NCBI RefSeq assembly: GCF_003025005.1
Contig: NZ_PVSS01000002.1
Location: 266,091-330,090 of the forward strand
Direction: 5' to 3'
DNA from: Brumimicrobium mesophilum
GTDB lineage: Bacteria > Bacteroidota > Bacteroidia > Flavobacteriales_D > Crocinitomicaceae
DNA: 64,000 nucleotides
Under the pieces are notes generated by a model that was given only the letters and a program-made list of their open reading frames with translations, ran no database searches and was not told the origin of the DNA. A program made the translations under genes and the position numbers. Below, one piece after another: positions 1 through 64,000 of the stretch (the first letter of the stretch is position 1; every line of letters begins with the position of its first letter).

Positions 1-1
1 T

Positions 2-352
2 GGAATTGGATTTATTATTCTCTTTGGAGTAAATACAATTAATAGTATAATTTTAATTGCCGTAATGAAAGAAAACTTACGCTTTATGAATTTAAAAGAT
101 GCCATATCCCGGGGTGTTTACAGTAGAATTCGACCTATTGTTATGATTGCTTTGATGGGATCTATGGGATTATTACCCGCTGCACTTTCAACAAGTATGG
201 GATCCGAAATTCAAAAACCTTTGGCCATAATGATTGTTGGAGGACTAATGATTTGTATGGTGCTTTCATTAACCGTGTTACCGCAAATCTTTTATTGGGC
301 TTACAGGAAGTCAAGTAACCTTCCTCAAACTAAACAAAAAACTATTGAATAA
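2..352 (+). CDS. RND efflux pump inner-membrane subunit, C-terminal fragment
   Basis: The reading frame is open from the left edge of the window, so this is the 3' end of a longer gene; the internal ATG at 65 is not the real start. The visible residues contain a hydrophobic segment (GFIILFGV, NSIILIAV), a cytoplasmic-type loop beginning MKENLR, the stretch SRIRPIVMIALMGSMGLLPA, and a last membrane helix followed by a short basic tail. This order is typical of the last three helices of heavy-metal (CusA/CzcA) type RND transporters, which export metals or drugs across the inner membrane by proton antiport as part of a tripartite pump. The substrate cannot be read from this fragment. A strong terminator follows the stop. 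Confidence 0.85.
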   Translation, partial: GIGFIILFGVNTINSIILIAVMKENLRFMNLKDAISRGVYSRIRPIVMIALMGSMGLLPAALSTSMGSEIQKPLAIMIVGGLMICMVLSLTVLPQIFYWAYRKSSNLPQTKQKTIE

Positions 353-381
353 TTCAATAACAATTAATAATTAATCAGAAG

Positions 382-445
382 TGGTTCTGTTACTTTGTTT
401 CAAAGGTCGAGTTGATTTTAAAACAAAGCTTCAGAACCATTTTTA
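382..445 (+). terminator. Rho-independent terminator with two-part stem
   Basis: Outer arms TGGTTCTG (382-389) and CAGAACCA (432-439), inner arms CTTTGTTT (393-400) and AAACAAAG (421-428), then a run of T. It closes the RND pump transcription unit. Confidence 0.8.
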
Positions 446-485
446 ATTTTCACCCTTAAACCTTTTGATTTTAAGTAAACATTCA

Positions 486-516
486 TTTGTGATTAGCTTT
501 TTTAAGTCTATTTTTG
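486..516 (+). promoter_or_regulatory. Bacteroidota-type promoter of the SulP gene
   Basis: TTTG at 486-489, a 19-base spacer and TATTTTTG at 509-516 match the Bacteroidota primary sigma consensus TTG-N19-TAnnTTTG. Transcription would start near 523, just before the ATG at 537. This excludes the in-frame upstream ATG at 465 as the start. Confidence 0.8.
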
Positions 517-536
517 CACCCCATAAAAATAGAACG

Positions 537-2198
537 ATGAATAAATTTATTCGAAAATTTACAACGAATCCCAAAAACGATGTTTTAAGTGGAATTACTG
601 TGTCTTTAGCAATGATTCCAGAAGTTGTAGCTTTTGCTTTTGTTGCACAAATCGATCCGTTAATGGCGCTTTCTGGAGCCTTTATTGTTGGTTTGATTGC
701 TGCTATTTTTGGAGGAAGACCTGGACTTATTTCTGGTGCAGCGGGTGCAGTTGCAGTTATTTTCGTTACAATGATTGCTGATGGACATGCAAAAGGAATG
801 TTGTTCGATCAACCTATAGAAAATATGGGATTCTTTTACCTCATGGCCTGTGTGATTTTAATGGGTGTGATTCAAATTTTTGCTGGTGTTTTTAAACTCG
901 GTCGATTTGTACGATTAATTCCGCATCCAGTAATGATGGGATTTGTAAACGGTTTAGCAATCGTGATTTTCTGGGCTCAGGTAAAAATGTTTTCTCACAA
1001 AGAAATGGTCATTGGAGAAAATGGTGTAAAAGAATACGTGAGCACTTTTATGTTCGGAACAGAGTTGTACATAATGATTGCTTTAGTTCTTCTTACTATG
1101 GGGATTATCTGGCTATTGCCTAAAATCACAAAGAAAATTCCAGCGGCTTTAACAGCAATTTTAGTTACAACATTATTGGCAATTGGAATAGATTTAGACG
1201 TTTCAACTGTGGGCTCTTACATTATTGAAGGTGGTGGAACTGGCTTAAAAGGTGAATTACCTACTCCAAACATGGAGTTATGGCAAAATCTACCGCTTAA
1301 TTTAGATACCTTAAAATTCATTTTACCTTATGCATTCCTAGCTGCATCAGTTGGATTAATTGAATCTTTAATGACCATGAATTTGGTTGATGAAATGACT
1401 GATACCAGAGGAAATGGAGACAAAGAATGTATCGCTCAAGGAACTGGAAATATCATGTCAGGACTTTTCGGAGGTACTGGAGGTTGTGGAATGATTGGTC
1501 AAACCGTAATTAACCTCAACGCTGGTGGCCGTGGACGTTTATCTGGAATCATGATGGCACTCACTTTATTAACTTTCATTCTATTTACAGATAAATTAAT
1601 TGAACAAGTTCCAATCGCAGCGCTTGTTGGGGTAATGTTTATGATGGTAATTCAAACATTTGCTTGGTCTAGTTTCCGAATTTTAAAGAAAATCCCAAAA
1701 TCGGACGCCGTAGTTTTAATTATCGTTTCTGCAGTTACTGTAATTTTTGATTTAGCCATCGCAGTATTCGTTGGTGTAATCATTTCTGCCTTATCATTTG
1801 CTTGGCAGAACGCAGTGCGTATTCGTGCTAGAAAACGTGTAAAAGAAGATGGAACGAAAGTGTATGAAATTTGGGGGCCACTATTCTTCGGTTCTATTCA
1901 AGCCTTCAATGAGAAATTTGACCCTAAAAACGACCCAGAAAAGATAGAAATCGATTTTGTTGAATCACGTGTAAGTGACCATTCTGCGTTGGAAGCCATT
2001 TTCAATATCGTTGAAAAATACGAAGCCGAAGGGAAAACAATTAAATTAAAACACTTGAGTCAAGACTGTAAAGCGTTAATGTATAAAGCCAGTCCAAAAT
2101 TCAAGGAAGTTATCGTCGAAGACATAGAAGATCCAAGATATCACTTGGTGGCCAATCCGGAAGACTTTCCTAAGCCACTGTCGGAGTATAAGTTGTAA
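537..2198 (+). CDS. SulP family anion transporter with STAS domain
   Basis: Inner-membrane anion transporter of the SLC26/SulP family, of about 553 residues. The N-terminal part (to about residue 430) is a chain of hydrophobic helices beginning with the family pattern NDVLSGITVSLAMIPEVVAF. A cytoplasmic STAS domain lies near residues 441-540 (from KVYEIWGPLFFGS, with DFVESRVSDHSALEAI around the usual phosphoacceptor-loop position). Known substrates in this family include sulfate, bicarbonate and other anions; the sequence alone does not decide between them. The ATG at 537 is chosen because a promoter ends at 516, so the longer form starting at 465 would lie upstream of transcription. It appears to be a single-gene unit, separated from the pump gene by a terminator. 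Confidence 0.93.
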   Translation: MNKFIRKFTTNPKNDVLSGITVSLAMIPEVVAFAFVAQIDPLMALSGAFIVGLIAAIFGGRPGLISGAAGAVAVIFVTMIADGHAKGMLFDQPIENMGFFYLMACVILMGVIQIFAGVFKLGRFVRLIPHPVMMGFVNGLAIVIFWAQVKMFSHKEMVIGENGVKEYVSTFMFGTELYIMIALVLLTMGIIWLLPKITKKIPAALTAILVTTLLAIGIDLDVSTVGSYIIEGGGTGLKGELPTPNMELWQNLPLNLDTLKFILPYAFLAASVGLIESLMTMNLVDEMTDTRGNGDKECIAQGTGNIMSGLFGGTGGCGMIGQTVINLNAGGRGRLSGIMMALTLLTFILFTDKLIEQVPIAALVGVMFMMVIQTFAWSSFRILKKIPKSDAVVLIIVSAVTVIFDLAIAVFVGVIISALSFAWQNAVRIRARKRVKEDGTKVYEIWGPLFFGSIQAFNEKFDPKNDPEKIEIDFVESRVSDHSALEAIFNIVEKYEAEGKTIKLKHLSQDCKALMYKASPKFKEVIVEDIEDPRYHLVANPEDFPKPLSEYKL

Positions 2199-2460
2199 TT
2201 TTTAATGGTTAAGATTTTGTGGATAACATCGTGTGAATTTGAATTCGTTCTGCGAAGTATTTGTAATAATTTAACCCACAGAATAATAAAGCGTCTAATG
2301 CATTGATCTCTATTAATTATCAATAGACGTGCCGCGTTTTCTTATACCGGGTGAAGAGAAACATAGAAAGAAAGCTCGAGCTTTTATTATAGAATATCAA
2401 TTATTTGGTGGCCTCATTCTGCCTTCACCTCCAATCTGTTTCTTTGTTTTATTACACTGC

Positions 2461-2505
2461 AAAAAATACTAATTAAGGCGCTTACTCTGGTCGCGATTAA
2501 TTAGT
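2461..2505 (-). terminator. Minus-strand Rho-independent terminator
   Basis: Arms ACTAATTAA (2468-2476) and TTAATTAGT (2497-2505) with inner GCG/CGC pairing. Read on the minus strand they are followed directly by ATTTTTT. The stop codon of the small minus-strand frame at 2501-2503 lies inside the first arm. Confidence 0.6.
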
Positions 2506-2629
2506 ATGCAGCTGAATCAACAAATTCATCAGGATTTCCGGTTACGTCAGGACCTATTTTAATTATAAATTCAATTTTAACAAAAATAAAAAAGGACAAT
2601 CTCAAATTAATGAAATCATCCTCTTTATA
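2501..2629 (-). other. Short minus-strand coding-like frame, start not found
   Basis: Forty-two open codons end in the peptide IGPDVTGNPDEFVDSAAY and a TAA that sits in the following terminator. The upstream frame is closed by TAG at 2630-2632, and no ATG, GTG or TTG gives a convincing start. The polar, compositionally balanced tail and the directly attached terminator suggest the end of a real or decayed gene. A second short frame of 24 codons lies upstream (2702-2773, ending EIKNVIEN). I do not recognise either. Confidence 0.25.
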
Positions 2630-3273
2630 CTAAAACTTATCTTTGAAAATTGAATCTGATTTAGGGATTGATGTTATTGTGAATTATGGTGATTAAATCT
2701 AGTTTTCAATAACATTTTTAATTTCATCAAGATAGTCTTCTTTTTTGTTGACTTTTGTGGCTACGGTAATGTCTTATGATATTTATATTTTTTGTGTTGT
2801 TCAATAGTGCAAATATAGCGGCAGCATACAGAAATATATTGGTGTTTTTAATGCAGAAACTAGGTAAATTTAAAGCTAAAAAATACAACCAAAAATGTAA
2901 ATACTTGAAATACTTACAATTACAATTTAAAGTCATTATTTTATGAGAACTGAAGTTACATTATAACTTCATAAAAAAACAGTAAAAAAGGAGTGAAATA
3001 TTATGCATTCAATCTAATTACGATGTCCCAAACAAGCAAAACCTTAGATTAATGGCTATATTTGGACGACGTAACTCAAAACCTACATATTGCAGAAATA
3101 TCGTTTTTTAGGGTAGGATCAAAAAATATTAATCTACATGAATGACAAATATTTAAATTTAGAAAATCAAAATAAGTCTCATTTTTTACAGTTTACATTA
3201 TTAATTAAACTCATATAGGTATTATTTGTTTCTTATTAATTATTTTTTTACTACTATCTTACAAAAACTGCAA

Positions 3274-6200
3274 ATGACCTTCTATCGCAACTTTTATATT
3301 TCCCTTCGATTCTTTTCAATTGTTTTTATAGCTCCATTGTTTTTAATTACCATTGAAGCACAATCAGAAAATGGAATTAGGGAGATTCAATTGCAAAAGA
3401 TCCACAGTATTAAAGCTGAAATTAACGATGATAAAAAGGATTTAAATTATGTTTATCAACATATAGAATTAAGTCAACTATTATCGAGTATTGAAATGTA
3501 TGAAGAAGCACTCTACTCTATAAATGTTGCTATGGAAGTTTCCGAAAGTCTTAATCAAAAGAAGGCCACAGCTAGTGCCCTTACAACCTTGGGGTCAATT
3601 TATTTTGATCGCGAGGATTATATAAATGCGCTTCCAATTTTAATTGAAGCCGATAAAGAATTAACAAAATATAATCAGGAAAAAGATCTCAGTTTTAATT
3701 ATCAATACCTTGGAGAAACCTATTTAGAATTAGGGGATACGGTTTCGGCAATCAGTGCCCATAAAAAGGGGCTTGCATTATGCGAAAAATTGAATTTTCA
3801 ATATCGAGAAGCGTTTTACTCAGATTATTTGGGACACATTTATTTTCATCAAGATAATTTTGAATTAGCTATTGAAAATTTTAAAAGAGCTTTAAGAATT
3901 CATCAACAGAAAAAAGTATCTTTCAAAATCTCGCTATCTGCTGGAAACCTGGGTCTTTCACATTTAGAAATAGGGAATAAACGGGAAGCTATTCATTATT
4001 TACTTATTTCAAAAAAATACTATGAACATGATAAAAATGTCAAAGGCGTACTTTGGATGAATTCTTTAATATCAGATGTTTATAAAGAAATTAGAGAATT
4101 TGAGAAAGCACTAGAATTCAACAACAACAATATTGAAATCTGTAAAGATATAAGTGACACTTTGAGATTGGCCATTGCCTATAAACAACGAGGTGAAATT
4201 TCCACTGCCCATCGGAAATACAAAAAATCGGAATATTATCTCGATAAAGCCCGTTTTATATTCGAGAAGCTCAATGAAGATAAACACATTACTGAATTAC
4301 TTATCAGTACAAGTAACTTGTATTTTGAGAGCAAGAATTACCCTAAGGCTATAAAATTCTTGAATCAAGCAAGAATTTTAAATGATAAAAATATCAAGGA
4401 TCATAAATTATCTATTGATATAAGTAGAATATATGGTGGAATACTTGCCAAAACAGGACAAGCTGAGAAAGCAAAGGTTGAATTAGAACACGCACTTGCA
4501 CATTATATCTCCTCTAAATCAAGATCTCACCTCCCATTTATCTATCAACATCTTTTTATTGCCGACAGCATTTTAAACGACTATCCTTCTGCATTGAAGA
4601 ATTACAAATTATATACAGCCAATTTTATAAAAGAAAATCGCGACCAACTAGATACTGAAAGGTTGGCCTATCAATTTGAATTTGAAAAAAAGGAAGCCAT
4701 TGCGGAGGTTAAATTAGAAACTAAAAATGCAGAAAGAAATCTTGCTATAGTTCTTTTGGTACTCACCTCACTACTTACTATCATAATTATTTATTTCTTT
4801 AGGTTAAGACAAAAAAACATTAAAATTCAACAAAAAAACATTGAATTTGAAAAGAGAGAAGTCGACCAGATTAAAAAGACGGAAGAATTTAAATCGAGAT
4901 TCCTTACCAACATCACTCATGAATTTAGAACACCACTAACATTAATTAAAGGACATTTAGAAATTTTAAAAACCAATACGGAAATTGGCGAAGAAAAAAG
5001 ATTAGTTGAGATGGAAAACAGCAGTGACAGGTTGCTTCAGCTCATTAATCAGTTAATGGAGTTATCAAGAATGGAAGAAGGAAAATACCAACTTCATTAT
5101 CAAAAAGGATTTCTAATGAAAACTTTGTTAAAGTCAAAAGAGACCTTCGAAACCCTTGCCAAACAGAAAAACATCACTTATAATTATCAAAACAAATTAG
5201 ATGAAAATTTTGACATTGAAAATTTCGTTTATTCCCAAGAAGCTATAGCTACCATAGTTTCTAATCTGTTATCCAATGCATTGAAATTCACCCCTAATAA
5301 TGGTCAAATTGAATTAATTCTAGGAAATATAGATGAGGAAACAATATTTATCCATGTAAACGATTCAGGATTAGGAATTTCACCCGATGATATTAATAAC
5401 ATTTTTGAAAGATTTTATCAGGTTGAAACAGAAAAACAAAGAACTTTTGAAGGTTCTGGAATAGGTTTAGCTTTTGTAAAAGAACTTGCGCTTTTACATG
5501 GAGGAAGTGTAAAAGTTGAGTCAATAGAAGGTGATGGCGCTAAATTTACAGTAACTTTAAAAAGTGGTCAATTTGACGTGGATTCACTTCAACCCAAAAT
5601 AGAATCAAGTTTAGCAGCAAACATTTCATATTCTGACACCTCACAACACAACTCCGAAGAGGCAAAGTCCGATAAACCAATCATTCTAGTAGTTGAAGAT
5701 CAAATTGAAATTCGTAAACTAATTACGGAAAGCTTAAATGAAAATTATCAATTCTTAGAAGCTGAAAATGGAAGAAAAGGAATAGAATTAGCAGAAAAAT
5801 GCCTTCCAGACCTCATTATTAGCGATGTTATGATGCCCGTCACAGATGGTTTGGAATTAAGTAAAGAATTAAAAAACAATATTGCTACATCTCATATTCC
5901 GATTATACTGTTAACAGCGAAATCTGACATGAAGGATAAAATTTCAGGGTTGGAAATAGGTGTTGATGATTACCTTACCAAACCATTTTTGATTGCTGAA
6001 ATCAAATTAAAAATTAGAAATATTTTATTAACCCGAGAAAATTTCAGAAGGTCATTCAACAAAAACACGATAATTTCTAAGGATGAGAACATCAGTAAAT
6101 TCAATGATAAAGAACGAGAATTTATAGAAAAAATTGAAAAAATAGTATTCAGTAATATCAACAATCAACAATTTGGAGTTCCAGAATTAGCAGAAGAGAT

Positions 6201-6423
6201 GTACCTCTCCTCTAGCCAGATTACCAGGAAACTCAATAGTTTGATCGACACTTCACCAGCAAAATACATTAGAAACATTAGACTTGAGAAAGCGAAAGAA
6301 CTTTTGAAAAACGGTTACAATGTTTCAGAAACGGCTTGGGAAGTGGGTTATGAAGATCCAGTTTATTTTAGTAAAACCTTCAAAAAACACTTTGGTGTCG
6401 CTCCTTCGTTGGAAAAAAAATGA
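3274..6423 (+). CDS. TPR-containing hybrid sensor histidine kinase/response regulator with AraC-type HTH
   Basis: Single-protein two-component system of about 1050 residues. A signal-anchor segment (residues 1-30) precedes a periplasmic region of tetratricopeptide repeats (about 50-440). Then come a transmembrane helix (about 489-510), a HisKA domain with phospho-acceptor His549 in NITHEFRTPL, an HATPase_c domain (about 655-775; N box NLLSNALKF, DSGLGIS, GSGIGLAF), a receiver domain with Asp851 in DLIISDVMMP and TAKS/DYLTKPF, and a C-terminal AraC HTH (about 950-1050). The layout resembles Bacteroidota hybrid two-component regulators but with TPRs in place of the beta-propeller sensor. The frame can be extended to a TTG at 3226, but the ATG at 3274 places the hydrophobic segment properly. 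The signal sensed and the target genes are unknown. Confidence 0.9.
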   Translation: MTFYRNFYISLRFFSIVFIAPLFLITIEAQSENGIREIQLQKIHSIKAEINDDKKDLNYVYQHIELSQLLSSIEMYEEALYSINVAMEVSESLNQKKATASALTTLGSIYFDREDYINALPILIEADKELTKYNQEKDLSFNYQYLGETYLELGDTVSAISAHKKGLALCEKLNFQYREAFYSDYLGHIYFHQDNFELAIENFKRALRIHQQKKVSFKISLSAGNLGLSHLEIGNKREAIHYLLISKKYYEHDKNVKGVLWMNSLISDVYKEIREFEKALEFNNNNIEICKDISDTLRLAIAYKQRGEISTAHRKYKKSEYYLDKARFIFEKLNEDKHITELLISTSNLYFESKNYPKAIKFLNQARILNDKNIKDHKLSIDISRIYGGILAKTGQAEKAKVELEHALAHYISSKSRSHLPFIYQHLFIADSILNDYPSALKNYKLYTANFIKENRDQLDTERLAYQFEFEKKEAIAEVKLETKNAERNLAIVLLVLTSLLTIIIIYFFRLRQKNIKIQQKNIEFEKREVDQIKKTEEFKSRFLTNITHEFRTPLTLIKGHLEILKTNTEIGEEKRLVEMENSSDRLLQLINQLMELSRMEEGKYQLHYQKGFLMKTLLKSKETFETLAKQKNITYNYQNKLDENFDIENFVYSQEAIATIVSNLLSNALKFTPNNGQIELILGNIDEETIFIHVNDSGLGISPDDINNIFERFYQVETEKQRTFEGSGIGLAFVKELALLHGGSVKVESIEGDGAKFTVTLKSGQFDVDSLQPKIESSLAANISYSDTSQHNSEEAKSDKPIILVVEDQIEIRKLITESLNENYQFLEAENGRKGIELAEKCLPDLIISDVMMPVTDGLELSKELKNNIATSHIPIILLTAKSDMKDKISGLEIGVDDYLTKPFLIAEIKLKIRNILLTRENFRRSFNKNTIISKDENISKFNDKEREFIEKIEKIVFSNINNQQFGVPELAEEMYLSSSQITRKLNSLIDTSPAKYIRNIRLEKAKELLKNGYNVSETAWEVGYEDPVYFSKTFKKHFGVAPSLEKK

Positions 6424-6778
6424 TATTCAATTTATAATAGCTTTAGTTCTTTCACAAATCCAATTTGTGGGATGCCAAGAATTTTCGGAATTATCCCCAT
6501 TAATTAGAGTCAAGAGTTTTCTAAAGTAATTTCAACCACTAAATTTAATAGATTAAAACTATTTCTCCACCTACAAAATATCTGACAGCCATCTAAAATT
6601 AAGACTTCCACGTTCAAACAAGATGGTCAAATAGTAATTGCGATTTCATAAATTAAAAACCTAATTAATTGCCCTCCAATTTTTCTAAAAAATATAACCC
6701 AATCCATAAAAAAATCCTGAAACCGAACTTCGATCTCAGGATTAATATTCACTAATTCACTACTTTAAATTTACGCAA
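6424..6778. other. Convergent intergenic region
   Basis: Between the plus-strand sensor kinase and the minus-strand VWD gene. Apart from the minus-strand terminator at 6706-6743 I see no gene, promoter or notable repeat. Confidence 0.6.
6706..6743 (-). terminator. Terminator of the VWD-domain gene
   Basis: Arms AATCCTGA (6713-6720) and TCAGGATT (6736-6743). On the minus strand a run of seven T follows the stem. Confidence 0.8.
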
Positions 6779-8266
6779 TTATCTGCCTCCTGATCTTGGA
6801 GAGGTTGGAATTCTCGGTGATGTACCTCCAGTTCTTCTTGGAGTTGAAGGACTTGGTTGAGTTCTTGGATAATTTCTTCTTGGTGGTGATACACGCACTC
6901 CTGTACCGATAAAAATAGAAGGTCTCACTCTAATTTGTGAATTGGTAGATTTCTCTTCATTCTCCTTTAAACCATCACCATCTTTATTTAATATAGGCTC
7001 TTTTGAACGATTAGCTTCTTTTGGAGCAACATAATCGTCAGTCATAGCGATTGGTTCCAAACCTAAATGACCGTAATCATAAACGGCTTCAAACATATCT
7101 TCTTCTGCCACTCCAGCTTCTCTAGCTTTTCGTAATCCTTCTTCAATTTGCTCGTCTTCTAATTGTGCCAGAGTTAATAATTCTTTCGGGTAACGAATAC
7201 TATCAGGTATATTAACCATTTGCTCTCTTAATAAAGAAGTGGATTCATCCAATTGAAATTCTCCTCCATAAGTTCTAGTTATGAAAAACAATTCTTTTGA
7301 AACTCTTTCCAGAACAACAGGGTTTCTTCTGTTACTTCCAAAAACATCTTCTCTGTTCATTTCACCCGACTCTCTTGTCAATTCAGAATCTGTTTCACGG
7401 TCATAAACAACCAAATCATTTTTTCGGTCTCCATCATTGTTTCCCAATAAACCGTAGTAATTTGAATTACATTGAGGAACATAAACATTTAAATCGAATA
7501 ATTTAGAATCTTTAAATGAACGTTCAGAAATACTCAATTGCTCACCAGTAGGCCATTTTACAAGATATTTTCCTTTTGAATAATTCACTACTCCACCTTG
7601 AGGAAGAGCAAGGTCAGTTTTTTCTGTTTGAATTTCTTCACCGTTAATATGAATCATTTTTTCCTCACTATCTTTCGAAACTGATGTAAAAGTTAACAAA
7701 TCTCCATTTATATTCATTGCAACAGCACTATTTAAAGCAACGCTACTACTTGTTCTCATTTGTTGTGTTTGAATCATAAATGAATTGTCTTCCGATGCAG
7801 TTAATAAATAATCACCTGCATTCTGAAAATCAAAACTTTCTCCATCGAATGTTCTCATGTGAGGATCACCACTCGATTTTCCATCTCTATTCATTTCACA
7901 TCTAGAAGATTGTAAATAATCAGACCATTCTTTCCAGTAATATCTTTCACCAGAATGGGTGTTTCTTTCGTTTTGTAATTCTGTTGCGGCAATTCGCTCC
8001 ATTCTATCAATACGATTATCATCCATTGTTTGTAATAATTCGTATGATGTTTGATTCACTCCAAAAGGTCGCTCTGGTTGTTTTTCATGCATTACAATTG
8101 CAGCCATGCTTTCATAAAGGTATTCCCCTTTTTCAGTATTCCATGCTTTTAAAATTTCTTTTATATGATCAGAGTCTTGCCTTTCGAAAGGAACAGGGTC
8201 TGATTGAATATTTGCCCATAGTGATAAGGCAAACAGCTGTACGAGTAACAAAGTAAAGTATTTCAT
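6779..8266 (-). CDS. Secreted protein with von Willebrand factor type D domain
   Basis: About 495 residues. An N-terminal signal peptide (MKYFTLLLVQLFALSLWA) is followed by a helical, charged region. A VWD domain spans about residues 133-285: it opens with GDPHMRTFDGESFDFQ and closes near GLLGNNDGDRKNDL, which resembles the calcium-binding loop of VWD domains although the usual cysteine in GLCGN is Leu here. A charged region follows, then a 45-residue basic tail rich in Arg, Pro, Ser and Thr. No T9SS sorting domain is visible at the C-terminus, so final location (periplasm or surface) is uncertain. The start at 8266 is set by the promoter whose -7 box ends at 8284; the in-frame start at 8296 lies upstream of it. 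The function is unknown. Confidence 0.8.
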   Translation of the reverse strand: MKYFTLLLVQLFALSLWANIQSDPVPFERQDSDHIKEILKAWNTEKGEYLYESMAAIVMHEKQPERPFGVNQTSYELLQTMDDNRIDRMERIAATELQNERNTHSGERYYWKEWSDYLQSSRCEMNRDGKSSGDPHMRTFDGESFDFQNAGDYLLTASEDNSFMIQTQQMRTSSSVALNSAVAMNINGDLLTFTSVSKDSEEKMIHINGEEIQTEKTDLALPQGGVVNYSKGKYLVKWPTGEQLSISERSFKDSKLFDLNVYVPQCNSNYYGLLGNNDGDRKNDLVVYDRETDSELTRESGEMNREDVFGSNRRNPVVLERVSKELFFITRTYGGEFQLDESTSLLREQMVNIPDSIRYPKELLTLAQLEDEQIEEGLRKAREAGVAEEDMFEAVYDYGHLGLEPIAMTDDYVAPKEANRSKEPILNKDGDGLKENEEKSTNSQIRVRPSIFIGTGVRVSPPRRNYPRTQPSPSTPRRTGGTSPRIPTSPRSGGR

Positions 8267-8283
8267 ATTTCTAAATTTATGTT

Positions 8284-8314
8284 CAAATATATGCAATCCA
8301 ATTTTTATACCAAA
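8284..8314 (-). promoter_or_regulatory. Promoter of the VWD gene, overlapping the pckA terminator
   Basis: On the minus strand TTTG (8311-8314), a 19-base spacer and TATATTTG (8284-8291) fit TTG-N19-TAnnTTTG exactly. The -33 element lies in the T tract of the upstream pckA terminator. Confidence 0.8.
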
Positions 8315-8342
8315 AAAGCCCCGACGAATCCGTCGAGGCTTT
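8311..8342 (-). terminator. Terminator of pckA
   Basis: Arms 8315-8326 and 8331-8342 (AAAGCCCCGACG / CGTCGAGGCTTT, one mismatch) with a four-base loop. Read on the minus strand the stem ends in TTTTTTGG. Confidence 0.9.
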
Positions 8343-8363
8343 AAAATATAATTAATCTAATTT

Positions 8364-9980
8364 TTATTTTACCATCACCTTAGGCGCAGCGCTCAAAATT
8401 TCTTCTGATGCATTGCTTTCAAAAGTTTCAAAGTTTTTCACAAATGCTTGTGCTAACTCATTCGCTTTTTTATCAAATGCTGCCTTGTCTTCCCATGTAT
8501 TCACTGGATTTAAAATTTCAGTAGGCACGTCTGGACATGAAGTAGGCATATTTAAACCAAATATTTCATCTGTAATGTAATCTACTTTATCCAACTCACC
8601 AGTTAAGGCTGCAGTAATTAAAGAACGTGTATATTTCAATTTCATTCTTGAACCAGTTCCATAAGCACCACCTGACCAACCAGTGTTGACCAACCATACA
8701 TTTACATCATTACTTTCAATTTTATTTCCTAGCATCTCAGCGTATTTCGTTGGATGTAAAGGCAAGAAAGGAGCTCCAAAACATGCAGAGAATACAGTTT
8801 GTGGCTCAGTAATTCCAGCTTCAGTTCCAGCAACTTTTGCAGTATAACCAGAAATAAAGTGATACATCGCTTGACCTGAAGTCAATTTAGAAATTGGAGG
8901 CAATACTCCAAATGCATCACATGTTAAAAAGAAAATATTTTTTGGATCATTTCCTTTAGAAGGAACCATAATATTGTCAATGTGGTGGATTGGGTAAGAA
9001 ACACGAGTGTTTTGTGTTATCTTATCACAATCGTAATCTGGAGTTGAAGAATCTTCATGGAAACCAATGTTTTCCAAAATTGCTCCAAATTTAATTGCGT
9101 CATAAATTTGTGGTTCTTTCTCAGCTGAAAGATTGATCGTTTTTGCATAACAACCTCCTTCGAAGTTGAATACACTTCCGTTATCAGCCCATCCATGCTC
9201 ATCATCACCAATTAAACGACGATCTTCATCAGATGATAAAGTTGTTTTTCCTGTCCCTGAAAGACCAAAGAAAATTGCAGTGTCTCCATCTTTTCCAACG
9301 TTAGCTGAACAGTGCATAGAAAGTACATCTTTCTCGAATGGAAGAACATAATTCAATACAGAGAAAATTCCTTTTTTGATCTCTCCTGTATATCCTGTTC
9401 CACCGATGATTATCATTTTCTTAGTGAAATTTATCACTGCGAAGTTAGATTGTCTTGTTCCATCAATTTCTGGATCAGCCATAAAATTTGGAGCGCATAC
9501 TACATGCCATTCAGGTTTGAAATTTTTAATTTCTTCATCTGTTGGACGTAAAAACATGTTATAAGCAAACATGTTAGACCAAGGCAATTCAGTTACTACA
9601 CGAATATTCATTCTGTAATCATCATCTGCACAAGCATAAGAATCTCTAACATACATGTCCTTATCCGTAAGGTATGCTTTCATTCTATTGTAAAGTGCAT
9701 CAAATTTATCTGCGTCAAATTTCTTGTTAACTTTTCCCCACCAAACAGTGTTTTCAGTTTTTTCATCGCAAACGATAAAACGATCTTCTGGTGATCTACC
9801 TGTAAATGTTCCAGTATCAACAGCGATTGCTCCCGAATCAGTCATTATTCCTTCACCTAATAGAATTGTATCTTCTACTAATTCCGCTGGAGTCATGTTC
9901 CAATAAACATTTCCTAGGTTTCCTAATCCAATGTCCGACTTTAAATTGGTATTCGAACCTCTTTTACCAAATTCATTCAT
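8364..9980 (-). CDS. pckA: ATP-dependent phosphoenolpyruvate carboxykinase
   Basis: Catalyses oxaloacetate + ATP to phosphoenolpyruvate + ADP + CO2 (EC 4.1.1.49), the entry step of gluconeogenesis, in the cytoplasm. At 538 residues it has the normal length for the family. Visible signatures are GRSPEDRF near residue 61, the substrate-binding region around RQSNF, the P-loop GLSGTGKTT at 239-247 and the metal-binding kinase-2 motif LIGDDEHGW at 256-264. The start ATG is preceded by a -7 element (TATTTTTG on the minus strand, 10012-10019) about 30 bases upstream. The gene is closed by its own strong terminator, so it is probably monocistronic. Confidence 0.98.
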   Translation of the reverse strand: MNEFGKRGSNTNLKSDIGLGNLGNVYWNMTPAELVEDTILLGEGIMTDSGAIAVDTGTFTGRSPEDRFIVCDEKTENTVWWGKVNKKFDADKFDALYNRMKAYLTDKDMYVRDSYACADDDYRMNIRVVTELPWSNMFAYNMFLRPTDEEIKNFKPEWHVVCAPNFMADPEIDGTRQSNFAVINFTKKMIIIGGTGYTGEIKKGIFSVLNYVLPFEKDVLSMHCSANVGKDGDTAIFFGLSGTGKTTLSSDEDRRLIGDDEHGWADNGSVFNFEGGCYAKTINLSAEKEPQIYDAIKFGAILENIGFHEDSSTPDYDCDKITQNTRVSYPIHHIDNIMVPSKGNDPKNIFFLTCDAFGVLPPISKLTSGQAMYHFISGYTAKVAGTEAGITEPQTVFSACFGAPFLPLHPTKYAEMLGNKIESNDVNVWLVNTGWSGGAYGTGSRMKLKYTRSLITAALTGELDKVDYITDEIFGLNMPTSCPDVPTEILNPVNTWEDKAAFDKKANELAQAFVKNFETFESNASEEILSAAPKVMVK

Positions 9981-10011
9981 AATTTTATATTTACGTTGAG
10001 CTTTATTTTTA

Positions 10012-10019
10012 CAAAAATA
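10012..10019 (-). promoter_or_regulatory. -7 element upstream of pckA
   Basis: TATTTTTG on the minus strand fits TAnnTTTG. I see no clear TTG at the expected -33 spacing, so the promoter may be weak or activator-dependent. Confidence 0.5.
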
Positions 10020-10089
10020 AGCGATATTAATCGCATATACTTAATTTATCTTGTATTTTATTCACAATGCTTTTTTAAATGTTGAAAAA

Positions 10090-10488
10090 CTATGACTTAT
10101 AAGTCCTTAAGTATTTAATCAACATGGTCAACCATCCGAATATCATAATCATTCCTCCAATCGGAGTAATTGGTCCAATAAATTTATTGATTTCAACTCC
10201 TGCAATAGGCAATAAGACCAATGCGAAAATTGAACCGGAGAATAAAATCGTTCCCCAAAGAATTAAATTAAATTGAAAAGAAATTTCAAAATCAAATTTA
10301 TGGGCAATTCCAGCAACTGCCAATGCAGCTATTCCATTATAAAACAAATAATTAGCACCCGTGTCAAAACTATCTATTTGACTTTCAGAAACTCCAATTA
10401 TTTTTAGATAATGGGCTCCCATCGCGCCAAGAATAATTCCAAGTACAATAAATATTAATCCTATTAAAATAAACTTTTTATCACTCAT
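10090..10488 (-). CDS. DUF423 family small membrane protein
   Basis: A 132-residue protein with about four transmembrane helices. It opens with KKFILIGLIFIVLGIILGAM and the family motif GAMGAHYLK, and ends with GPITPIGGMIMIFGWLTM. This matches DUF423 (YgdD-like) inner-membrane proteins, whose function is not established. It is the last gene of the bamD-recN run: its start overlaps the 3' end of recN by eight bases, which indicates translational coupling. Confidence 0.85.
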   Translation of the reverse strand: MSDKKFILIGLIFIVLGIILGAMGAHYLKIIGVSESQIDSFDTGANYLFYNGIAALAVAGIAHKFDFEISFQFNLILWGTILFSGSIFALVLLPIAGVEINKFIGPITPIGGMIMIFGWLTMLIKYLRTYKS

Positions 10489-12124
10489 TCATCAAGTTTT
10501 TTGCATTCATTAAAGCGGCTTCATTAATTTTACTCCCACTCATTAATTTGGCTATTTCCTCAACGCGTTGATCATTTTCAATTCGATTTAGATAGGTTTT
10601 CGTAATCCCCTCCTCATCTTGTTTTTTAACCAAAATGTGATGTGTCCCCTTACTTGCCACTTGTGGCAAATGGGTTATCGCCATTAATTGCATGGTTTCT
10701 CCCATTTTCTTTAAATGATCTCCAATTTTTTGAGCTACTTCACCAGACACTCCCGTATCAATCTCATCAAAAATAACTGTTGGTAGTTGTTGTTTCTGAG
10801 ACAATAAATATTGAATCACTAACATCAATCTAGATAATTCTCCCCCAGAGGCAGATTTTTCAATTATCTGAGGAGTCATTCCTTTGTTAGGAGCAAAATA
10901 AAGCGAAATATTATCTGTTCCAAATTCTCCTAACTCAATCGGTTCAAAATCAAATCGAATTGTTGCTCCAACTAGTTTTAATTGATTGAGCAATTCAGCA
11001 ACTTCTTTTTCAAGTTTTTTAGCTACTTTTTTACGAGAAGCAGATAATACTTCAGCATATTTTAATGCTTTAGTGTTCACTATTTGAAGTTCAGCATTCA
11101 TTTCTTCAATTCGCTCGTCTATATGTCCAGAATCCTCAACTTCCTTGACCAGAGAGTTAAACAAATCTAGTAATTCACTTTGAGAATTTAAGTTGTGCTT
11201 TCTCATAGCAGAATTGTAAGCGTCCAATTTATTGATATAACTATTTAAAGTTTCTGGCTCTAAAGTCATTTCAGATAAATCATCTTCTGCAATTGCAGCG
11301 ATATCGTTAAGTTCTAACCTTACCGATTGAATACGTTCTATTAACTCTCCTACTTTTGGATCATTGACATTGGCATTTTTAATTAGTTTACTTAGTATAC
11401 TAATCACTCCTTCATCATCGTCATTTACCAAATGAGAAATTATTTGATAAGCGGATTTAATTTCTTCAAATTGCTCTCCTCTTTCAACTTCTTTCTCTAT
11501 GCTTTCGTAATCCTGTTGTGTTAAGTTAAGTTTTACAAGTTCATCCAATTGGAAAGAATTAAACTCATGTTCTAATTCAAGTTTTGATTTACTTTCTTCT
11601 AATCTTTTAATTTCCTTTTTCAACTTTCTAGCTGAACTATAAACAGATTTTAAGTCGGATAAAGTGGAACTATTTTCTGCGATAACATCCAAAATTGACC
11701 TTTGAAATGCAGTATCTTTTAATGCTAATGTATGGTGTTGAGAATGAATGTGTATTAATCCTTGAGTTAACTCCTTTAATACATTCAGTTGAACTGGCGT
11801 GTCATTAATGAAAGCCCTTGACTTCCCTTTCGCATGAATTTCTCTTCTGATAATTGTTTCTGACTCTAAATCTAAGTCATTTAACTTAAAAAAGTCTGCA
11901 TAAGCTTTTTCATTGATCTTAAAAACAGCTTCAACGATAGTCTTTTTCTCAACATCTCGAATCACTGAATAATCGGCACGTTCGCCTAAAATCAATTTAA
12001 GTGCACCAAGCAAAATTGATTTCCCTGAACCTGTTTCACCAGTAATTACGGTGAAACCACTTTCTAATTCAATTTGTGCATTCTCTATTAATGCAAAGTT
12101 CTTTACCGATAATCGATTAAGCAT
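10481..12124 (-). CDS. recN: DNA repair protein RecN
   Basis: SMC-like ATPase acting in double-strand break repair with RecA. At 547 residues it has the family length. The Walker A motif GETGSGKS lies at residues 29-36, central coiled-coil segments rich in Lys and Glu follow, and the C-terminal half carries the ABC signature SGGELSRLML and Walker B VIFDEIDTGVSG, then ITHLPQVAS. The start ATG touches the stop of the upstream DUF4835 gene by one base, and the 3' end overlaps the DUF423 gene. Placement behind coaBC and the DUF4835 gene is a conserved Bacteroidota arrangement. Confidence 0.97.
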   Translation of the reverse strand: MLNRLSVKNFALIENAQIELESGFTVITGETGSGKSILLGALKLILGERADYSVIRDVEKKTIVEAVFKINEKAYADFFKLNDLDLESETIIRREIHAKGKSRAFINDTPVQLNVLKELTQGLIHIHSQHHTLALKDTAFQRSILDVIAENSSTLSDLKSVYSSARKLKKEIKRLEESKSKLELEHEFNSFQLDELVKLNLTQQDYESIEKEVERGEQFEEIKSAYQIISHLVNDDDEGVISILSKLIKNANVNDPKVGELIERIQSVRLELNDIAAIAEDDLSEMTLEPETLNSYINKLDAYNSAMRKHNLNSQSELLDLFNSLVKEVEDSGHIDERIEEMNAELQIVNTKALKYAEVLSASRKKVAKKLEKEVAELLNQLKLVGATIRFDFEPIELGEFGTDNISLYFAPNKGMTPQIIEKSASGGELSRLMLVIQYLLSQKQQLPTVIFDEIDTGVSGEVAQKIGDHLKKMGETMQLMAITHLPQVASKGTHHILVKKQDEEGITKTYLNRIENDQRVEEIAKLMSGSKINEAALMNAKNLMNE

Positions 12125-13026
12125 TATTCAAGTATTTCTTGGTATTTAGAAGAATTGGCTGGATCTAATCTTTTCAAAGTATTCACCAATTCAATTTTCT
12201 GTTTTCTATCTGCTTCTCCATAAATCCCTTTCAATTCATCTCTTTTAGACTGAACAAAATTGAGAATATTTACAGATCCAGGACGTGAATTATTTACGGC
12301 TAACAATTTATTTACAGCTGCAGAAATGTTTGTTTTTGCCAACTCTTGATTGTTAAACATATTATCTAAACCATCTCTGTGATATTCATAGAAAGTTTCT
12401 CTTAAAGGTGAGAAAAGCTCCTGTAAAGTATTATCTATTAGCCAATATCTATTTCTTCTCCCTTTTTCACTTGATCTCCAACCTAATCCACCACCACTTT
12501 GAGCCAAAGTAACAATATTCTGAGCCTTATTAAAGTTAGGGTCTCCCGCTCTAAGCGAAAAGGAATCTGCGTCTAATCCAATAATGTAATAAGCATAAAA
12601 TGCCAATATTGAGGTAAGATTACTGGTAAATTGATTTTCTGAAAATAATATTTGTGCATTTCTTTGGTATGCAAAACTCACATCCTCATCAAGGAAATTG
12701 ATTAATGTAGTATTATAGGTAGAATTGTAAACTGGTCTTGTAGCCTGAACTTGAAGTGAACCTTCAAACACACCATTCCCAGAAACCTTTGTGATAGACA
12801 ATTGAAACACACAATTTATACGTTCTTCGACTTCATATTGATCTTTCGTCCAGCTTGTACTATTCATCAATTCGAAAATGGATTGCTCTAATTCACTTAG
12901 AACTTCTTGCTCAGTTGTTGTGATATCTACACCTGGCTTAGTTACCACATTCACTTGACAATTCAATTCTTGTCCAGAAACATACAGTATTGATAGCAAA
13001 GATATTATAGTTAGGATAAATTTCAT
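12124..13026 (-). CDS. DUF4835 family protein, probable T9SS-associated (PorD-like)
   Basis: A 300-residue exported protein with signal peptide MKFILTIISLLSILYVSGQ. The pattern ELNCQVNV near the mature N-terminus, FAYYIIGLDADSFSLRAGDP in the middle and GGLGWRSSEKGRRNRYWLIDN are typical of DUF4835 proteins found between coaBC and recN in Bacteroidota. From memory this family is annotated in some databases as type IX secretion protein PorD; I treat that name as a lead, not as shown here. It overlaps coaBC by four bases and recN by one, so the three genes are translationally coupled. Confidence 0.85.
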   Translation of the reverse strand: MKFILTIISLLSILYVSGQELNCQVNVVTKPGVDITTTEQEVLSELEQSIFELMNSTSWTKDQYEVEERINCVFQLSITKVSGNGVFEGSLQVQATRPVYNSTYNTTLINFLDEDVSFAYQRNAQILFSENQFTSNLTSILAFYAYYIIGLDADSFSLRAGDPNFNKAQNIVTLAQSGGGLGWRSSEKGRRNRYWLIDNTLQELFSPLRETFYEYHRDGLDNMFNNQELAKTNISAAVNKLLAVNNSRPGSVNILNFVQSKRDELKGIYGEADRKQKIELVNTLKRLDPANSSKYQEILE

Positions 13027-14222
13027 TTCTTTAATTTAATTAGATAATCCAATATATTATTGGCAACTACTTTCTTTGAAGATAACTCAAATTTAGTAGT
13101 TTTATTGTTGAAGTCCAACAGTGTAATCTTATTTGTATCGTGACCAAATCCAGCACCCTCATCCTCAAGGGAGTTCACAACAATTAAATCTAAGTTTTTC
13201 TTCTTGAGTTTCTCAGCGCCATATTCGACTGCATTGTTTGTTTCTAAAGCAAATCCAACTAAGAATTGATCCTCAGATTTTGATTGACCAATTGTTTTAA
13301 GAACATCTGGATTTTTAATCATCTCTATGGTCATTTCATCAGATGATTTTTTGATTTTTTGTTCTGCAATAGATTTTGGTCGATAATCTGAAACTGCTGC
13401 TGCGAAAATTCCTCCTGTACAATTTGGAAAATTCTTTTGAGCAGCTGCTAGCATTTCATCCGCAGTTTTAATATCTATTCTTGTAAGGTTTTCGTGATGA
13501 ATTTCACATTGGGTTGGGCCAGCAATTAAAATAACTTTAGCTCCTCTTTCCAATAAACTTTCAACAATTGCAAAGCCCATTTTTCCGGTAGAATGATTCC
13601 CTATAAAACGAACAGGGTCAATTGCTTCGTATGTAGGTCCGGCGGTTACCAAAACTTTATGACCTTCCATAGTACTTGAAATACTAAAGAAAGATTCCAA
13701 TTCTTCAACTATGGTTTCTGGTTCAGCCATTCTTCCTTGACCAATTAGCCCACTGGCCAAGAATCCTTCCTCTGCGGGAATCACCTTAACACCATGACTT
13801 TCTAATTTCCTAAGATTTTCAGTAGTGGTTTCATGTGAATACATGTCTAAATCCATAGCTGGAGCCACAATCACAGGACATTTAGCTGATAAATAAGTAG
13901 CGGTCAACAAATTATCACAGTACCCATTCGCGATCTTCGCCAAGGTATTTGCCGTTAAAGGTGCCAATAAAATGACATCTCCCCATGCTCCCATTTCCAC
14001 ATGATTAGTCCACTCCCCATTGTCTTTATTCCAGAAATCAATATAAGCAGGATTTTGTGACAGCGTAGAAACGGTTAAAGGTGTGATAAAATCAGAAGAG
14101 GCAGAAGTTAAAATACATTTAACTTCTGCCCCTTTTTGTTTTAATATTCTGATTAGAAACGCAATTTTATATGCAGCGATACCTCCTGAGATACCAATAA
14201 CAATGCGTTTTCCTTTTAACAT
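13023..14222 (-). CDS. coaBC: Bifunctional phosphopantothenoylcysteine decarboxylase/synthetase
   Basis: Two steps of coenzyme A synthesis: CTP-dependent joining of 4'-phosphopantothenate to cysteine (CoaB, C-terminal) and FMN-dependent decarboxylation to 4'-phosphopantetheine (CoaC, N-terminal). The CoaC half starts with the flavin-binding GISGGIAAYK and contains LLAPLTANTLAKIANG and APAMDLDMY. The CoaB half shows VTAGPTYEAIDPVRFIGN, HSTGKMG and the Lys-rich EKLKKKNLDLIVVN. At 399 residues it has the usual fused length. The start lies nine bases after the rpoZ stop, within the bamD-recN operon. Confidence 0.97.
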   Translation of the reverse strand: MLKGKRIVIGISGGIAAYKIAFLIRILKQKGAEVKCILTSASSDFITPLTVSTLSQNPAYIDFWNKDNGEWTNHVEMGAWGDVILLAPLTANTLAKIANGYCDNLLTATYLSAKCPVIVAPAMDLDMYSHETTTENLRKLESHGVKVIPAEEGFLASGLIGQGRMAEPETIVEELESFFSISSTMEGHKVLVTAGPTYEAIDPVRFIGNHSTGKMGFAIVESLLERGAKVILIAGPTQCEIHHENLTRIDIKTADEMLAAAQKNFPNCTGGIFAAAVSDYRPKSIAEQKIKKSSDEMTIEMIKNPDVLKTIGQSKSEDQFLVGFALETNNAVEYGAEKLKKKNLDLIVVNSLEDEGAGFGHDTNKITLLDFNNKTTKFELSSKKVVANNILDYLIKLKK

Positions 14223-14231
14223 TGTAGTTTT

Positions 14232-14552
14232 TTACTCTTCAATTTTACGCTCAATTGTAATTTCTCCTCTTTCGAATTCATCTATTGCCATAGAAACTGG
14301 CTTAGGAAGACGCTCATAGAAACGAGAAATTTCAATTTGCTCTCTATTTTCGAAAATCTCTTCTAGATTATCTGTAGTAGATGCGAATTCTTGAAGCTTA
14401 TGAGTTAACTCATCTTTTAAATCAACATTAATTTGATTTGCACGCTTTGAAAGCACAACGATTGATTCATAGATATTGTTAGTTCCTTCTTCTAAGTCTA
14501 CTGTATCCCTAGTAATTGTTGAACGTTCTGCTCTACTATTTTTAAAGCTCAT
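14232..14552 (-). CDS. rpoZ: RNA polymerase omega subunit
   Basis: A 106-residue protein with the Bacteroidota omega pattern: TITRDTVDLEEGTNNIYESI followed by VVLSKRANQI. Omega assists assembly and stability of core RNA polymerase. The gene sits between bamD and coaBC, the standard position in this phylum and in many other bacteria next to dfp/coaBC. The C-terminus is acidic and charged (ITIERKIEE). It lies 16 bases after bamD, so the two are probably co-transcribed. Confidence 0.92.
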   Translation of the reverse strand: MSFKNSRAERSTITRDTVDLEEGTNNIYESIVVLSKRANQINVDLKDELTHKLQEFASTTDNLEEIFENREQIEISRFYERLPKPVSMAIDEFERGEITIERKIEE

Positions 14553-14568
14553 ATTTATAAAAAATTAT

Positions 14569-15561
14569 TTAACTATTGACTATTTCCTTTTCTGCTCTTT
14601 TTTGATAAGCCCTTGCCTTTTCAAGTAATTCTGAGTCAGGATATTTTTTGGCAAAGTTATCAAATCTTTTCAATGTTTCCTCAAGATAGTTTACTTTTTT
14701 CTGTTGCGAAGATGTTCTTGACATTTCATATGCATCAACAATATCATTATAGGCATATTGCTCTGCAACAAATATTAATTCTTGAGCCAGTTCATCATTG
14801 TATCTACTTGTTCGTCTAGCGTATGATTCATCTGCAAAAAGGTAACTATACTTTGCATAGGACTCCATTGCATTTTCTATTCTTTCTTTCTTTTTATCAA
14901 GAACACTACGCATCGCTAATTCGTGGTAATTTCTGAATTGTATAAATGCAGCCTCTTTGATAAAACTTGATCGTGGATAATCTTCAAGAAATGACTCGGA
15001 GGAAGCTACTGCTGCCCTACTGTTTTCTGTTCTATCATATAGTTCTACAGCTTCAAATCTTTTCGTTTCCAATTTAAATCTTAATCGATCCATAGTTCGA
15101 TTACAAGAATCTATCAATTCACTTTCTGGATAACGTTGAACAAACAACTGAAGATCATTTAATGCTAATTCCGTTTCCTCTTGATCTAAAGATGGCTTTG
15201 GACTGTTTTTTACTGAACAAATTGCAGTCATAAACAAAGCTTCTTCGGCATTTTCACTAAAAGGATAACGCATTGTGAACTGGTTAAAATAATATCCAGC
15301 CATATAATAGTCTTCAACTTCGAAATATGATTTTGCGATTCTATAATAAGAAACCTCACCCTTATCCGTTTTTGGATAACGCTGATAAATCTGCTCATAC
15401 AAAGTCATTGCTTTGGTGTAAGTTCCTTTTTCATACATACGGTTAGCATGCAAGAACTTCTCGTCGTAATTGTCTCCCTTTACAATCTTCTGATAATCAC
15501 TACAAGAGAATAACACACTCATTAAAAGTGATGCGGAAAGTATTTTAAAAATCATTTTCAT
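14569..15561 (-). CDS. bamD: Outer membrane assembly lipoprotein BamD
   Basis: Lipoprotein partner of BamA in outer-membrane protein insertion. The signal peptide ends in the lipobox LFSC (Cys20 counting from the first Met). Tetratricopeptide-like helices cover the mature part, with the typical strings YEQIYQRYPKTDKGEVSYYR and FNQFTMRYPFSENAEEALFM. At 330 residues it is longer than the proteobacterial protein but normal for Bacteroidota. First gene of the operon leading to recN. The -7 box TACTTTTG (minus strand 15567-15574) ends only five bases before the first ATG, so either the message is leaderless or translation starts at Met3 (15555). Confidence 0.93.
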   Translation of the reverse strand: MKMIFKILSASLLMSVLFSCSDYQKIVKGDNYDEKFLHANRMYEKGTYTKAMTLYEQIYQRYPKTDKGEVSYYRIAKSYFEVEDYYMAGYYFNQFTMRYPFSENAEEALFMTAICSVKNSPKPSLDQEETELALNDLQLFVQRYPESELIDSCNRTMDRLRFKLETKRFEAVELYDRTENSRAAVASSESFLEDYPRSSFIKEAAFIQFRNYHELAMRSVLDKKKERIENAMESYAKYSYLFADESYARRTSRYNDELAQELIFVAEQYAYNDIVDAYEMSRTSSQQKKVNYLEETLKRFDNFAKKYPDSELLEKARAYQKRAEKEIVNS

Positions 15562-15894
15562 CGCTGCAAAAGTATAATATTTATGCCTGTAAATGCAAAT
15601 TTTTGAATAGTTTAACTAAAAGCGCTTTGTTAATAGTACACTTAAACGAAATTTAGTCATTTAAATTTAAGGTTTAATTCGGCGTTTTAAATGAACGAAG
15701 CAATTTGCTAGGAATTGTGTTTAATTCCTAAATGTTTTTGATAACTATTACATTGTTATGATAAAAAAACATTTCCAATTGGTTTGGGATTCATTAAGTC
15801 TTAATAAACCCACTTCATAAATATCACACATGTTATCCACAAATATGTATTACAATAGTTTCTTTTATTTTCGAAAAAAACATAGTTTAGCACC
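15562..15894. other. Divergent intergenic region between bamD and endonuclease I
   Basis: Holds the bamD -7 box (15567-15574, minus strand), a perfect eight-base inverted repeat TAGGAATT/AATTCCTA (15709-15716 and 15723-15730, six-base loop) and one perfect DnaA-box-like TTATCCACA at 15833-15841. I see no gene. Confidence 0.55.
15567..15574 (-). promoter_or_regulatory. -7 element of the bamD operon
   Basis: TACTTTTG on the minus strand, with a TTTG 21 bases further upstream. It is placed so close to the start codon that the transcript would begin at or next to the ATG. Confidence 0.55.
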
Positions 15895-16854
15895 ATGAAG
15901 AAAATATATCATAATAGTATACTATTTACTTTGCTTACGTTTATAAGCTTACAGACAATAGTTGCTCAAATTCCACCTGGATATTATACTCCAGCAGATG
16001 GTTTAAATGGAAGTGCATTAAAATCGGCTTTAAATAACATTATTAAAAACCACAATGAATTCCCATACTCTAGTAGCGGAACAGATGTATGGGATATATT
16101 AAAAGAAACCGATAGAGACCCAAATAATTCTAACAACGTAATTATGCTTTACACCGGGAATTCTGTGAATGGACCTGCCGAATATGACAACAACAATGGT
16201 TGGAATCGTGAACATGTTTGGGCAAAATCTCATGGTGATTTTGGAAATGCACAAGGTCCAGGAACTGATGTCCATCACCTTAGACCATCCAACATTCAAG
16301 TGAATTCAGATAGAGGTAATATGTGGTTTGGAAACGCCACTACCCCACATCTTTTAGGAGGTACACCAACTGGTAATTTCTTTAATTCTTCTCAACACCT
16401 TTGGCAACCAAGAGCAGAAGTAAAAGGCGATGTTGCAAGAATGATATTCTACATGGCTACGCGTTATGAAGGACAAAACGGAGAGCCAGATTTAGAGGTC
16501 ATCGATTATTTACCATCAAACAACAATACCTCCGACCCTGTTCACGCACTACTTTCTGATCTATTGGAATGGCATTTAGAAGATCCTGTTGATGATTGGG
16601 AAAGAAATAGAAATGACATTATCTACTATGACTTTCAGAACAACAGAAACCCATTTATTGATCACCCAGAATATGCTCAGTTAATTTGGGGTGACCAAAC
16701 TTCATCCAACGTAATAAATCAATTGGAGCAAACACACAAAGAAATACTTAAAATAATCGATATTACTGGTAGAGAAGTTACACCTAAAAGCAATACTATG
16801 CTCATCTATATCTATAATGATGGTTCAAGAGAAAAGAGGATAATCACCCAATAA
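15895..16854 (+). CDS. Secreted endonuclease I family nuclease
   Basis: A 319-residue nuclease of the EndA/NucM type. A signal peptide (ends near TIVAQ) precedes the catalytic domain, which contains NGWNREHVWAKS, GTDVHHLRPSN and NSDRGNMWF; the His-rich strings carry the metal-binding beta-beta-alpha site of this family. Substrate would be DNA or RNA outside the cell, giving nutrients or phosphate. The last 35 residues (IIDITGREVTPKSNTMLIYI then DGSREKRIITQ) are a short module seen at the end of many Bacteroidota secreted proteins and resemble a T9SS type A tail, so export to the surface or medium is inferred. Confidence 0.9.
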   Translation: MKKIYHNSILFTLLTFISLQTIVAQIPPGYYTPADGLNGSALKSALNNIIKNHNEFPYSSSGTDVWDILKETDRDPNNSNNVIMLYTGNSVNGPAEYDNNNGWNREHVWAKSHGDFGNAQGPGTDVHHLRPSNIQVNSDRGNMWFGNATTPHLLGGTPTGNFFNSSQHLWQPRAEVKGDVARMIFYMATRYEGQNGEPDLEVIDYLPSNNNTSDPVHALLSDLLEWHLEDPVDDWERNRNDIIYYDFQNNRNPFIDHPEYAQLIWGDQTSSNVINQLEQTHKEILKIIDITGREVTPKSNTMLIYIYNDGSREKRIITQ

Positions 16855-17018
16855 TCAAGTTTATAAAAAATCATAAAATAAGTGTCACACGAAAGTCAAT
16901 CCAAATAATTGTATTAATTTAAAATCGTAAAACTAAACTTTTGAAATCTTGACTGTAAGTAGCATTTTACGAAAAGGTGAACATTTCAAATTAATACTCA
17001 CTATTAAAACTATATATT

Positions 17019-17183
17019 ATGCTTAGATTATCGATTGGATTAATTGTCGTTGCGATTATTGCAGCCATTTTTGGATTTGGAGGAATTGCAGCCGGTGCAG
17101 CTTACGCGGCTAAAATTGTTTTCTTTATTGCAATTGCACTTATTGTTCTTAGTTTAATTTTTGGAGGATTCAGAAAAAGCTAA
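17019..17183 (+). CDS. DUF1328 family membrane miniprotein
   Basis: A 54-residue protein with two hydrophobic helices separated by a Gly/Ala-rich turn: MLRLSIGLIVVAIIAAIFGF, then GGIAAGAAYAAKIVFF, ending GGFRKS. This matches DUF1328 (YtjA-like) small inner-membrane proteins. Function is unknown; members are often stress-induced, which is family knowledge only. A strong terminator lies 27 bases after the stop, so it is expressed on its own short transcript. Confidence 0.88.
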   Translation: MLRLSIGLIVVAIIAAIFGFGGIAAGAAYAAKIVFFIAIALIVLSLIFGGFRKS

Positions 17184-17210
17184 GGAAAAAATTTAAATTA
17201 TATTTATATG

Positions 17211-17240
17211 AAGACGCAATTTGATTGCGTCTTTTTTTTT
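17211..17240 (+). terminator. Terminator of the DUF1328 gene
   Basis: Ten-base arms AAGACGCAAT/ATTGCGTCTT (17211-17220, 17224-17233) with a three-base loop, followed by a run of T. Confidence 0.92.
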
Positions 17241-17318
17241 GACTAAACTTTTATTTATACAAAAAACCTTAAAAAGTAATGGTTTTCATTTCAAATTATA
17301 AAATAAATGGTATATAAT

Positions 17319-17349
17319 TTTGGACATCTTGACATAAGCCATACCTTTG
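17319..17349 (+). promoter_or_regulatory. Promoter of the FKBP isomerase gene
   Basis: TTTG (17319-17322), 19-base spacer, TACCTTTG (17342-17349): a full match to the Bacteroidota promoter. The leader is about 50 bases. Confidence 0.82.
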
Positions 17350-17405
17350 CACAAGATTTAGGTAATTAGACCTCAATCAATATTAATACACAAACAATAG
17401 TTGTT

Positions 17406-17837
17406 ATGAGTCAAGTTAAACAAAATGACAAAGTAAAAGTACACTACACAGGGAAATTATCAAGCGGTGAAGTATTCGATAGTTCAGAAGGACGTGAGCC
17501 AATGGAATTTCAAGTGGGTACAGGTCAACTTATCCCAGGATTTGAAAATGGTGTAATTGACATGAAAGTTAATGAGAAAAAAACAATAGTTATACCTTCA
17601 GCTGAAGCATATGGTGAACCACGTGAAGAATTAATTCAAGAGGTGCCAAAAGATCGTTTACCGCAAGAAATTCAACCAGAAGTTGGAATGGGATTAGTTT
17701 CTAAAACTCCAGATGGTAACGAAATTCAATTGATCGTTAAAGAAGTTAAAGACGAAGCTATCATCGTTGATGGAAACCACCCTTTGGCTGGTCAAGAATT
17801 AACTTTTGATATTGAAGTTGTTGGAATCAACGCATAA
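17406..17837 (+). CDS. FKBP-type peptidyl-prolyl isomerase, SlyD-like
   Basis: A 143-residue cytoplasmic isomerase/chaperone. The FKBP core has KVKVHYTGKLSSGEVFDSS near residues 9-27 and GQLIPGFENGVIDMKVNEKK. An inserted flap domain (about 70-120, VPKDRLPQ... GMGLVSKTPDGN) and the ending HPLAGQELTFDIEVVGI are characteristic of SlyD. The His-rich metal-binding C-terminal tail of E. coli SlyD is absent, so a role in nickel handling is not supported. Own promoter and own terminator, thus monocistronic. Confidence 0.93.
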   Translation: MSQVKQNDKVKVHYTGKLSSGEVFDSSEGREPMEFQVGTGQLIPGFENGVIDMKVNEKKTIVIPSAEAYGEPREELIQEVPKDRLPQEIQPEVGMGLVSKTPDGNEIQLIVKEVKDEAIIVDGNHPLAGQELTFDIEVVGINA

Positions 17838-17890
17838 TTATTCTACTTATTAGAATAGAAAACATAAATTTTATTTTTAATAAAATTGAA

Positions 17891-17920
17891 AAGGTGAGAT
17901 TAATTCTCACCTTTTTTTTT
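17891..17920 (+). terminator. Terminator of the FKBP gene
   Basis: AAGGTGAGA (17891-17899) and TCTCACCTT (17905-17913) with a short loop, then a T tract to 17920. Confidence 0.9.
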
Positions 17921-18044
17921 GCCCTAAATTTTCCTAATTATTTTATTGAAGACCCTGTCTTTATTTAGATTCGGTCTATTTTATTACTGACATAAATCAT
18001 CTTTTCTTCGGGCTTACATCATCTTTCTCCCAACACATACTTCC

Positions 18045-18052
18045 TACATTTG
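18045..18052 (+). promoter_or_regulatory. -7 element of the cbb3 oxidase operon
   Basis: TACATTTG fits TAnnTTTG and ends four bases before the first ATG of ccoS; no TTTG is seen at the expected -33 position (TTTC is nearest). No clear FNR-type palindrome was found. Confidence 0.5.
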
Positions 18053-18056
18053 TGCC

Positions 18057-18245
18057 ATGGAAATTATGTTTGTAATGCTACTCGTTAGCTTATTTCTTGC
18101 TTTAATATTTTTAATCTCATTTATCTGGGCTAATAAGTCTGGTCAATACGATGATGATGTAACACCTGGGATACGTATTCTCTATGACGATGAAGAGGTT
18201 GTAAAAGAGAAATCAATTAAAGAAAAAAAACCAAATAAAGAATAA
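18057..18245 (+). CDS. ccoS: cbb3 oxidase maturation protein CcoS
   Basis: A 62-residue membrane protein needed for insertion of redox cofactors into cbb3 oxidase. One N-terminal helix (VMLLVSLFLALIFLISFIWA) is followed by the family strings WANKSGQYDD and PGIRILYDDE and a charged tail. The -7 box ends at 18052, so translation may start at Met4 (18066) rather than at 18057; both are in frame. The stop overlaps the start of ccoNO by one base. Unusually, a ccoI copper ATPase gene is not found upstream; the FKBP gene is there instead. Confidence 0.9.
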   Translation: MEIMFVMLLVSLFLALIFLISFIWANKSGQYDDDVTPGIRILYDDEEVVKEKSIKEKKPNKE

Positions 18246-20425
18246 TGGAAAAAATAGAAGTTAAGTATGACAATAAGATTGTAAAGTACTTTGCGTATGC
18301 TACAGTTACTTGGGGAATAATCGGTATGCTGGTCGGTTTAATTGCCGCTTTGCAATTAGCTTTCCCAGATTTTTTTAATGACTATCTTGGATTTAAATAT
18401 ATCTCTTTTGGAAGAATACGACCATTGCACACTAATGCAGTGATTTTTGCTTTTGTAGGTAATGCAATTTTCACAGGAGTTTACTATTCTCTTCAGCGTT
18501 TATTAAAGACAAGAATGTGGAGCGATAAACTCAGTTATATCAATTTTTGGGGTTGGCAATTAATTATTGTTTCGGCAGTAATCACCCTACCGATGGGCTT
18601 CACCTCTTCAAAAGAATATGCAGAACTTGAATGGCCTATTGATATTGCAATTACTCTACTATGGGTTATATTTGGATGGAACATGTTCGCAACAATTTTA
18701 GTTAGAAGGGTGAAACACCTTTATGTTGCCATTTGGTTCTATATCGGAACATTCGTTACTGTTGCTGTATTGCATATTTTCAATTCATTTGAAATTCCAA
18801 TTCATTTTATGAAAAGTTACTCTTGGTACTCAGGGGTACAAGATGCACTTGTTCAATGGTGGTATGGTCATAACGCGGTTGCGTTTTTCTTAACAACTCC
18901 TTTCCTAGGTTTAATGTACTACTTTGTGCCTAAAGCGGCAAATCGTCCAATTTATTCGTATAAATTATCTATTATCCACTTTTGGGCATTAATTTTCCTT
19001 TATATCTGGGCTGGACCGCACCACTTATTATATTCAAGTCTTCCAGACTGGGCGCAATCATTAGGTGTAGTTTTCTCTATTATGTTAATTGCTCCATCTT
19101 GGGGAGGTATGCTAAATGGATTACTGACCTTGAGAGGTGCATGGGATAAAGTAAGAGATAGCGCAATCTTAAAATTCTTTGTTGTTGCACTTACAGCTTA
19201 TGGTATGGCAACATTCGAAGGTCCATTATTATCACTTAAAAATGTAAATTCAATCACCCACTTTACAGATTGGATCGTAGCTCACGTTCACGTTGGTGGT
19301 TTAGGCTGGAATGGAATGTTAATCTTCGGGATGATGTATTATTTATTCCCAAAATTATTTAAAGTAAAACTTTACTCTGAAGCATTGGCAAATACACATT
19401 TCTGGATCGCGACTTTAGGAATTTTATTATGGACAATCCCTATGTATTGGGCAGGATTTAGCCAAGGATTAATGTGGCAAGAGTTTAACCCAGACGGAAC
19501 ACTAGCTTACCCTGACTTTTTGAGTACCGTGACAGCGCTCAAACCTTTTTATATCATGCGTTCACTAGGAGGTTTGATTTACATTAGTGGTGTATTCTTA
19601 ATGGCATACAACATTTATAAAACTGTAAAAAGCGGTGTTTTCTCTAAAGATGAAGTTGTTCTTATTGCAGACACATCCAACAAGCATCACAACGAAAAAG
19701 GAGAATACTGGCACAAGGTAATTGAACGTAAACCAGTTCGTCTTATGGTATTTAGTTTAATTGTGATTGCAATTGGTGGTATTGTAGAAATCATTCCTAC
19801 AATGGTAGTTGAATCAAATATTCAAAAGATTACACAAGTTAAGCCATACACTCCGCTTGAAATTGAAGGGCGCGATATTTATATCAGAGAAGGTTGTGTA
19901 GGTTGCCACTCTCAAATGATTCGACCACTGCGTTTCGAGACTGAGCGATATGGAGAATATTCTAAAGCTGGTGAATTCGTTTATGATCATCCATTTTTAT
20001 GGGGTTCTAAACGTACTGGACCAGATTTAGCACGTGAAGGTGGATTGAGAAGTGACTCTTGGCATTATAGTCACATGATTATGCCTAAAGAAATCTCTCC
20101 TGGCTCTATCATGCCTGCATACCCTTGGTTGGCGGAAGATGATTTAAATACAAGTCATATTGAAAAGAAAATAAAGGTATTGCAAGGATTAGGTGTTCCT
20201 TATCCAAAAGGATTTGAAAAACAAGCTAAAACTGATTTAGAAAAACAAGCATTAGGAATTGCTGAAAATATCGTTCAAGATCTTAGTAAGAAAGAAAGTA
20301 CAACAACTGCTTCTGACATTGCCAATAAGGAATTGATTGCATTAATCGCATACCTTCAAAGATTAGGTACAGATATTAAAGCTGTTCCCGCAACAGAAAC
20401 CGACGTAGAAACTTCAATTAAATAA
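18245..20425 (+). CDS. ccoNO: cbb3-type cytochrome c oxidase, fused subunits I and II
   Basis: Catalytic core of a high-affinity, proton-pumping terminal oxidase in the inner membrane, here one 726-residue chain. The CcoN part (about 1-490, twelve helices) shows haem and copper ligands in RPLHTNAVIFAF, QWWYGHNAVAFF, WAGPHHLLYSSLPDW and TDWIVAHVHVGGLGWNG. The CcoO part (from about 500) has one anchor helix and a haem c site CVGCH at residues 551-555, followed by the signature QMIRPLRFETERYGEYSKAG and the distal Met region PGSIMPAYPWL. Fusion of ccoN and ccoO is common in Bacteroidota. Oxygen-limited respiration is the expected role. Confidence 0.97.
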   Translation: MEKIEVKYDNKIVKYFAYATVTWGIIGMLVGLIAALQLAFPDFFNDYLGFKYISFGRIRPLHTNAVIFAFVGNAIFTGVYYSLQRLLKTRMWSDKLSYINFWGWQLIIVSAVITLPMGFTSSKEYAELEWPIDIAITLLWVIFGWNMFATILVRRVKHLYVAIWFYIGTFVTVAVLHIFNSFEIPIHFMKSYSWYSGVQDALVQWWYGHNAVAFFLTTPFLGLMYYFVPKAANRPIYSYKLSIIHFWALIFLYIWAGPHHLLYSSLPDWAQSLGVVFSIMLIAPSWGGMLNGLLTLRGAWDKVRDSAILKFFVVALTAYGMATFEGPLLSLKNVNSITHFTDWIVAHVHVGGLGWNGMLIFGMMYYLFPKLFKVKLYSEALANTHFWIATLGILLWTIPMYWAGFSQGLMWQEFNPDGTLAYPDFLSTVTALKPFYIMRSLGGLIYISGVFLMAYNIYKTVKSGVFSKDEVVLIADTSNKHHNEKGEYWHKVIERKPVRLMVFSLIVIAIGGIVEIIPTMVVESNIQKITQVKPYTPLEIEGRDIYIREGCVGCHSQMIRPLRFETERYGEYSKAGEFVYDHPFLWGSKRTGPDLAREGGLRSDSWHYSHMIMPKEISPGSIMPAYPWLAEDDLNTSHIEKKIKVLQGLGVPYPKGFEKQAKTDLEKQALGIAENIVQDLSKKESTTTASDIANKELIALIAYLQRLGTDIKAVPATETDVETSIK

Positions 20426-20432
20426 TTGAGAT

Positions 20433-20636
20433 ATGCTTAGATACATTAAACACAACATGTCAGAAATAATAGGGATAGAGATTTTCCCTATTATCTCCCT
20501 GCTCATTTTTACAATATTCTTTGCAGGTGTACTTTGGAGAATGTACAAAATGACAAAATCAGAAACAGATATTTACAGTCAGATTCCACTTTTAGAAGAT
20601 GACGAAGTTATTGATACTAACGACACTAAAGATTAA
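20433..20636 (+). CDS. ccoQ: CcoQ/FixQ-like small oxidase subunit
   Basis: A 67-residue protein with one transmembrane helix (IFPIISLLIFTIFFAGVLW) followed by the basic stretch RMYKMTKS and an acidic tail. Size, topology and place between ccoNO and ccoP fit CcoQ, which stabilises the oxidase. Translation could also start at Met9 (20457). It lies seven bases after ccoNO and two before ccoP. Confidence 0.75.
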   Translation: MLRYIKHNMSEIIGIEIFPIISLLIFTIFFAGVLWRMYKMTKSETDIYSQIPLLEDDEVIDTNDTKD

Positions 20637-20638
20637 TT

Positions 20639-22102
20639 ATGAAAAGAATGATGAACTTAAAAAAATCAATCCTTTTTAGTCTTTTGACAATCGGATTTGC
20701 TGTGGTTGCCAAAGCACAAGATGGAAAAGAGATTTTCGAATCCAAATGTAGTGTATGCCATATTTTAGGAAAAGATGCAACTGGTCCAAACCTAATTGGC
20801 ATTAAGGCGAAATGGGAAGGTGAAGAAGATAATTTGTACAAATGGGTACTTAATCCGCAAGAATTAGTTGAATCTGGAACAAGTGAAAGAGCGATTGAAG
20901 CTGAGAAGTTTAGTGTTGCATTCATGACGCCCCAACCGATTTCTTTAGAAGAGGCAAAAGCAGTAATTGATTATGTTGACACTTACGTTGTTCCTGCTCC
21001 TACTCCAACTCAAGGTACAGACCCTTTGGAATCAACGGGTAGCGACACTTCTGAAAGAGAAGAAGTAATTTATGTGGATAATTACGAACACAACTTAACA
21101 ATCTTCAAAATCTTCATATTTATTATTCTCGTTTTATTACTAGCTATTTACGTTATTTCTCGCAGTACATCAGCTTTAATCAGTTCACTTATGTACCGCA
21201 AAAAAATTGCAGAATTACACAATAAATCTAAAAAAAATGGAAAAGCGTTGTCTATATTATTAGTTATTGGATTTATAGGAACAAGTCAAATTGCAAGCGC
21301 ATTAAGTTTCACAGGACCTACCGCTGCGGCTAAAGAATTAGAATTATGGGCCTATGTTACAAGTGCTGATATTAATGCTTTATTAATTATCACACTATTA
21401 TTGTTGACTTTCTTGTTACATATGGTGAATATGTTTTACAAGTCTTTAAGATTAATAAAACCTAAAGTTGTTAAAGTAAATGCAGAAGGCAAACCCCAAA
21501 CAAACTCATTTACTCAAGCTTTAACCGGTGCTACACCAGTTGAAGAAGAGTATAAAGTAGACATGGGTCACGATTATGATGGAATTCGTGAATTAGATAA
21601 TCCGATGCCGCCGTGGTGGGTCGCATTATTTGTAGTTACCATTATTTTCGGTGTAGTTTACGTTTTTCATTATCACATTTTAGGTACTGGTGATCTACAA
21701 CAAGCAGAATACGAAAGATCAATGGCCAATGCCAAAATCGAAGTAGCCGCTTACCGTAAAGCTAATGCGATGAATGTAGATGAAACCAATGCAACCTTAA
21801 TGGAAGATAATGCCGACCTAATGGCAGGAAAAGCATTATTTCAAAATAAATGTGCCTTGTGCCACACTGAAGATGGACGTGGTGAAATTGGACCAAACTT
21901 GACAGATAATGCATGGATTTATGGTGGAGACATCAAGGATGTTTACAAAGTAATTAAGCTTGGCGCTCCTAAAGGAATGCCTGCACATGAATCTACTTTC
22001 AATCCTATCCAGATACAGCAAGTTGCTTCTTATGTTCTTCACTTCGAAGAAGTAAGTGCAGCCGATGGTGGAAAAGCACCTGAGGGAAAATTAGTTGAAT
22101 AA
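20639..22102 (+). CDS. ccoP: cbb3 oxidase subunit III with an extra N-terminal cytochrome c domain
   Basis: A 487-residue membrane-bound cytochrome c that passes electrons to the CcoNO core. After a signal peptide (to about residue 26, AKAQ) comes a monohaem cytochrome c domain with CSVCH at 37-41 and a possible Met ligand in VAFMTPQ. A linker, three helices (about 155-180, 200-222, 240-265) and then the canonical CcoP N-terminal segment follow (YDGIRELDNPMPPWWVALF). A C-terminal cytochrome c domain has CALCH at 405-409 and KGMPAH. Proteobacterial CcoP carries two haem c domains in tandem at the C-terminus; here they are split across the membrane segments. Confidence 0.93.
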   Translation: MKRMMNLKKSILFSLLTIGFAVVAKAQDGKEIFESKCSVCHILGKDATGPNLIGIKAKWEGEEDNLYKWVLNPQELVESGTSERAIEAEKFSVAFMTPQPISLEEAKAVIDYVDTYVVPAPTPTQGTDPLESTGSDTSEREEVIYVDNYEHNLTIFKIFIFIILVLLLAIYVISRSTSALISSLMYRKKIAELHNKSKKNGKALSILLVIGFIGTSQIASALSFTGPTAAAKELELWAYVTSADINALLIITLLLLTFLLHMVNMFYKSLRLIKPKVVKVNAEGKPQTNSFTQALTGATPVEEEYKVDMGHDYDGIRELDNPMPPWWVALFVVTIIFGVVYVFHYHILGTGDLQQAEYERSMANAKIEVAAYRKANAMNVDETNATLMEDNADLMAGKALFQNKCALCHTEDGRGEIGPNLTDNAWIYGGDIKDVYKVIKLGAPKGMPAHESTFNPIQIQQVASYVLHFEEVSAADGGKAPEGKLVE

Positions 22103-22127
22103 ATTCAATGTTATATAAAATGCGACA

Positions 22128-23537
22128 ATGAAAGAAGAGGAATTATACGAAGATGAATTTAGAGATTCAATTTCTACAGTAGATAAAAGTGGAAAAAGAA
22201 TCTGGGTTTATCCAAAGAAGCCTAAAGGATTTTTCCACAAGTGGAGAGTAATTCTAAGTATCTTCTTAATTGCTCTTCTTTTTGCAGCACCGCACATTAA
22301 AATTGGTGGGCAGCCACTCGTTTTATTAGGAATTTTGGAACGTAAATTTGTATTGTTTGGACAGGTTTTTTGGCCACAAGATTTATACATATTTGCATTC
22401 ACTATGATACTTATGGTGGTGTTTATCATCCTGTTTACCGTTGTATTTGGTCGGGTATTTTGCGGATGGATTTGTCCACAAACTATTTTTATGGAATTCG
22501 TTTTCCGAAAAATAGAATATTGGATTGAAGGAGACTGGACTCATCAAAAGAAACTTAATAAGCAACCTTGGAATGCAAATAAGATCTTTAAAAAAGTTGC
22601 TAAACATTCGCTTTTCTTATTGATTTCTTTCCTTATTGGTAATACATTCTTGGCATATATTATTGGAGCAGATGGATTATGGGAAATTCAAACTGATCCT
22701 CTTTCTGCTCATTTAGGAGGGTTTATCGCTATGATTGTCTTCTCACTTGTTTTTTATGGTGTATTTGCATTCTTACGAGAGCAAGTATGTACAACCATTT
22801 GTCCATATGGCAGATTGCAAGGAGTATTATTAGATTCCGACTCAATTATTGTAGCCTATGATCATGTGCGTGGGGAAACCAGAGGGCGATTCAAGAAATC
22901 TGAAAATCGCGCTGAATCTGGCAAAGGAGACTGCATAGATTGTAAACAATGTGTTCATGTTTGTCCTACAGGAATAGATATTCGAAACGGGACACAATTA
23001 GAATGTGTGAATTGTACTGCTTGTATAGATGCATGTGATGACATAATGGAAGCCGTAAATCTTCCTAAAGGACTTATTCGTTATGCTTCGGAAAGTAATA
23101 TTGAAGGGGGAAAGAAATTTGTTTTTACAAAAAGAATGAAATCTTACTCTGCCCTGCTTATTCTATTGATGTTGATTTGGGGATTATTGATAGGAACCAG
23201 AACTAATTTCCAAGCAGACATTTTAAAGAAAAGAGGGTCCAACTATCAGCAGTTAGAAGGTGGAATGATTAGCAATATCTACGAACTTCATTTAATTAAT
23301 AAATCAAATGACTCTTATGAAATTGAATTGAAGTTAGAAGAGGGTCTCAATGGAGAAATAAAACTGACAAAATCTCCATTACACTTGGGACCTGAAGAAC
23401 ATACCAAAAACAATTTCATCATTCGAATGAATACTAAAGAACTAGAAAGAGGTCAAAAAAAGCTGAAAGTTATCGTTTTAGGTGATGGTGAAGAATTATT
23501 AAAAGTAAGAACGAGCTTTGTCGGTCCCTTGCTTTAA
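22128..23537 (+). CDS. ccoG: cbb3 oxidase accessory protein CcoG
   Basis: A 469-residue membrane iron-sulfur protein of the CcoG/RdxA/FixG family, implicated in copper delivery to cbb3 oxidase by Cu(II) reduction (family knowledge). Helices are separated by FGRVFCGWICPQTIFMEFVF and REQVCTTICPYGRLQGVLLD. Two 4Fe-4S clusters are bound by CIDCKQCVHVCP and CVNCTACIDACD, giving four-cysteine sets with spacing typical of ferredoxins. The C-terminal part is an Ig-like periplasmic domain (about 365-469). The gene follows ccoP by 25 bases in the same operon. Confidence 0.95.
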   Translation: MKEEELYEDEFRDSISTVDKSGKRIWVYPKKPKGFFHKWRVILSIFLIALLFAAPHIKIGGQPLVLLGILERKFVLFGQVFWPQDLYIFAFTMILMVVFIILFTVVFGRVFCGWICPQTIFMEFVFRKIEYWIEGDWTHQKKLNKQPWNANKIFKKVAKHSLFLLISFLIGNTFLAYIIGADGLWEIQTDPLSAHLGGFIAMIVFSLVFYGVFAFLREQVCTTICPYGRLQGVLLDSDSIIVAYDHVRGETRGRFKKSENRAESGKGDCIDCKQCVHVCPTGIDIRNGTQLECVNCTACIDACDDIMEAVNLPKGLIRYASESNIEGGKKFVFTKRMKSYSALLILLMLIWGLLIGTRTNFQADILKKRGSNYQQLEGGMISNIYELHLINKSNDSYEIELKLEEGLNGEIKLTKSPLHLGPEEHTKNNFIIRMNTKELERGQKKLKVIVLGDGEELLKVRTSFVGPLL

Positions 23538-23556
23538 AAAACTAAAATTTAAAAAA

Positions 23557-23979
23557 ATGAATTGGGGAAAAGCAATTGCAATAGCATTAATCGCATTTAT
23601 GTCGTATATCATATATATGGTGGTAATCTTAGTAAGTCAAGACACAGATTTAGTGAGCCCAGAATATTATAAAGACGAAGTTACTTTTGAAAAGGAAATT
23701 ACGGCTCAACAAAACGCAGTTGACAACCGTAGCAACTTGAATATTGATATTACTCCAGAAGGATTGTACCTTGTTTTGGAAACACCTGATGTAATAAATG
23801 CGTTGAATGTTCAACTGTATCGTTCTAATGCAAAAAATGATGATATCGTAGTTCAATCTCAAGGAAAAAATCTTTTCATAGAAAATTCTAAATTAAAAAA
23901 AGGGAGATATTACCTCACTACAGATTGGGAAATCCAAAATAGAAACTACCAGTTGAGAGACACAGTATGGATTCAATAA
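23557..23979 (+). CDS. ccoH: FixH/CcoH family oxidase assembly protein
   Basis: About 140 residues: one N-terminal membrane helix (GKAIAIALIAFMSYIIYMVV) and a periplasmic domain. VSQDTDLVSPEYYKDE after the helix is the FixH signature. CcoH helps early assembly of cbb3 oxidase. The start at 23557 (MNWGKAIA) is preferred over an upstream start inside ccoG because the family begins directly before the helix and A-rich sequence precedes this ATG. The 3' end overlaps the next gene by 13 bases. Confidence 0.88.
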   Translation: MNWGKAIAIALIAFMSYIIYMVVILVSQDTDLVSPEYYKDEVTFEKEITAQQNAVDNRSNLNIDITPEGLYLVLETPDVINALNVQLYRSNAKNDDIVVQSQGKNLFIENSKLKKGRYYLTTDWEIQNRNYQLRDTVWIQ

Positions 23980-24731
23980 TAAACATAGTAATTTTAGCTT
24001 TCACCTTGGGATTAGTAACCAACCTCCATTGTATTGGAATGTGTGGTCCTATTTCTATGGCACTCCCTTTAAACAGGAAATCTAAAGCGACAATTTCTGG
24101 TGGCATCACCTCCTATTCCTTGGGAAGAAGTTTGGGATATACAATAATGGGACTTATTGTTGGAATCATTGGACTCAGTGCATCCCTATTAGGTGTTTTG
24201 CAATGGTTAAGTATTCTTTCAGGAATAATAATCATCTTTTTTGCATGGGGAGCTTATTACAAAGGAAATGGAAAAGTTACGTGGTTTAATAAAGTTGTAA
24301 TGCGAACGATGTCAAAATTTTTACAAGCTAAGCCTTCAGGTACACCAAAACTAATAGGAATTGGATTTATTAACGCTTTTCTTCCTTGTGGAATGGTTTA
24401 CGTAGCCTTAGGTTTCGCTTTAACAATGGGAAGCGTTCAAAAGGCCATGATTTATATGTTTGTTTTTGGATTAGGAACTCTACCTGGCTTTATTTTCCTG
24501 GGCGTTCTCAAAGATTTTTTTGCAAGAATTGGTTTCTTCAATAGGAAATTTGTATTCGCAACCTTGATTTCTATAGTTGGTTTATTTATGGTGATCAGAG
24601 GTCTTAATCTAGGAATTCCTTATGTAAGTCCAAAAATTGAAATGATGATAGCAAAAGGTGAAAAAGAAAAAATTGGCGACCCAAGAATGGAAGTAAAAAT
24701 GACTTGCTGTTCTTCCAAAAATAAAAAATAA
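23967..24731 (+). CDS. TauE/SafE-like (DsbD-type) membrane transporter of the cbb3 locus
   Basis: A 254-residue polytopic protein. The first helix ends in TNLHCIGMCGPISMALPL, a conserved Cys-containing motif; a matching FLPCGMVYVALGFAL lies in the second half, so the protein has an internal two-fold pattern typical of the CcdA/DsbD-like SafE group. The C-terminus holds CC near the end (MTCCSSK). Members at this position in Bacteroidota cbb3 loci are often annotated as sulfite exporter TauE/SafE; a role in copper or thiol handling for the oxidase is inference from context. Last gene of the oxidase operon. Confidence 0.85.
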   Translation: MDSIINIVILAFTLGLVTNLHCIGMCGPISMALPLNRKSKATISGGITSYSLGRSLGYTIMGLIVGIIGLSASLLGVLQWLSILSGIIIIFFAWGAYYKGNGKVTWFNKVVMRTMSKFLQAKPSGTPKLIGIGFINAFLPCGMVYVALGFALTMGSVQKAMIYMFVFGLGTLPGFIFLGVLKDFFARIGFFNRKFVFATLISIVGLFMVIRGLNLGIPYVSPKIEMMIAKGEKEKIGDPRMEVKMTCCSSKNKK

Positions 24732-24896
24732 TATGATACTGAGGAGTAGGCTTAATCACCGAGAATTCCAATTACTCCATTTAAGATTATAGTTTGAATA
24801 CATTTCAACTATTTTTATCATTCCAGCTTCTAAATCGCTATTTCAGAAAAAACATCTTATAAAACCTTAGTGGAAATACAACAGATTTATAACCAA

Positions 24897-24926
24897 TAAA
24901 AAAAGGAGACCTTTCAGCCTCCTCTT
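24897..24926 (-). terminator. Terminator of the DUF1573 gene
   Basis: On the minus strand AGGAG and CTCCT arms with a ten-base loop are followed by a T run. Confidence 0.7.
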
Positions 24927-24950
24927 CAATATCAATAAATTGGAAAGTTC

Positions 24951-25475
24951 TTATTTCTGAACCTGTCCTTTAATTGTAACTATTTTTGTAGAACCAGGAA
25001 TGTTTGCAGTAACAGTTACTGATTTATTCATTGGTGCACCAGCTTGACTAGCATTAGAAGTAAATGACACTTCTAATTCACCTTCTTCACCTGGCATAAT
25101 TGGCTCTTCTGGTTTACGAGGAACTGTACAACCACATGATGCTTTTGCATCGTTAACGATTAGGGGTTTGTCTCCAGTATTTTTGATTTTAAAAACTGTT
25201 GTAACCGGTGTTTCCTTAGGAATACTCCCAAAATCATGAACATTTGGAGTGATCTCCATTGTTGTTTGATTTGCTAAAATTTCTTCTTGTGCTTTAGCTT
25301 GTTGAGCTTTACGTTCCTCAGCAGCTTTCTGTAACTCTTCAGCAGATTGTGAACCTGAAGAAAGTCTAGATCTCTTTTGGCCTTCTTTTACTTCAATGTT
25401 TGAATCAACTCCTGTTTCATTAGCACATGAAAACGTCAATAGTGCAAAAGAAAATATCCAAATAACTTTTTTCAT
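24951..25475 (-). CDS. DUF1573 domain lipoprotein
   Basis: A 174-residue lipoprotein: signal MKKVIWIFSFALLTFSC with lipobox Cys17. A Lys/Glu/Ala/Gln-rich helical linker (about 45-70) precedes a DUF1573 domain with HDFGSIPKETPVTTVFKIKN, ASCGCTVPRKPEEPIMPGEE and VSFTSNASQAG. DUF1573 is an Ig/ASH-like fold common in Bacteroidota; the CGC motif is conserved but the molecular role is unknown. A -7 element TATATTTG (minus strand, 25506-25513) lies about 30 bases upstream, and a terminator follows. Confidence 0.88.
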   Translation of the reverse strand: MKKVIWIFSFALLTFSCANETGVDSNIEVKEGQKRSRLSSGSQSAEELQKAAEERKAQQAKAQEEILANQTTMEITPNVHDFGSIPKETPVTTVFKIKNTGDKPLIVNDAKASCGCTVPRKPEEPIMPGEEGELEVSFTSNASQAGAPMNKSVTVTANIPGSTKIVTIKGQVQK

Positions 25476-25505
25476 AATATTTTAATTCTTGATTTTATTA
25501 CTGTG

Positions 25506-25513
25506 CAAATATA
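25506..25513 (-). promoter_or_regulatory. -7 element of the DUF1573 gene
   Basis: TATATTTG on the minus strand; no good -33 element at 19-base spacing. Confidence 0.5.
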
Positions 25514-25601
25514 AAAAATGTAAACGAAATTTTAAACGGATATAATTTCAAATGCTTATTTGTACTCCCGTTTAACATTTATTAAGTTTGTAATTGCTTT
25601 C

Positions 25602-27188
25602 TTATTTTTCGTTTAAATTCATATTGTTATATGTTCCATTCTTTAAAGTATTATAACCTTCCATAAAAATTTCATTCTTAGCATTTATAATTTGGTAGAA
25701 TGCTTGAAAATCCCATATATTTTGAGCAACCATAGCTTTTAATCGAATTTTAATTAAATCTCCACTCACTTCAAAATCCTCTTCAACAAATGTTAAACTA
25801 CTGTCTTCTTTAACAGAATAATCAAAGAACTCATCCATAAAATTTTGATCTATTTCAAAGCCATTTTTAAATTCTTCAATCGATTTATAATTGTCTTTGA
25901 ATTCTTTCCTGTGAGCGTTAGCATATTCTAAAGAAAAGGTGTTGATTACTCCAGAACGACTTAATTTTCTGTAATATTCTGAATACTCTAAAGTATCTAG
26001 CGGTACAAACACATCTGGCATAATTCCACCACCTCCGTAAACATTACGTTCTTTGATTAATGTTTTATGAACCAAAGAATCTGGTAAATTAATACTGTCT
26101 CTGTGCATCATTTCCCCATGTAAATATCTTTCCATGTAATCGTTTCTATAAGTAGCGATATCTTCATAAGACTTTTGAATAAATCTTCCACTTGGTGTAT
26201 AATATCTTGCAATGGTTAATCTTAATTGACCACCATCAGACAATTCAATTGGTCGTTGAACCAAACCTTTACCAAATGATCTTCTTCCTACTATTAATCC
26301 TCTATCCCAATCTTGAATAGCTCCAGATAAAATTTCACTAGCAGAAGCAGAGCTTTCGTCAATTAAGACAACTAAACGTCCTTTTTCAAAATCACCTTTT
26401 TTATCTGCTTTCAAAACACTTCTAGGCTGTCTTCTTCCTTCAGAATAAACAATTAACTTATCATCTGTCAAAAATTCATCAGCAACATATTTCGCCGCAT
26501 AAAGTAATCCACCTCCATTTCCTTGTAAATCAAAGATAAGGTCTGTCATTCCTGCCTTTTTTAATTTTTTTATCGCTTCATCAACTTCATCTTCCGTGGT
26601 TCTAGAGAAATTTGTTAATTTGATATATCCAACTTCGTCATCTACCATGTAAGAACTTACCACAGAATTTACAGGAATATCATCTCTGGTGATAGTATAA
26701 TCCTTTAACTCTTCTTTCCCCCTTTTAATCGTTACGATTACTTTACTTCCTTTTTCACCCAATAAAAATTCTCTCACTTCAGAATTCTTTAATCCAGTTC
26801 CAGCAATTAACTCACCATCAACTTTGATTATTTGGTCCCCTGCACGAATCCCTAGTTTTTCTGATGGTCCGCCAGGAATAGGATTAACCACCAATAAAGT
26901 ATCCTTTAAAATGTTAAAACGAATTCCAACACCTACAAAACTTCCATTAATCCTTTCATTTGCTTCTTCTACTTCATCCGCTGGAATGTAGGTTGAATGT
27001 GGATCCAATTTTTCTAACATTGAAATTATTGCTGCTTCAGAAATCTCTTTATTAGGAACATCATCCACATACATTCGGTCTATGTAAGTATATACCTCAT
27101 ACATTCTTAGCATGTTAGGATCCTCTTGTTGTGCAAATAAAGTGCTTGAAAGTAAAAATGTGGTTAAGGCTATTATTATCTTATTCAT
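25602..27188 (-). CDS. Carboxy-terminal processing protease, S41 family
   Basis: A 528-residue periplasmic protease. Signal peptide to about residue 19 (LFAQ), PDZ domain about 75-160 (GSFVGVGIRF, GIRAGDQIIKVDG), and a tail-specific protease core with the Ser-Lys dyad: Ser280 in DESSASASEI and Lys307 in RRSFGKGLVQ. The C-terminal 100 residues form a helical extension. Members degrade or trim periplasmic and outer-membrane proteins from the C-terminus. A -7 box TATTTTTG (minus strand 27233-27240) lies 45 bases upstream of the ATG. Confidence 0.95.
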   Translation of the reverse strand: MNKIIIALTTFLLSSTLFAQQEDPNMLRMYEVYTYIDRMYVDDVPNKEISEAAIISMLEKLDPHSTYIPADEVEEANERINGSFVGVGIRFNILKDTLLVVNPIPGGPSEKLGIRAGDQIIKVDGELIAGTGLKNSEVREFLLGEKGSKVIVTIKRGKEELKDYTITRDDIPVNSVVSSYMVDDEVGYIKLTNFSRTTEDEVDEAIKKLKKAGMTDLIFDLQGNGGGLLYAAKYVADEFLTDDKLIVYSEGRRQPRSVLKADKKGDFEKGRLVVLIDESSASASEILSGAIQDWDRGLIVGRRSFGKGLVQRPIELSDGGQLRLTIARYYTPSGRFIQKSYEDIATYRNDYMERYLHGEMMHRDSINLPDSLVHKTLIKERNVYGGGGIMPDVFVPLDTLEYSEYYRKLSRSGVINTFSLEYANAHRKEFKDNYKSIEEFKNGFEIDQNFMDEFFDYSVKEDSSLTFVEEDFEVSGDLIKIRLKAMVAQNIWDFQAFYQIINAKNEIFMEGYNTLKNGTYNNMNLNEK

Positions 27189-27232
27189 GGTATATTTTTA
27201 ATTATTCTTTGAAATTCAATCAAATTTGACAC

Positions 27233-27240
27233 CAAAAATA
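27233..27240 (-). promoter_or_regulatory. -7 element of the S41 protease gene
   Basis: TATTTTTG on the minus strand matches TAnnTTTG; the -33 region is not a clear match. Confidence 0.5.
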
Positions 27241-27355
27241 ATAGTTTGGTGACTTTTAAACACTGAATATAGACATTTGTTTTATAATTCGCTTTTAAAC
27301 ATGTAAATGTTAATCTAATAAATCACCCTCCATACATACTCAATAACATTTAGAT

Positions 27356-27363
27356 TAGTTTTG
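27356..27363 (+). promoter_or_regulatory. -7 element of the NlpC/P60 gene
   Basis: TAGTTTTG ends 21 bases before the ATG at 27385. Confidence 0.5.
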
Positions 27364-27384
27364 TAAGAACGAATAAATTGAATC

Positions 27385-28287
27385 ATGCGTAAACTCTTCA
27401 TATTTCTACTTCCTTTACTATTTAGTTTTTCTATAACAGCTCAAGTGATGGAGTTTGACAAATTAGAAATGCGATATGATCAAAGGCAATACAAGGCTGT
27501 TTATAAAACTGCTAATAAGTTGCTAGACAACCCAGAATATGATTTTTCCCTAATACCGAATTACTACTTGGCATTATCAAAACTTCAATTGGCACAAAAC
27601 GACAGATGGTATAAACGTAATAAATATGCATTTCAAGAAGCCCATGAAACATTTCAAGATCTTAAGAAAACCCATGAAGGACGAGAAATAATTAGAGCGC
27701 ATACGTACGAATTGAGTATTCTGAAAAGCGATTTAAAAAACTGGATGAATGAACTCAAAAGAGATGGTAATCAAAAAACATTTGAATTAGTAGAACAAGT
27801 TGTAAATACATTCTTGTCTGAAATTCCAAATGTGGATGGTATGAAACAAGACTTTACAGTTCCTGAAGAAATTGTTACTGTTGAAACTGTATCTATTTCA
27901 AAACAAAGGGAGAACATTTTAGCGCTGTCCAATGACCTACTTGGAGTTCCATACAAATGGGCCGGAAATACACCAAAAGGTTTCGATTGTAGTGGATTTA
28001 CATGTTATTTGGCCGAAAAAGAAATGGGCAAAAGCATCGAAAGAAGAGCGGCTGATCAATACAATTCCTCAACTAAAATAAAAAGAAGAAATGTAAAACC
28101 TGGAGACTTTGTCTTCTTTGATAATGGGTCTGGAATTTCACATGTGGGTGTCATTTATTCTACAAATAACAACAGCATTCAAATGATACATGCAAGCACA
28201 AGTGTTGGGATTTCAATCGTTGATATTTATCAATCCTCCTACTGGAAACAAAGAATTGCAGGGTATGGTACTTTTTTGAATGATTAA
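27385..28287 (+). CDS. NlpC/P60 (C40) family cell-wall hydrolase
   Basis: A 300-residue exported protein. Signal peptide ends near ITAQ (residue 19). The N-terminal 170 residues are helical and TPR-like (YKAVYKTANKLLDNPEY). The C-terminal C40 peptidase domain has PYKWAGNTPKGFDCSGFTC with nucleophile Cys202, catalytic His253 in GISHVGVIY and a third polar residue His269 in MIHAST. Such enzymes cut peptide bonds in peptidoglycan stems. It is divergently oriented from the S41 protease gene, and the two promoters share the 196-base gap. Confidence 0.92.
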   Translation: MRKLFIFLLPLLFSFSITAQVMEFDKLEMRYDQRQYKAVYKTANKLLDNPEYDFSLIPNYYLALSKLQLAQNDRWYKRNKYAFQEAHETFQDLKKTHEGREIIRAHTYELSILKSDLKNWMNELKRDGNQKTFELVEQVVNTFLSEIPNVDGMKQDFTVPEEIVTVETVSISKQRENILALSNDLLGVPYKWAGNTPKGFDCSGFTCYLAEKEMGKSIERRAADQYNSSTKIKRRNVKPGDFVFFDNGSGISHVGVIYSTNNNSIQMIHASTSVGISIVDIYQSSYWKQRIAGYGTFLND

Positions 28288-28600
28288 AGCTAAAATTCCA
28301 TCGGAATAACGAGGGTCTTGGAGTTTAACGATTGCGATCGGATCTCTCTTTCCAACCCACAAACGTAAGTCTGTTCATTCCGACAATTGGAAGCCGTGAT
28401 GATTTTATTGAATCTCTTTATTTTAACTAATAAAATAGCACAATCCTTATCACTTAAGAAATGAGTGCATTAATGTTCTATTCTTGGAGTGGTTATTTGG
28501 CAATGTTGGTTTAAGAAGCTCAGCAATTAAGAATATTGAATTTAGGTTACATTACTTTAAATTAATAATATGAGGTAAATCAAGAAATCAATGTGAGAAG
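28288..28600. other. Convergent intergenic region with nested inverted repeats
   Basis: TCGGAAT (28301-28307) pairs with ATTCCGA (28377-28383), and inside this TTGGA (28318-28322) pairs with TCCAA (28351-28355). A 57-codon minus-strand open stretch without a start codon covers much of the same DNA (ends VIPMEF*). No intact gene seen. Confidence 0.4.
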
Positions 28601-29146
28601 TTATTTTAACACACTCAAATTTGGCTTTTTAAAAAGCAATAATATCAAACTTAAAACACTAGCGATTACTCCAATAACTATATAATGCATATCTTGACTC
28701 AAAACATTAGCATTAAAAATTGAATTAAAGGCCATTATTGTAAACAAGAAATAATTAAAAAGGACTAAAAAACGTTTAATCGGAGTCAATGGTCCCTTCA
28801 TTAAGCCTCCTAAAATTGAATAAATCCCTGTTCCTATTTGAAAAATAGTTCCTCCAATGAATAGTTTCCAGTAATCGGAATACATTTCTACTGCCATCAA
28901 TCCAATTAAAGGTATAGAAGCCGGTAAAATCAAAGCAATGACAAATAGAAAATATGATATTTTTCTTACTTCATTGTTGCTAATAAATAAACCAAGGGAT
29001 AATAAGGTAAAAAGGATTGAAACAAGTACAATCAAGTATTTCAAATGAAGGATAGGATTTAAAACATTAAACACCATCAATAATGAGTAAGTGACCAAAG
29101 CCAAAAAACTTATTATTGATAGCATTAAAAATGTTCGATTCATCAT
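28601..29146 (-). CDS. Six-helix membrane protein of unknown function
   Basis: A 181-residue protein made almost entirely of six hydrophobic helices (about residues 5-28, 34-54, 64-90, 94-114, 124-144, 153-173) with short loops and a basic C-terminal end (KKPNLSVLK). I do not recognise a family. A YtxH, DoxX or TspO assignment is not supported by any motif. It lies 39 bases downstream of yfhO-like gene on the opposite reading direction of transcription order (yfhO is upstream on the same strand), so it could be co-transcribed with it. Confidence 0.7.
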   Translation of the reverse strand: MMNRTFLMLSIISFLALVTYSLLMVFNVLNPILHLKYLIVLVSILFTLLSLGLFISNNEVRKISYFLFVIALILPASIPLIGLMAVEMYSDYWKLFIGGTIFQIGTGIYSILGGLMKGPLTPIKRFLVLFNYFLFTIMAFNSIFNANVLSQDMHYIVIGVIASVLSLILLLFKKPNLSVLK

Positions 29147-29185
29147 AGAAATTAAATAATATTTTTAATACTAATGTCCTAAAAA

Positions 29186-32146
29186 CTACACAGTCTCTTC
29201 TTCTTTTCTCTTCATCAAGAAATCCTTAAAGAACAATCCTCCAATTACAATAAAGAGTAAAAGTGAACCAGCCAAAGAAGTATTGTTTGATATATCAAAA
29301 GCAGGAACTTCAAACCTCATTTCAAGTTCATAATCTCCAGCAGGTAATTCAACACCTCTTAAAAGATAGTCTACTCTAAGAATATCAACTTTTTCCCCAT
29401 TGATATATACATTCCAACCATCTGGATAATACATTTCAGAAAAAACGGCAAATTGATTTTCTGTGATATTCACATCATAAACCATTGCATTTGGAGCATA
29501 CAATTTCATTTCAATACTTCCTTGACCTGAAAATGTTAAAGAAGAAAGTTTATTGGCATCCTCTTGTCCTATTATAGCTTCGTTCTTTGGATCAAAATCA
29601 TGAATCAATTCTATAGTTAACATTGTGTTGAAGCTATTTAAACTGTCTTTAGCTAATTCTGCTGTAGGAATCCAATTTACTGCTCCGTTTGCATCTTGTA
29701 CATAACTAGAATTGATACCAGATCGCACAACATTCATCAAGTCTATATTTAACGAATCTCCATCAAATAATACTACTTGCTCTCTTCCAGAAATGGTATC
29801 TAACTTCTTTTCTACACCATTCACAAATAAAGAGTTACTTGTTCTGTTTTCAACCATGTACATATTTCCTAAAGCCAATAATTCCTTATTCGCATTTGGT
29901 TGAACACTCATTTCTTTCACCAACCATGCAGCTCCAAGAGCTCCCGGATTTCTCCTAGCTTGTCCTTCTTGAATGAAATACTTCACATTCAACATATTCA
30001 AAACATCCATGTTATTGTAATTAATATGGAAATCTTTCACATTTTGAATACGTCTTAATTTGGCTCCATGATATCCGTTGAGCGCTTTATGGAAATATGA
30101 AGCTCGCGAACTATTAAAACCAATAGCGGGTTCATAAACTCGGTAATTGGTTTCCATTCCCAAAGTTTGTAACTTTTTCAACCACAACTCATCTTGGTTA
30201 ACTCTTCCTCTAGCACCTCCGTTATCGACAGAAACATTATCTATTATTGATTTTAACTCAGGATTATTGGCTAATTCTTGTTCTAGAATTTGTTTATCTG
30301 CTTGAGATGCAGCTACAGGGAAATTATTCTTCTCTGTTTCTGCCCAATGATCATAATTTCTTCCATCCGACTTTTTATTGTTGAGATAATTTAAGTCTAC
30401 AGCTACCAAATCAATAACCACAAACACCGCTAATCCAATCAAAATATATTCTTTCTGTATATTGGATTTTAAGAAAATTGCAATTAAAACAATTCCCACC
30501 ACCAAAAAGAATATAGAACGCCACATACTCGACTGATAAACTCCCTTTCTAAACTCTGTTAAGGCATCAAATTGATCATTTACTCGTTTCATTTGTTGAT
30601 CAACTACTTGTTGAACCTGACTCGGATTATTGATATCAATACCGTTCTCTCTTAACCTCTCCGGATCCTCATTCGCCAACTGAGCTCTTACCTGATCTCC
30701 ATAAGAATAAATATATTCACTTTCTTGTTGAGACATGTAACCATTTCCTAAACCTGTAAAAGTCAAAACAACCATAATTCCTAACATAGAACCAGAGGCT
30801 ATGTAAAAAGCCTTTATGTTGTTCACAATAATTTCTTTTTTCTTAAACAATTCATTCAAGAACAAAACGGCCAACAGTGGAATGGTCAATTCAACCAATG
30901 CTAGAATAATTGTCACGGCTCTAAACTTGTTGTAAAACGGAACATAATCAAGGAAGAAATCTGTTAATCCCATAAAGTTCTTACCCCAAGACAACATTAA
31001 GGCCAAAACAGTCATTCCAAATAAAGCCCATTTTAGAGGTCCTTTAAGGTAAATCATACCAAGAACAGCTAAAAAGAATACTATTATTCCTAAATAAACA
31101 GGTCCTGAGGTGAAAGGTTGATCACCCCAATAAATATTGTTTTGAGCCACTAAACTCGCTTTTGACCTCATTTCAGGAGTTTTCAATTGATCAGCAAATT
31201 GACTATTTGAAATTGCTGCACTTGAACCACCTAATATATAAGGAGAAACTAGAGTCATGGATTCTTTTACACCATAACTCCATTGTGTAATATAATCTTT
31301 ATCCAACCCTGAAGTGGAATTCTCCTCATTGGCCGTTCCATCTATATTAATGGAAATATCATTCCCTCCACGAATAGTATATTTTGAATAATCATTTGTA
31401 AGCGCAAGGTTTCCATAATTAATTCCTAAGGCAAAAACATAAACCAATAACAATCCAACAGTTGCTTTAACAAAACGACCAATATTTTTCTGTTTAATAT
31501 GGCGTATGAATTCAGCAATACCCATAAAAACAAGAAGGATACCCAAGTAGAATGTAATTTGAACGTGATTTGCGGTTAATTGTGTACTCATAAAAAGAGC
31601 GGAGAGTACGATTCCCCATTTTAAATTATGACGATATGCCATATAAAATGCTCCAATAACAGGTGCTGCTAAACCAATTGCCGCCGCTTTAGTATTATGT
31701 CCGGCTTGAAGAATTATGAGGTAATACGACGAGAAAGCAAATGCCAACGCCCCAAAAATGGCTATTTTAGGGTTCACTTTCATACAAAGTAGCATGATAT
31801 AGAAACCTAGAAGATATCCAAAAAACAATCCACCAGGAGAAGCCATCCACAAATGGAATCCATGATAAATTTTTTTCATTAAATTTCCTTCATATTTAGT
31901 AGAGATCTGATATGTTGGCATACCTCCAAACATTGAGTTTGTCCATAATGGTTCTTCACCATTAATCTCTCTGAAATGACTTATTTCATTCGACATTCCT
32001 TTGAACTGTTCAATATCATGCTGTTTCAAACTATAACCACTGAATTGCGGTTGAAAATAGATTAATGTTATGATGATAAATAATACTAACGCTAAAAGGT
32101 GTATCCAGTTCTTTTTAAATAGGAGTGGGAAATTAATTTTTCTCAT
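29186..32146 (-). CDS. YfhO family large membrane protein
   Basis: A 986-residue polytopic inner-membrane protein. The N-terminal half holds about 11 helices with GYSLKQHDIEQFKGM in the first periplasmic loop, the family position for an Asp-containing catalytic or binding loop, and MFGGMPTYQI. A charged central region and a C-terminal beta-rich periplasmic domain (YPDGWNVYINGEKVDILRVD, LRGVELPAGDYELEMRF) precede a final anchoring helix. YfhO proteins resemble GT-C glycosyltransferases and in Firmicutes modify lipoteichoic acid; in Bacteroidota the substrate is not known. Role in surface glycan transfer is inferred. Confidence 0.92.
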   Translation of the reverse strand: MRKINFPLLFKKNWIHLLALVLFIIITLIYFQPQFSGYSLKQHDIEQFKGMSNEISHFREINGEEPLWTNSMFGGMPTYQISTKYEGNLMKKIYHGFHLWMASPGGLFFGYLLGFYIMLLCMKVNPKIAIFGALAFAFSSYYLIILQAGHNTKAAAIGLAAPVIGAFYMAYRHNLKWGIVLSALFMSTQLTANHVQITFYLGILLVFMGIAEFIRHIKQKNIGRFVKATVGLLLVYVFALGINYGNLALTNDYSKYTIRGGNDISINIDGTANEENSTSGLDKDYITQWSYGVKESMTLVSPYILGGSSAAISNSQFADQLKTPEMRSKASLVAQNNIYWGDQPFTSGPVYLGIIVFFLAVLGMIYLKGPLKWALFGMTVLALMLSWGKNFMGLTDFFLDYVPFYNKFRAVTIILALVELTIPLLAVLFLNELFKKKEIIVNNIKAFYIASGSMLGIMVVLTFTGLGNGYMSQQESEYIYSYGDQVRAQLANEDPERLRENGIDINNPSQVQQVVDQQMKRVNDQFDALTEFRKGVYQSSMWRSIFFLVVGIVLIAIFLKSNIQKEYILIGLAVFVVIDLVAVDLNYLNNKKSDGRNYDHWAETEKNNFPVAASQADKQILEQELANNPELKSIIDNVSVDNGGARGRVNQDELWLKKLQTLGMETNYRVYEPAIGFNSSRASYFHKALNGYHGAKLRRIQNVKDFHINYNNMDVLNMLNVKYFIQEGQARRNPGALGAAWLVKEMSVQPNANKELLALGNMYMVENRTSNSLFVNGVEKKLDTISGREQVVLFDGDSLNIDLMNVVRSGINSSYVQDANGAVNWIPTAELAKDSLNSFNTMLTIELIHDFDPKNEAIIGQEDANKLSSLTFSGQGSIEMKLYAPNAMVYDVNITENQFAVFSEMYYPDGWNVYINGEKVDILRVDYLLRGVELPAGDYELEMRFEVPAFDISNNTSLAGSLLLFIVIGGLFFKDFLMKRKEEETV

Positions 32147-32209
32147 GTGTTGTTTATTTGCCTCTTTAATATAAAATGTAAATATAATTAAAGTAGTGAA
32201 TTAAGTTAG

Positions 32210-32260
32210 TTTTGAGTAGCTAATTTTGAGTAGGGAGGATCAGAATCTCTCTACTCAAAA
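32210..32260. repeat. TTTTGAGTAG direct repeats with an inverted copy
   Basis: TTTTGAGTAG occurs at 32210-32219 and 32224-32233 and its reverse complement at 32251-32260, between miaE and the yfhO-like gene. The second and third copies form a ten-base stem. No T tract follows on either strand, so it is not a standard terminator. Confidence 0.6.
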
Positions 32261-32279
32261 CTCTATACTCTCAACTGTA

Positions 32280-32861
32280 TTAACCGTGTATGGTATCTTT
32301 TTTACCATATTTATTCATTAACCCTCCTTCATACTCAAGAAACTCTTTCCAACGATGATCCACATCAATGGTTGTTGCATATTTTTTAGCAAAATTCAAA
32401 AACATCATATAGTGTCTAGCTTCACTTTCCATTAATTTTCTGTAGAAAACACGTAAGTCAGGATCTGTTAATTTTTCTGATAACAACCTAAATCTTTCAC
32501 AGCTCCTTGCTTCTATCATAGCTCCGAACAACATTTTTTCCACAAACTGCTGTTCTCTGCCTCCACCTTTTCTTTGAAAAGCCAATAAGTCATGAATATA
32601 TTCATCCTTTCTTTCAAAGCCTAATTTCAAACCACGCTTTACAAGCTCTTGATGAACCATTTGAAAATGTTCAATTTCCTCCTTGACCAATTCTGCCATT
32701 GCTTCTACTACATCAGGATACATTGGAAATTTGACGATTACAGTAATTGCATTAGAAGCAGCCTTTTGCTCGCAATAAGCATGATCAGTTAATATTTCTT
32801 CTATATTTTTTTCTACAATATTCACCCAACGAGGATCTGTTGGTAGTTTTAAACCTAGCAT
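32280..32861 (-). CDS. miaE: tRNA-(ms2io6A)-hydroxylase-like diiron enzyme
   Basis: A 193-residue ferritin-like protein. MiaE hydroxylates the isopentenyl group of ms2i6A37 in tRNAs reading codons that begin with U. Diiron ligands are visible in DHAYCEQKAA, KEEIEHFQMVH, EARSCERF and ESEARHYMMF, the four-helix arrangement of the family. The start (MLGLKLPTDPRW) matches the usual N-terminus. A full promoter precedes the gene (TTG, N19, TATTTTTG). It is transcribed alone. Confidence 0.92.
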   Translation of the reverse strand: MLGLKLPTDPRWVNIVEKNIEEILTDHAYCEQKAASNAITVIVKFPMYPDVVEAMAELVKEEIEHFQMVHQELVKRGLKLGFERKDEYIHDLLAFQRKGGGREQQFVEKMLFGAMIEARSCERFRLLSEKLTDPDLRVFYRKLMESEARHYMMFLNFAKKYATTIDVDHRWKEFLEYEGGLMNKYGKKDTIHG

Positions 32862-32885
32862 ATTTATGAAATTTTAAATTCATCA

Positions 32886-32915
32886 CAAAAATAGATTTTG
32901 AATCCAAATTACCAA
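32886..32915 (-). promoter_or_regulatory. Promoter of miaE
   Basis: Minus strand TTG (32913-32915), 19-base spacer, TATTTTTG (32886-32893). Confidence 0.78.
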
Positions 32916-33252
32916 CAGAATCTTTTTGAATACCTCAAATTTTAATATTAAAAATAAATACTTGGTTGGATCTACTCCAATAAATCAACTTGAATATTAT
33001 GCCGTTTATTCCATTAGAAATTTTGTGTCTGAATCTGATGGAGGTTGTATATTTTCTTATCACCGCCCTATTTTCTCAATCTAAAATTAATTGATGAGGG
33101 ATTTATCGCTGAGTGGTTAAACTGATTAATTATTATTGAATTCCTTGCAACAACCTAAGGGGAAACGATCCTTTAATCAATTAAAATTATACTGAAAGCA
33201 CTTTTTTACTAAGAATTAAAGCATTCTATTTAGCTGTGAACTATTTTTTATT

Positions 33253-33260
33253 TACATTTG
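33253..33260 (+). promoter_or_regulatory. -7 element of the T9SS cargo/porP operon
   Basis: TACATTTG, 37 bases before the ATG at 33298; an approximate TTTAG stands at the -33 position. Confidence 0.6.
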
Positions 33261-33297
33261 GAGCTATTTCAGAAATTAACTAAAGTAAAATTTTACC

Positions 33298-34989
33298 ATG
33301 AAACATATCCTACTTTTCACTTTTCTAACCAGTTGCCTATTCAGTTTTGGGCAAACTACAATTTGGTCTGATGACTTTGAAGCTACTGCAGCGAATTGGG
33401 ATCTAACGATTCAAACAGGTGTAAATGAACCAGATGCTAACATTTGGACTATTGATGATGGCGAAGGTGGAGTAACTCCTCCAGGATGTTCTGTGACAGC
33501 AAATGGAGACAAAACACTATATGTATCTTGTCAAGGTATGGTATGTCCAGCAGTTGGAACAGGTGCTAAGTATTATCCTGGCGATAATGGATTAGCCACC
33601 AATCCCGCAACAACAAATATTCGTGCTGCATTAACTACTCCAATTTCAACAGTTGGAGAAACTCAACTAGAACTTGATTTTGATTGGCTAGGAGAAGGAG
33701 CAGCAGGTGCAGACTTTACTGAATTGGAATACAGTATAGATGGAGGTGCAACTTGGACTGTATTATGGACTCAAACTGTAGGTCCACTTTGTGGAGGTGG
33801 TGAAGCGCAATGGAGTCAAGAAAACATTGCTCTACCATTAGTGACAGAAAACCAACCAGATTTAAGATTCGCATTACATTGGAGAAATGACAACACCAAC
33901 CCTGGAGTTATAGTTTCATCTTTTGCCATTAACAATATGGTTTTAACTAGCAACTCTGCAGCAACAGGACCAAATGCAGACTTCAGTGTTGTATCATTCA
34001 CTATTTGCAAGGATGATTGTATCGATTTCACTGACGCTTCTACTGGAACAAACATTTCTGCATGGAATTGGTCATTTACTGGATCAACAACAGCAACATC
34101 AACAGACCAAAATCCAACGAATATTTGCTGGAATAATGTAGGAACTTATAGTGTAACACTTTCTATAACGGATGATAACGGTACGGATAACGTAACTTAT
34201 CAAATATTTGTTCAAAATTGTACTCAAGGTCCACCAACGGCAGATTTCTCAACTGAGGAATTTGTGATTTGTTCTGGAACATGTATAGATTTCACGGACG
34301 AATCAACTGGTGATCCAACTTCGTGGGAATGGGATTTTGGAGGAGCTACTCCTGCAACTTCAACTAGTCAAAACCCTTCGAATATTTGTTTTGACACGCC
34401 TGGAACATACGCTATTACTTTAACTGTTACAAATTCTGGAGGTAGTAATCAAATTACCACACCAGTTACAGTTCTTGACTTACCTTTAATTGAAGGTTTT
34501 GGAGATACCATTATAGACTTAGGAGGAGCAGCAGAATTAAATGCGATACCTGGTGCAGGTGGTTCTATATTATGGATTCCATCAAGTACTATCGACTGCC
34601 CTACTTGTCCAAACGTGATAGCTACACCTAGTATTACAACAGATTATTATCCAACAATCACTGACATTAATGGATGTGTAGGTATGGATACTGTTACTGT
34701 TTATGTAGCATTTGAAGAAATTGTAGAAGTACCGTCAGCATTCTCACCAAACGGAGATGGAAAGGATGATGTTTTAAAAGTATTAGGTATTGGAATAGCT
34801 TCTATTGAGTTTAAAATATTTAATAGATACGGACATATGGTTTTCGATACAACTGATTTAAATGAAGGTTGGGATGGAACTATGGACGGAAAAGAGATTA
34901 ATCAAGGTGTATTTGTTTACACTTTGTCTTACACTCTTATCGATGGTACAAAAAGCGAGAAATCTGGAAATGTTACACTTGTAAAATAA
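33298..34989 (+). CDS. PKD-domain protein with T9SS type B (gliding-motility-associated) C-terminal domain
   Basis: A 563-residue surface or secreted protein. Signal peptide ends near SFGQ (residue 19). A beta-sandwich region (about 25-220; TELEYSIDGGATWTVLW) resembles MAM/jelly-roll ectodomains. Two PKD domains follow (about 225-310 and 318-395; each with ADFS, a CxDFTD string, W-W-F core and GTYSVTLSI or GTYAITLTV). The last 85 residues form the CHU_C/type B sorting domain with VPSAFSPNGDGKDDVL, FKIFNRYGHMVFDT, GWDGTMDGKEINQGVFVYTL. Type B cargo is exported through T9SS and retained with a PorP/SprF partner, which is the next gene. Role of the ectodomain is unknown, adhesion being plausible. 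Confidence 0.93.
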   Translation: MKHILLFTFLTSCLFSFGQTTIWSDDFEATAANWDLTIQTGVNEPDANIWTIDDGEGGVTPPGCSVTANGDKTLYVSCQGMVCPAVGTGAKYYPGDNGLATNPATTNIRAALTTPISTVGETQLELDFDWLGEGAAGADFTELEYSIDGGATWTVLWTQTVGPLCGGGEAQWSQENIALPLVTENQPDLRFALHWRNDNTNPGVIVSSFAINNMVLTSNSAATGPNADFSVVSFTICKDDCIDFTDASTGTNISAWNWSFTGSTTATSTDQNPTNICWNNVGTYSVTLSITDDNGTDNVTYQIFVQNCTQGPPTADFSTEEFVICSGTCIDFTDESTGDPTSWEWDFGGATPATSTSQNPSNICFDTPGTYAITLTVTNSGGSNQITTPVTVLDLPLIEGFGDTIIDLGGAAELNAIPGAGGSILWIPSSTIDCPTCPNVIATPSITTDYYPTITDINGCVGMDTVTVYVAFEEIVEVPSAFSPNGDGKDDVLKVLGIGIASIEFKIFNRYGHMVFDTTDLNEGWDGTMDGKEINQGVFVYTLSYTLIDGTKSEKSGNVTLVK

Positions 34990-34996
34990 GACTAAA

Positions 34997-35998
34997 ATGA
35001 AATTTATACTATTGACAATATCACTTACCACTATCTTATTTGCTTCTGCACAACAAGGAAATAACTTCAGCATGTGGTTTAAGAATAACATGCAACATAA
35101 TGCTGCTGCTGTAGGAACAAATGATAATGATGTTAAAGTTTTTACAAACTTTAGAAATCAATATTTCAGTGTTACAGATAATCCCTTTCGTTCCATTTCA
35201 GCCTCAGTAGATGGAAAAATCCTTAGATCTTACAAAAGGAATAGCTATTTAGGCTTGGGTGCTTCTTTCGTAAATGACATGAGTGGAGATGGCCGTTATG
35301 TAGTAAATAATTTTAAAGTTCCGGTTTCCTATCACATATTCTTCAATAAGGCAACTTCGTTATCTGTTGGGATTGCACCGGGTATATATCAAAGAACAAT
35401 CGGAAGTGGAAATTTCACATGGGAAAGTCAATGGAATGGTTATGAATTTGATGGCAATATAATTGCAGATCCAATTAACAATGCATCAGTGTCAGAATTT
35501 GATCTAAATGCTGGAATATTTCTAAAGCATCAAACCTCAAACTCTAATAGAATTTATTTCGGATTTTCAGCTAACCATATTTTACAACCAGAGTTAGCTT
35601 TCAATATTCAAGATAATTTGTTTGTTCGATATGTTGGTCAATTTGGAATGAACCATAGATTCTATCAAAGTGATTTCGGTATCTCACCACAGGTCTTAAC
35701 AGTTTTTCAAGGTCCTACATCGAACATAGTTGTTGGAACAAACTTTGACTTTTACCTACAAGACGCTTCATTAAGGACTGGGTTTTATACTCCAACAATG
35801 ATTTCATTTGGTATTTATCACAGACTTAGAGATGCAATTATTGTAAATGCTCAATATTCTTTCAAAGGAATAACTATAGCAGCATCTTATGATTCAAATA
35901 TCAACGCTATGCTTCCTGCCTCAAGAAGTATTGGAGGATTTGAAGTTGCAATTATGTATGACATAATGTTAAACAGAAAAGGTAAATACGTTTATTAA
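34997..35998 (+). CDS. PorP/SprF family T9SS outer-membrane protein
   Basis: A 333-residue beta-barrel-like protein with signal peptide ending SAQ (residue 19). The family pattern is visible: an N-terminal MWFKNNMQHNAAAVGTND segment, RNQYFSVTDNPFRSISASVD, repeated amphipathic strands, and a final GGFEVAIMYDIM. PorP/SprF proteins accompany type B cargo and attach it to the surface. It starts seven bases after the PKD/CHU_C cargo gene, so the two form a cargo-partner operon. Length is a little above the usual 300-330. Confidence 0.9.
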   Translation: MKFILLTISLTTILFASAQQGNNFSMWFKNNMQHNAAAVGTNDNDVKVFTNFRNQYFSVTDNPFRSISASVDGKILRSYKRNSYLGLGASFVNDMSGDGRYVVNNFKVPVSYHIFFNKATSLSVGIAPGIYQRTIGSGNFTWESQWNGYEFDGNIIADPINNASVSEFDLNAGIFLKHQTSNSNRIYFGFSANHILQPELAFNIQDNLFVRYVGQFGMNHRFYQSDFGISPQVLTVFQGPTSNIVVGTNFDFYLQDASLRTGFYTPTMISFGIYHRLRDAIIVNAQYSFKGITIAASYDSNINAMLPASRSIGGFEVAIMYDIMLNRKGKYVY

Positions 35999-36001
35999 TC
36001 T

Positions 36002-36598
36002 TTGAATTTTTTAGGACATTTATATTTCTCGAAAGAGAATCAAGAGTTAATGGTCGCCAATTTATTTGGCGACTTTGTTAAAGGTAGGAATTATTCCTAC
36101 CTACCGCAAATAGTTCAGGAAGGCGTTTTTCTGCATCGACAAATTGATGATTTTATTGATCACCACCCGTTGATTACAGAATTAAGACTTCATTTATATC
36201 ATGAACTCCCTAAAATTGCAGGGATAGCAATTGATTTGTATTTTGATCATCTACTCGCTAAAAATTGGCCAAAGTACCACCCCAAATCATTAGATGAATT
36301 CATAGATTTATTTTTGGAATACACTGAAGATCCGAATCATCTTCGCTATAAAAATCCAAAATTTGAATACCCTATTTATTTCAACAGCCTACTTTTGATG
36401 ATTAAAAATCATAATCTTTTAAAGAAAAATCTACATCTCGACGGATTAAGAATCGCCTCCGAAGGTTTATCCCAAAGAATTGCATTTAAAAACAATCTAA
36501 ATATAGCGGCAGAAGTATTCATTAATAATGAACAAAGAATAGAAAAAGTATTTCACCTATTTATGGCTGATGCTATTTTACATTTTAAATCGCTTTAG
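36002..36598 (+). CDS. Acyl-carrier-protein phosphodiesterase-like (DUF479) protein
   Basis: A 198-residue protein of the AcpH family, which hydrolyses the phosphopantetheine arm from acyl carrier protein. The start MNFLGHLYFS, the metal-binding pattern NLFGDFVKG, LHRQIDDFIDHHP and DLYFDHLLAKNW all fit this HD-like family. The start codon is TTG at 36002, three bases after the porP stop; no ATG gives the conserved N-terminus. Translational coupling to the T9SS genes upstream is likely from the spacing, although no functional link is known. Confidence 0.88.
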   Translation: MNFLGHLYFSKENQELMVANLFGDFVKGRNYSYLPQIVQEGVFLHRQIDDFIDHHPLITELRLHLYHELPKIAGIAIDLYFDHLLAKNWPKYHPKSLDEFIDLFLEYTEDPNHLRYKNPKFEYPIYFNSLLLMIKNHNLLKKNLHLDGLRIASEGLSQRIAFKNNLNIAAEVFINNEQRIEKVFHLFMADAILHFKSL

Positions 36599-36767
36599 GA
36601 ATTTACATCTCTCGTTTATTATTTCTCGTTTAAGAACATTTGTTAACCCAAGAAATAAACCCAATAATATCCAATAACTTATCAACTTATTCATCTGAAT
36701 ATCTAAATTTTAGTAACGCTATTTTATATTTTATTTTTTCTTATATTTAACCTAGAAAATATAAATT

Positions 36768-38234
36768 TTGATAAAAAAACTAACATTATTCACTTCAATC
36801 CTTCCCTGCATAACAGTGCTTCTGTTTATAACATTCAGTTGTCAAAACACAAAAGGGAAAGAAAACAAGCAAGATGTTGTTGGTCGTACCGATTTAAAAA
36901 AGCAAAAAGATCTTGGAGAAATCCTTAAAGACAACAAACTTACCATTTTAGCAGAAAATAGCGCCACAAGCTATTTTATTTACCGAGGGCATAAAATGGG
37001 CTTAGAATATGAAATTCTTAATGAATTCGCTAAGGAAATAGGCGTTAAATTAGAAATTAAGATTGTTCCGGACCTTGACAATATTATTTCAAGATTAAAT
37101 AATGGAGATGGTGATATTATTGCCTGTAACTACACCATAACCAAAGAAAGAAGAAATCAAATTGATTTTTCTAAACCAATTATGAGGACCTCTCAAGTAT
37201 TGGTTCAAAGAAAACCTGAAGGTTGGCAAAATTCAAGAAGAAGTACTTGGGAAAATAAATTAATTAGTGACCCTGCTCAATTATCTCGAAAAACCATTCA
37301 CGTTTGGAAAAACTCTAGTTATTATGATAGATTGGTTAATCTTCAAAATGAATTAGGTGATACCATTATTCTTAAACCTTTAGAAGGAAATATAATTCCT
37401 GAAGATGTGATAGATATGGTTTCTAAAGGTTTTATCGACTATACAGTAGTTGATGAGAATGTGGCCCAAATCAACAAAAGATATTATCCTAACGTAGATA
37501 CAGAACTTGAATTAAGCGTAAAACAGCGAATTGCTTTTGGGATAAGAAAACAAAGTCCATTATTAAGGAAAAGATTAGATGCTTGGTTAGAAGAATTTAT
37601 GAAGACTTCCACATTCAACTATATAAAATATAAATATTTAAAAAATACAGCCAATGTATCCAAATCAAAAAGTGAATATTCTTCAATTAGGGGTTCCAAG
37701 ATTTCTCCTTACGATGACATAATTAAAGAAGTTTCTGATCGCTATGATTGGGACTGGAGATTAATCGCAGCCCTTATTTATCAAGAATCGAAATTTCAGC
37801 TCACAGAAGAGTCTTGGGCTGGGGCTTATGGTTTGATGCAATTCATGCCTACCATTGGTCCTACCTTCGATGTTTATCCGGACTCCCCCCCTGCGGTTCA
37901 AATTGATGGTGGAATTAGAAAAATTATCAAGAATTACAATGAATGGAAAACTATTCCTGATTCAATTCAAAGAATAAAATTTGCTTTTGGAACATACAAC
38001 GCAGGAATTGCGCATGTATTAGATGCACAAAGGCTAGCCAAGAAATATGGTAAAGACCCCTTGATTTGGGACGATAATGTAGAAGTTTACATTAAGAATC
38101 TTTCTAATCCAAAGTACTACCACGACCCAGTATGCTACTATGGGTACATGAGAGGGTCAGAAACCTATAATTATGTGAGATCTATATTTATTAGATATAC
38201 TGAATATAAAACTGCATTTCCATTGGAAAGCTAG
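36768..38234 (+). CDS. MltF-like lipoprotein, lytic transglycosylase with substrate-binding domain
   Basis: A 488-residue lipoprotein. The signal ends in FITFSC (lipobox Cys near residue 25), which requires the TTG start at 36768. An SBP_bac_3 domain (about 50-290; GLEYEILNEFAKEIGVKLEI, DGDIIACNYTITKERRNQID) is followed by an SLT domain (about 320-470) with catalytic Glu340 in ALIYQESKFQ, then GAYGLMQFMP and FGTYNAGIAHV. MltF cuts peptidoglycan glycan strands with anhydro-muropeptide release; the binding domain probably senses muropeptides or amino acids. Likely outer-membrane anchored. Confidence 0.93.
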   Translation: MIKKLTLFTSILPCITVLLFITFSCQNTKGKENKQDVVGRTDLKKQKDLGEILKDNKLTILAENSATSYFIYRGHKMGLEYEILNEFAKEIGVKLEIKIVPDLDNIISRLNNGDGDIIACNYTITKERRNQIDFSKPIMRTSQVLVQRKPEGWQNSRRSTWENKLISDPAQLSRKTIHVWKNSSYYDRLVNLQNELGDTIILKPLEGNIIPEDVIDMVSKGFIDYTVVDENVAQINKRYYPNVDTELELSVKQRIAFGIRKQSPLLRKRLDAWLEEFMKTSTFNYIKYKYLKNTANVSKSKSEYSSIRGSKISPYDDIIKEVSDRYDWDWRLIAALIYQESKFQLTEESWAGAYGLMQFMPTIGPTFDVYPDSPPAVQIDGGIRKIIKNYNEWKTIPDSIQRIKFAFGTYNAGIAHVLDAQRLAKKYGKDPLIWDDNVEVYIKNLSNPKYYHDPVCYYGYMRGSETYNYVRSIFIRYTEYKTAFPLES

Positions 38235-38397
38235 CCCTTATATGAAAGAGAGTTATTGTATCATGAAGTAGTTCCTAATTAATGGCTCGAAATCACTTGC
38301 ATCTCGTATTGTACAATTCCAAAAATAAGTATCTAAAAAGGTAAAAGACCTTAATAAAGTAGTCAATTAGGTTCATTTGAATTAAAATAATTAAAAC

Positions 38398-38431
38398 AAA
38401 AAACGGGCATCTCGAAAGAGAGTACCCGCTT
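38398..38431 (-). terminator. Terminator of the DUF2911 gene
   Basis: On the minus strand GCGGGTACTCTC and GAGATGCCCG arms around a TTTC loop are followed by TTTTTT. Confidence 0.85.
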
Positions 38432-38455
38432 AATAAATTCGGTAAAATAATGCAA

Positions 38456-39301
38456 TTATTTACTCCATTCCTTAATTGATGCTTCATTCATTCGAACATA
38501 ATCTTGATTTCCTGCTTTTTGAGCTGACTCTAAAGAAACTTTAGCAGCTTCGATTGCTTCAGTTTTCTTACCTAATCCAGCTAAGATCAATGCTTTTTTA
38601 CGTACATAATAAAAAGGTGCATCACCATTCATTTCTATGGCTTTGTTTATGTAAGTTAATGCATTCTCCAACTCCATGTTAGCATTCAAATAGAAATTAG
38701 CAGCACTATAATAATCACGTTCAGAAGGATTTCCTTTTATACCTTCATTGATAGAAGCAATTGCTAATTCATTTGTTGGTAATTTCACTTTAATTGACAA
38801 TGAAGTATTTCCCCATTCGGCCACTAAATCAAAGTGATTTATATCAAGATTATCAAATGAGATCGTGAAAGTTTCAACATTGTTCTTAGTCTTGTTTACA
38901 GGAACTGTAACTTCAGCTGCAACCATATCTGCGGACCATTCTTTAGGCAATCCCCAGTTTTCAGTTTCTTTATACAAAATGATTTTCCATTCCTTTGCTC
39001 CAGTTACTGCATACATAGCATATGTTCCTGATGAGATATCTGTTCCTCCAAAGTTCACCTTGGTATCAAAAGATATAGTTGTATTTTTATTCGCCCCAAA
39101 ACGCCATTTTTCACCTAATGGTAAAATTTCTTTGTGCATATCTCTTCCTCGCAAAGAAGGACGAGAATAATCAACTTCAACCTCAGTTAAACCTACTGTT
39201 TGTTCCATTTCAGCCTCAGGGCTTAAAGCTGGAGTTTTCACCTGAGCAGAAGTCACTAAACTAATCCCCAAAGCACTTAATAAAAATAATGTTTTTTTCA
39301 T
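38456..39301 (-). CDS. DUF2911 domain protein with TPR-like tail
   Basis: A 281-residue exported protein. Signal peptide MKKTLFLLSALGISLVTSAQ. DUF2911 domain (about 25-175) with TEVEVDYSRPSLRGRDMHKE, LPLGEKWRFGANKNTTISFD and SGTYAMYAVTGAKEWKIILY, a beta-sandwich of unknown function widespread in Bacteroidota. Residues about 185-281 form TPR-like helices (ERDYYSAANFYLNANMELEN, ALTYINKAIEMN). A -7 box TATCTTTG (minus strand 39319-39326) lies 18 bases upstream. Confidence 0.9.
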   Translation of the reverse strand: MKKTLFLLSALGISLVTSAQVKTPALSPEAEMEQTVGLTEVEVDYSRPSLRGRDMHKEILPLGEKWRFGANKNTTISFDTKVNFGGTDISSGTYAMYAVTGAKEWKIILYKETENWGLPKEWSADMVAAEVTVPVNKTKNNVETFTISFDNLDINHFDLVAEWGNTSLSIKVKLPTNELAIASINEGIKGNPSERDYYSAANFYLNANMELENALTYINKAIEMNGDAPFYYVRKKALILAGLGKKTEAIEAAKVSLESAQKAGNQDYVRMNEASIKEWSK

Positions 39302-39696
39302 ATCTATAAATTTTTGAACAAAGATAAAGATTCAAACACAACAAAGCCATCTTGGCATAGCGATAAAACAAATTCATCTTATTTAATACAAAAAATGAAA
39401 TGAAACTCTAGACTATCAAAGAGAAAGTCTAAGCTATAAAAAGTGTTAAATACTAAAAAAAGTGTCCAAAGAATTACAAAATGAAAGTTCTACAATTACG
39501 AATAAAAAGACTTAGTTTATTTTTTTAAACATATATATGAAGGCATTACGAATTTATTTGCGCTAATTTTAATATTATCATTTATTATTCCTAAATTATT
39601 ATTGAAAAAAGAATAACAATCAAATTCAATAAAAAAAACTATATTAGAAAGGGTTTAGCAGTATCCCGATATTATCAACTCACATTTAATTAAAAT
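39302..39696. other. Divergent intergenic region
   Basis: Carries the DUF2911 -7 box at 39319-39326 (minus strand). Beyond this it is AT-rich; I see no gene and no clear promoter for the DUF748-like gene. Confidence 0.5.
39319..39326 (-). promoter_or_regulatory. -7 element of the DUF2911 gene
   Basis: TATCTTTG on the minus strand; TTTG strings upstream are not at the standard 19-base spacing. Confidence 0.5.
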
Positions 39697-40851
39697 ATGA
39701 ACAGTTTAAAAGAGATTTTGATTCCTTCCAATAAAAAGAAAAGAAGACGTCGAATTATTCTATATGCATTTCTGGTGGTCATAATAGGATTTCGAATTTG
39801 GTTGCCCTATTTTTTAAGAGATAAAATTGTAGCTGCTGTGAATGAAGTAGATGGCTATGAATGTACACTCGAAGATATCGATTTACATTTATTTAGAGGT
39901 GCTATGATTTTCAAAGAATTTGAGATAAAAATTACAGAAAATTCCGTTACAAAACCTTTCGTTTATTGTAAGAATACAGATATTTCAGTTGAATGGAAAG
40001 CTATTTTTCAAGGTTCGATTGTAAGTGAAGTTGTTCTTGATGAATTAAAACTTTACTTTGCGGATGGAAACAGCGAAGAACAAGAACAAACCGGAGATGT
40101 TTCATGGGTAGAACCTATTATTGATTTTATCCCACTTAAAATTAACAGATTTGTTATTAATAATGGTCAGATTGAATTTGAAAATATGGTTTCAGATCCA
40201 GCCGTAAATTTAAAATTAACACAACTTCAATTAAAAGCTGAGAACTTAACTAATTCAACAGATGTCCAGGAGCCACTTCCTTCTCACTTAAAACTAACTT
40301 CGAAAGTTTTAAACAAAGGAAATCTTAAGGTCGAAGGAGATTTAAATATCTTGAAAGATTTACCAGACATGGATTTAAATGTTGATGTTAAAGATGTTGA
40401 TTTAACAGAGCTAAATGCTTTTACGATGGCTTATGCAAATTTCGATTTCGAAAAGGGTGATTTTGCAGTCGCTTCTGAATTTGCAATGTTAGACGGGCAA
40501 GCAAAAGGTTATGTAAAACCAATTCTGACAGATGTGAAGGTCTTGAATTTTAAAGAGGACAAACCTGTTTTGAATGGATTTTGGCAAGCCTTTGTTGGTT
40601 TAGCCTTTAACATCACTAAGAATATTCGTAAAGATAAGACGGGAACTAAAATTCCAATTTCAGGAAATATTGATAACCCTGAAATAGGAATTGTAACTAC
40701 AATAGTAAACATCTTCAGAAATGCATTTATTGAGGCTTATGAAGCCGAAGTTGACAATACCATTAGTTTAAAAGACATTGCCAATGAACAGGATGACAGA
40801 GGTTTTTGGGATAAGTTTAAAGATATATTTAACAATGATGATAAAGAGTAA
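39697..40851 (+). CDS. DUF748/AsmA-like membrane-anchored protein
   Basis: A 384-residue protein with a basic cytoplasmic start (SNKKKRRRRI), one transmembrane helix (about 22-42) and a periplasmic domain. VAAVNEVDGYECTLEDIDLH and LFRGAMIFKEFEIKI, DISVEWKAIFQGSIVSEVVL and the later ISGNIDNPEIGIVTTIVNIF are typical of DUF748/AsmA-like proteins, whose larger relatives form bridges for phospholipid or protein traffic between membranes. This short version is unlikely to span the periplasm. Function is not known. A strong terminator follows. Confidence 0.78.
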   Translation: MNSLKEILIPSNKKKRRRRIILYAFLVVIIGFRIWLPYFLRDKIVAAVNEVDGYECTLEDIDLHLFRGAMIFKEFEIKITENSVTKPFVYCKNTDISVEWKAIFQGSIVSEVVLDELKLYFADGNSEEQEQTGDVSWVEPIIDFIPLKINRFVINNGQIEFENMVSDPAVNLKLTQLQLKAENLTNSTDVQEPLPSHLKLTSKVLNKGNLKVEGDLNILKDLPDMDLNVDVKDVDLTELNAFTMAYANFDFEKGDFAVASEFAMLDGQAKGYVKPILTDVKVLNFKEDKPVLNGFWQAFVGLAFNITKNIRKDKTGTKIPISGNIDNPEIGIVTTIVNIFRNAFIEAYEAEVDNTISLKDIANEQDDRGFWDKFKDIFNNDDKE

Positions 40852-40869
40852 ATAAAATTCGGTATTCAA

Positions 40870-40896
40870 TGTGGCAACAATAGTTGCCACATTTTT
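40870..40896 (+). terminator. Terminator of the DUF748-like gene
   Basis: TGTGGCAAC (40870-40878) and GTTGCCACA (40883-40891) with a four-base loop, then TTTTTATT. Confidence 0.9.
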
Positions 40897-40920
40897 ATTA
40901 TTAGGAACCACATAATAATT

Positions 40921-42891
40921 ATGAAAAATTTTTACACCACATTTTTAACGCTTTCAGTTGTTTTAATTTTAAGCCATTTAAGTTTCGCTCAAGAATCTAG
41001 AAATTATTGTTCTAAAAGAGATGCTTTTTCTAATCATCAAATGAGAAGTCCCAATTTGAACCTTCAACAAATTGCTGATGCCAAGAAATATGATATTCAT
41101 TTTTATTCTCTAGATATAGAAATGGATAATTTAACAACAGATATTGCGGGAACAGGAGAAATTCATGGAATTGCAAATGAAATTTTGGATTCGGTTTTAT
41201 TTGAATTGTATTCAACTTTCAATATTTCTGAAATCCGTTTAAACAACGTGGCTACTCCGTTCAACAGAAACGGTTCTGTTGTAAAAGTTCCAGTTAATTT
41301 GACAAACAATCAACCCTTTAAAATAGCTATCGATTATAGCGGAACTGCTCCAAGCTCCTCTTCTACTCCATTTGGAGGGTCAGGAATGTCAAATGATTCT
41401 TCACCTTCTTGGGGGAATCAAGTTACTTGGTCATTATCAGAACCATTTTCGGCATATGAATGGTTTCCATGTAAACAAGACTTAAGAGACAAAGCAGACA
41501 GTGTTTCAATGAAAATCACTGTTCCAAATAATTGTAAAGCAGGATCAAATGGACTTTTAGAAAATGTTATTGATTTAGGAAATGGAACATCACGTTATGA
41601 ATGGTTCCACAGACACCCAATTGCCTATTATTTAATCTCGGTAGCCGTTGCAGAATATGTAGAATACAATGTTTATGCTAACCCAGTGAATTCAACAAAT
41701 CCAATTCTCATTCAAAATTACATTTATGACAATCCTGTCACTTTAATGAATTTCCAGAGCGACATCGAAGAAACGGTGGATTTCATGGAATTATTTGCCG
41801 AATTGTATGGAAAATACCCTTTTGATGATGAAAAATATGGACATTGTATGGCACCTTTAAGTGGAGGAATGGAACACCAAACAATGACAACTCAAGGTTT
41901 CTTCGAAAAAGGATTAACAGCGCACGAACTAGGTCACCAATGGTGGGGAAATAGTGTGACTTGTGCTTCTTGGTCAGATATTTGGGTAAATGAAGGATTT
42001 GCAACTTATTCTAGTCATTTGATGCTTGAATATCTTCACCCAAATGAAGCAATTCCAAACATGCTAGACATTCATACCAATGTAATGAGTAACCCTGGAG
42101 GCAGCATTTGGGTAACAGATAGCCTTAACGAAGGAGCAATTTTTAGTGGTCGATTATCGTACGATAAGGGAGCGGCATTTGTTCACACTTTAAGGTTCAT
42201 GATGAATGATGATTCTTTATTTTTTCAAGCATTACGAAATTTTCAAACTGATTTTAAAGATAGTGTAGCAATAGGTTTAGATGTTAGAGACGAATTCAAT
42301 TCTATTTCAATCGTAAACTTTAACAATGCATTTAATGAATGGTATTTTGGTGAAGGTTACCCGACTTATAGTTTAAAATACAACATTGTTAATGATGATT
42401 TATTGTTTGAAATAAGTCACACTACCTCTAGTTCTACACCAACTTTCACAAATCCATTAGAATTAGAAATTCAGAGAAATGGGCTACCTGACACCACAGT
42501 AAGAGTTGATATTTCTAGTAATAGTAATCATTTTACAATTCCAAATTTCGGAAGTTCTTTGCAAACCTTTGTTATAGACCCGAATAATTGGATAGTAAAT
42601 AAAACCGGATCAATTACAGAAGATGTCAATTACTTATCAATCGATGAAGAGTCGAAATCAGTTGATCTCAGAATTTTTCCAAATCCATCAAATGGCCAAT
42701 TTAACGTTGAAATGGATGATCACTCAGAAAAGTTTATCAAAGTTTTTACATCCCAAGGAAAAACTGTTTACGAAGGAAGTTTTAATTCAGCTGTGAAACT
42801 CGACCTTCAATCAAAAAAATCTGGATATTACATCGTGAAAATTTCAGACAAAAATGGTCATCAATGGGTAAAAACAATTGTATTAAATTAA
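40921..42891 (+). CDS. M1 family metallopeptidase with T9SS type A sorting domain
   Basis: A 656-residue secreted zinc aminopeptidase-like enzyme. Signal peptide ends near LSFAQ (residue 24). N-terminal beta domain (about 50-210; YDIHFYSLDIEMDN), then the catalytic domain with LSGGMEHQTMT in the GAMEN position, zinc ligands His335 and His339 in HELGHQWWG and Glu358 in WVNEGFATY. The C-terminal 80 residues are a type A sorting domain: LRIFPNPSNGQFNVEM, VYEGSF, SGYYIVKISDKNG and a final IVLN. The replaced GAMEN (GGMEH) may affect aminopeptidase exo-specificity. Surface or medium location is inferred from the tail. Confidence 0.93.
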   Translation: MKNFYTTFLTLSVVLILSHLSFAQESRNYCSKRDAFSNHQMRSPNLNLQQIADAKKYDIHFYSLDIEMDNLTTDIAGTGEIHGIANEILDSVLFELYSTFNISEIRLNNVATPFNRNGSVVKVPVNLTNNQPFKIAIDYSGTAPSSSSTPFGGSGMSNDSSPSWGNQVTWSLSEPFSAYEWFPCKQDLRDKADSVSMKITVPNNCKAGSNGLLENVIDLGNGTSRYEWFHRHPIAYYLISVAVAEYVEYNVYANPVNSTNPILIQNYIYDNPVTLMNFQSDIEETVDFMELFAELYGKYPFDDEKYGHCMAPLSGGMEHQTMTTQGFFEKGLTAHELGHQWWGNSVTCASWSDIWVNEGFATYSSHLMLEYLHPNEAIPNMLDIHTNVMSNPGGSIWVTDSLNEGAIFSGRLSYDKGAAFVHTLRFMMNDDSLFFQALRNFQTDFKDSVAIGLDVRDEFNSISIVNFNNAFNEWYFGEGYPTYSLKYNIVNDDLLFEISHTTSSSTPTFTNPLELEIQRNGLPDTTVRVDISSNSNHFTIPNFGSSLQTFVIDPNNWIVNKTGSITEDVNYLSIDEESKSVDLRIFPNPSNGQFNVEMDDHSEKFIKVFTSQGKTVYEGSFNSAVKLDLQSKKSGYYIVKISDKNGHQWVKTIVLN

Positions 42892-42959
42892 TTACCAAAT
42901 AGGTACTTCCAGCTTGGAATTAAGAATTAATTGAACGAATGAAAAAATAATCATTTTAT

Positions 42960-43175
42960 GTGAGTAGTAAATTTAAACTAGATGATAGCATTTCCAATTC
43001 TGATCGCATGGATATTATTGAGAACAGAATGAAAAAGTTAGGCTATAATTATCACAGAAAATTATCAAAAATTCATTTTGGAAATAAAACCCCTTTCCTT
43101 TCAGGAAGGTTCGCCTACTCCTATTTACTATTTGGAGTTACTAAGCATGGTTATTTTGAATTTGAAAAGAATTAA
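42960..43175 (+). CDS. Possible small hypothetical protein
   Basis: Seventy-one codons from a GTG at 42960, or 55 from the ATG encoding MDIIENRMKKLGYN. The composition is balanced and hydrophilic, with LGYNYHRKLSKIHFGNK near the middle. No family recognised, no clear promoter, and it lies in a gap after the M1 peptidase. It may be spurious or a remnant. Confidence 0.35.
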   Translation: MSSKFKLDDSISNSDRMDIIENRMKKLGYNYHRKLSKIHFGNKTPFLSGRFAYSYLLFGVTKHGYFEFEKN

Positions 43176-43720
43176 ATTATTTGTAAACCCTCTATTTACA
43201 CTCAAATTATTGGTCTTTTTATATTAGTGATCACGTTTTCCGCAATTCTCATTAATTAGCATGGATATACCACCATAATTGCGAATAACTTATTTTTCGT
43301 TTTTCTGATTGTAAGATGGAAAAATGTTATAGCTAATGAGAGCATGCTGAAAAAATTAGTTGGATGGAGATAAATTTTTTCGGCTCATTGGAAACTTTTA
43401 ATTTCAAAAATACTCAGTTCCAATTGAAACCACTTTTTTTATCGGATATTCTGACCAATAAAATTAAAATAGTTCAAATAAAAATCTTGAGCATAAACTA
43501 TTAAATAACATTCTATTACAAGGTAATGAAAGGTATTTTTTATTAATTACTACTTTAAAATATCCTTTAATTTCGTCCTTACTAACGAATAAGAATTATT
43601 CAAACATTTTTTCAAATTAATTCGATTAAAATAAAAACATCTCCATTAGCTTGGGAGAACTCACGGTTATGATTATTTTGTCATTTTTCTTAATAAAATA
43701 CCGAAAAAAACACATTTTTA
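43176..43720. other. Intergenic region before the AGCS symporter
   Basis: About 545 AT-rich bases. The only structure I see is CGCAATT near 43240 with its complement AATTGCG near 43280. No gene, tRNA or convincing promoter. Confidence 0.5.
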
Positions 43721-45811
43721 ATGATAAAATTCAGATTTTTAGTTCTTTTTACACTTTTTTCCTTCAATTTTCTAAATGCTCAAACTTCTTCTGATTCAAA
43801 ATTGAAAGTCGAATTAAAACTTGAGAATCCAACCAAAGAAATTAATGATGGAATAGCCAAAATTAATGTGACAGGTGGTGTTCCACCATACCAATATAAA
43901 TGGAGTGATCAAAACACATCCTTGAAATCTACAGAATCCATTGAATTAATTGAAGGACTAAACCACGTTGTAGTAGTTACAGATGCCAATGGAGATTCCA
44001 TTACCAAAAAATTTAAAATTAAAGCTGAATCTATTACAGAGATTTTCAATAGTGGTGTTCAACCTGCTGTGGACGTGATGGGAGCTATATTGTTTTGGGA
44101 TGCATTTTCAAAACTTGGACTATATGACCCTGTGGTTTATAGTTCTGAAAAAATCATTCAACTACCTTTATTTGAAGTTTCTTCTGAAGAAGAATTCATA
44201 GTTAAGAAATGGTTGGTTTCAGATAATAAGGTAGTTACCAAAGGTGAAGAAATAGCAATTTTAGAAACACATCAAGGTAAAGAATTTCCTGTCTATGCAC
44301 TTGCTGAGGGAAAAGTCCATAAAATTATTCAAGAAGGTAATACAGTTTCACGAACACCCGAAAAGGGCTCATTTAAATCTTCACCCATCGGTGTTATTCA
44401 CTTTAATTCACCACAACCTATCTTACATCCAAATGGCGAAGTTCGAACCAATAACATTCCTTTTATCGTTATTTGGTTGATTCTAGGAAGTGTTTTCTTC
44501 ACTTTCAGGTTGAAACTAATAAATATTCGTGGCTTTAAACACTCAATAGACTTAGCACGAGGCAAATATGATGATCCTAAAGCCCCTGGAATAATTACCC
44601 ATTTTCAAGCAATGGCTACGGCCGTGTCCGCCACTGTTGGTTTAGGTAATATAGCAGGAGTTGCTGTAGCCATATCATTAGGCGGCGCTGGAGCAACTTT
44701 TTGGATGTTTATAGCTGGATTTTTTGGAATGTCACTAAAATTCGCGGAATGTACCCTAGGAGTAAAATACCGATTTATAGATAAAGAAGGACGTATTTTT
44801 GGTGGACCAATGAATTATTTACGCTATGGTTTAGAAAAAAGAAATCTAAAGCACTTAGGGAAGTTCCTGGCAGTATGTTTTGCCATTCTTGGTATTGGTG
44901 CTTCATTTGGAGGAGGAAATATGTTACAATCAAATCAGGCATTTAAAATTGTTTCCGAACAAATTCCTTTTCTACAAGGTTATGGTTTTTGGTTCGGAAT
45001 TGGATTTGCAATTTTAATTGGAATAGTAATTATTGGTGGAATACAAAGTATCGCAAAGGTTACGGCCAAAGTAGTACCCATAATGGCTATATTATATGTT
45101 GTTGGCTGTTTGGTTGTCATTGGCACGCATATAGAATACATCGGAGGAGCATTTATCGCAATATTCGAAGGAGCGTTTTATTCTGAGGCTTTAAAAGGAG
45201 GTTTTATTGGAGTTCTAATAATAGGGTTACAACGCGCTGCTTTCTCAAGTGAAGCAGGTGTTGGTTCAGCAGCCATCGCCCATAGTGCGTCAAAAACCAA
45301 CCATCCAATTTCCGATGGTTTTGCCGCATTGGTCGAACCCTTCATTGACACAATGTTAGTTTGTACAATGACCGCATTGGTTTTGATATTCACAGGAATG
45401 CATGAAACCAACACTGGAATAGGTGGTGTAGAACTCACAGCTGATGCGTTTGGAAGTGTTGTTTCATGGTTTCCCAATGTACTGGCTATCGCAGTATTCC
45501 TATTTGCATTTTCTACCACTGTTTCTTGGTCATATTATGGTATGCGATCATGGACATTTCTTTTTGGTCAAAGCAAAAAATCAGAAATGATTTATAAAAT
45601 TATGTACTTACTATTTGTAGTCTTGGGAGCCTCTGTAAGCTTGGGAGCTGTATTAAGTTTTGCCGACATGATGATCCTTGCCATGTCCTTTCCAAATATC
45701 ATCGGATTATATATTATGTCTTCCGAAATTAGTACTGACATGAAAATTTATTGGCAGAATTTAAAAGAGGGCAAACTTTATATTGACCCGAAGTTTTCAA
45801 AAGGGAAGTGA
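43721..45811 (+). CDS. AGCS-type sodium:amino acid symporter with periplasmic SprB-like and lipoyl-like extension
   Basis: A 696-residue protein; ordinary alanine/glycine:cation symporters have about 450-550. Signal peptide to residue 20 (FLNAQ). Residues 25-100 resemble one SprB repeat (DGIAKINVTGGVPPYQYKWS, VVVVTDANGDS). After a short hydrophobic helix (about 113-128) comes a biotinyl/lipoyl-like hammerhead (about 142-228; EEIAILETHQGKEFPVYA, EGKVHKIIQEGNTV), then the transporter proper from about 247 with KAPGIITHFQAMATAVSATV, GLGNIAGVAVAISLGGAG, ENMLQ-type FGGGNMLQSNQ and FSSEAGVGSAAIAHSA. It probably imports a small amino acid with sodium. The role of the extension is unknown. Confidence 0.9.
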   Translation: MIKFRFLVLFTLFSFNFLNAQTSSDSKLKVELKLENPTKEINDGIAKINVTGGVPPYQYKWSDQNTSLKSTESIELIEGLNHVVVVTDANGDSITKKFKIKAESITEIFNSGVQPAVDVMGAILFWDAFSKLGLYDPVVYSSEKIIQLPLFEVSSEEEFIVKKWLVSDNKVVTKGEEIAILETHQGKEFPVYALAEGKVHKIIQEGNTVSRTPEKGSFKSSPIGVIHFNSPQPILHPNGEVRTNNIPFIVIWLILGSVFFTFRLKLINIRGFKHSIDLARGKYDDPKAPGIITHFQAMATAVSATVGLGNIAGVAVAISLGGAGATFWMFIAGFFGMSLKFAECTLGVKYRFIDKEGRIFGGPMNYLRYGLEKRNLKHLGKFLAVCFAILGIGASFGGGNMLQSNQAFKIVSEQIPFLQGYGFWFGIGFAILIGIVIIGGIQSIAKVTAKVVPIMAILYVVGCLVVIGTHIEYIGGAFIAIFEGAFYSEALKGGFIGVLIIGLQRAAFSSEAGVGSAAIAHSASKTNHPISDGFAALVEPFIDTMLVCTMTALVLIFTGMHETNTGIGGVELTADAFGSVVSWFPNVLAIAVFLFAFSTTVSWSYYGMRSWTFLFGQSKKSEMIYKIMYLLFVVLGASVSLGAVLSFADMMILAMSFPNIIGLYIMSSEISTDMKIYWQNLKEGKLYIDPKFSKGK

Positions 45812-45947
45812 TTTATCAATATGAACTAATGTATAGTGAAAAGAACGGTTTCATAATGCTCTAAAAAATAGAACAGGAATACTATGTTTCATAATTGAAG
45901 TATTCACCCAACTAGCCCACAAACAAAACCAAAACTAATAAAAAGAC

Positions 45948-45982
45948 AAAACCCCTACAACATTGATACGTTGTAGGGGTTT
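45948..45982 (-). terminator. Hairpin after the downstream tRNA-Asp
   Basis: Arms AACCCCTACAAC (45950-45961) and GTTGTAGGGGTT (45970-45981) with an eight-base loop; minus-strand read ends in TTTTG. Confidence 0.8.
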
Positions 45983-46015
45983 CTAATCCTCCAGCCATAG
46001 AGGCGTATTTTTATG

Positions 46016-46089
46016 CGGTCCGGACGAGACTCGAACTCGCGACCTCCTGCGTGACAGGCAGGCATTCTAACCAACTGAACTACCGGACC
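46016..46089 (-). tRNA. tRNA-Asp (GTC), downstream copy
   Basis: Seventy-four bases. Acceptor stem GGTCCGG/CCGGACC, D loop with AGTTGGTTAGA, anticodon arm CCTGC-CTGTCAC-GCAGG with anticodon GTC, T arm GCGAGTTCGAGTCTCGT. Discriminator G; CCA is not encoded. Second gene of the pair when read on the minus strand. Confidence 0.97.
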
Positions 46090-46139
46090 AAAACTTATTA
46101 TTCTTCTTTTGAAGAACGTTGACGACAGTCAACTATAAC

Positions 46140-46175
46140 TTATTTTACTAAGTCTTTAAATTCTGTATTGTTCAT
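46140..46175 (-). other. Mini-ORF upstream of the downstream tRNA-Asp
   Basis: ATG plus ten codons and a TAA encoding MNNTEFKDLVK. The counterpart before the other tRNA copy (46406-46432) encodes MNNTEFNN and stops. Probably a by-product of the duplication rather than a gene. Confidence 0.2.
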
Positions 46176-46204
46176 ATTTAATACGTATTGAAAAAGGAAA
46201 GACA

Positions 46205-46238
46205 AAACCCCTACGACATTGATACGTCATAGGGGTTT
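46205..46238 (-). terminator. Hairpin between the two tRNA-Asp genes
   Basis: AAACCCCTACGAC (46205-46217) and GTCATAGGGGTTT (46226-46238), one mismatch. On the minus strand it lies after the first tRNA and would act as a terminator or processing signal. Confidence 0.75.
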
Positions 46239-46272
46239 CTGTTCCTCCAGCCATAGAGGCGTGTTGTAAATG

Positions 46273-46346
46273 CGGTCCGGACGAGACTCGAACTCGCGAC
46301 CTCCTGCGTGACAGGCAGGCATTCTAACCAACTGAACTACCGGACC
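46273..46346 (-). tRNA. tRNA-Asp (GTC), promoter-proximal copy
   Basis: Same 74-base sequence as the copy at 46016-46089: anticodon GTC in the CTGTCAC loop, seven-base acceptor stem, no encoded CCA. It is the first gene after the promoter at 46511-46540. Confidence 0.97.
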
Positions 46347-46510
46347 AAAATTTATATTCCTACTTTCGAAGGATGCTGACGACAGTCAACTATAACTAAT
46401 TTAACCTAGTTATTAAATTCTGTATTGTTCATTTGCTTCCGCAACTTACTTTTTCAATTTCTTTCTTTACTTACCGTTGTAAGTGCCATACTTGTTTCGT
46501 TAGGCGAGTG

Positions 46511-46540
46511 CAAATATAACCAACTTTCTTCGACCGACAA
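46511..46540 (-). promoter_or_regulatory. Promoter of the tRNA-Asp pair
   Basis: Minus strand TTG (46538-46540), 19-base spacer, TATATTTG (46511-46518). The leader to the first tRNA is about 155 bases and contains an ACTTAC/GTAAGT hairpin. Confidence 0.8.
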
Positions 46541-46623
46541 TGGTTTTTTGAAAAAAAAATAAACTTTTTTTATTGTTTATTTAAACTTGATTGAATTTCA
46601 ACTATTTAAGGCAACACTTTTTT

Positions 46624-46890
46624 TTAGCCTTTTTTTTCATTATCCTTTATTTCTTCAAAATCCACATCCTCTGCCTCGCGATAACCTCCCTCCACAATGT
46701 GAACCTTTCCCTTCTCCGATTCACTCTTTTCCTTGGCTTTTCTAAAAGCGTCGTTATTTTGATTAAAACGTTTTTCGTTTTCCACACTTTTTTTAGTGGC
46801 CATAATTCGACCAATAAACCGAATGATTACAAATATTGCGATGATGATCAACACCATTCTAATCGTACCTGGAACACTTAATATTATCAT
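46624..46890 (-). CDS. DUF4834 family small membrane protein
   Basis: An 88-residue protein: one hydrophobic helix (MVLIIIAIFVIIRFIGRIMA), then a charged cytoplasmic part with NEKRFNQNNDAFRKAKEKSE and the ending EDVDFEEIKDNEKKG. This helix-charged-tail layout and the final VDFEEI string match DUF4834, a Bacteroidota family of unknown function. Translation may start at Met12 just before the helix. It is transcribed away from carB's terminator and toward the tRNA promoter. Confidence 0.75.
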   Translation of the reverse strand: MIILSVPGTIRMVLIIIAIFVIIRFIGRIMATKKSVENEKRFNQNNDAFRKAKEKSESEKGKVHIVEGGYREAEDVDFEEIKDNEKKG

Positions 46891-46940
46891 AATTCAATTA
46901 ATTTAAACATCTATACTCAAAAGCTTTCAAACTAAAAACA

Positions 46941-46973
46941 AAAAAAGTCCAGACAATAATCGCCTGGACTTTC
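46941..46973 (-). terminator. Terminator of carB
   Basis: AAGTCCAG (46945-46952) and CTGGACTT (46964-46971); on the minus strand seven T follow. Confidence 0.92.
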
Positions 46974-47003
46974 TTATAAAATTTTCCAGAAGTAATTTTA
47001 TAA

Positions 47004-49820
47004 CTATTTAGATAAATATAAATTACGTTCCGCAAATATCTTTCTAAAGAATGGATCTTTCAAATCTTTGATAAATTGAATTGCTTCTCCAGTAGATTTC
47101 ATCTCAGGTCCCAATTCTTTGTTCACATTAGGGAACTTGTTGAATGAGAAAACTGGAATTTTAATTGCATACCCACCTTTTTTAGGTTGGAAATCGAAAT
47201 CAGTTACCTTATTTACTCCTAACATTACTTTCGTTGCGTATTTTACATAAGGTTCGTCATAAGCTTTTGCAATAAAAGGAACAGTACGAGATGCCCTTGG
47301 ATTTGCTTCAATCACATAAACTTTATCATCTTTAATCGCAAATTGAATATTAATTAATCCAACCGTTTTTAGAGCAACTGCAATCTTCTTAGTGATATCT
47401 TCAATTTGTTGCATTACTAGATCTCCTAAGTTGTATGGCGGTAAAACCCCGTATGAATCTCCTGAGTGAATTCCTGCAGGCTCAATATGCTGCATAACTC
47501 CAATAATGTAAACGTTTTCTCCATCACAAATTGCATCTGCCTCTGCTTCGATAGCACCTCCTAAGAAGTGGTCCAATAGAATTTGATTGTCTGGCATATC
47601 ACGAAGAATATCAACTACATGATGTTCCAATTCTTCTCTGTTAATTACAATTTTCATTTTCTGTCCTCCCAAAACATATGAAGGACGGACCAATAAAGGG
47701 AAACCTAAATCATTTGAAAGTTCTAATGCTTGTTCTGCACTTTCAACAACACCAAATTCAGGATAAGGCACATTGTTTTCTTTCAATAATTGTGAAAAAC
47801 GACCTCTGTCTTCAGCTAAATCCAATGCATCGAAACTCGTACCCATGATTTTGATTCCATATCGCTCTAATTTCTCAGCTAACTTCAATGCAGTTTGACC
47901 ACCTAATTGAACGATAACTCCTTCTGGTTTTTCATGACGAATGATGTCATAAATATGTTCCCAGAAAACTGGTTCGAAATATAATTTATCTGCCGTATCG
48001 AAATCTGTTGAAACAGTTTCAGGATTACAATTAATCATGATGGTTTCATATCCTGCTTCTTTCGCAGCCATAACTCCATGCACACAAGAGTAATCAAATT
48101 CAATTCCTTGTCCAATTCTATTTGGTCCAGAACCTAAAACAACAATTTTCTTTTTCTCTGTTACTTCACTTTCATTTTCTAATTCGAAAGTTGAGTAATA
48201 ATATGGTGTTTGCGCTGGAAACTCTCCGGCACAAGTATCAACAAGTTTATAAACACGTTGAATTCCAAACTCTTCTCTTTTCGCATAGATTTCTGATTCT
48301 AAACAACGCAGTAAATGTGCTATTTGTCTATCGGCATATCCTTTTTGCTTAGCTTCGAAAAGTAATTCTTTAGAAATGTTTCCTAAATTAAATTTCTCAA
48401 TATTACGTTCTAGCTTGATCAATTCCTCGATTTGACGTAAGAACCAAACATCAATTTTAGTTTTCTCGTGTATTCTATTAAACGGAATCCCCAATTTAAT
48501 CGCATCATACACATGGAAAAGCCTGTTCCAGCTTGGGAACTCTAAACTTTCCAAAATTTGGTTTTGGTCAGTTAATTCTTTTCCATCGGCTCCTAAACCA
48601 TTTCTTCCAATCTCAAGAGACTGACAAGCTTTTTGAAGGGCTTCTTGGAAATTACGACCAATTCCCATAACTTCTCCAACAGATTTCATTTGGAGACCTA
48701 ATTTACGGTCTGCTCCTGGAAATTTATCGAAATTCCAACGTGGTATTTTTACAATTACATAATCTAAACTTGGCTCAAATAAAGCAGAAGTAGTTTTCGT
48801 AATCTGATTATCCAATTCATCTAATGTATAACCAATTGCTAGTTTAGCTGCAATCTTTGCAATAGGATAACCTGTAGCTTTTGATGCTAAAGCAGAAGAT
48901 CTAGAAACACGAGGATTAATTTCAATTGCTATGATTTTCTCTTCTTCATCTGGAGAAACAGCAAACTGTACATTACAACCTCCAGCAAAATTACCAACTG
49001 AACGCATCATTTTGATGGCCATGTTTCTCATGTCTTGGAATGTTGTATCAGACATTGTCATTGCTGGAGCAACGGTGATTGAATCTCCTGTGTGCACTCC
49101 CATTGGATCAAAATTCTCAATCGAACAAATAATAACAACGTTATCATTTTTATCTCTCAATAACTCTAATTCATATTCTTTCCAACCTAAAAGTGCTTTA
49201 TCAATCATCACCTCATGAATTGGAGAGGCATGCAAACCAGCATCTAGTAAATTATCAAATTCTTTTTCTGTATAAACAACTCCTGCTCCTGCACCTCCTA
49301 GAGTAAATGAAGAACGAATACATAATGGGTATCCAAATTCTTGCGCTACACTTTTTCCTTCAAGGAAAGATTTAGCAGTTTTTTGAGGAGCCATTGGAAC
49401 ATCAATTTCTTCCATTAAATTACGGAAGTCCTCACGGTTTTCTGTGATTTCAATTGCCGCGATATCAACTCCAATAATTTCGATATTGTTTTCTTCCCAT
49501 ATTCCTAACTCATCACATTTGATTGCTAAATTCAAAGCAGTTTGTCCTCCCATAGTTGGCAAAACAGCATCGATATCATGATTAGCAATAATTTCGCGAA
49601 TGCTTTCTGGTTCTAGTGGCAATAAATAAATATTATCCGCTACTACTTTATCGGTCATAATTGTCGCAGGATTCGAATTAATCAAAGTTACTTCGATTCC
49701 TTCCTCTCTTAAAGATCTTGAAGCTTGTGATCCGGCGTAATCAAATTCACATGCTTGACCAATTACAATTGGTCCACTTCCAATTATTAAAACTGACTTA
49801 ATTTTCTCGTTCTTAGGCAT
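47004..49820 (-). CDS. carB: Carbamoyl phosphate synthase large subunit lacking the allosteric domain
   Basis: Makes carbamoyl phosphate from bicarbonate, ammonia (from the glutaminase subunit) and two ATP, for pyrimidines and arginine. The 938 residues contain two ATP-grasp halves: the first starts VLIIGSGPIVIGQACEFDYA and the second KIVVLGSGPNRIGQGIEFDY, with EINPRVSRSSALASKATGY and EANPRASRTVPFIAKAYD as paired metal/ATP sites. The chain stops shortly after FNKFPNVNKELGPEMKSTGE, about where the second synthetase half ends, so the MGS-like regulatory domain (UMP/ornithine control in E. coli, 1073 residues) is missing. carA is not in the window. Confidence 0.97.
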   Translation of the reverse strand: MPKNEKIKSVLIIGSGPIVIGQACEFDYAGSQASRSLREEGIEVTLINSNPATIMTDKVVADNIYLLPLEPESIREIIANHDIDAVLPTMGGQTALNLAIKCDELGIWEENNIEIIGVDIAAIEITENREDFRNLMEEIDVPMAPQKTAKSFLEGKSVAQEFGYPLCIRSSFTLGGAGAGVVYTEKEFDNLLDAGLHASPIHEVMIDKALLGWKEYELELLRDKNDNVVIICSIENFDPMGVHTGDSITVAPAMTMSDTTFQDMRNMAIKMMRSVGNFAGGCNVQFAVSPDEEEKIIAIEINPRVSRSSALASKATGYPIAKIAAKLAIGYTLDELDNQITKTTSALFEPSLDYVIVKIPRWNFDKFPGADRKLGLQMKSVGEVMGIGRNFQEALQKACQSLEIGRNGLGADGKELTDQNQILESLEFPSWNRLFHVYDAIKLGIPFNRIHEKTKIDVWFLRQIEELIKLERNIEKFNLGNISKELLFEAKQKGYADRQIAHLLRCLESEIYAKREEFGIQRVYKLVDTCAGEFPAQTPYYYSTFELENESEVTEKKKIVVLGSGPNRIGQGIEFDYSCVHGVMAAKEAGYETIMINCNPETVSTDFDTADKLYFEPVFWEHIYDIIRHEKPEGVIVQLGGQTALKLAEKLERYGIKIMGTSFDALDLAEDRGRFSQLLKENNVPYPEFGVVESAEQALELSNDLGFPLLVRPSYVLGGQKMKIVINREELEHHVVDILRDMPDNQILLDHFLGGAIEAEADAICDGENVYIIGVMQHIEPAGIHSGDSYGVLPPYNLGDLVMQQIEDITKKIAVALKTVGLINIQFAIKDDKVYVIEANPRASRTVPFIAKAYDEPYVKYATKVMLGVNKVTDFDFQPKKGGYAIKIPVFSFNKFPNVNKELGPEMKSTGEAIQFIKDLKDPFFRKIFAERNLYLSK

Positions 49821-50000
49821 TCCAATTTTTCTTTTTGCTTTGATGTTAAAGCGTTATACAAATCGGACACAAATTTAATTCATTTTTACTACTTTTATAG
49901 GTATGCACAGGATTTTAATGATAGTTTTTTACAGTAAAGTTGAATTCACCCTTAAATTAGAAATTCTAGTTTCCAAAAATCACAGAGAAGACTTCAAATT

Positions 50001-50843
50001 ATGCAAAGCAAAATGGAACCTAAATTAAGAAATGTATCACATGAAGATTTGCAACTTTTTTATGAAGTATATGGCACTGGAAACACCGTTATTCTTTGCT
50101 TCCATGGGAACGGCAGATCAGCAGAAGACTTCCGGTTCCTAGAGAAAAAATCTCGAAAAATCATATCTGTACATCTATTCTTACATGGCCATTCTATATT
50201 TAATCCAAGTAGAATTGATAAGGATTTAATAACTAAAGAACATGTTGAAAAATTGTTAGAAAAAATATTCATTAAAGAAAAAGTCCAAGATTTTCATTGG
50301 GTCGCGTATTCTCAAGGCGGCCGATTTACTTTAAGTGTATTTCCAACTTTTGCAAAACGCGTTAAAAGTATGTTTTTAATTGCTCCAGACGGATTGAATG
50401 ATAAAAATTTCTATAGTTGGTCTCAAAGACAATGGTGGACTAGAAAATTGTTCAAACGATGGGTAAAAAAACCAGAAGAATTAATGTCTATTTCTAGAAC
50501 ATTAGAAAAAGGAAAAATTATACATCCTAAAATACTAAGCTTTTTAGACTACTACACCTCAGATCAAGAAAAACTAGAAATAGCTTTTAAATCTTGGAGC
50601 GCCTTCAGAAATTTAAGACCTTCTATGGAAGAAATAAAATCTGCCATTGATAAAAACGCTGTAAATTTTAATTTAATTATTGGAGAACAAGATCAAATAA
50701 TCACCCTAAAAAGCGCTTCGTTGTTTTTGAACAAACTCAATAAACCCGAAGCTTTAAAGACTATTCCATATGGACATGATATTTTCAAACCTCATATAGA
50801 GAAAGAACTTTTGGCTTTGATGACTTTTGAAGCGTTTGATTGA
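50001..50843 (+). CDS. Alpha/beta hydrolase
   Basis: A 280-residue cytoplasmic hydrolase with the fold's landmarks: oxyanion region CFHGNGRSAEDF near residue 33, nucleophile elbow AYSQGGRFTL (Ser near residue 104), acid in LIIGEQDQI and His in YGHDIF close to the C-terminus. No signal peptide. The substrate is unknown. Met5 (50013) is an alternative start. It is convergent with the lipoprotein-like gene set downstream and divergent from carB. Confidence 0.85.
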   Translation: MQSKMEPKLRNVSHEDLQLFYEVYGTGNTVILCFHGNGRSAEDFRFLEKKSRKIISVHLFLHGHSIFNPSRIDKDLITKEHVEKLLEKIFIKEKVQDFHWVAYSQGGRFTLSVFPTFAKRVKSMFLIAPDGLNDKNFYSWSQRQWWTRKLFKRWVKKPEELMSISRTLEKGKIIHPKILSFLDYYTSDQEKLEIAFKSWSAFRNLRPSMEEIKSAIDKNAVNFNLIIGEQDQIITLKSASLFLNKLNKPEALKTIPYGHDIFKPHIEKELLALMTFEAFD

Positions 50844-50885
50844 TTATTTATCGAAATTTACAGTAAAAAACAAAATGATTAACTT

Positions 50886-51635
50886 CTAAAATCCAGATAA
50901 TACTAGAAAATACAAACCGAAAATCAATGGAAAGTATATTAATCCAATTATGCGTAATGTTTTCTTAAAAGACCAAATTTCATCACCATCTACCCTCATA
51001 TAGAGTCTTAAAACATGATAAACAAAGAGCGAAATAAGGAAATACAGTCCTATCACTATTAATATTAATCCGGGTATGATACCTATTAAAGGAAGAAGTA
51101 GTACAAAAGCTCCAGTTAAAACAACTCCTGAAAGTCCAGTCAAAAAGTAAATTAACAAAAATCGAAAAGCTCTTTCAAACGGATCCAAAATAAAAGGCTC
51201 CTCCGGTTCTTCAGGTTCAATTTTCTCAACATTTTCTACTTTAATATTTGAAATTTTCTTCTCATAAAGCACTATCTCGCTACTTTCAGTGTTTACATTC
51301 ACATCTTTAAATTTCATATCTTCCACATATGAGGTAGATATGTTCTTATTTAAATCAATTCCCTTTTTTCTTATATTATTTTCTGAAATCACTTCATTTA
51401 TTTCTTGATCTGTTTCAAGTGTTAAATTAGATGCTTTGAAATGATTGGAGTACCTTGAGTTTTTATCTTCGTTCTTATGAGATGAAGAAATATTTGAATT
51501 CCCTTTCTTTTGAAAATGCCATCCCCTGCTATGTTTTCTTTTATCAAAAACACCTTTATTCACTGCTCCACACGAAGAAAAGAGAGCAGTTAAAACAACC
51601 GAGATAAAGAAAAGATGTGATGTTTGAAATTTCAT
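50886..51635 (-). CDS. Lipoprotein-like membrane protein with KRKH-GWHF motif (paralogue 1)
   Basis: A 249-residue protein of unknown function. Lipoprotein signal (LTALFSSC, Cys22), then GAVNKGVFDKRKHSRGWHFQ, a signature shared with the two genes upstream. A polar, Asn/Lys/Glu-rich stretch (about 45-145) with EKIEPEEPEEP leads to a membrane part of three or four helices (about 158-205 and 230-248). A lipid-anchored N-terminus on a protein that also spans the membrane several times is unusual. No catalytic motif seen. Last of three tandem genes on the minus strand; 39 bases separate it from paralogue 2. Confidence 0.75.
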   Translation of the reverse strand: MKFQTSHLFFISVVLTALFSSCGAVNKGVFDKRKHSRGWHFQKKGNSNISSSHKNEDKNSRYSNHFKASNLTLETDQEINEVISENNIRKKGIDLNKNISTSYVEDMKFKDVNVNTESSEIVLYEKKISNIKVENVEKIEPEEPEEPFILDPFERAFRFLLIYFLTGLSGVVLTGAFVLLLPLIGIIPGLILIVIGLYFLISLFVYHVLRLYMRVDGDEIWSFKKTLRIIGLIYFPLIFGLYFLVLSGF

Positions 51636-51674
51636 AAAAGTAGTCTTACTCCTGTTATGGTTAATACTCTAAAA

Positions 51675-52880
51675 TCAAATTCCATTCGCACCTAAAGATA
51701 CAAGCAAGGTGATAAATGCTACAATAACTGTGGCTATAATAAGCGCTTTATTGCCATTACCTTCTTTGTTTTCCTTGTCTTTGTTAAATAATCTAGAGAT
51801 AGCCATTACATATAAAAAAATAATTAGCGCTACGCCAACAGCTGCAAACAACAACCCAGCTACTTCTCCTCCGGAGCATATAATTAGACAAGACACTGCC
51901 GCTATTACATATAGTAATAACAGCAATAATAAAGTGAATAGGATAATAAGTAAAACATTAACAAATGTTGTGTTACCAGATGAAGTTTGGTTTATTGGCT
52001 CAACATTATTGATAATTCCAGAAGAAAGTGACCAATTGGAAAATTGAGAGATATTATTCATCATTCCACCGGCCATAAAAAAACCAAAACTAGATGATGT
52101 ATTGACCGCCCCAATCAACGCAAGTTTCTTGGTCGAATTCAACGACCCTTGATTTTTCCAAAATTCCCATAATCCATAACTCATTCCAATTCCCGCCAGT
52201 GATATTCCTAAATGGATATTAGAAAAAGGAATTTCAAGCATGTGCCCTAGTCCTAATGATGTTCCAATCAATGCTCCTTTAGCACCAATCAATAAACTTC
52301 GTGATTGTTTGAGATTATCTGCCGCCCAATGCTGAATTTTCCTTGTATGTCTCCTTTTCACGAGGAATGGAGCGAAAAATGATAGTAAAAAAAAGCTATG
52401 GTAATTCCAAGAGTTTGTGCTTGTAGCAGTATCATCAGCGCTACTCGTTTTCGTTTTGGATGTTTGAACCTCTTCCCTATCTAAATCGTGATTACTTGGT
52501 ATAGATTTTTTTAAATCTTCTTCTTTTGGAGTAATAGATCGATTTTCATCATTAATTTTTTCAACTTTATGATTTTTAGTTAAATGATTTTTTGAATTTC
52601 CATTTTTGAAATTATTCGCCACACCTTGAAAATCCAATACTACTTTTTCATTAAAAGTTGAAGAATTTAAATTTGATTCATTGATATTTCTGTTTTTTGA
52701 AAATTCTTCACGAGGAGAACTCTTTTCTGACGTTTTAGAAATATTACTTTTCTTATTGAAATGCCAACCTTTCAAATGCTTCCGCTTTTCGAATAAACCA
52801 TTTCCACTTGCTCCACAAGAATACAAGAACAACGATAAAAAGGAAAGTGAAAGTAGGTAAAATATAAATCTTGATTTCAT
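51675..52880 (-). CDS. Lipoprotein-like polytopic membrane protein with KRKH-GWHF motif (paralogue 2)
   Basis: About 401 residues from the ATG at 52880. The signal (SFLSLFLYSC, Cys22) is followed by GASGNGLFEKRKHLKGWHFN. A low-complexity Asn/Ser/Lys linker runs to about residue 140, then NSWNYHSFFLLSFFAPFLVK begins a membrane domain with about seven helices rich in Gly (KGALIGTSLGLGHML, GGEVAGLLFAAVGVALIIF) and ending in ALIIATVIVAFITLLVSLGA. The frame extends upstream to a GTG at 52928 that overlaps the end of paralogue 3, but the signal peptide fits 52880. The family is not recognised. Confidence 0.75.
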   Translation of the reverse strand: MKSRFIFYLLSLSFLSLFLYSCGASGNGLFEKRKHLKGWHFNKKSNISKTSEKSSPREEFSKNRNINESNLNSSTFNEKVVLDFQGVANNFKNGNSKNHLTKNHKVEKINDENRSITPKEEDLKKSIPSNHDLDREEVQTSKTKTSSADDTATSTNSWNYHSFFLLSFFAPFLVKRRHTRKIQHWAADNLKQSRSLLIGAKGALIGTSLGLGHMLEIPFSNIHLGISLAGIGMSYGLWEFWKNQGSLNSTKKLALIGAVNTSSSFGFFMAGGMMNNISQFSNWSLSSGIINNVEPINQTSSGNTTFVNVLLIILFTLLLLLLLYVIAAVSCLIICSGGEVAGLLFAAVGVALIIFLYVMAISRLFNKDKENKEGNGNKALIIATVIVAFITLLVSLGANGI

Positions 52881-52924
52881 AAGTTCTATCATTAGTGAAG
52901 TGAGTGTAAAAACTTTTCGATTAT

Positions 52925-53404
52925 TCACGAATAACCACCATAATAGTAACCAATAATATAAAGAATTCCAAAAAAGGCAATTGCAATTCCAAACCTAATT
53001 CCAGTTCTTCTCAAACTTTCTTGATAAATCCAAGAGTAATCTCCTACCGAGCGATTTCTAACTTGCATCGTGAAGTAATCAAATAATGTATATCCAAAAT
53101 AGAGAATTGATATTATGGATTGATTTCTCCTTATTACGATATTCGAGTGTGATTTAATGGCTAACTTGATATAATTCAGAAACTTGAAATCTCGAATCTA
53201 AATGAGTTTTTTTGAAACAATTACAAAATCCGTCTTTTCATTGTTGGAAACTGCGTTATTTTGGACGTTTTTGGCAGTTTTAAAGTGCCAACCTTTCAAG
53301 TGCTTGCGTTTTTCAAAAATACCATTAAAACTCATTCCACACGAATATAGAAAAGCTGATAAAACCAGAAGAGCAAGAAAATTAATAAGTAGCCTTGGTT
53401 TCAT
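52925..53404 (-). pseudogene. Lipoprotein-like gene with KRKH-GWHF motif (paralogue 3), interrupted by in-frame TAG
   Basis: Starts at the ATG at 53404 with a lipoprotein signal (LVLSAFLYSC, Cys22) and GMSFNGIFEKRKHLKGWHFK. The frame meets TAG at 53198-53200 (codon 69, after SKKLI) and then stays open in the same frame for 90 more codons to TGA at 52925-52927. The downstream part has two likely helices (SIISILYFGYTLFDYF; RFGIAIAFFGILYIIGYYYG), the architecture expected by comparison with paralogues 1 and 2. Thus either a nonsense mutation, a sequencing error, or a naturally shortened 68-residue lipoprotein. If read through, the product has 159 residues. Confidence 0.7.
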
Positions 53405-53489
53405 TGATAGATCTAAACGGTAAGTTCTATGTGAAACTAAATATAAAAAATTGAACAAATAAAGGATCTTAATGCAGCTAATTTTTAAA

Positions 53490-54680
53490 CTAAATTTTCT
53501 TCAATTGCACTGAAATTATTTGAACTGTTGTCGAATCAACTTTAAACTTCTCACTTACTCCAAATCCAAAAATTCCAATAATATTGCCCTTTTCACATAC
53601 TAAAACTTGAATATCCTCCTTTACATGGGCCAAAACTTTTCTGTCTCGCAAAAACTTCCCAACTGACTTTTCTCCTTTCATTCCCAAAGGTTGAAAACGG
53701 TCACCAGATTGCCACTTTCTGAAAGTTAGCCTCCCTTTTATTAAAGAAGCGTCTATTAACAAATCATTTTGATTTAACTCTACATCTTCTTTTGAAAGTT
53801 CTTGAATTTCCAATTGAAACTGAGTTTCTTCTTCTCTTCGCTTCACAAAAATCAACTCCTTTCCTTCATTCCATAATTTAGTAAAATCATTACCAATAAA
53901 CTTTCCCTTTTCTGAAATTGTGAGTTTTTTAATCTCTGAGGTTGAGTATTCACCCAAATCTTGTTCCGATAGAATATACTCTTTCTCCCAAATTGTTAAT
54001 TCGTTCCAATCGGCAATTAATATGGAATCTGGAACTGGAAATCCTTTTAAAAACTTTAAAACTTGCTGATAAGATTCGACAATTGAAACTACATCTTGTA
54101 TTGGGAAATTATTGGATTTCAACCAAGGTAAAATTTCGTTTCTGTACCAATTTCGTGTATAATTATTTGAAGCATTCGAAATATCTTCACGCCATTTCCA
54201 ACCTTGTTTGTTGGCCAAAGAAATGAGATCATTTTTTGTATGTTTCAAAAGCGGACGTAAATATCCATTTCTGAAAACAGGCATTCCCGCTAGACTTCTT
54301 ACCTTTCCGCCTCTTCTTAGCTGTAAGAAGAATGTCTCCACTTGATCATCATAATGATGCGCCAAAAGCACTGTTCCCCCCTCGTTTTCAATAACTTCGT
54401 CAAACCAATTGTAGCGCAATTGTCGTGCTGCCAATTGCGTATTCATCTTATTTTCCTTACTGAATTTCTTCGTTTCAAATTCATTTACTCGAACAGGAAT
54501 ATTTAACTTTTTGGCCAATGCACGTACAAATGCTTCGTCACCATTCGAAGATTCTCCTCGTAAATGAAAATTACAATGCAAAATACCTACATCCTTTTTC
54601 TGTTCATGCATTAAATGCAATAATACAACAGAATCAACTCCTCCGCTGCAAGCAACCCAATATTTTGCTGAATTATCCAT
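53490..54680 (-). CDS. tilS: tRNA(Ile)-lysidine synthetase
   Basis: Converts C34 of tRNA-Ile2 (CAU) to lysidine, allowing AUA decoding; essential in most bacteria. The PP-loop SGGVDSVVLL lies at residues 9-18, followed by CNFHLRGESSNGDEAFV, LLAHHYDDQVETFFLQLRRG and the conserved region PLLKHTKNDL... REDISNASNNYTRNW. The C-terminal domain is present (KWQSGDRFQPLGMKGEKSVG, FLRDRKV). At 396 residues it is at the short end for the family. Its start overlaps the upstream pabB by eight bases. Confidence 0.95.
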   Translation of the reverse strand: MDNSAKYWVACSGGVDSVVLLHLMHEQKKDVGILHCNFHLRGESSNGDEAFVRALAKKLNIPVRVNEFETKKFSKENKMNTQLAARQLRYNWFDEVIENEGGTVLLAHHYDDQVETFFLQLRRGGKVRSLAGMPVFRNGYLRPLLKHTKNDLISLANKQGWKWREDISNASNNYTRNWYRNEILPWLKSNNFPIQDVVSIVESYQQVLKFLKGFPVPDSILIADWNELTIWEKEYILSEQDLGEYSTSEIKKLTISEKGKFIGNDFTKLWNEGKELIFVKRREEETQFQLEIQELSKEDVELNQNDLLIDASLIKGRLTFRKWQSGDRFQPLGMKGEKSVGKFLRDRKVLAHVKEDIQVLVCEKGNIIGIFGFGVSEKFKVDSTTVQIISVQLKKI

Positions 54681-55875
54681 AGGTCAATAAAACTTCTTTT
54701 AAGGCTCTTACTTTAATCATACATTCTTCATATTCCGATTCAGGTGAAGATTTTAATGTAATCGCTCCTCCAACTGGACAACTGATATTTTGCGTTTTTT
54801 CATTGTACAAAATACTACGAATAATCACATTGAAATCAAAATCTCCATTTGGACTGAAATAACCAACACTTCCGGAATACAAACCTCTTTTGAACGTTTC
54901 ATGTTCTTCAATTAGCTTCATTGCGCTAATTTTTGGAGCTCCCGTCATACTTCCCATTGGAAACAAAGCTTTTAGTATTTCGAGAATAGTCACTTTTTCG
55001 TTTATTGTTGCGGAAACAGTCGAAATCAATTGATGCACAGTTTCAAAAGTATAAACCCCAAATAATTCATCCACTTGAACAGAGTTTCTTTCTGCAATTC
55101 GAGACAAATCATTCCTTACCAAATCAACAATCATCACGTTTTCTGCACGTTCCTTTTCACTTGCCAATAAATCGGTTTTCAATTGTACATCCTCATCTTG
55201 AGTCTTTCCTCTTTTGGCAGTTCCTTTGATAGGTTGTGAAATCAATCTGTTTCCTTCACGTTTTAAAAAGCGCTCTGGACTTGCAGAAAGTAGATATTTT
55301 CCTTTCCACTCCAAAAAACACGAAAAAGAAGCTTTTGTTTTCCGATTCAGTTCAAAATAGCTGGGCAAAGGTGCTATTTCACTGTTTTCCGCATAAAACT
55401 CTTGACAATATGTAACTTCATAAATATTACCATATTGAATCTCTTCACGTAGTTTTTCAATTTTTGAAATATACTCAGGTTTACTTAATCCTGCAGTTAA
55501 TTCCACCTTATTAAGTGGCAAAATACTTCTCTGATTTTCAAACTCTTGAATAAAACTTAATGAATTTTGGTCAGCTTCACCTTTCAGAAAAGTTTGTTGA
55601 CCATTTTCATCCCATTCCACAACATATTTAGGCACGAAAAATCCAATTTTCGGAAATCCTATTCGGTCTGGATTCTGAGAATCTAAATCTTCAATTTCAT
55701 TTTTCAGGTCATAACTCAAAAAACCAAATCGATAATCATTCGTATGTTTATCAATAAAATCAGATGCATTTTCTAAACAATTACGACTGCTACATTCAAA
55801 TACATCCAATGCATCAAAAGCCAAAATCGATTGATTTTTATTATTCGTTAAAAAAGTGAAGATTTTGTCCATCAA
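54673..55875 (-). CDS. pabB: Aminodeoxychorismate synthase component I
   Basis: Chorismate-binding enzyme of folate synthesis, converting chorismate with ammonia to 4-amino-4-deoxychorismate. The 400-residue chain carries the motif QPIKGTAKRG; the Lys in PIKGT marks aminodeoxychorismate synthase, while anthranilate synthases have PIAGT. Other conserved strings are RAENVMIVDLVRNDLSR, VHQLISTVSA, GSMTGAPKISAMKLIEEHE and GGAITLKSSPESEYEECMIK. The N-terminal domain is shorter than in E. coli PabB, as is common in Bacteroidota. Overlap with tilS indicates an operon. Confidence 0.92.
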   Translation of the reverse strand: MMDKIFTFLTNNKNQSILAFDALDVFECSSRNCLENASDFIDKHTNDYRFGFLSYDLKNEIEDLDSQNPDRIGFPKIGFFVPKYVVEWDENGQQTFLKGEADQNSLSFIQEFENQRSILPLNKVELTAGLSKPEYISKIEKLREEIQYGNIYEVTYCQEFYAENSEIAPLPSYFELNRKTKASFSCFLEWKGKYLLSASPERFLKREGNRLISQPIKGTAKRGKTQDEDVQLKTDLLASEKERAENVMIVDLVRNDLSRIAERNSVQVDELFGVYTFETVHQLISTVSATINEKVTILEILKALFPMGSMTGAPKISAMKLIEEHETFKRGLYSGSVGYFSPNGDFDFNVIIRSILYNEKTQNISCPVGGAITLKSSPESEYEECMIKVRALKEVLLTYG

Positions 55876-55936
55876 AAAATATATTCCTTATTATTACAGT
55901 AAAATTGAATTGAAAACACGAAAATAAGAAATTACC

Positions 55937-56869
55937 ATGAAGCATTTGAATTGGATTGTACTTGTTGTATTATTTTTCGCAACATCATTTGTCACTTTTT
56001 CACAAAAAGAATCCGAAGTCAAAATCAAAAGTGATAAAGGGACAATTTATGGAAACTTAATTCAGGTGAAAAAATATAAAGAAGCACCTGTCGTAATTAT
56101 TATTCCTGGTTCTGGACCAACAGATAGAAATGGGAACAGTACTTTCATTCAACCGAATTCCTACAAATTATTAGCCCAAGAACTCTCCGAAAATGGAATT
56201 TCCAGCTTACGATATGACAAATTAATGATTGGTGAAAGTCAAGGAGAATTAACAGAAAAGGATTACCGATTTGAAGACAATTCAGATCAGGTCACCGCAT
56301 GGATTGATTATTTGGAGAAAAAGAAATTCACAAACATTATCTTAATCGGACATTCTGAAGGTTCATTAATTGGAATGCTGGCTGCACAACAAAGGAAAGT
56401 TTCAAAATTTATTTCCCTTGCCGGAACAGGCCGTGAAATTGATGTTGTTTTGTCAGAACAAATCGGAAATCAATCTCCAATCTTTTTAGAAGAAACAAAA
56501 ACGCTCTTAACTAAAATGAAAAACGGCGAAACTGTAAGTGAATTTTCTCCAGAGTTAGCTGGATTATTTAGAGAAGATATTCAACCCTACATCATTTCAT
56601 GGTTAATATATGACCCAAAGATTGAAATTGGAAAATTAGACATTCCAGTGCTTATCATTCATGGTTCAACCGATATTCAGGTTGTCAAGGAAGATGCAAA
56701 ACTTCAAAAAGAAGGAAATGCTGAAGCAGAATTAAAAATCATTGATGGAATGAATCATGTATTAAAAACTGCTCCGGAAAACAAAGAAGAAAACATGAAA
56801 ACCTATTACGATCCGAAATTACCTTTACATAAAGAGTTGATTCCTGTAATTGTTGGGTTTGTAAAGTGA
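55937..56869 (+). CDS. Secreted alpha/beta hydrolase
   Basis: A 310-residue exported hydrolase. Signal peptide to about residue 22 (FVTFSQ). Oxyanion hole region IIPGSGPTDRNGNS, nucleophile elbow LIGHSEGSLIGML (Ser near residue 142), acid in IIHGSTDIQV and His in DGMNHVLK. The PGSGPTDRDGN pattern places it with dienelactone-hydrolase-like or S9-like esterases common in Bacteroidota. The substrate is not predictable. Divergent from pabB with only 61 bases between them. Confidence 0.88.
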   Translation: MKHLNWIVLVVLFFATSFVTFSQKESEVKIKSDKGTIYGNLIQVKKYKEAPVVIIIPGSGPTDRNGNSTFIQPNSYKLLAQELSENGISSLRYDKLMIGESQGELTEKDYRFEDNSDQVTAWIDYLEKKKFTNIILIGHSEGSLIGMLAAQQRKVSKFISLAGTGREIDVVLSEQIGNQSPIFLEETKTLLTKMKNGETVSEFSPELAGLFREDIQPYIISWLIYDPKIEIGKLDIPVLIIHGSTDIQVVKEDAKLQKEGNAEAELKIIDGMNHVLKTAPENKEENMKTYYDPKLPLHKELIPVIVGFVK

Positions 56870-56902
56870 GTATTGAATTTTGACACCCAACTAAATTCGT
56901 AA

Positions 56903-57955
56903 TTATTTAATTCTGGATTTCCCTGCTAATTTATCCGATAAATAATACCTGAACATAAATTCCACTCCTCCTCTTCCTCTGCTGGCTTGAGTTAAGGATG
57001 AAACGTTCACATCATAAGCTATTCCAATGGCAAATCCACTAAAATCTATGATCAACTTATTTACAAACGCATCCTGGAATCTGTAGAAAGCTCCGTAGGA
57101 AATTGAGAAGTCATTTCTAAAACTTGTCCTTGTAGTGGATTGAATAATTTGATATTTAATATATGTTCCTCCCAGTATTTCTTGGGAACTTCCTTGGCGA
57201 TGATAATATAATGCTGGCATCAAATTGAAACGAGAACCATTCAAAGTAAATTCAGCATCAATAAATCCAGAATACCTTATTGAAAGATCTTCATTCCCTC
57301 CTTGAATAAAGGAATAATCCGGACGAACTAAATGATAAGCTGCTGCACCTGCAGTAAAGATAAAACCATCAGAACGAAATGAATTTTGACTTAAAGAATT
57401 GTGTTTATAAACAAAACCACCTCCAGCATCAACATATCCAAAATTGCTGTTTCCAAAACTTTCTCCACTTGAAATAGCTGGATCAAAATCACTCCCATCA
57501 TATTGACTAGCAAACAAGCCATTGACCTGATCGATTCCACGTTGCGCATATCCAAATTGTACACCTAAACCAAAGGTGCTTGTTCTGTCAATTCTAATAT
57601 GATAAGCAAGATTTAAGTTCACATTTGAAGTCGTCATATTTAAGTCCCCTGCCACATCATGATAGAAATTAACTCCTAATGCTAGGAATCCAGTTCGATT
57701 CGAAGGGTGATTAAAATTTGCGTCAAAAGAAGCGCCAAGAGTTGTATAGGGAGACGCCACACTATTCCATTGTGTTCGGTAGTTTGCTATCGCATTATAT
57801 TTTCCGTTCAGACCTGCAAGGGATGGGTTCACACTTAGCGGAGAATATTTCATTTGTGAAAAATGAAAATCTTGTGCAGAAATTTGATTAGTAAATAGAA
57901 CCGCAAAAAAAAGACTGCAGTAAATTAACAAGCGATATAGAAGTGTTCCTTTCAA
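56903..57955 (-). CDS. PorP/SprF family T9SS outer-membrane protein (stand-alone)
   Basis: A 350-residue beta-barrel-like protein. Signal peptide ends near ISAQ (residue 28). DFHFSQMKYSPLSVNPSLAG is the family start, followed by YNAIANYRTQW, SVASPYTTLGASFDANF and a C-terminal RGRGGVEFMFRYYL. The start codon is TTG at 57955; the frame upstream is closed without an ATG. No CHU_C cargo gene is adjacent, unlike the pair at 33.3-36.0 kb, so it may serve cargo encoded elsewhere, possibly the protein at the right edge of the window. Confidence 0.9.
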   Translation of the reverse strand: MKGTLLYRLLIYCSLFFAVLFTNQISAQDFHFSQMKYSPLSVNPSLAGLNGKYNAIANYRTQWNSVASPYTTLGASFDANFNHPSNRTGFLALGVNFYHDVAGDLNMTTSNVNLNLAYHIRIDRTSTFGLGVQFGYAQRGIDQVNGLFASQYDGSDFDPAISSGESFGNSNFGYVDAGGGFVYKHNSLSQNSFRSDGFIFTAGAAAYHLVRPDYSFIQGGNEDLSIRYSGFIDAEFTLNGSRFNLMPALYYHRQGSSQEILGGTYIKYQIIQSTTRTSFRNDFSISYGAFYRFQDAFVNKLIIDFSGFAIGIAYDVNVSSLTQASRGRGGVEFMFRYYLSDKLAGKSRIK

Positions 57956-58083
57956 AGTGTGGTAAATGTAAACAAATTATAGAAACCTAAGAAACTTAAA
58001 GTTCTATGAAAATTAATCTTTGTTACTTATCATTTTTGGAATATCATCAACTAATTCGTGTAAGCTTTTCTCCTTTTCTTTAA

Positions 58084-58227
58084 CTATTTAATGAACTCAA
58101 TTGTTTTTTCGTCCTTTGGATTATAGTCAATACTTGACGTATAAAAATTTTTAATTTTCTGATAGAAAAACTTTTCCGAAATGCGAACCTCACGAAAACG
58201 TTCATGCAACTCATTGGAGTAAATCAT
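58084..58227 (-). pseudogene. Remnant of a RhuM family gene
   Basis: Forty-seven codons from an internal ATG to a TAG. The peptide contains ERFREVRISEKFFYQKIKNF, YTSSIDYNP and KTIEFIK, which I recognise as the conserved core of RhuM-family proteins (usual pattern RFRDIRxSERxFYQKITDIY, then SxDYNxxxxxTxxFF). Intact RhuM proteins have about 330 residues; here both flanks are missing and the frame ends at the place where VQNK normally follows. It is a decayed fragment, often found near phage, toxin or restriction genes, though none is seen here. Confidence 0.7.
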
Positions 58228-58292
58228 AGATTGTCACAACTTGAAGCCATCATCATTCAATTTTTTGGCGGTGAAAAATAAGTATGTAAAAC

Positions 58293-58324
58293 AAAAAAAC
58301 CGTCTCAATTACTCGAGACGGTTT
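58293..58324 (-). terminator. Terminator of pnp
   Basis: AAACCGTCTC (58297-58306) and GAGACGGTTT (58315-58324); minus-strand read continues in T. Confidence 0.92.
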
Positions 58325-58349
58325 ATATTTTAAAAATTAAGCTTAAAGA

Positions 58350-60485
58350 TTAATCTTTTTTCTCTTCTTTTTCTAATAGAACTTTTCTTGAAAGTTTCCA
58401 TTTCTTAGATTTTGGATCACGACCAACCACTTTGAACTTCAGTAAATCACCTTCTTTGGCAACATCTTCCATTTTAGCAATACGCTCGTTTGCAAATTCT
58501 GATACGTGAATCAATCCATCAACTCCTGGCATAATCTCAACGAATACTCCATAAGCTTGAACAGACTTCACTTTACCTTCGTAAATTGCACCTTCTTCAA
58601 CAGTTGGAGGGAATGCAATTGAACGAATAGATTTCGTTGCAGCATCCATTTTCTCCGCTCCATCAGCTAAGATTTGAACGATACCTTCTCCAGTTTTCTC
58701 ATCCTCTTCAATCATCACAGTTGCTCCTGTGTCTTTTTGAATTTGTTGAATGATTTTTCCACCAGGCCCGATGATTGCTCCAATCGCTTCGTTAGGAACA
58801 CGAATAGTTTCAACTCTTGGTGCAGATGGCTTAAGATCAGCATTTGGCTCAGAAATAGTTTTTAAGATCTCTCCTAAAATGTGCATTCTTCCTTCTTTTG
58901 CTTGCTCTAAAGCTTCTGTCAATACTTCGTAAGGTAATCCGTCTACTTTAATGTCCATTTGACATGCAGTAATTCCGTTTGCAGTACCTGTAATTTTGAA
59001 ATCCATATCTCCTAAGTGATCTTCATCTCCTAAGATATCAGACAATACAGCATATTTCCCTTCTTTGTTCATGATTAATCCCATCGCAATACCAGAAACT
59101 GGTGCTTTGATTGGAATACCACCATCCATTAATGCAAGTGTACCTGCACAAACAGTAGCCATTGAAGAAGAACCATTAGACTCTAAAATCTCTGAAACCA
59201 AACGAATTGTATAAGGATTATCTTCTGGCAATACGTACTTTAATGCACGCAATGCCAAGTTTCCGTGACCAATTTCACGACGAGAAACCCCTCTAATTGG
59301 GTAAGCTTCTCCCGTACTAAATGGAGGGAAGTTATAGTGTAACATGAATTTCTCAGTTCCTTGTCTAGTTGCAGAGTCAATCATTTGCTCTTGCATTTTA
59401 CCACCTAAAGTAAGTGTTGTCAACGATTGAGTTTCACCACGTGTAAACACAGCAGAACCGTGAACCATTGGTAAATAATTTACTTCACTCCAGATTGGAC
59501 GAATTTCATCAAATTTTCTTCCGTCTAAACGGATACGCTCGTTCAAGATTACATCACGAACAGCTTCCTTCATTGTTTTAGAGTAATAAGTGCTCACCAA
59601 CTTACCGTGCTCAGCTAATTCTTCTTCTGTAAACAATGCTTTTACCTCTTCTTTGATTGCTTTGAATCCTTCAGAACGCTTATTTTTATCTGCTGAACCT
59701 TGACGAGCAACTTCTTGACATTTTGCGAATGCAAAGTCATTAATCCTTTGTGCTAAGTCAGCATCATTATCTTCGTGACAGTATTCTCTTTTTGGAGATG
59801 AAGTTGGAACTTCAGCAGCCAAATCAATTTGGAACTGACATTGTTCTTTAATTGCTTCGTGTGCGATTTTAATTGCTTCGATCAATTCAGATTCTTGTGC
59901 TTCGTGCATTTCACCTTCGATCATCACAACATCCTTCATTGTACCAGCAATCATTAATTCCATATCTGCTCTATCAAGTTCAGATTTCAATGGATTAACA
60001 ATAAATTCACCATCAACACGTGCAACACGCACTTCAGACATTGGTCCATTAAATGGAATATCAGAAACAGCAATCGCAGCAGATGCAGCAAATCCAGCCA
60101 ATGTATCAGGCATGTGCTCACCATCGTAAGCCATCATTTGAATCATTACTTGTGTATCCGCATGATAATCATCTGGAAACAATGGTCTTAATGCTCTATC
60201 AACTAAACGCATGATTAAAACTTCCATATCAGAAGGACGAGCCTCACGACGTAAGAATCCACCAGGGATACGTCCAGCTGCCGCAAATTTCTCACGGTAA
60301 TCAACTGTTAATGGAAGAAAATCGATTCCTTCTTTAGCTTCTTTTGAAGACACAGCTGTAGCTAATAATACTGTGTTACCCATTTGTAACACTACCGAAC
60401 CGTCAGCCTGCTTTGCAAGCTTACCAGTCTCTACTGAGATATCTTTACCTCCGATAGTGATGGACTTTTTTATTCCTATATTCAT
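58350..60485 (-). CDS. pnp: Polynucleotide phosphorylase
   Basis: Phosphorolytic 3'-5' exoribonuclease and degradosome component, 711 residues. Two RNase PH domains (first with [20 protein letters not shown], second with [19 protein letters not shown] and [20 protein letters not shown]), an alpha-helical linker, a KH domain ([20 protein letters not shown]) and an S1 domain ([30 protein letters not shown]). All catalytic strings are in place. It lies downstream of rpsO in the order known from most bacteria, with a terminator hairpin between the two. Confidence 0.98.
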
Positions 60486-60601
60486 ATTTATTTATTTACT
60501 TATTTGTTTTACAACAAGTCTTCAAATACTGCGTTATGCTTGTTTTTAAAAACTTCTTATCAAAAAATTAAAGAAATTAGTTTCCCTTGCTGTATTTTAA
60601 C

Positions 60602-60645
60602 AAAAAAGGGGAACTTCGAATGATCTCGATTGCTCCCCTTTTTAT
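60602..60645 (-). terminator. Terminator between rpsO and pnp
   Basis: AAAAGGGGA and TCCCCTTTTT arms with a 21-base loop (60604-60643). T runs on both sides make it usable on either strand; on the minus strand it would limit read-through from rpsO into pnp. Confidence 0.85.
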
Positions 60646-60666
60646 TTAAATTATGTTGATCAAAAA

Positions 60667-60936
60667 TTATCTTCTCAATCCTAATTCTTTAACTATCGCA
60701 CGGTAACGCAGGATGTCTTTTTTCTTTAAGTAATCCAAAAGACTTCTTCTTTTACCTACTAACAATTGAAGTGCTCTTTGCGTAGCATAATCTTTACGAT
60801 TGTTCTTCAAGTGACCAGTCAAATGACTGATACGGTAAGTAAATAAAGCAATCTGCCCTTCTGCAGAACCAGTGTCTTTCTCAGACTTCCCGTGCTTTTT
60901 AAAAATTTCTTCTTTCTTTTCAGTTGCTAAATACAT
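60667..60936 (-). CDS. rpsO: 30S ribosomal protein S15
   Basis: An 89-residue primary binder of 16S rRNA, needed for 30S assembly and the B4 bridge. Family strings [23 protein letters not shown] (residues 22-44, written in two parts) and [16 protein letters not shown] are complete. It has its own promoter, with -7 box TATCTTTG on the minus strand at 60988-60995, and precedes pnp. Autoregulation by S15 binding to its leader is known in other bacteria, but no such structure is evident in the short leader here. Confidence 0.98.
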
Positions 60937-61298
60937 TCCAATATTTGTTTAATGATTTTTATGTACGTGTTTCTTTAAACACAGCCGCAAAGATAGTGGT
61001 TTTATTTGGTTTAGCTATTAATTGGTAATTTATTTTAAATGAATTCTGTAGTTCTTTATATTTAAGTGTTAAACTCGGGATAAAATTGCATCAATCTTTA
61101 ATCAATCATTGCACTTATAGAATAATTATAATCGATATCAAAATAGCTTTAACAATCACATCTGCAGCACAAAACTCTATTTCTCATCACATTTAGCTCC
61201 TTCAATTTAAATTAATCCCAAAAATAAACTACTTTTAATGTAATATTCCTTTCTAATATTAGGAACTATATATCATTCAAATCTTAAACTTCAAATAA
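60937..61298. other. Divergent intergenic region rpsO to esterase
   Basis: Includes the rpsO -7 box (60988-60995). The part from 61010 to 61298 is AT-rich without gene or clear repeat. Confidence 0.55.
60988..60995 (-). promoter_or_regulatory. -7 element of rpsO
   Basis: TATCTTTG on the minus strand, 51 bases before the ATG. Confidence 0.6.
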
Positions 61299-62588
61299 AT
61301 GAAAAAAATCTATTTAATGGGCGCTTTTCTAGCCACTTTCTTTTCAGTTGAAGCACAAAACTGTACTGGAGGAAGATATGACACAAACCAGTTCACAAAT
61401 ATTGATGTAACATCTGATATTCAATATGGCTCAAATTTAAACTTTGACGGCACTACGCAAAATTTATTTTTAGATGTTTACCAACCCTCTGGAGACACTG
61501 AGAATACAAGACCGTTAATCATATTTATTCATGGTGGCTCTTTTGTTTTAGGCTCTAAAATAGGGATTGATGTTGTTCCTTTAGCAGAAATATATGCAAA
61601 AAAAGGATATGTAACTTCTTCTATAAGTTATAGATTAGGAATGAAAGATTTATTTACACCAACAGGACCAGGTCCTTCAGGGGCTTCTGAAGCCGTTATG
61701 AGAGGAACTCAAGATGCAAGGGCAGCCGTTCGATTCTTTAAAAAATCTGTGGCTGAGGACAATAACCCCTATGGAATTGATACTACAAATATTTATTTGG
61801 TTGGTAGTTCTGCCGGTGGATTTATCGCTTTACACCTGGCCTATTTAGATCAATTATCCGAAATTCCAAACCATATAAATATGAATGATCCTTCTTTGAC
61901 TGGGGGACTTGAAGGGAATTCGGGAAATCCTGGTTACACTTCAGACGTAAAAGCGATTGTAAACTTAGCAGGCGCAATTGGTGATGCTGCTTGGATGTCA
62001 AATAGCACAACACCTGTTTTGAGTTTACATGGAGATGCCGACGTTACTGTGCCATTCGGAACGGGTTTAATTACAGTGGCTATTTTCGACCTTTTAGTTG
62101 TTGATGGTAGCGAAAGCATTCATGTCAAAGCTGAAAGCTTTGGAATTAAAAATTGTTTCAAAGCTGAATACGGTGCAGGACATGTACCTCATCAAAGTAA
62201 TGCAGCATATTTAGATACAACAGAACAATACATCACTCAGTTTCTATTGAGTGAAGTTTGTGGCGAGGTTGATTTTTGTATTTGTAATACCCCGGCTGAC
62301 CCAATCGCTTGTCACCCATTAGATGATCCAGCCGGAATTACTATCCAAGAATTGAATGAATTATTGTTGATGTATCCAAACCCAGCGAAAAGTGAAGTTG
62401 CAATTTCTTTTGAAGGCTTTAACATCGAAAACATTACTCTTTTAGATATGAATGGAAGAACAATTCAAACCCAAACTGTGAATGATTCATTTGCAGATTT
62501 CAATATCAGCTCTTTAAATAAGGGAGTTTACTTTGTTAAAATAGAAACCGAAAAAGGGATCTTGACTAAGAAATTGGTTGTTGAATGA
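61299..62588 (+). CDS. Secreted esterase with T9SS type A sorting domain
   Basis: A 429-residue alpha/beta hydrolase. Signal peptide ends SVEAQ (residue 19). The fold shows the oxyanion motif IFIHGGSFVLGS, nucleophile elbow VGSSAGGFIALH (Ser near residue 171), acid in LHGDADVTVPFG and a His in GAGHVPH. This is the hormone-sensitive-lipase/carboxylesterase type. A cysteine-containing linker (about 325-345) leads to a type A sorting domain from about 355: LLMYPNPAKSEVAISFEG, LLDMNGRTIQTQ, LNKGVYFVKIETEKG, TKKLVVE. Export by T9SS is inferred. Its own terminator follows. Confidence 0.9.
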   Translation: MKKIYLMGAFLATFFSVEAQNCTGGRYDTNQFTNIDVTSDIQYGSNLNFDGTTQNLFLDVYQPSGDTENTRPLIIFIHGGSFVLGSKIGIDVVPLAEIYAKKGYVTSSISYRLGMKDLFTPTGPGPSGASEAVMRGTQDARAAVRFFKKSVAEDNNPYGIDTTNIYLVGSSAGGFIALHLAYLDQLSEIPNHINMNDPSLTGGLEGNSGNPGYTSDVKAIVNLAGAIGDAAWMSNSTTPVLSLHGDADVTVPFGTGLITVAIFDLLVVDGSESIHVKAESFGIKNCFKAEYGAGHVPHQSNAAYLDTTEQYITQFLLSEVCGEVDFCICNTPADPIACHPLDDPAGITIQELNELLLMYPNPAKSEVAISFEGFNIENITLLDMNGRTIQTQTVNDSFADFNISSLNKGVYFVKIETEKGILTKKLVVE

Positions 62589-62610
62589 TTGTTCAATAAA
62601 TAATTTTATT

Positions 62611-62645
62611 GCCTCAGTGTCATTAGAATACTGAGGCTTTTTTTT
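62611..62645 (+). terminator. Terminator of the esterase gene
   Basis: GCCTCAGT (62611-62618) and ACTGAGGC (62630-62637), then eight T. Confidence 0.93.
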
Positions 62646-62839
62646 ATATATTAGGCTCTGCCTTTTTAAGTCATATGACTTATTTTGAAGTGAGGTATTC
62701 CAATAATAAATTAAATTGGGAATAAGTTAAATGAGATCTGTCCACCTATGAATATTGGATTGAATTTTTTTTTCAATTATCAAACAGAAAGATTGCAATG
62801 AGAGTCACCCTATTTTACTAGAAAAGTCTAATATATAAA

Positions 62840-62873
62840 ATCAAAAAGCTCAAAGATTTCTCTTTGAGCTTTT
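62840..62873 (-). terminator. Terminator-like hairpin after the PKD/CHU_C-like gene
   Basis: Perfect 13-base arms AAAAGCTCAAAGA (62844-62856) and TCTTTGAGCTTTT (62861-62873) with a four-base loop. It may act on both strands; the minus gene ends about 145 bases upstream. Confidence 0.75.
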
Positions 62874-63018
62874 CCAAAATCCGTCGACTGTCGGTAGACT
62901 TATCGTACTTTAGTATGAAATTCTATGTTTTCATTTATTCTATTCTATTTCTAATTAAACACCTTGTAAAATCCAGAAATATTTGAACTTCCCGGTTGTT
63001 TGAATTAGAATATTAGAA

Positions 63019-64000
63019 TCAATTATGTAAGATGGTTCCCGCATAAATAGGACGCTCATTCATCTCTGGATTGAAAATTTGAACCTTCCAAATAAATGAC
63101 TTGTTACTCGATGTCATTTTCCCAGTTCTTTGATCTTTCCCATCCCAAGCTTCGTCAGCATCAGTTGAAGTAAATACTACACCATTATCAATAGGATCAA
63201 CTATTGTCAATTGGAAACGAACATCTCTCTCTGTTAAAGAATAAGGCATAAATGCTCTGTTTCTTACATCTGAACCATTTGGTTTGAATGCATCTACAGC
63301 CATTAAATTATACTTATCTCTAATTCGTACTATTTTTGAAGTTTCAGATGAGCATCCATTTGCATCTGTAACTTGCAATGAAATCTGGTATTCACCTTTA
63401 TCGAAAAAGTTATGTTTCACAATTGCTCCTTCTCTTTGAATATCACCATCAAAATCCCAAGAATAGTTAGCGAAATCTTCATAAGATTCGGCAATTACCA
63501 CAGGCAAACCACCTTCAAAAATATTAGCTTCTAAATTGAAATCTGGAGAAAATGCCTCATGCACCTTTATATACTTCGTTTCAATTAGTTCACCTTCTTT
63601 GTTTACAAAGTTGATGGAAATAGACTCTTTAACAGTTAATTCAAATGAATTACCACCATTCAACTCAATCCATTCACCATTCCACTGGAAACGAACTTTA
63701 TCATTTTTAAATGAATTCGTGATTTCGACAGTTTCTCCGTAACAGACAATCGCATTAGAGATATGTCCTGCCACATATTGAGTTTTCTTCGTCAATTTTT
63801 CCACTGGAACTATAGGGGGCGTAGGCTGCTCTTCTTTCTTAGGTTCAACTTTTGGTGCATTTTTTTCATTAATTGAAACTTTTTCTTTCTTAGGCTCTAC
63901 CTTTATTTGCTCATTAACAACAGGAAGAACTTCTTTTTTCGTTACAATTAAATCTTCAACAACTCCTTCTAAATTATCAGTTGAAACACCTTCTTCTTTA
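63019..64000 (-). CDS. PKD-domain protein with CHU_C-like C-terminus, 5' end outside the window
   Basis: The frame is open to the right edge, so the gene starts beyond 64000 and the GTG at 63804 is internal. The visible N-terminal part is a charged, Pro-rich linker (VEPKKEKVSINEKN, PKKEEQPTPPIVPVEK). Then come Ig/PKD-like domains: HISNAIVCYGETVEITNSFK, and YSWDFDGDIQREGAIVKHNF with GEYQISLQVTDANGCSSET. The end (VDAFKPNGSDVRNRAF, TSTDADEAWDGKDQRTGKM, SFIWKVQIFN) resembles the T9SS type B domain but has FKPNGSD in place of FSPNGDG. The linker suggests a membrane-bound N-terminus. Role unknown; surface or envelope location is inferred. Confidence 0.8.
   Translation of the reverse strand, partial: KEEGVSTDNLEGVVEDLIVTKKEVLPVVNEQIKVEPKKEKVSINEKNAPKVEPKKEEQPTPPIVPVEKLTKKTQYVAGHISNAIVCYGETVEITNSFKNDKVRFQWNGEWIELNGGNSFELTVKESISINFVNKEGELIETKYIKVHEAFSPDFNLEANIFEGGLPVVIAESYEDFANYSWDFDGDIQREGAIVKHNFFDKGEYQISLQVTDANGCSSETSKIVRIRDKYNLMAVDAFKPNGSDVRNRAFMPYSLTERDVRFQLTIVDPIDNGVVFTSTDADEAWDGKDQRTGKMTSSNKSFIWKVQIFNPEMNERPIYAGTILHN

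Follow-up and report, generated by a model that had tools for sequence, protein, structure and literature searches.

In E. coli, lipoproteins are retained in the inner membrane by an Asp at position +2, and TonB contains a spacer with a length requirement. In Bacteroidota, surface lipoproteins are marked by the LES, an acidic signal according to the available part of the source (PMC5080379). Pal and LpoB possess disordered spacers that are length-dependent, as described in the part available of another study (PMC12826056). The lipoproteins that we analyzed carry a tag which, like the LES, is short, conserved and close behind the lipid Cys, and which may decide lipoprotein destination as the LES does; yet the tag is basic and aromatic, contains an invariant Gly and is found on helix-bearing proteins, whereas the LES in that same part of the source is acidic (PMC5080379). 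Their length-constrained linker is similar to those of Pal, LpoB and TonB, by which an envelope protein can span a set distance, with the difference that the latter, so far as the available text goes, reach the wall or a partner whereas the tagged chain would sit in two membranes (PMC12826056). The C-terminal modules of tagged relatives match the Pfam models of Pmp3 (PF01679), TM2 (PF05154), DUF4190 (PF13828) and DUF4386 (PF14329), which are models without lipid, tag or linker. The NCBIfam model NF052634 (Riean_0653 family) weakly matches 2 of 109 tagged proteins (one with 19.6 bits, at a cut-off of 57) and its search finds one tagged gene (G108 C5, E 4.5e-4). It was rejected as a parent family, with the tag present in 0 of the 6 lipobox-like ORFs parsed at 5 of its 10 best loci. 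The available part of the report on Riean_0653 describes it as hypothetical and links it to a haemolysis phenotype (PMC7881567).

The window, the whole stretch of DNA that was analyzed, is 64,000 nucleotides long and originates from Brumimicrobium mesophilum. It contains three tagged genes (Table 1) flanked by a hydrolase-like gene (50001-50843, plus strand) and a tilS-like gene (53490-54680, minus strand), both named by reading of their sequences. As the sequence-only reading had described, three minus-strand ORFs start with a lipoprotein signal and carry the exact KRKH-GWHF motif near the lipid Cys; the full pattern, G-x-F-(D/E)-KRKH-x-(K/R)-GWHF, lies 6-19 residues behind that Cys in P1, P2 and P3. 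All three have an n-region, a hydrophobic stretch and a lipobox Cys, the sequence criteria for signal peptidase II substrates, and their lipobox sequences are FSSC in P1 and LYSC in P2 and P3. The P2 ORF as listed starts at a GTG at 52928. Its structure model has a mean pLDDT of 47; about 6-7 helices can be seen in this low-confidence model and 4 by strict hydropathy. That P3 continues with a polar linker and helices, as had been supposed, is contradicted by a TAG codon (53198-53200) that ends the ORF, although a hydrophobic piece goes on in frame behind it. Against Pfam, P1 gave a weak Yip1 match below cut-off, and neither the P1 nor the P2 module exceeded the curated cut-off of TM2, Pmp3, DUF4190 or DUF4386. 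Promoter-like sites in the region showed no excess (8 vs 12.5 in shuffles), and terminator-like sites numbered 3 vs 1.5.

Table 1. Features of the three tagged genes, in window positions
Feature	Position	Strand	Basis
P1, predicted tagged lipoprotein, 249 aa, about 4 helices	50886-51635	-	sequence, hydropathy
P1 tag KRKHSRGWH; 10 residues from Cys22 (lipid) to first K	51516-51542	-	hand-counted coordinates
P1 polar linker, about 115 residues	51171-51515	-	hand-counted coordinates
P2, predicted tagged lipoprotein, 405 aa from ATG	51675-52892	-	sequence
P2 tag KRKHLKGWH; 10 residues from Cys26 (lipid) to first K	52761-52787	-	hand-counted coordinates
P2 polar linker, about 120 residues	52401-52760	-	hand-counted; first helix of model 164-177
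P3, tagged lipoprotein ORF of 68 aa with in-frame TAG end, probably a truncated paralogue	53198-53404	-	
P3 tag KRKHLKGWH; 10 residues from Cys22 (lipid) to first K	53285-53311	-	hand-counted coordinates
Relic of the P1/P2 C-terminal module, same frame behind P3 stop	52925-53197	-	

Profile comparisons of P1-type with P2-type proteins over their C-terminal ~100 residues (hhalign 96.8%, E 2.1e-10), and of the piece behind the P3 stop with the P1-type module profile (79%, E 1.6e-5), indicate relatedness, in short hydrophobic sequences and shallow alignments whose composition may inflate the scores. Direct BLASTP of P1 ends against P2 ends gave weak similarity, in one comparison 23% identity along 56 residues at E 5e-4. 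The homology of the two modules appears to be real because a polar turn behind the last-but-one helix is common to both. Around the tag, P3 and P2 are identical in 12 of 13 residues and 6 of those 12 codons differ silently, so the divergence of the trio is old and the duplicates are not recent. P1, P2 and P3 are thus best read as old tandem paralogues, P1 and P2 with a common predicted C-terminal helical module, and the description of their membrane domains as otherwise unrelated was wrong for this trio.

The sequence-only reading had proposed to look for recurring tandem clusters, and these were found. In the same genus, one genome (G002) has three and another (G004) two tagged genes between the same neighbours as in the window, and a third (G009) has the P2 relative in two parts, a tagged ORF of 64 aa and, in a different frame, an ORF of 350 aa. 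Tandem tagged genes exist outside the genus, for example in genomes G144, G102, G137 and G171. The window genome itself has a fourth tagged protein (C45) at another site; C1, a fifth match at E 0.1, is probably spurious. As a control, 800 kb of this 3.88 Mb genome, a sample in which the C45 protein does not fall, was found to have 58 lipoprotein-like genes among 836 called. The only ones with at least two helices were P1, P2 and one channel-like protein, whose lipobox we judged to be false, and two untagged lipoproteins of the sample have a single helix 212-214 residues behind the Cys.

In the class Bacteroidia the tag takes the form K-R-[KR]-[YH]-x-K-G-[YFW]-[HYF]. A profile of the tag only (A4), built against circularity and with 1 of its 32 rows beginning with Cys, found it in 50 of 119 genomes (E<=0.05), and a profile of lipobox plus tag (A2) gave matches in 119 of 295 (E<=0.01). 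Among 81 distinct motif-only matches (at least 16 bits, in the loci fetched for A4), 77 have a lipobox at most 22 residues upstream. At random positions the figure is 730 of 40000, and close to ORF starts it is 1319 of 20000, a baseline of 2-7%; the pairing of tag and lipobox is therefore more than chance. The four exceptions are a 215-aa protein without Cys (L081), ORFs of just 32 and 48 aa, and one of 54 aa in which the Cys is missing. When all loci are pooled, a set biased by the many loci that came from A2, P2 or P3 queries, a lipobox accompanies 190 of 197 tag matches. Counts in the columns of these 190 tags are K 188, R 190, K/R 164, Y/H 190, x, K 133, G 190, Y/F/W 173 and H/Y/F 175. The consensus can be written [IF]-[QE]-K-R-K-Y-x-K-G-[YFW]-[HY]-[VIF] and mostly lies 4-14 residues behind the lipobox Cys; 81 of the 190 members have a spacing of 14 residues from Cys to tag with a C-x-TSNDVVSN-like consensus.

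A scan with [IF]QKRKYxKG matched 106 stretches, 65 of which were confirmed in 64 loci. The locus titles name Flavobacteriales, Crocinitomicaceae, Cryomorphaceae, Salibacteraceae, Bacteroidales, Marinifilum, a Chitinophaga MAG and similar. Two of the loci belong to one MAG titled Saccharospirillaceae. We regard this title as an error, since a genome from the window's order, G057, has a protein identical to that of the MAG. In a sample of the phylum, the motif-only profile matched in 5 of 247 genomes, and the two matches from beyond the class lie in tiny ORFs (95 and 38 aa); a lipobox-containing profile (A3) gave 5 of 395 genomes in a search that is insensitive, as no more than 19 candidates per genome were scored. 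The distribution of the tag is patchy (50 of 119 genomes in the class, 5 of 247 in the phylum sample).

Of 106 tagged proteins checked, all have at most one acidic residue close to the Cys (positions +2 to +6, or as far as the tag; 75 have none and 31 have one), which is unlike the acidic LES. Asp at +2, the E. coli-type retention signal, occurs in 0 of 106, and by the available part of PMC5080379 this rule may not hold in Bacteroidota. As a family, the tagged proteins are recognised by none of the models of Pfam, NCBIfam and PADLOC. With NCBIfam no model matched more than 4 of 109 tagged proteins at E<=0.002, the top one being a CCC membrane family, and at E<=0.01 the top family among the 25 of 34 listed matched 5 of 109. 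A role in phage defence was rejected after PADLOC gave 0 of 5 for P1, P2, P3, C45 and one DUF2752 neighbour (E<=0.01); among the 109, its models gave scattered weak matches (KwaA models with 2 and 1 proteins, and three further models with 1 protein each; best E 2.8e-5 overall). The tag profile has no relative among solved structures (one match, E 0.37), and in the open literature listed on the tag, on TM2 or Pmp3 lipoproteins and on tethers, no description of the tagged family was recognised. P1 and P2 belong to an undescribed modular family of predicted Bacteroidia lipoproteins.

What follows the tag differs between members. The alignment of the 109 tagged proteins (109 of 110 rows, the cut P1 fragment being excluded, and P2 and a few others cut at locus ends) has a consensus of signal, tag and a few scattered hydrophobic residues. 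At E<=0.001, Pfam matched Pmp3 in 17 of the 109, DUF4190 in 14, TM2 in 4 and DUF4386 in 1, and the few other matches occur in 1-2 members each; by our own profiles, 46 of 197 tagged proteins are of Pmp3 type and 12 of TM2 type. TM2 and P2-type modules were also found without the tag, and the TM2 ORFs of the class are mostly short, 8 of 15 parsed being untagged. As predicted from such profiles, the modules behind the tag are several, helical and unrelated to each other (Pmp3, DUF4190, TM2, DUF4386 and the P1/P2 type). The proposal of a common tag on different modules thus stands across the class and fails for the window trio, whose C-termini are related; its larger idea, a tag on varied membrane modules, holds for the predicted domains. 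No helix could be detected in 15 of the complete tagged ORFs (two with N-runs, several fragment-like), and one of them, a 380-aa protein without Pfam match (L145), looks to us like a beta-barrel.

A gene of the DUF2752 family lies at most 600 bases downstream of 8 of 12 TM2-type genes (9 of 12 at a lax threshold) and, at the same strict threshold, of 12 of 45 Pmp3-type, 1 of 108 other tagged and 1 of 15 helix-less genes. The genetic partner therefore tracks the module and not the tag. Pfam confirms DUF2752 in 8 of the 72 neighbours scanned, out of 147, and the literature searched by that word did not mention it.

We think that the most important feature is one that the sequence-only reading did not contain, namely a guarded length of the linker, which was measured from the end of the tag to the first helix by hydropathy. 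A first pass covered 170 complete tagged proteins with a helix; once 21 with a small domain inserted in the linker, those with N-runs and those without helices had been set aside, 147 proteins in 122 linker clusters remained. In 145 of these the linker is 86-138 residues long (median 106; for all 147, CV 0.12 and percentiles 1/5/50/95/99 at 86.5/91/106/123/137). The two outliers are measuring artefacts, L141 (read as 21, ~105 by eye) and P2 (read as 154, ~120). A second sample, from other genomes found with A2, gave 32 new tagged ORFs, 3 of them with the inserted domain by pattern; 25 of the remaining 29 are in the range 78-115, one is an artefact at 27, and three at 148-166 have the inserted domain by eye. 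The linkers are rich in K, S, E, T, A and N and are unstructured (low pLDDT) in AlphaFold2 models of two proteins, P2 and C45. O-glycosylation of the linkers was rejected; the sequon D-[ST]-[AILVMT], by which such sites are recognised, is not enriched (40 vs 41.8 expected).

The same range is found with different modules, 92-124 in Pmp3-type (n=46) and 101-134 in TM2-type proteins (n=6). With an inserted domain the total is 120-191 (median 155, n=21); such linkers are longer in total, so that about 100 residues are still unstructured. The model of C45 has ~88 and ~30 mostly low-confidence residues on either side of a confident small barrel (pLDDT about 95), which weakly resembles SH3/Sm-like barrels (best Foldseek E 0.03). 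Eight orthologous linkers at one site differ strongly in sequence (identity down to 21%, many pairs at 21-33%, and 3-8 gap events wherever a pair is less than 50% identical) and yet keep lengths of 104-121; five linkers at a folD-linked site have a wider spread of 107-138. As a control, 15 TM2 ORFs were parsed at 13 of 30 loci, and 126-191 residues precede TM2 in the 7 tagged ones (6 by pattern, 1 by eye) as compared with -4 to 55 in the 8 untagged. Linker length is guarded over sequences that cannot be aligned and over unrelated modules.

Within a genome the lengths are alike. With all tagged proteins F is 4.10 and 0 of 5000 shuffles reach the observed likeness; with mutually dissimilar proteins only, F is 2.77 (26 of 5000), and when the window genus is also removed F is 2.13 (186 of 5000). 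One protein per locus, without the window genus, gives 200 of 5000 shuffles, and a smaller version of the test without that genus gives 597 of 5000. The lengths within a genome are thus more alike than by chance, weakly so after controls, and shared ancestry is partly possible as the cause.

The floor of ~86 residues, the unalignable linkers, the added domains and the likeness within genomes are as expected of a chain that must bridge a fixed gap, and the gap that would match is the periplasm. We infer from the linker length only that the tagged proteins may be single-chain tethers which join the outer and inner membrane, a proposal whose chances we put a little short of even. The lipidated N-terminus would move to the outer membrane, via Lol or another route, while the helices remain in the inner membrane, so that one chain would link both across the periplasm with the linker as its leash. 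At the outer-membrane end, the tag beside the lipid may then serve for docking or sorting. That Asp never stands at +2 agrees with this reading. The module in the inner membrane could be interchangeable because it would be mainly an anchor, and the DUF2752-family protein may be its partner in some lineages. At a contour length of 0.35 nm per residue, 86 residues extend to roughly 30 nm. This is more than the 170-260 Å between membranes at other secretion systems in the available part of PMC5790014, where GldM, at 180 Å, spans most of the inter-membrane gap.

Several observations count against a tether. A constraint on the distance from Cys to helix alone would lead to a negative correlation between the Cys-to-tag and tag-to-helix distances, and the r of +0.25 therefore counts against it. 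The length floor could also have been passed down with a single ancestral N-terminal cassette, the genome effect weakens once paralogues and the window genus are removed, complete tagged ORFs without detectable helix exist, and the spread at the folD-linked site and the patchy distribution of the tag do not favour it. To our knowledge, one chain with its lipid anchor and its helices in opposite membranes has no precedent. The broader version of this proposal, in which a docked KRKY tag, a leash tuned to the periplasm of the species and plug-in inner-membrane modules form a new class of outer-to-inner-membrane tethers, is possible and more doubtful than not.

Another option, which we consider unlikely, is that the proteins are double-anchored inner-membrane lipoproteins, with lipid and helices both in the inner membrane and the tag as a Lol-avoidance signal. 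Retention would be needed because helix-bearing lipoproteins cannot be extracted, and the linker would form a loop in the periplasm whose length matters for a different task. The position of the tag directly behind the lipid is the usual place of sorting signals, lipoproteins with at least two helices in the 800 kb of the window genome were P1, P2 and the false-lipobox protein only, and inner/outer sorting rules differ in Bacteroidetes by the available part of PMC5080379, all of which fit this option. However, it leaves the floor near 86 residues unexplained, and helix-less tagged ORFs exist (15 complete, some of them fragments). We know of no minimum length for a linker between lipid and helices in the same membrane.

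The length could instead be inherited and not selected if one ancestral cassette of signal, tag and ~100-residue linker had been shuffled onto many membrane proteins, which seems to us quite improbable. Many members do look homologous before the tag (the 81 of 190 with the 14-residue spacing and the C-x-TSNDVVSN-like consensus), and the weak genome effect after controls agrees with inheritance. Against this, the linkers are mostly unalignable (122 clusters for 147 proteins) and have gained and lost segments while keeping their range, the same range is found at different Cys-to-tag spacings, and inserted domains lengthen the linker rather than replace part of it. A merely local accident, in which a single lipoprotein gene was duplicated recently and the C-termini of the copies are decaying, had been named as a refutation of the sequence-only reading and is very improbable. 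In its favour, the trio is paralogous and P3 is truncated; yet the silent differences around the tag indicate old divergence and the tag recurs in 50 of 119 genomes on unrelated modules. As a full account it is refuted, and it holds solely for the truncation of P3.

Whether the chain is a tether or is anchored twice in the inner membrane, none of the libraries searched has a separate entry for this motif, which occurs in 61 of 156 genera in the class sample. If both anchors are in the inner membrane, the tag would be the signal, missing so far, that sorts lipoproteins of Bacteroidota to this membrane, a matter that is unsettled in the available parts of recent work (PMC13103446, PMC11885536). 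If the tether is true, two membranes would be tied by one chain with no need for the wall or a second protein, and the length of the leash would be a ruler, readable from sequence, of the width of the periplasm in Bacteroidia.

The rule that links the tag, a short motif just behind the lipobox Cys, with a lipid has a single clear full-length exception, L057 (the same gene as L081), a two-helix tagged protein in which a signal-like stretch is present and the lipobox Cys is absent. The helical module of P2 was also seen in a same-family genome without tag, linker or lipid signal (L012), and the untagged lipoprotein at L266, with one helix only, ~214 residues after the Cys, looks by eye like a Wza-type polysaccharide export protein. 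The L145 product, with its proline-rich linker, gave no match in a Pfam search; in place of helices its C-terminal part looks, by eye, like an outer-membrane beta-barrel.

Some linkers, the polar stretches between tag and first helix, contain a domain of 57-60 residues with the pattern CDVI-x-NG-x-E-x-AKVLEI-x-IKYKKC-x-NLdGP. Structure prediction models this domain as a small SH3-like barrel, the likeness of the C45 model to SH3/Sm-like barrels being weak (best Foldseek E 0.03). A Pfam search of the C45 protein, which is encoded outside the window, gave no match, linker domain included.

Loci with variant tagged, untagged or linker-domain proteins
Locus	Coordinates	Feature
L004	886-1659	C45 protein (own genome), linker with 57-60 residue domain
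L026, L051, L054, L107, L127, L128		Linkers with 57-60 residue domain
L012	1456-2211	P2 module
L145	1225-2364	Tagged lipoprotein, 380 aa
L266	4889-5663	Untagged lipoprotein

Flavobacteriales-type tagged genes are found in a MAG titled Saccharospirillaceae (L168, L200), and one of its tagged genes is identical to the counterpart in G057, a genome of the window's order; the MAG is probably mislabelled or contaminated.

Immediately downstream of tagged lipoprotein genes of the TM2- and Pmp3-type (classed by C-terminal helical module) lies a DUF2752 gene, at L026, L050, L106, L127, L142, L169, L203, L207 and others, and the two genes frequently overlap. Together they form a conserved two-gene unit.
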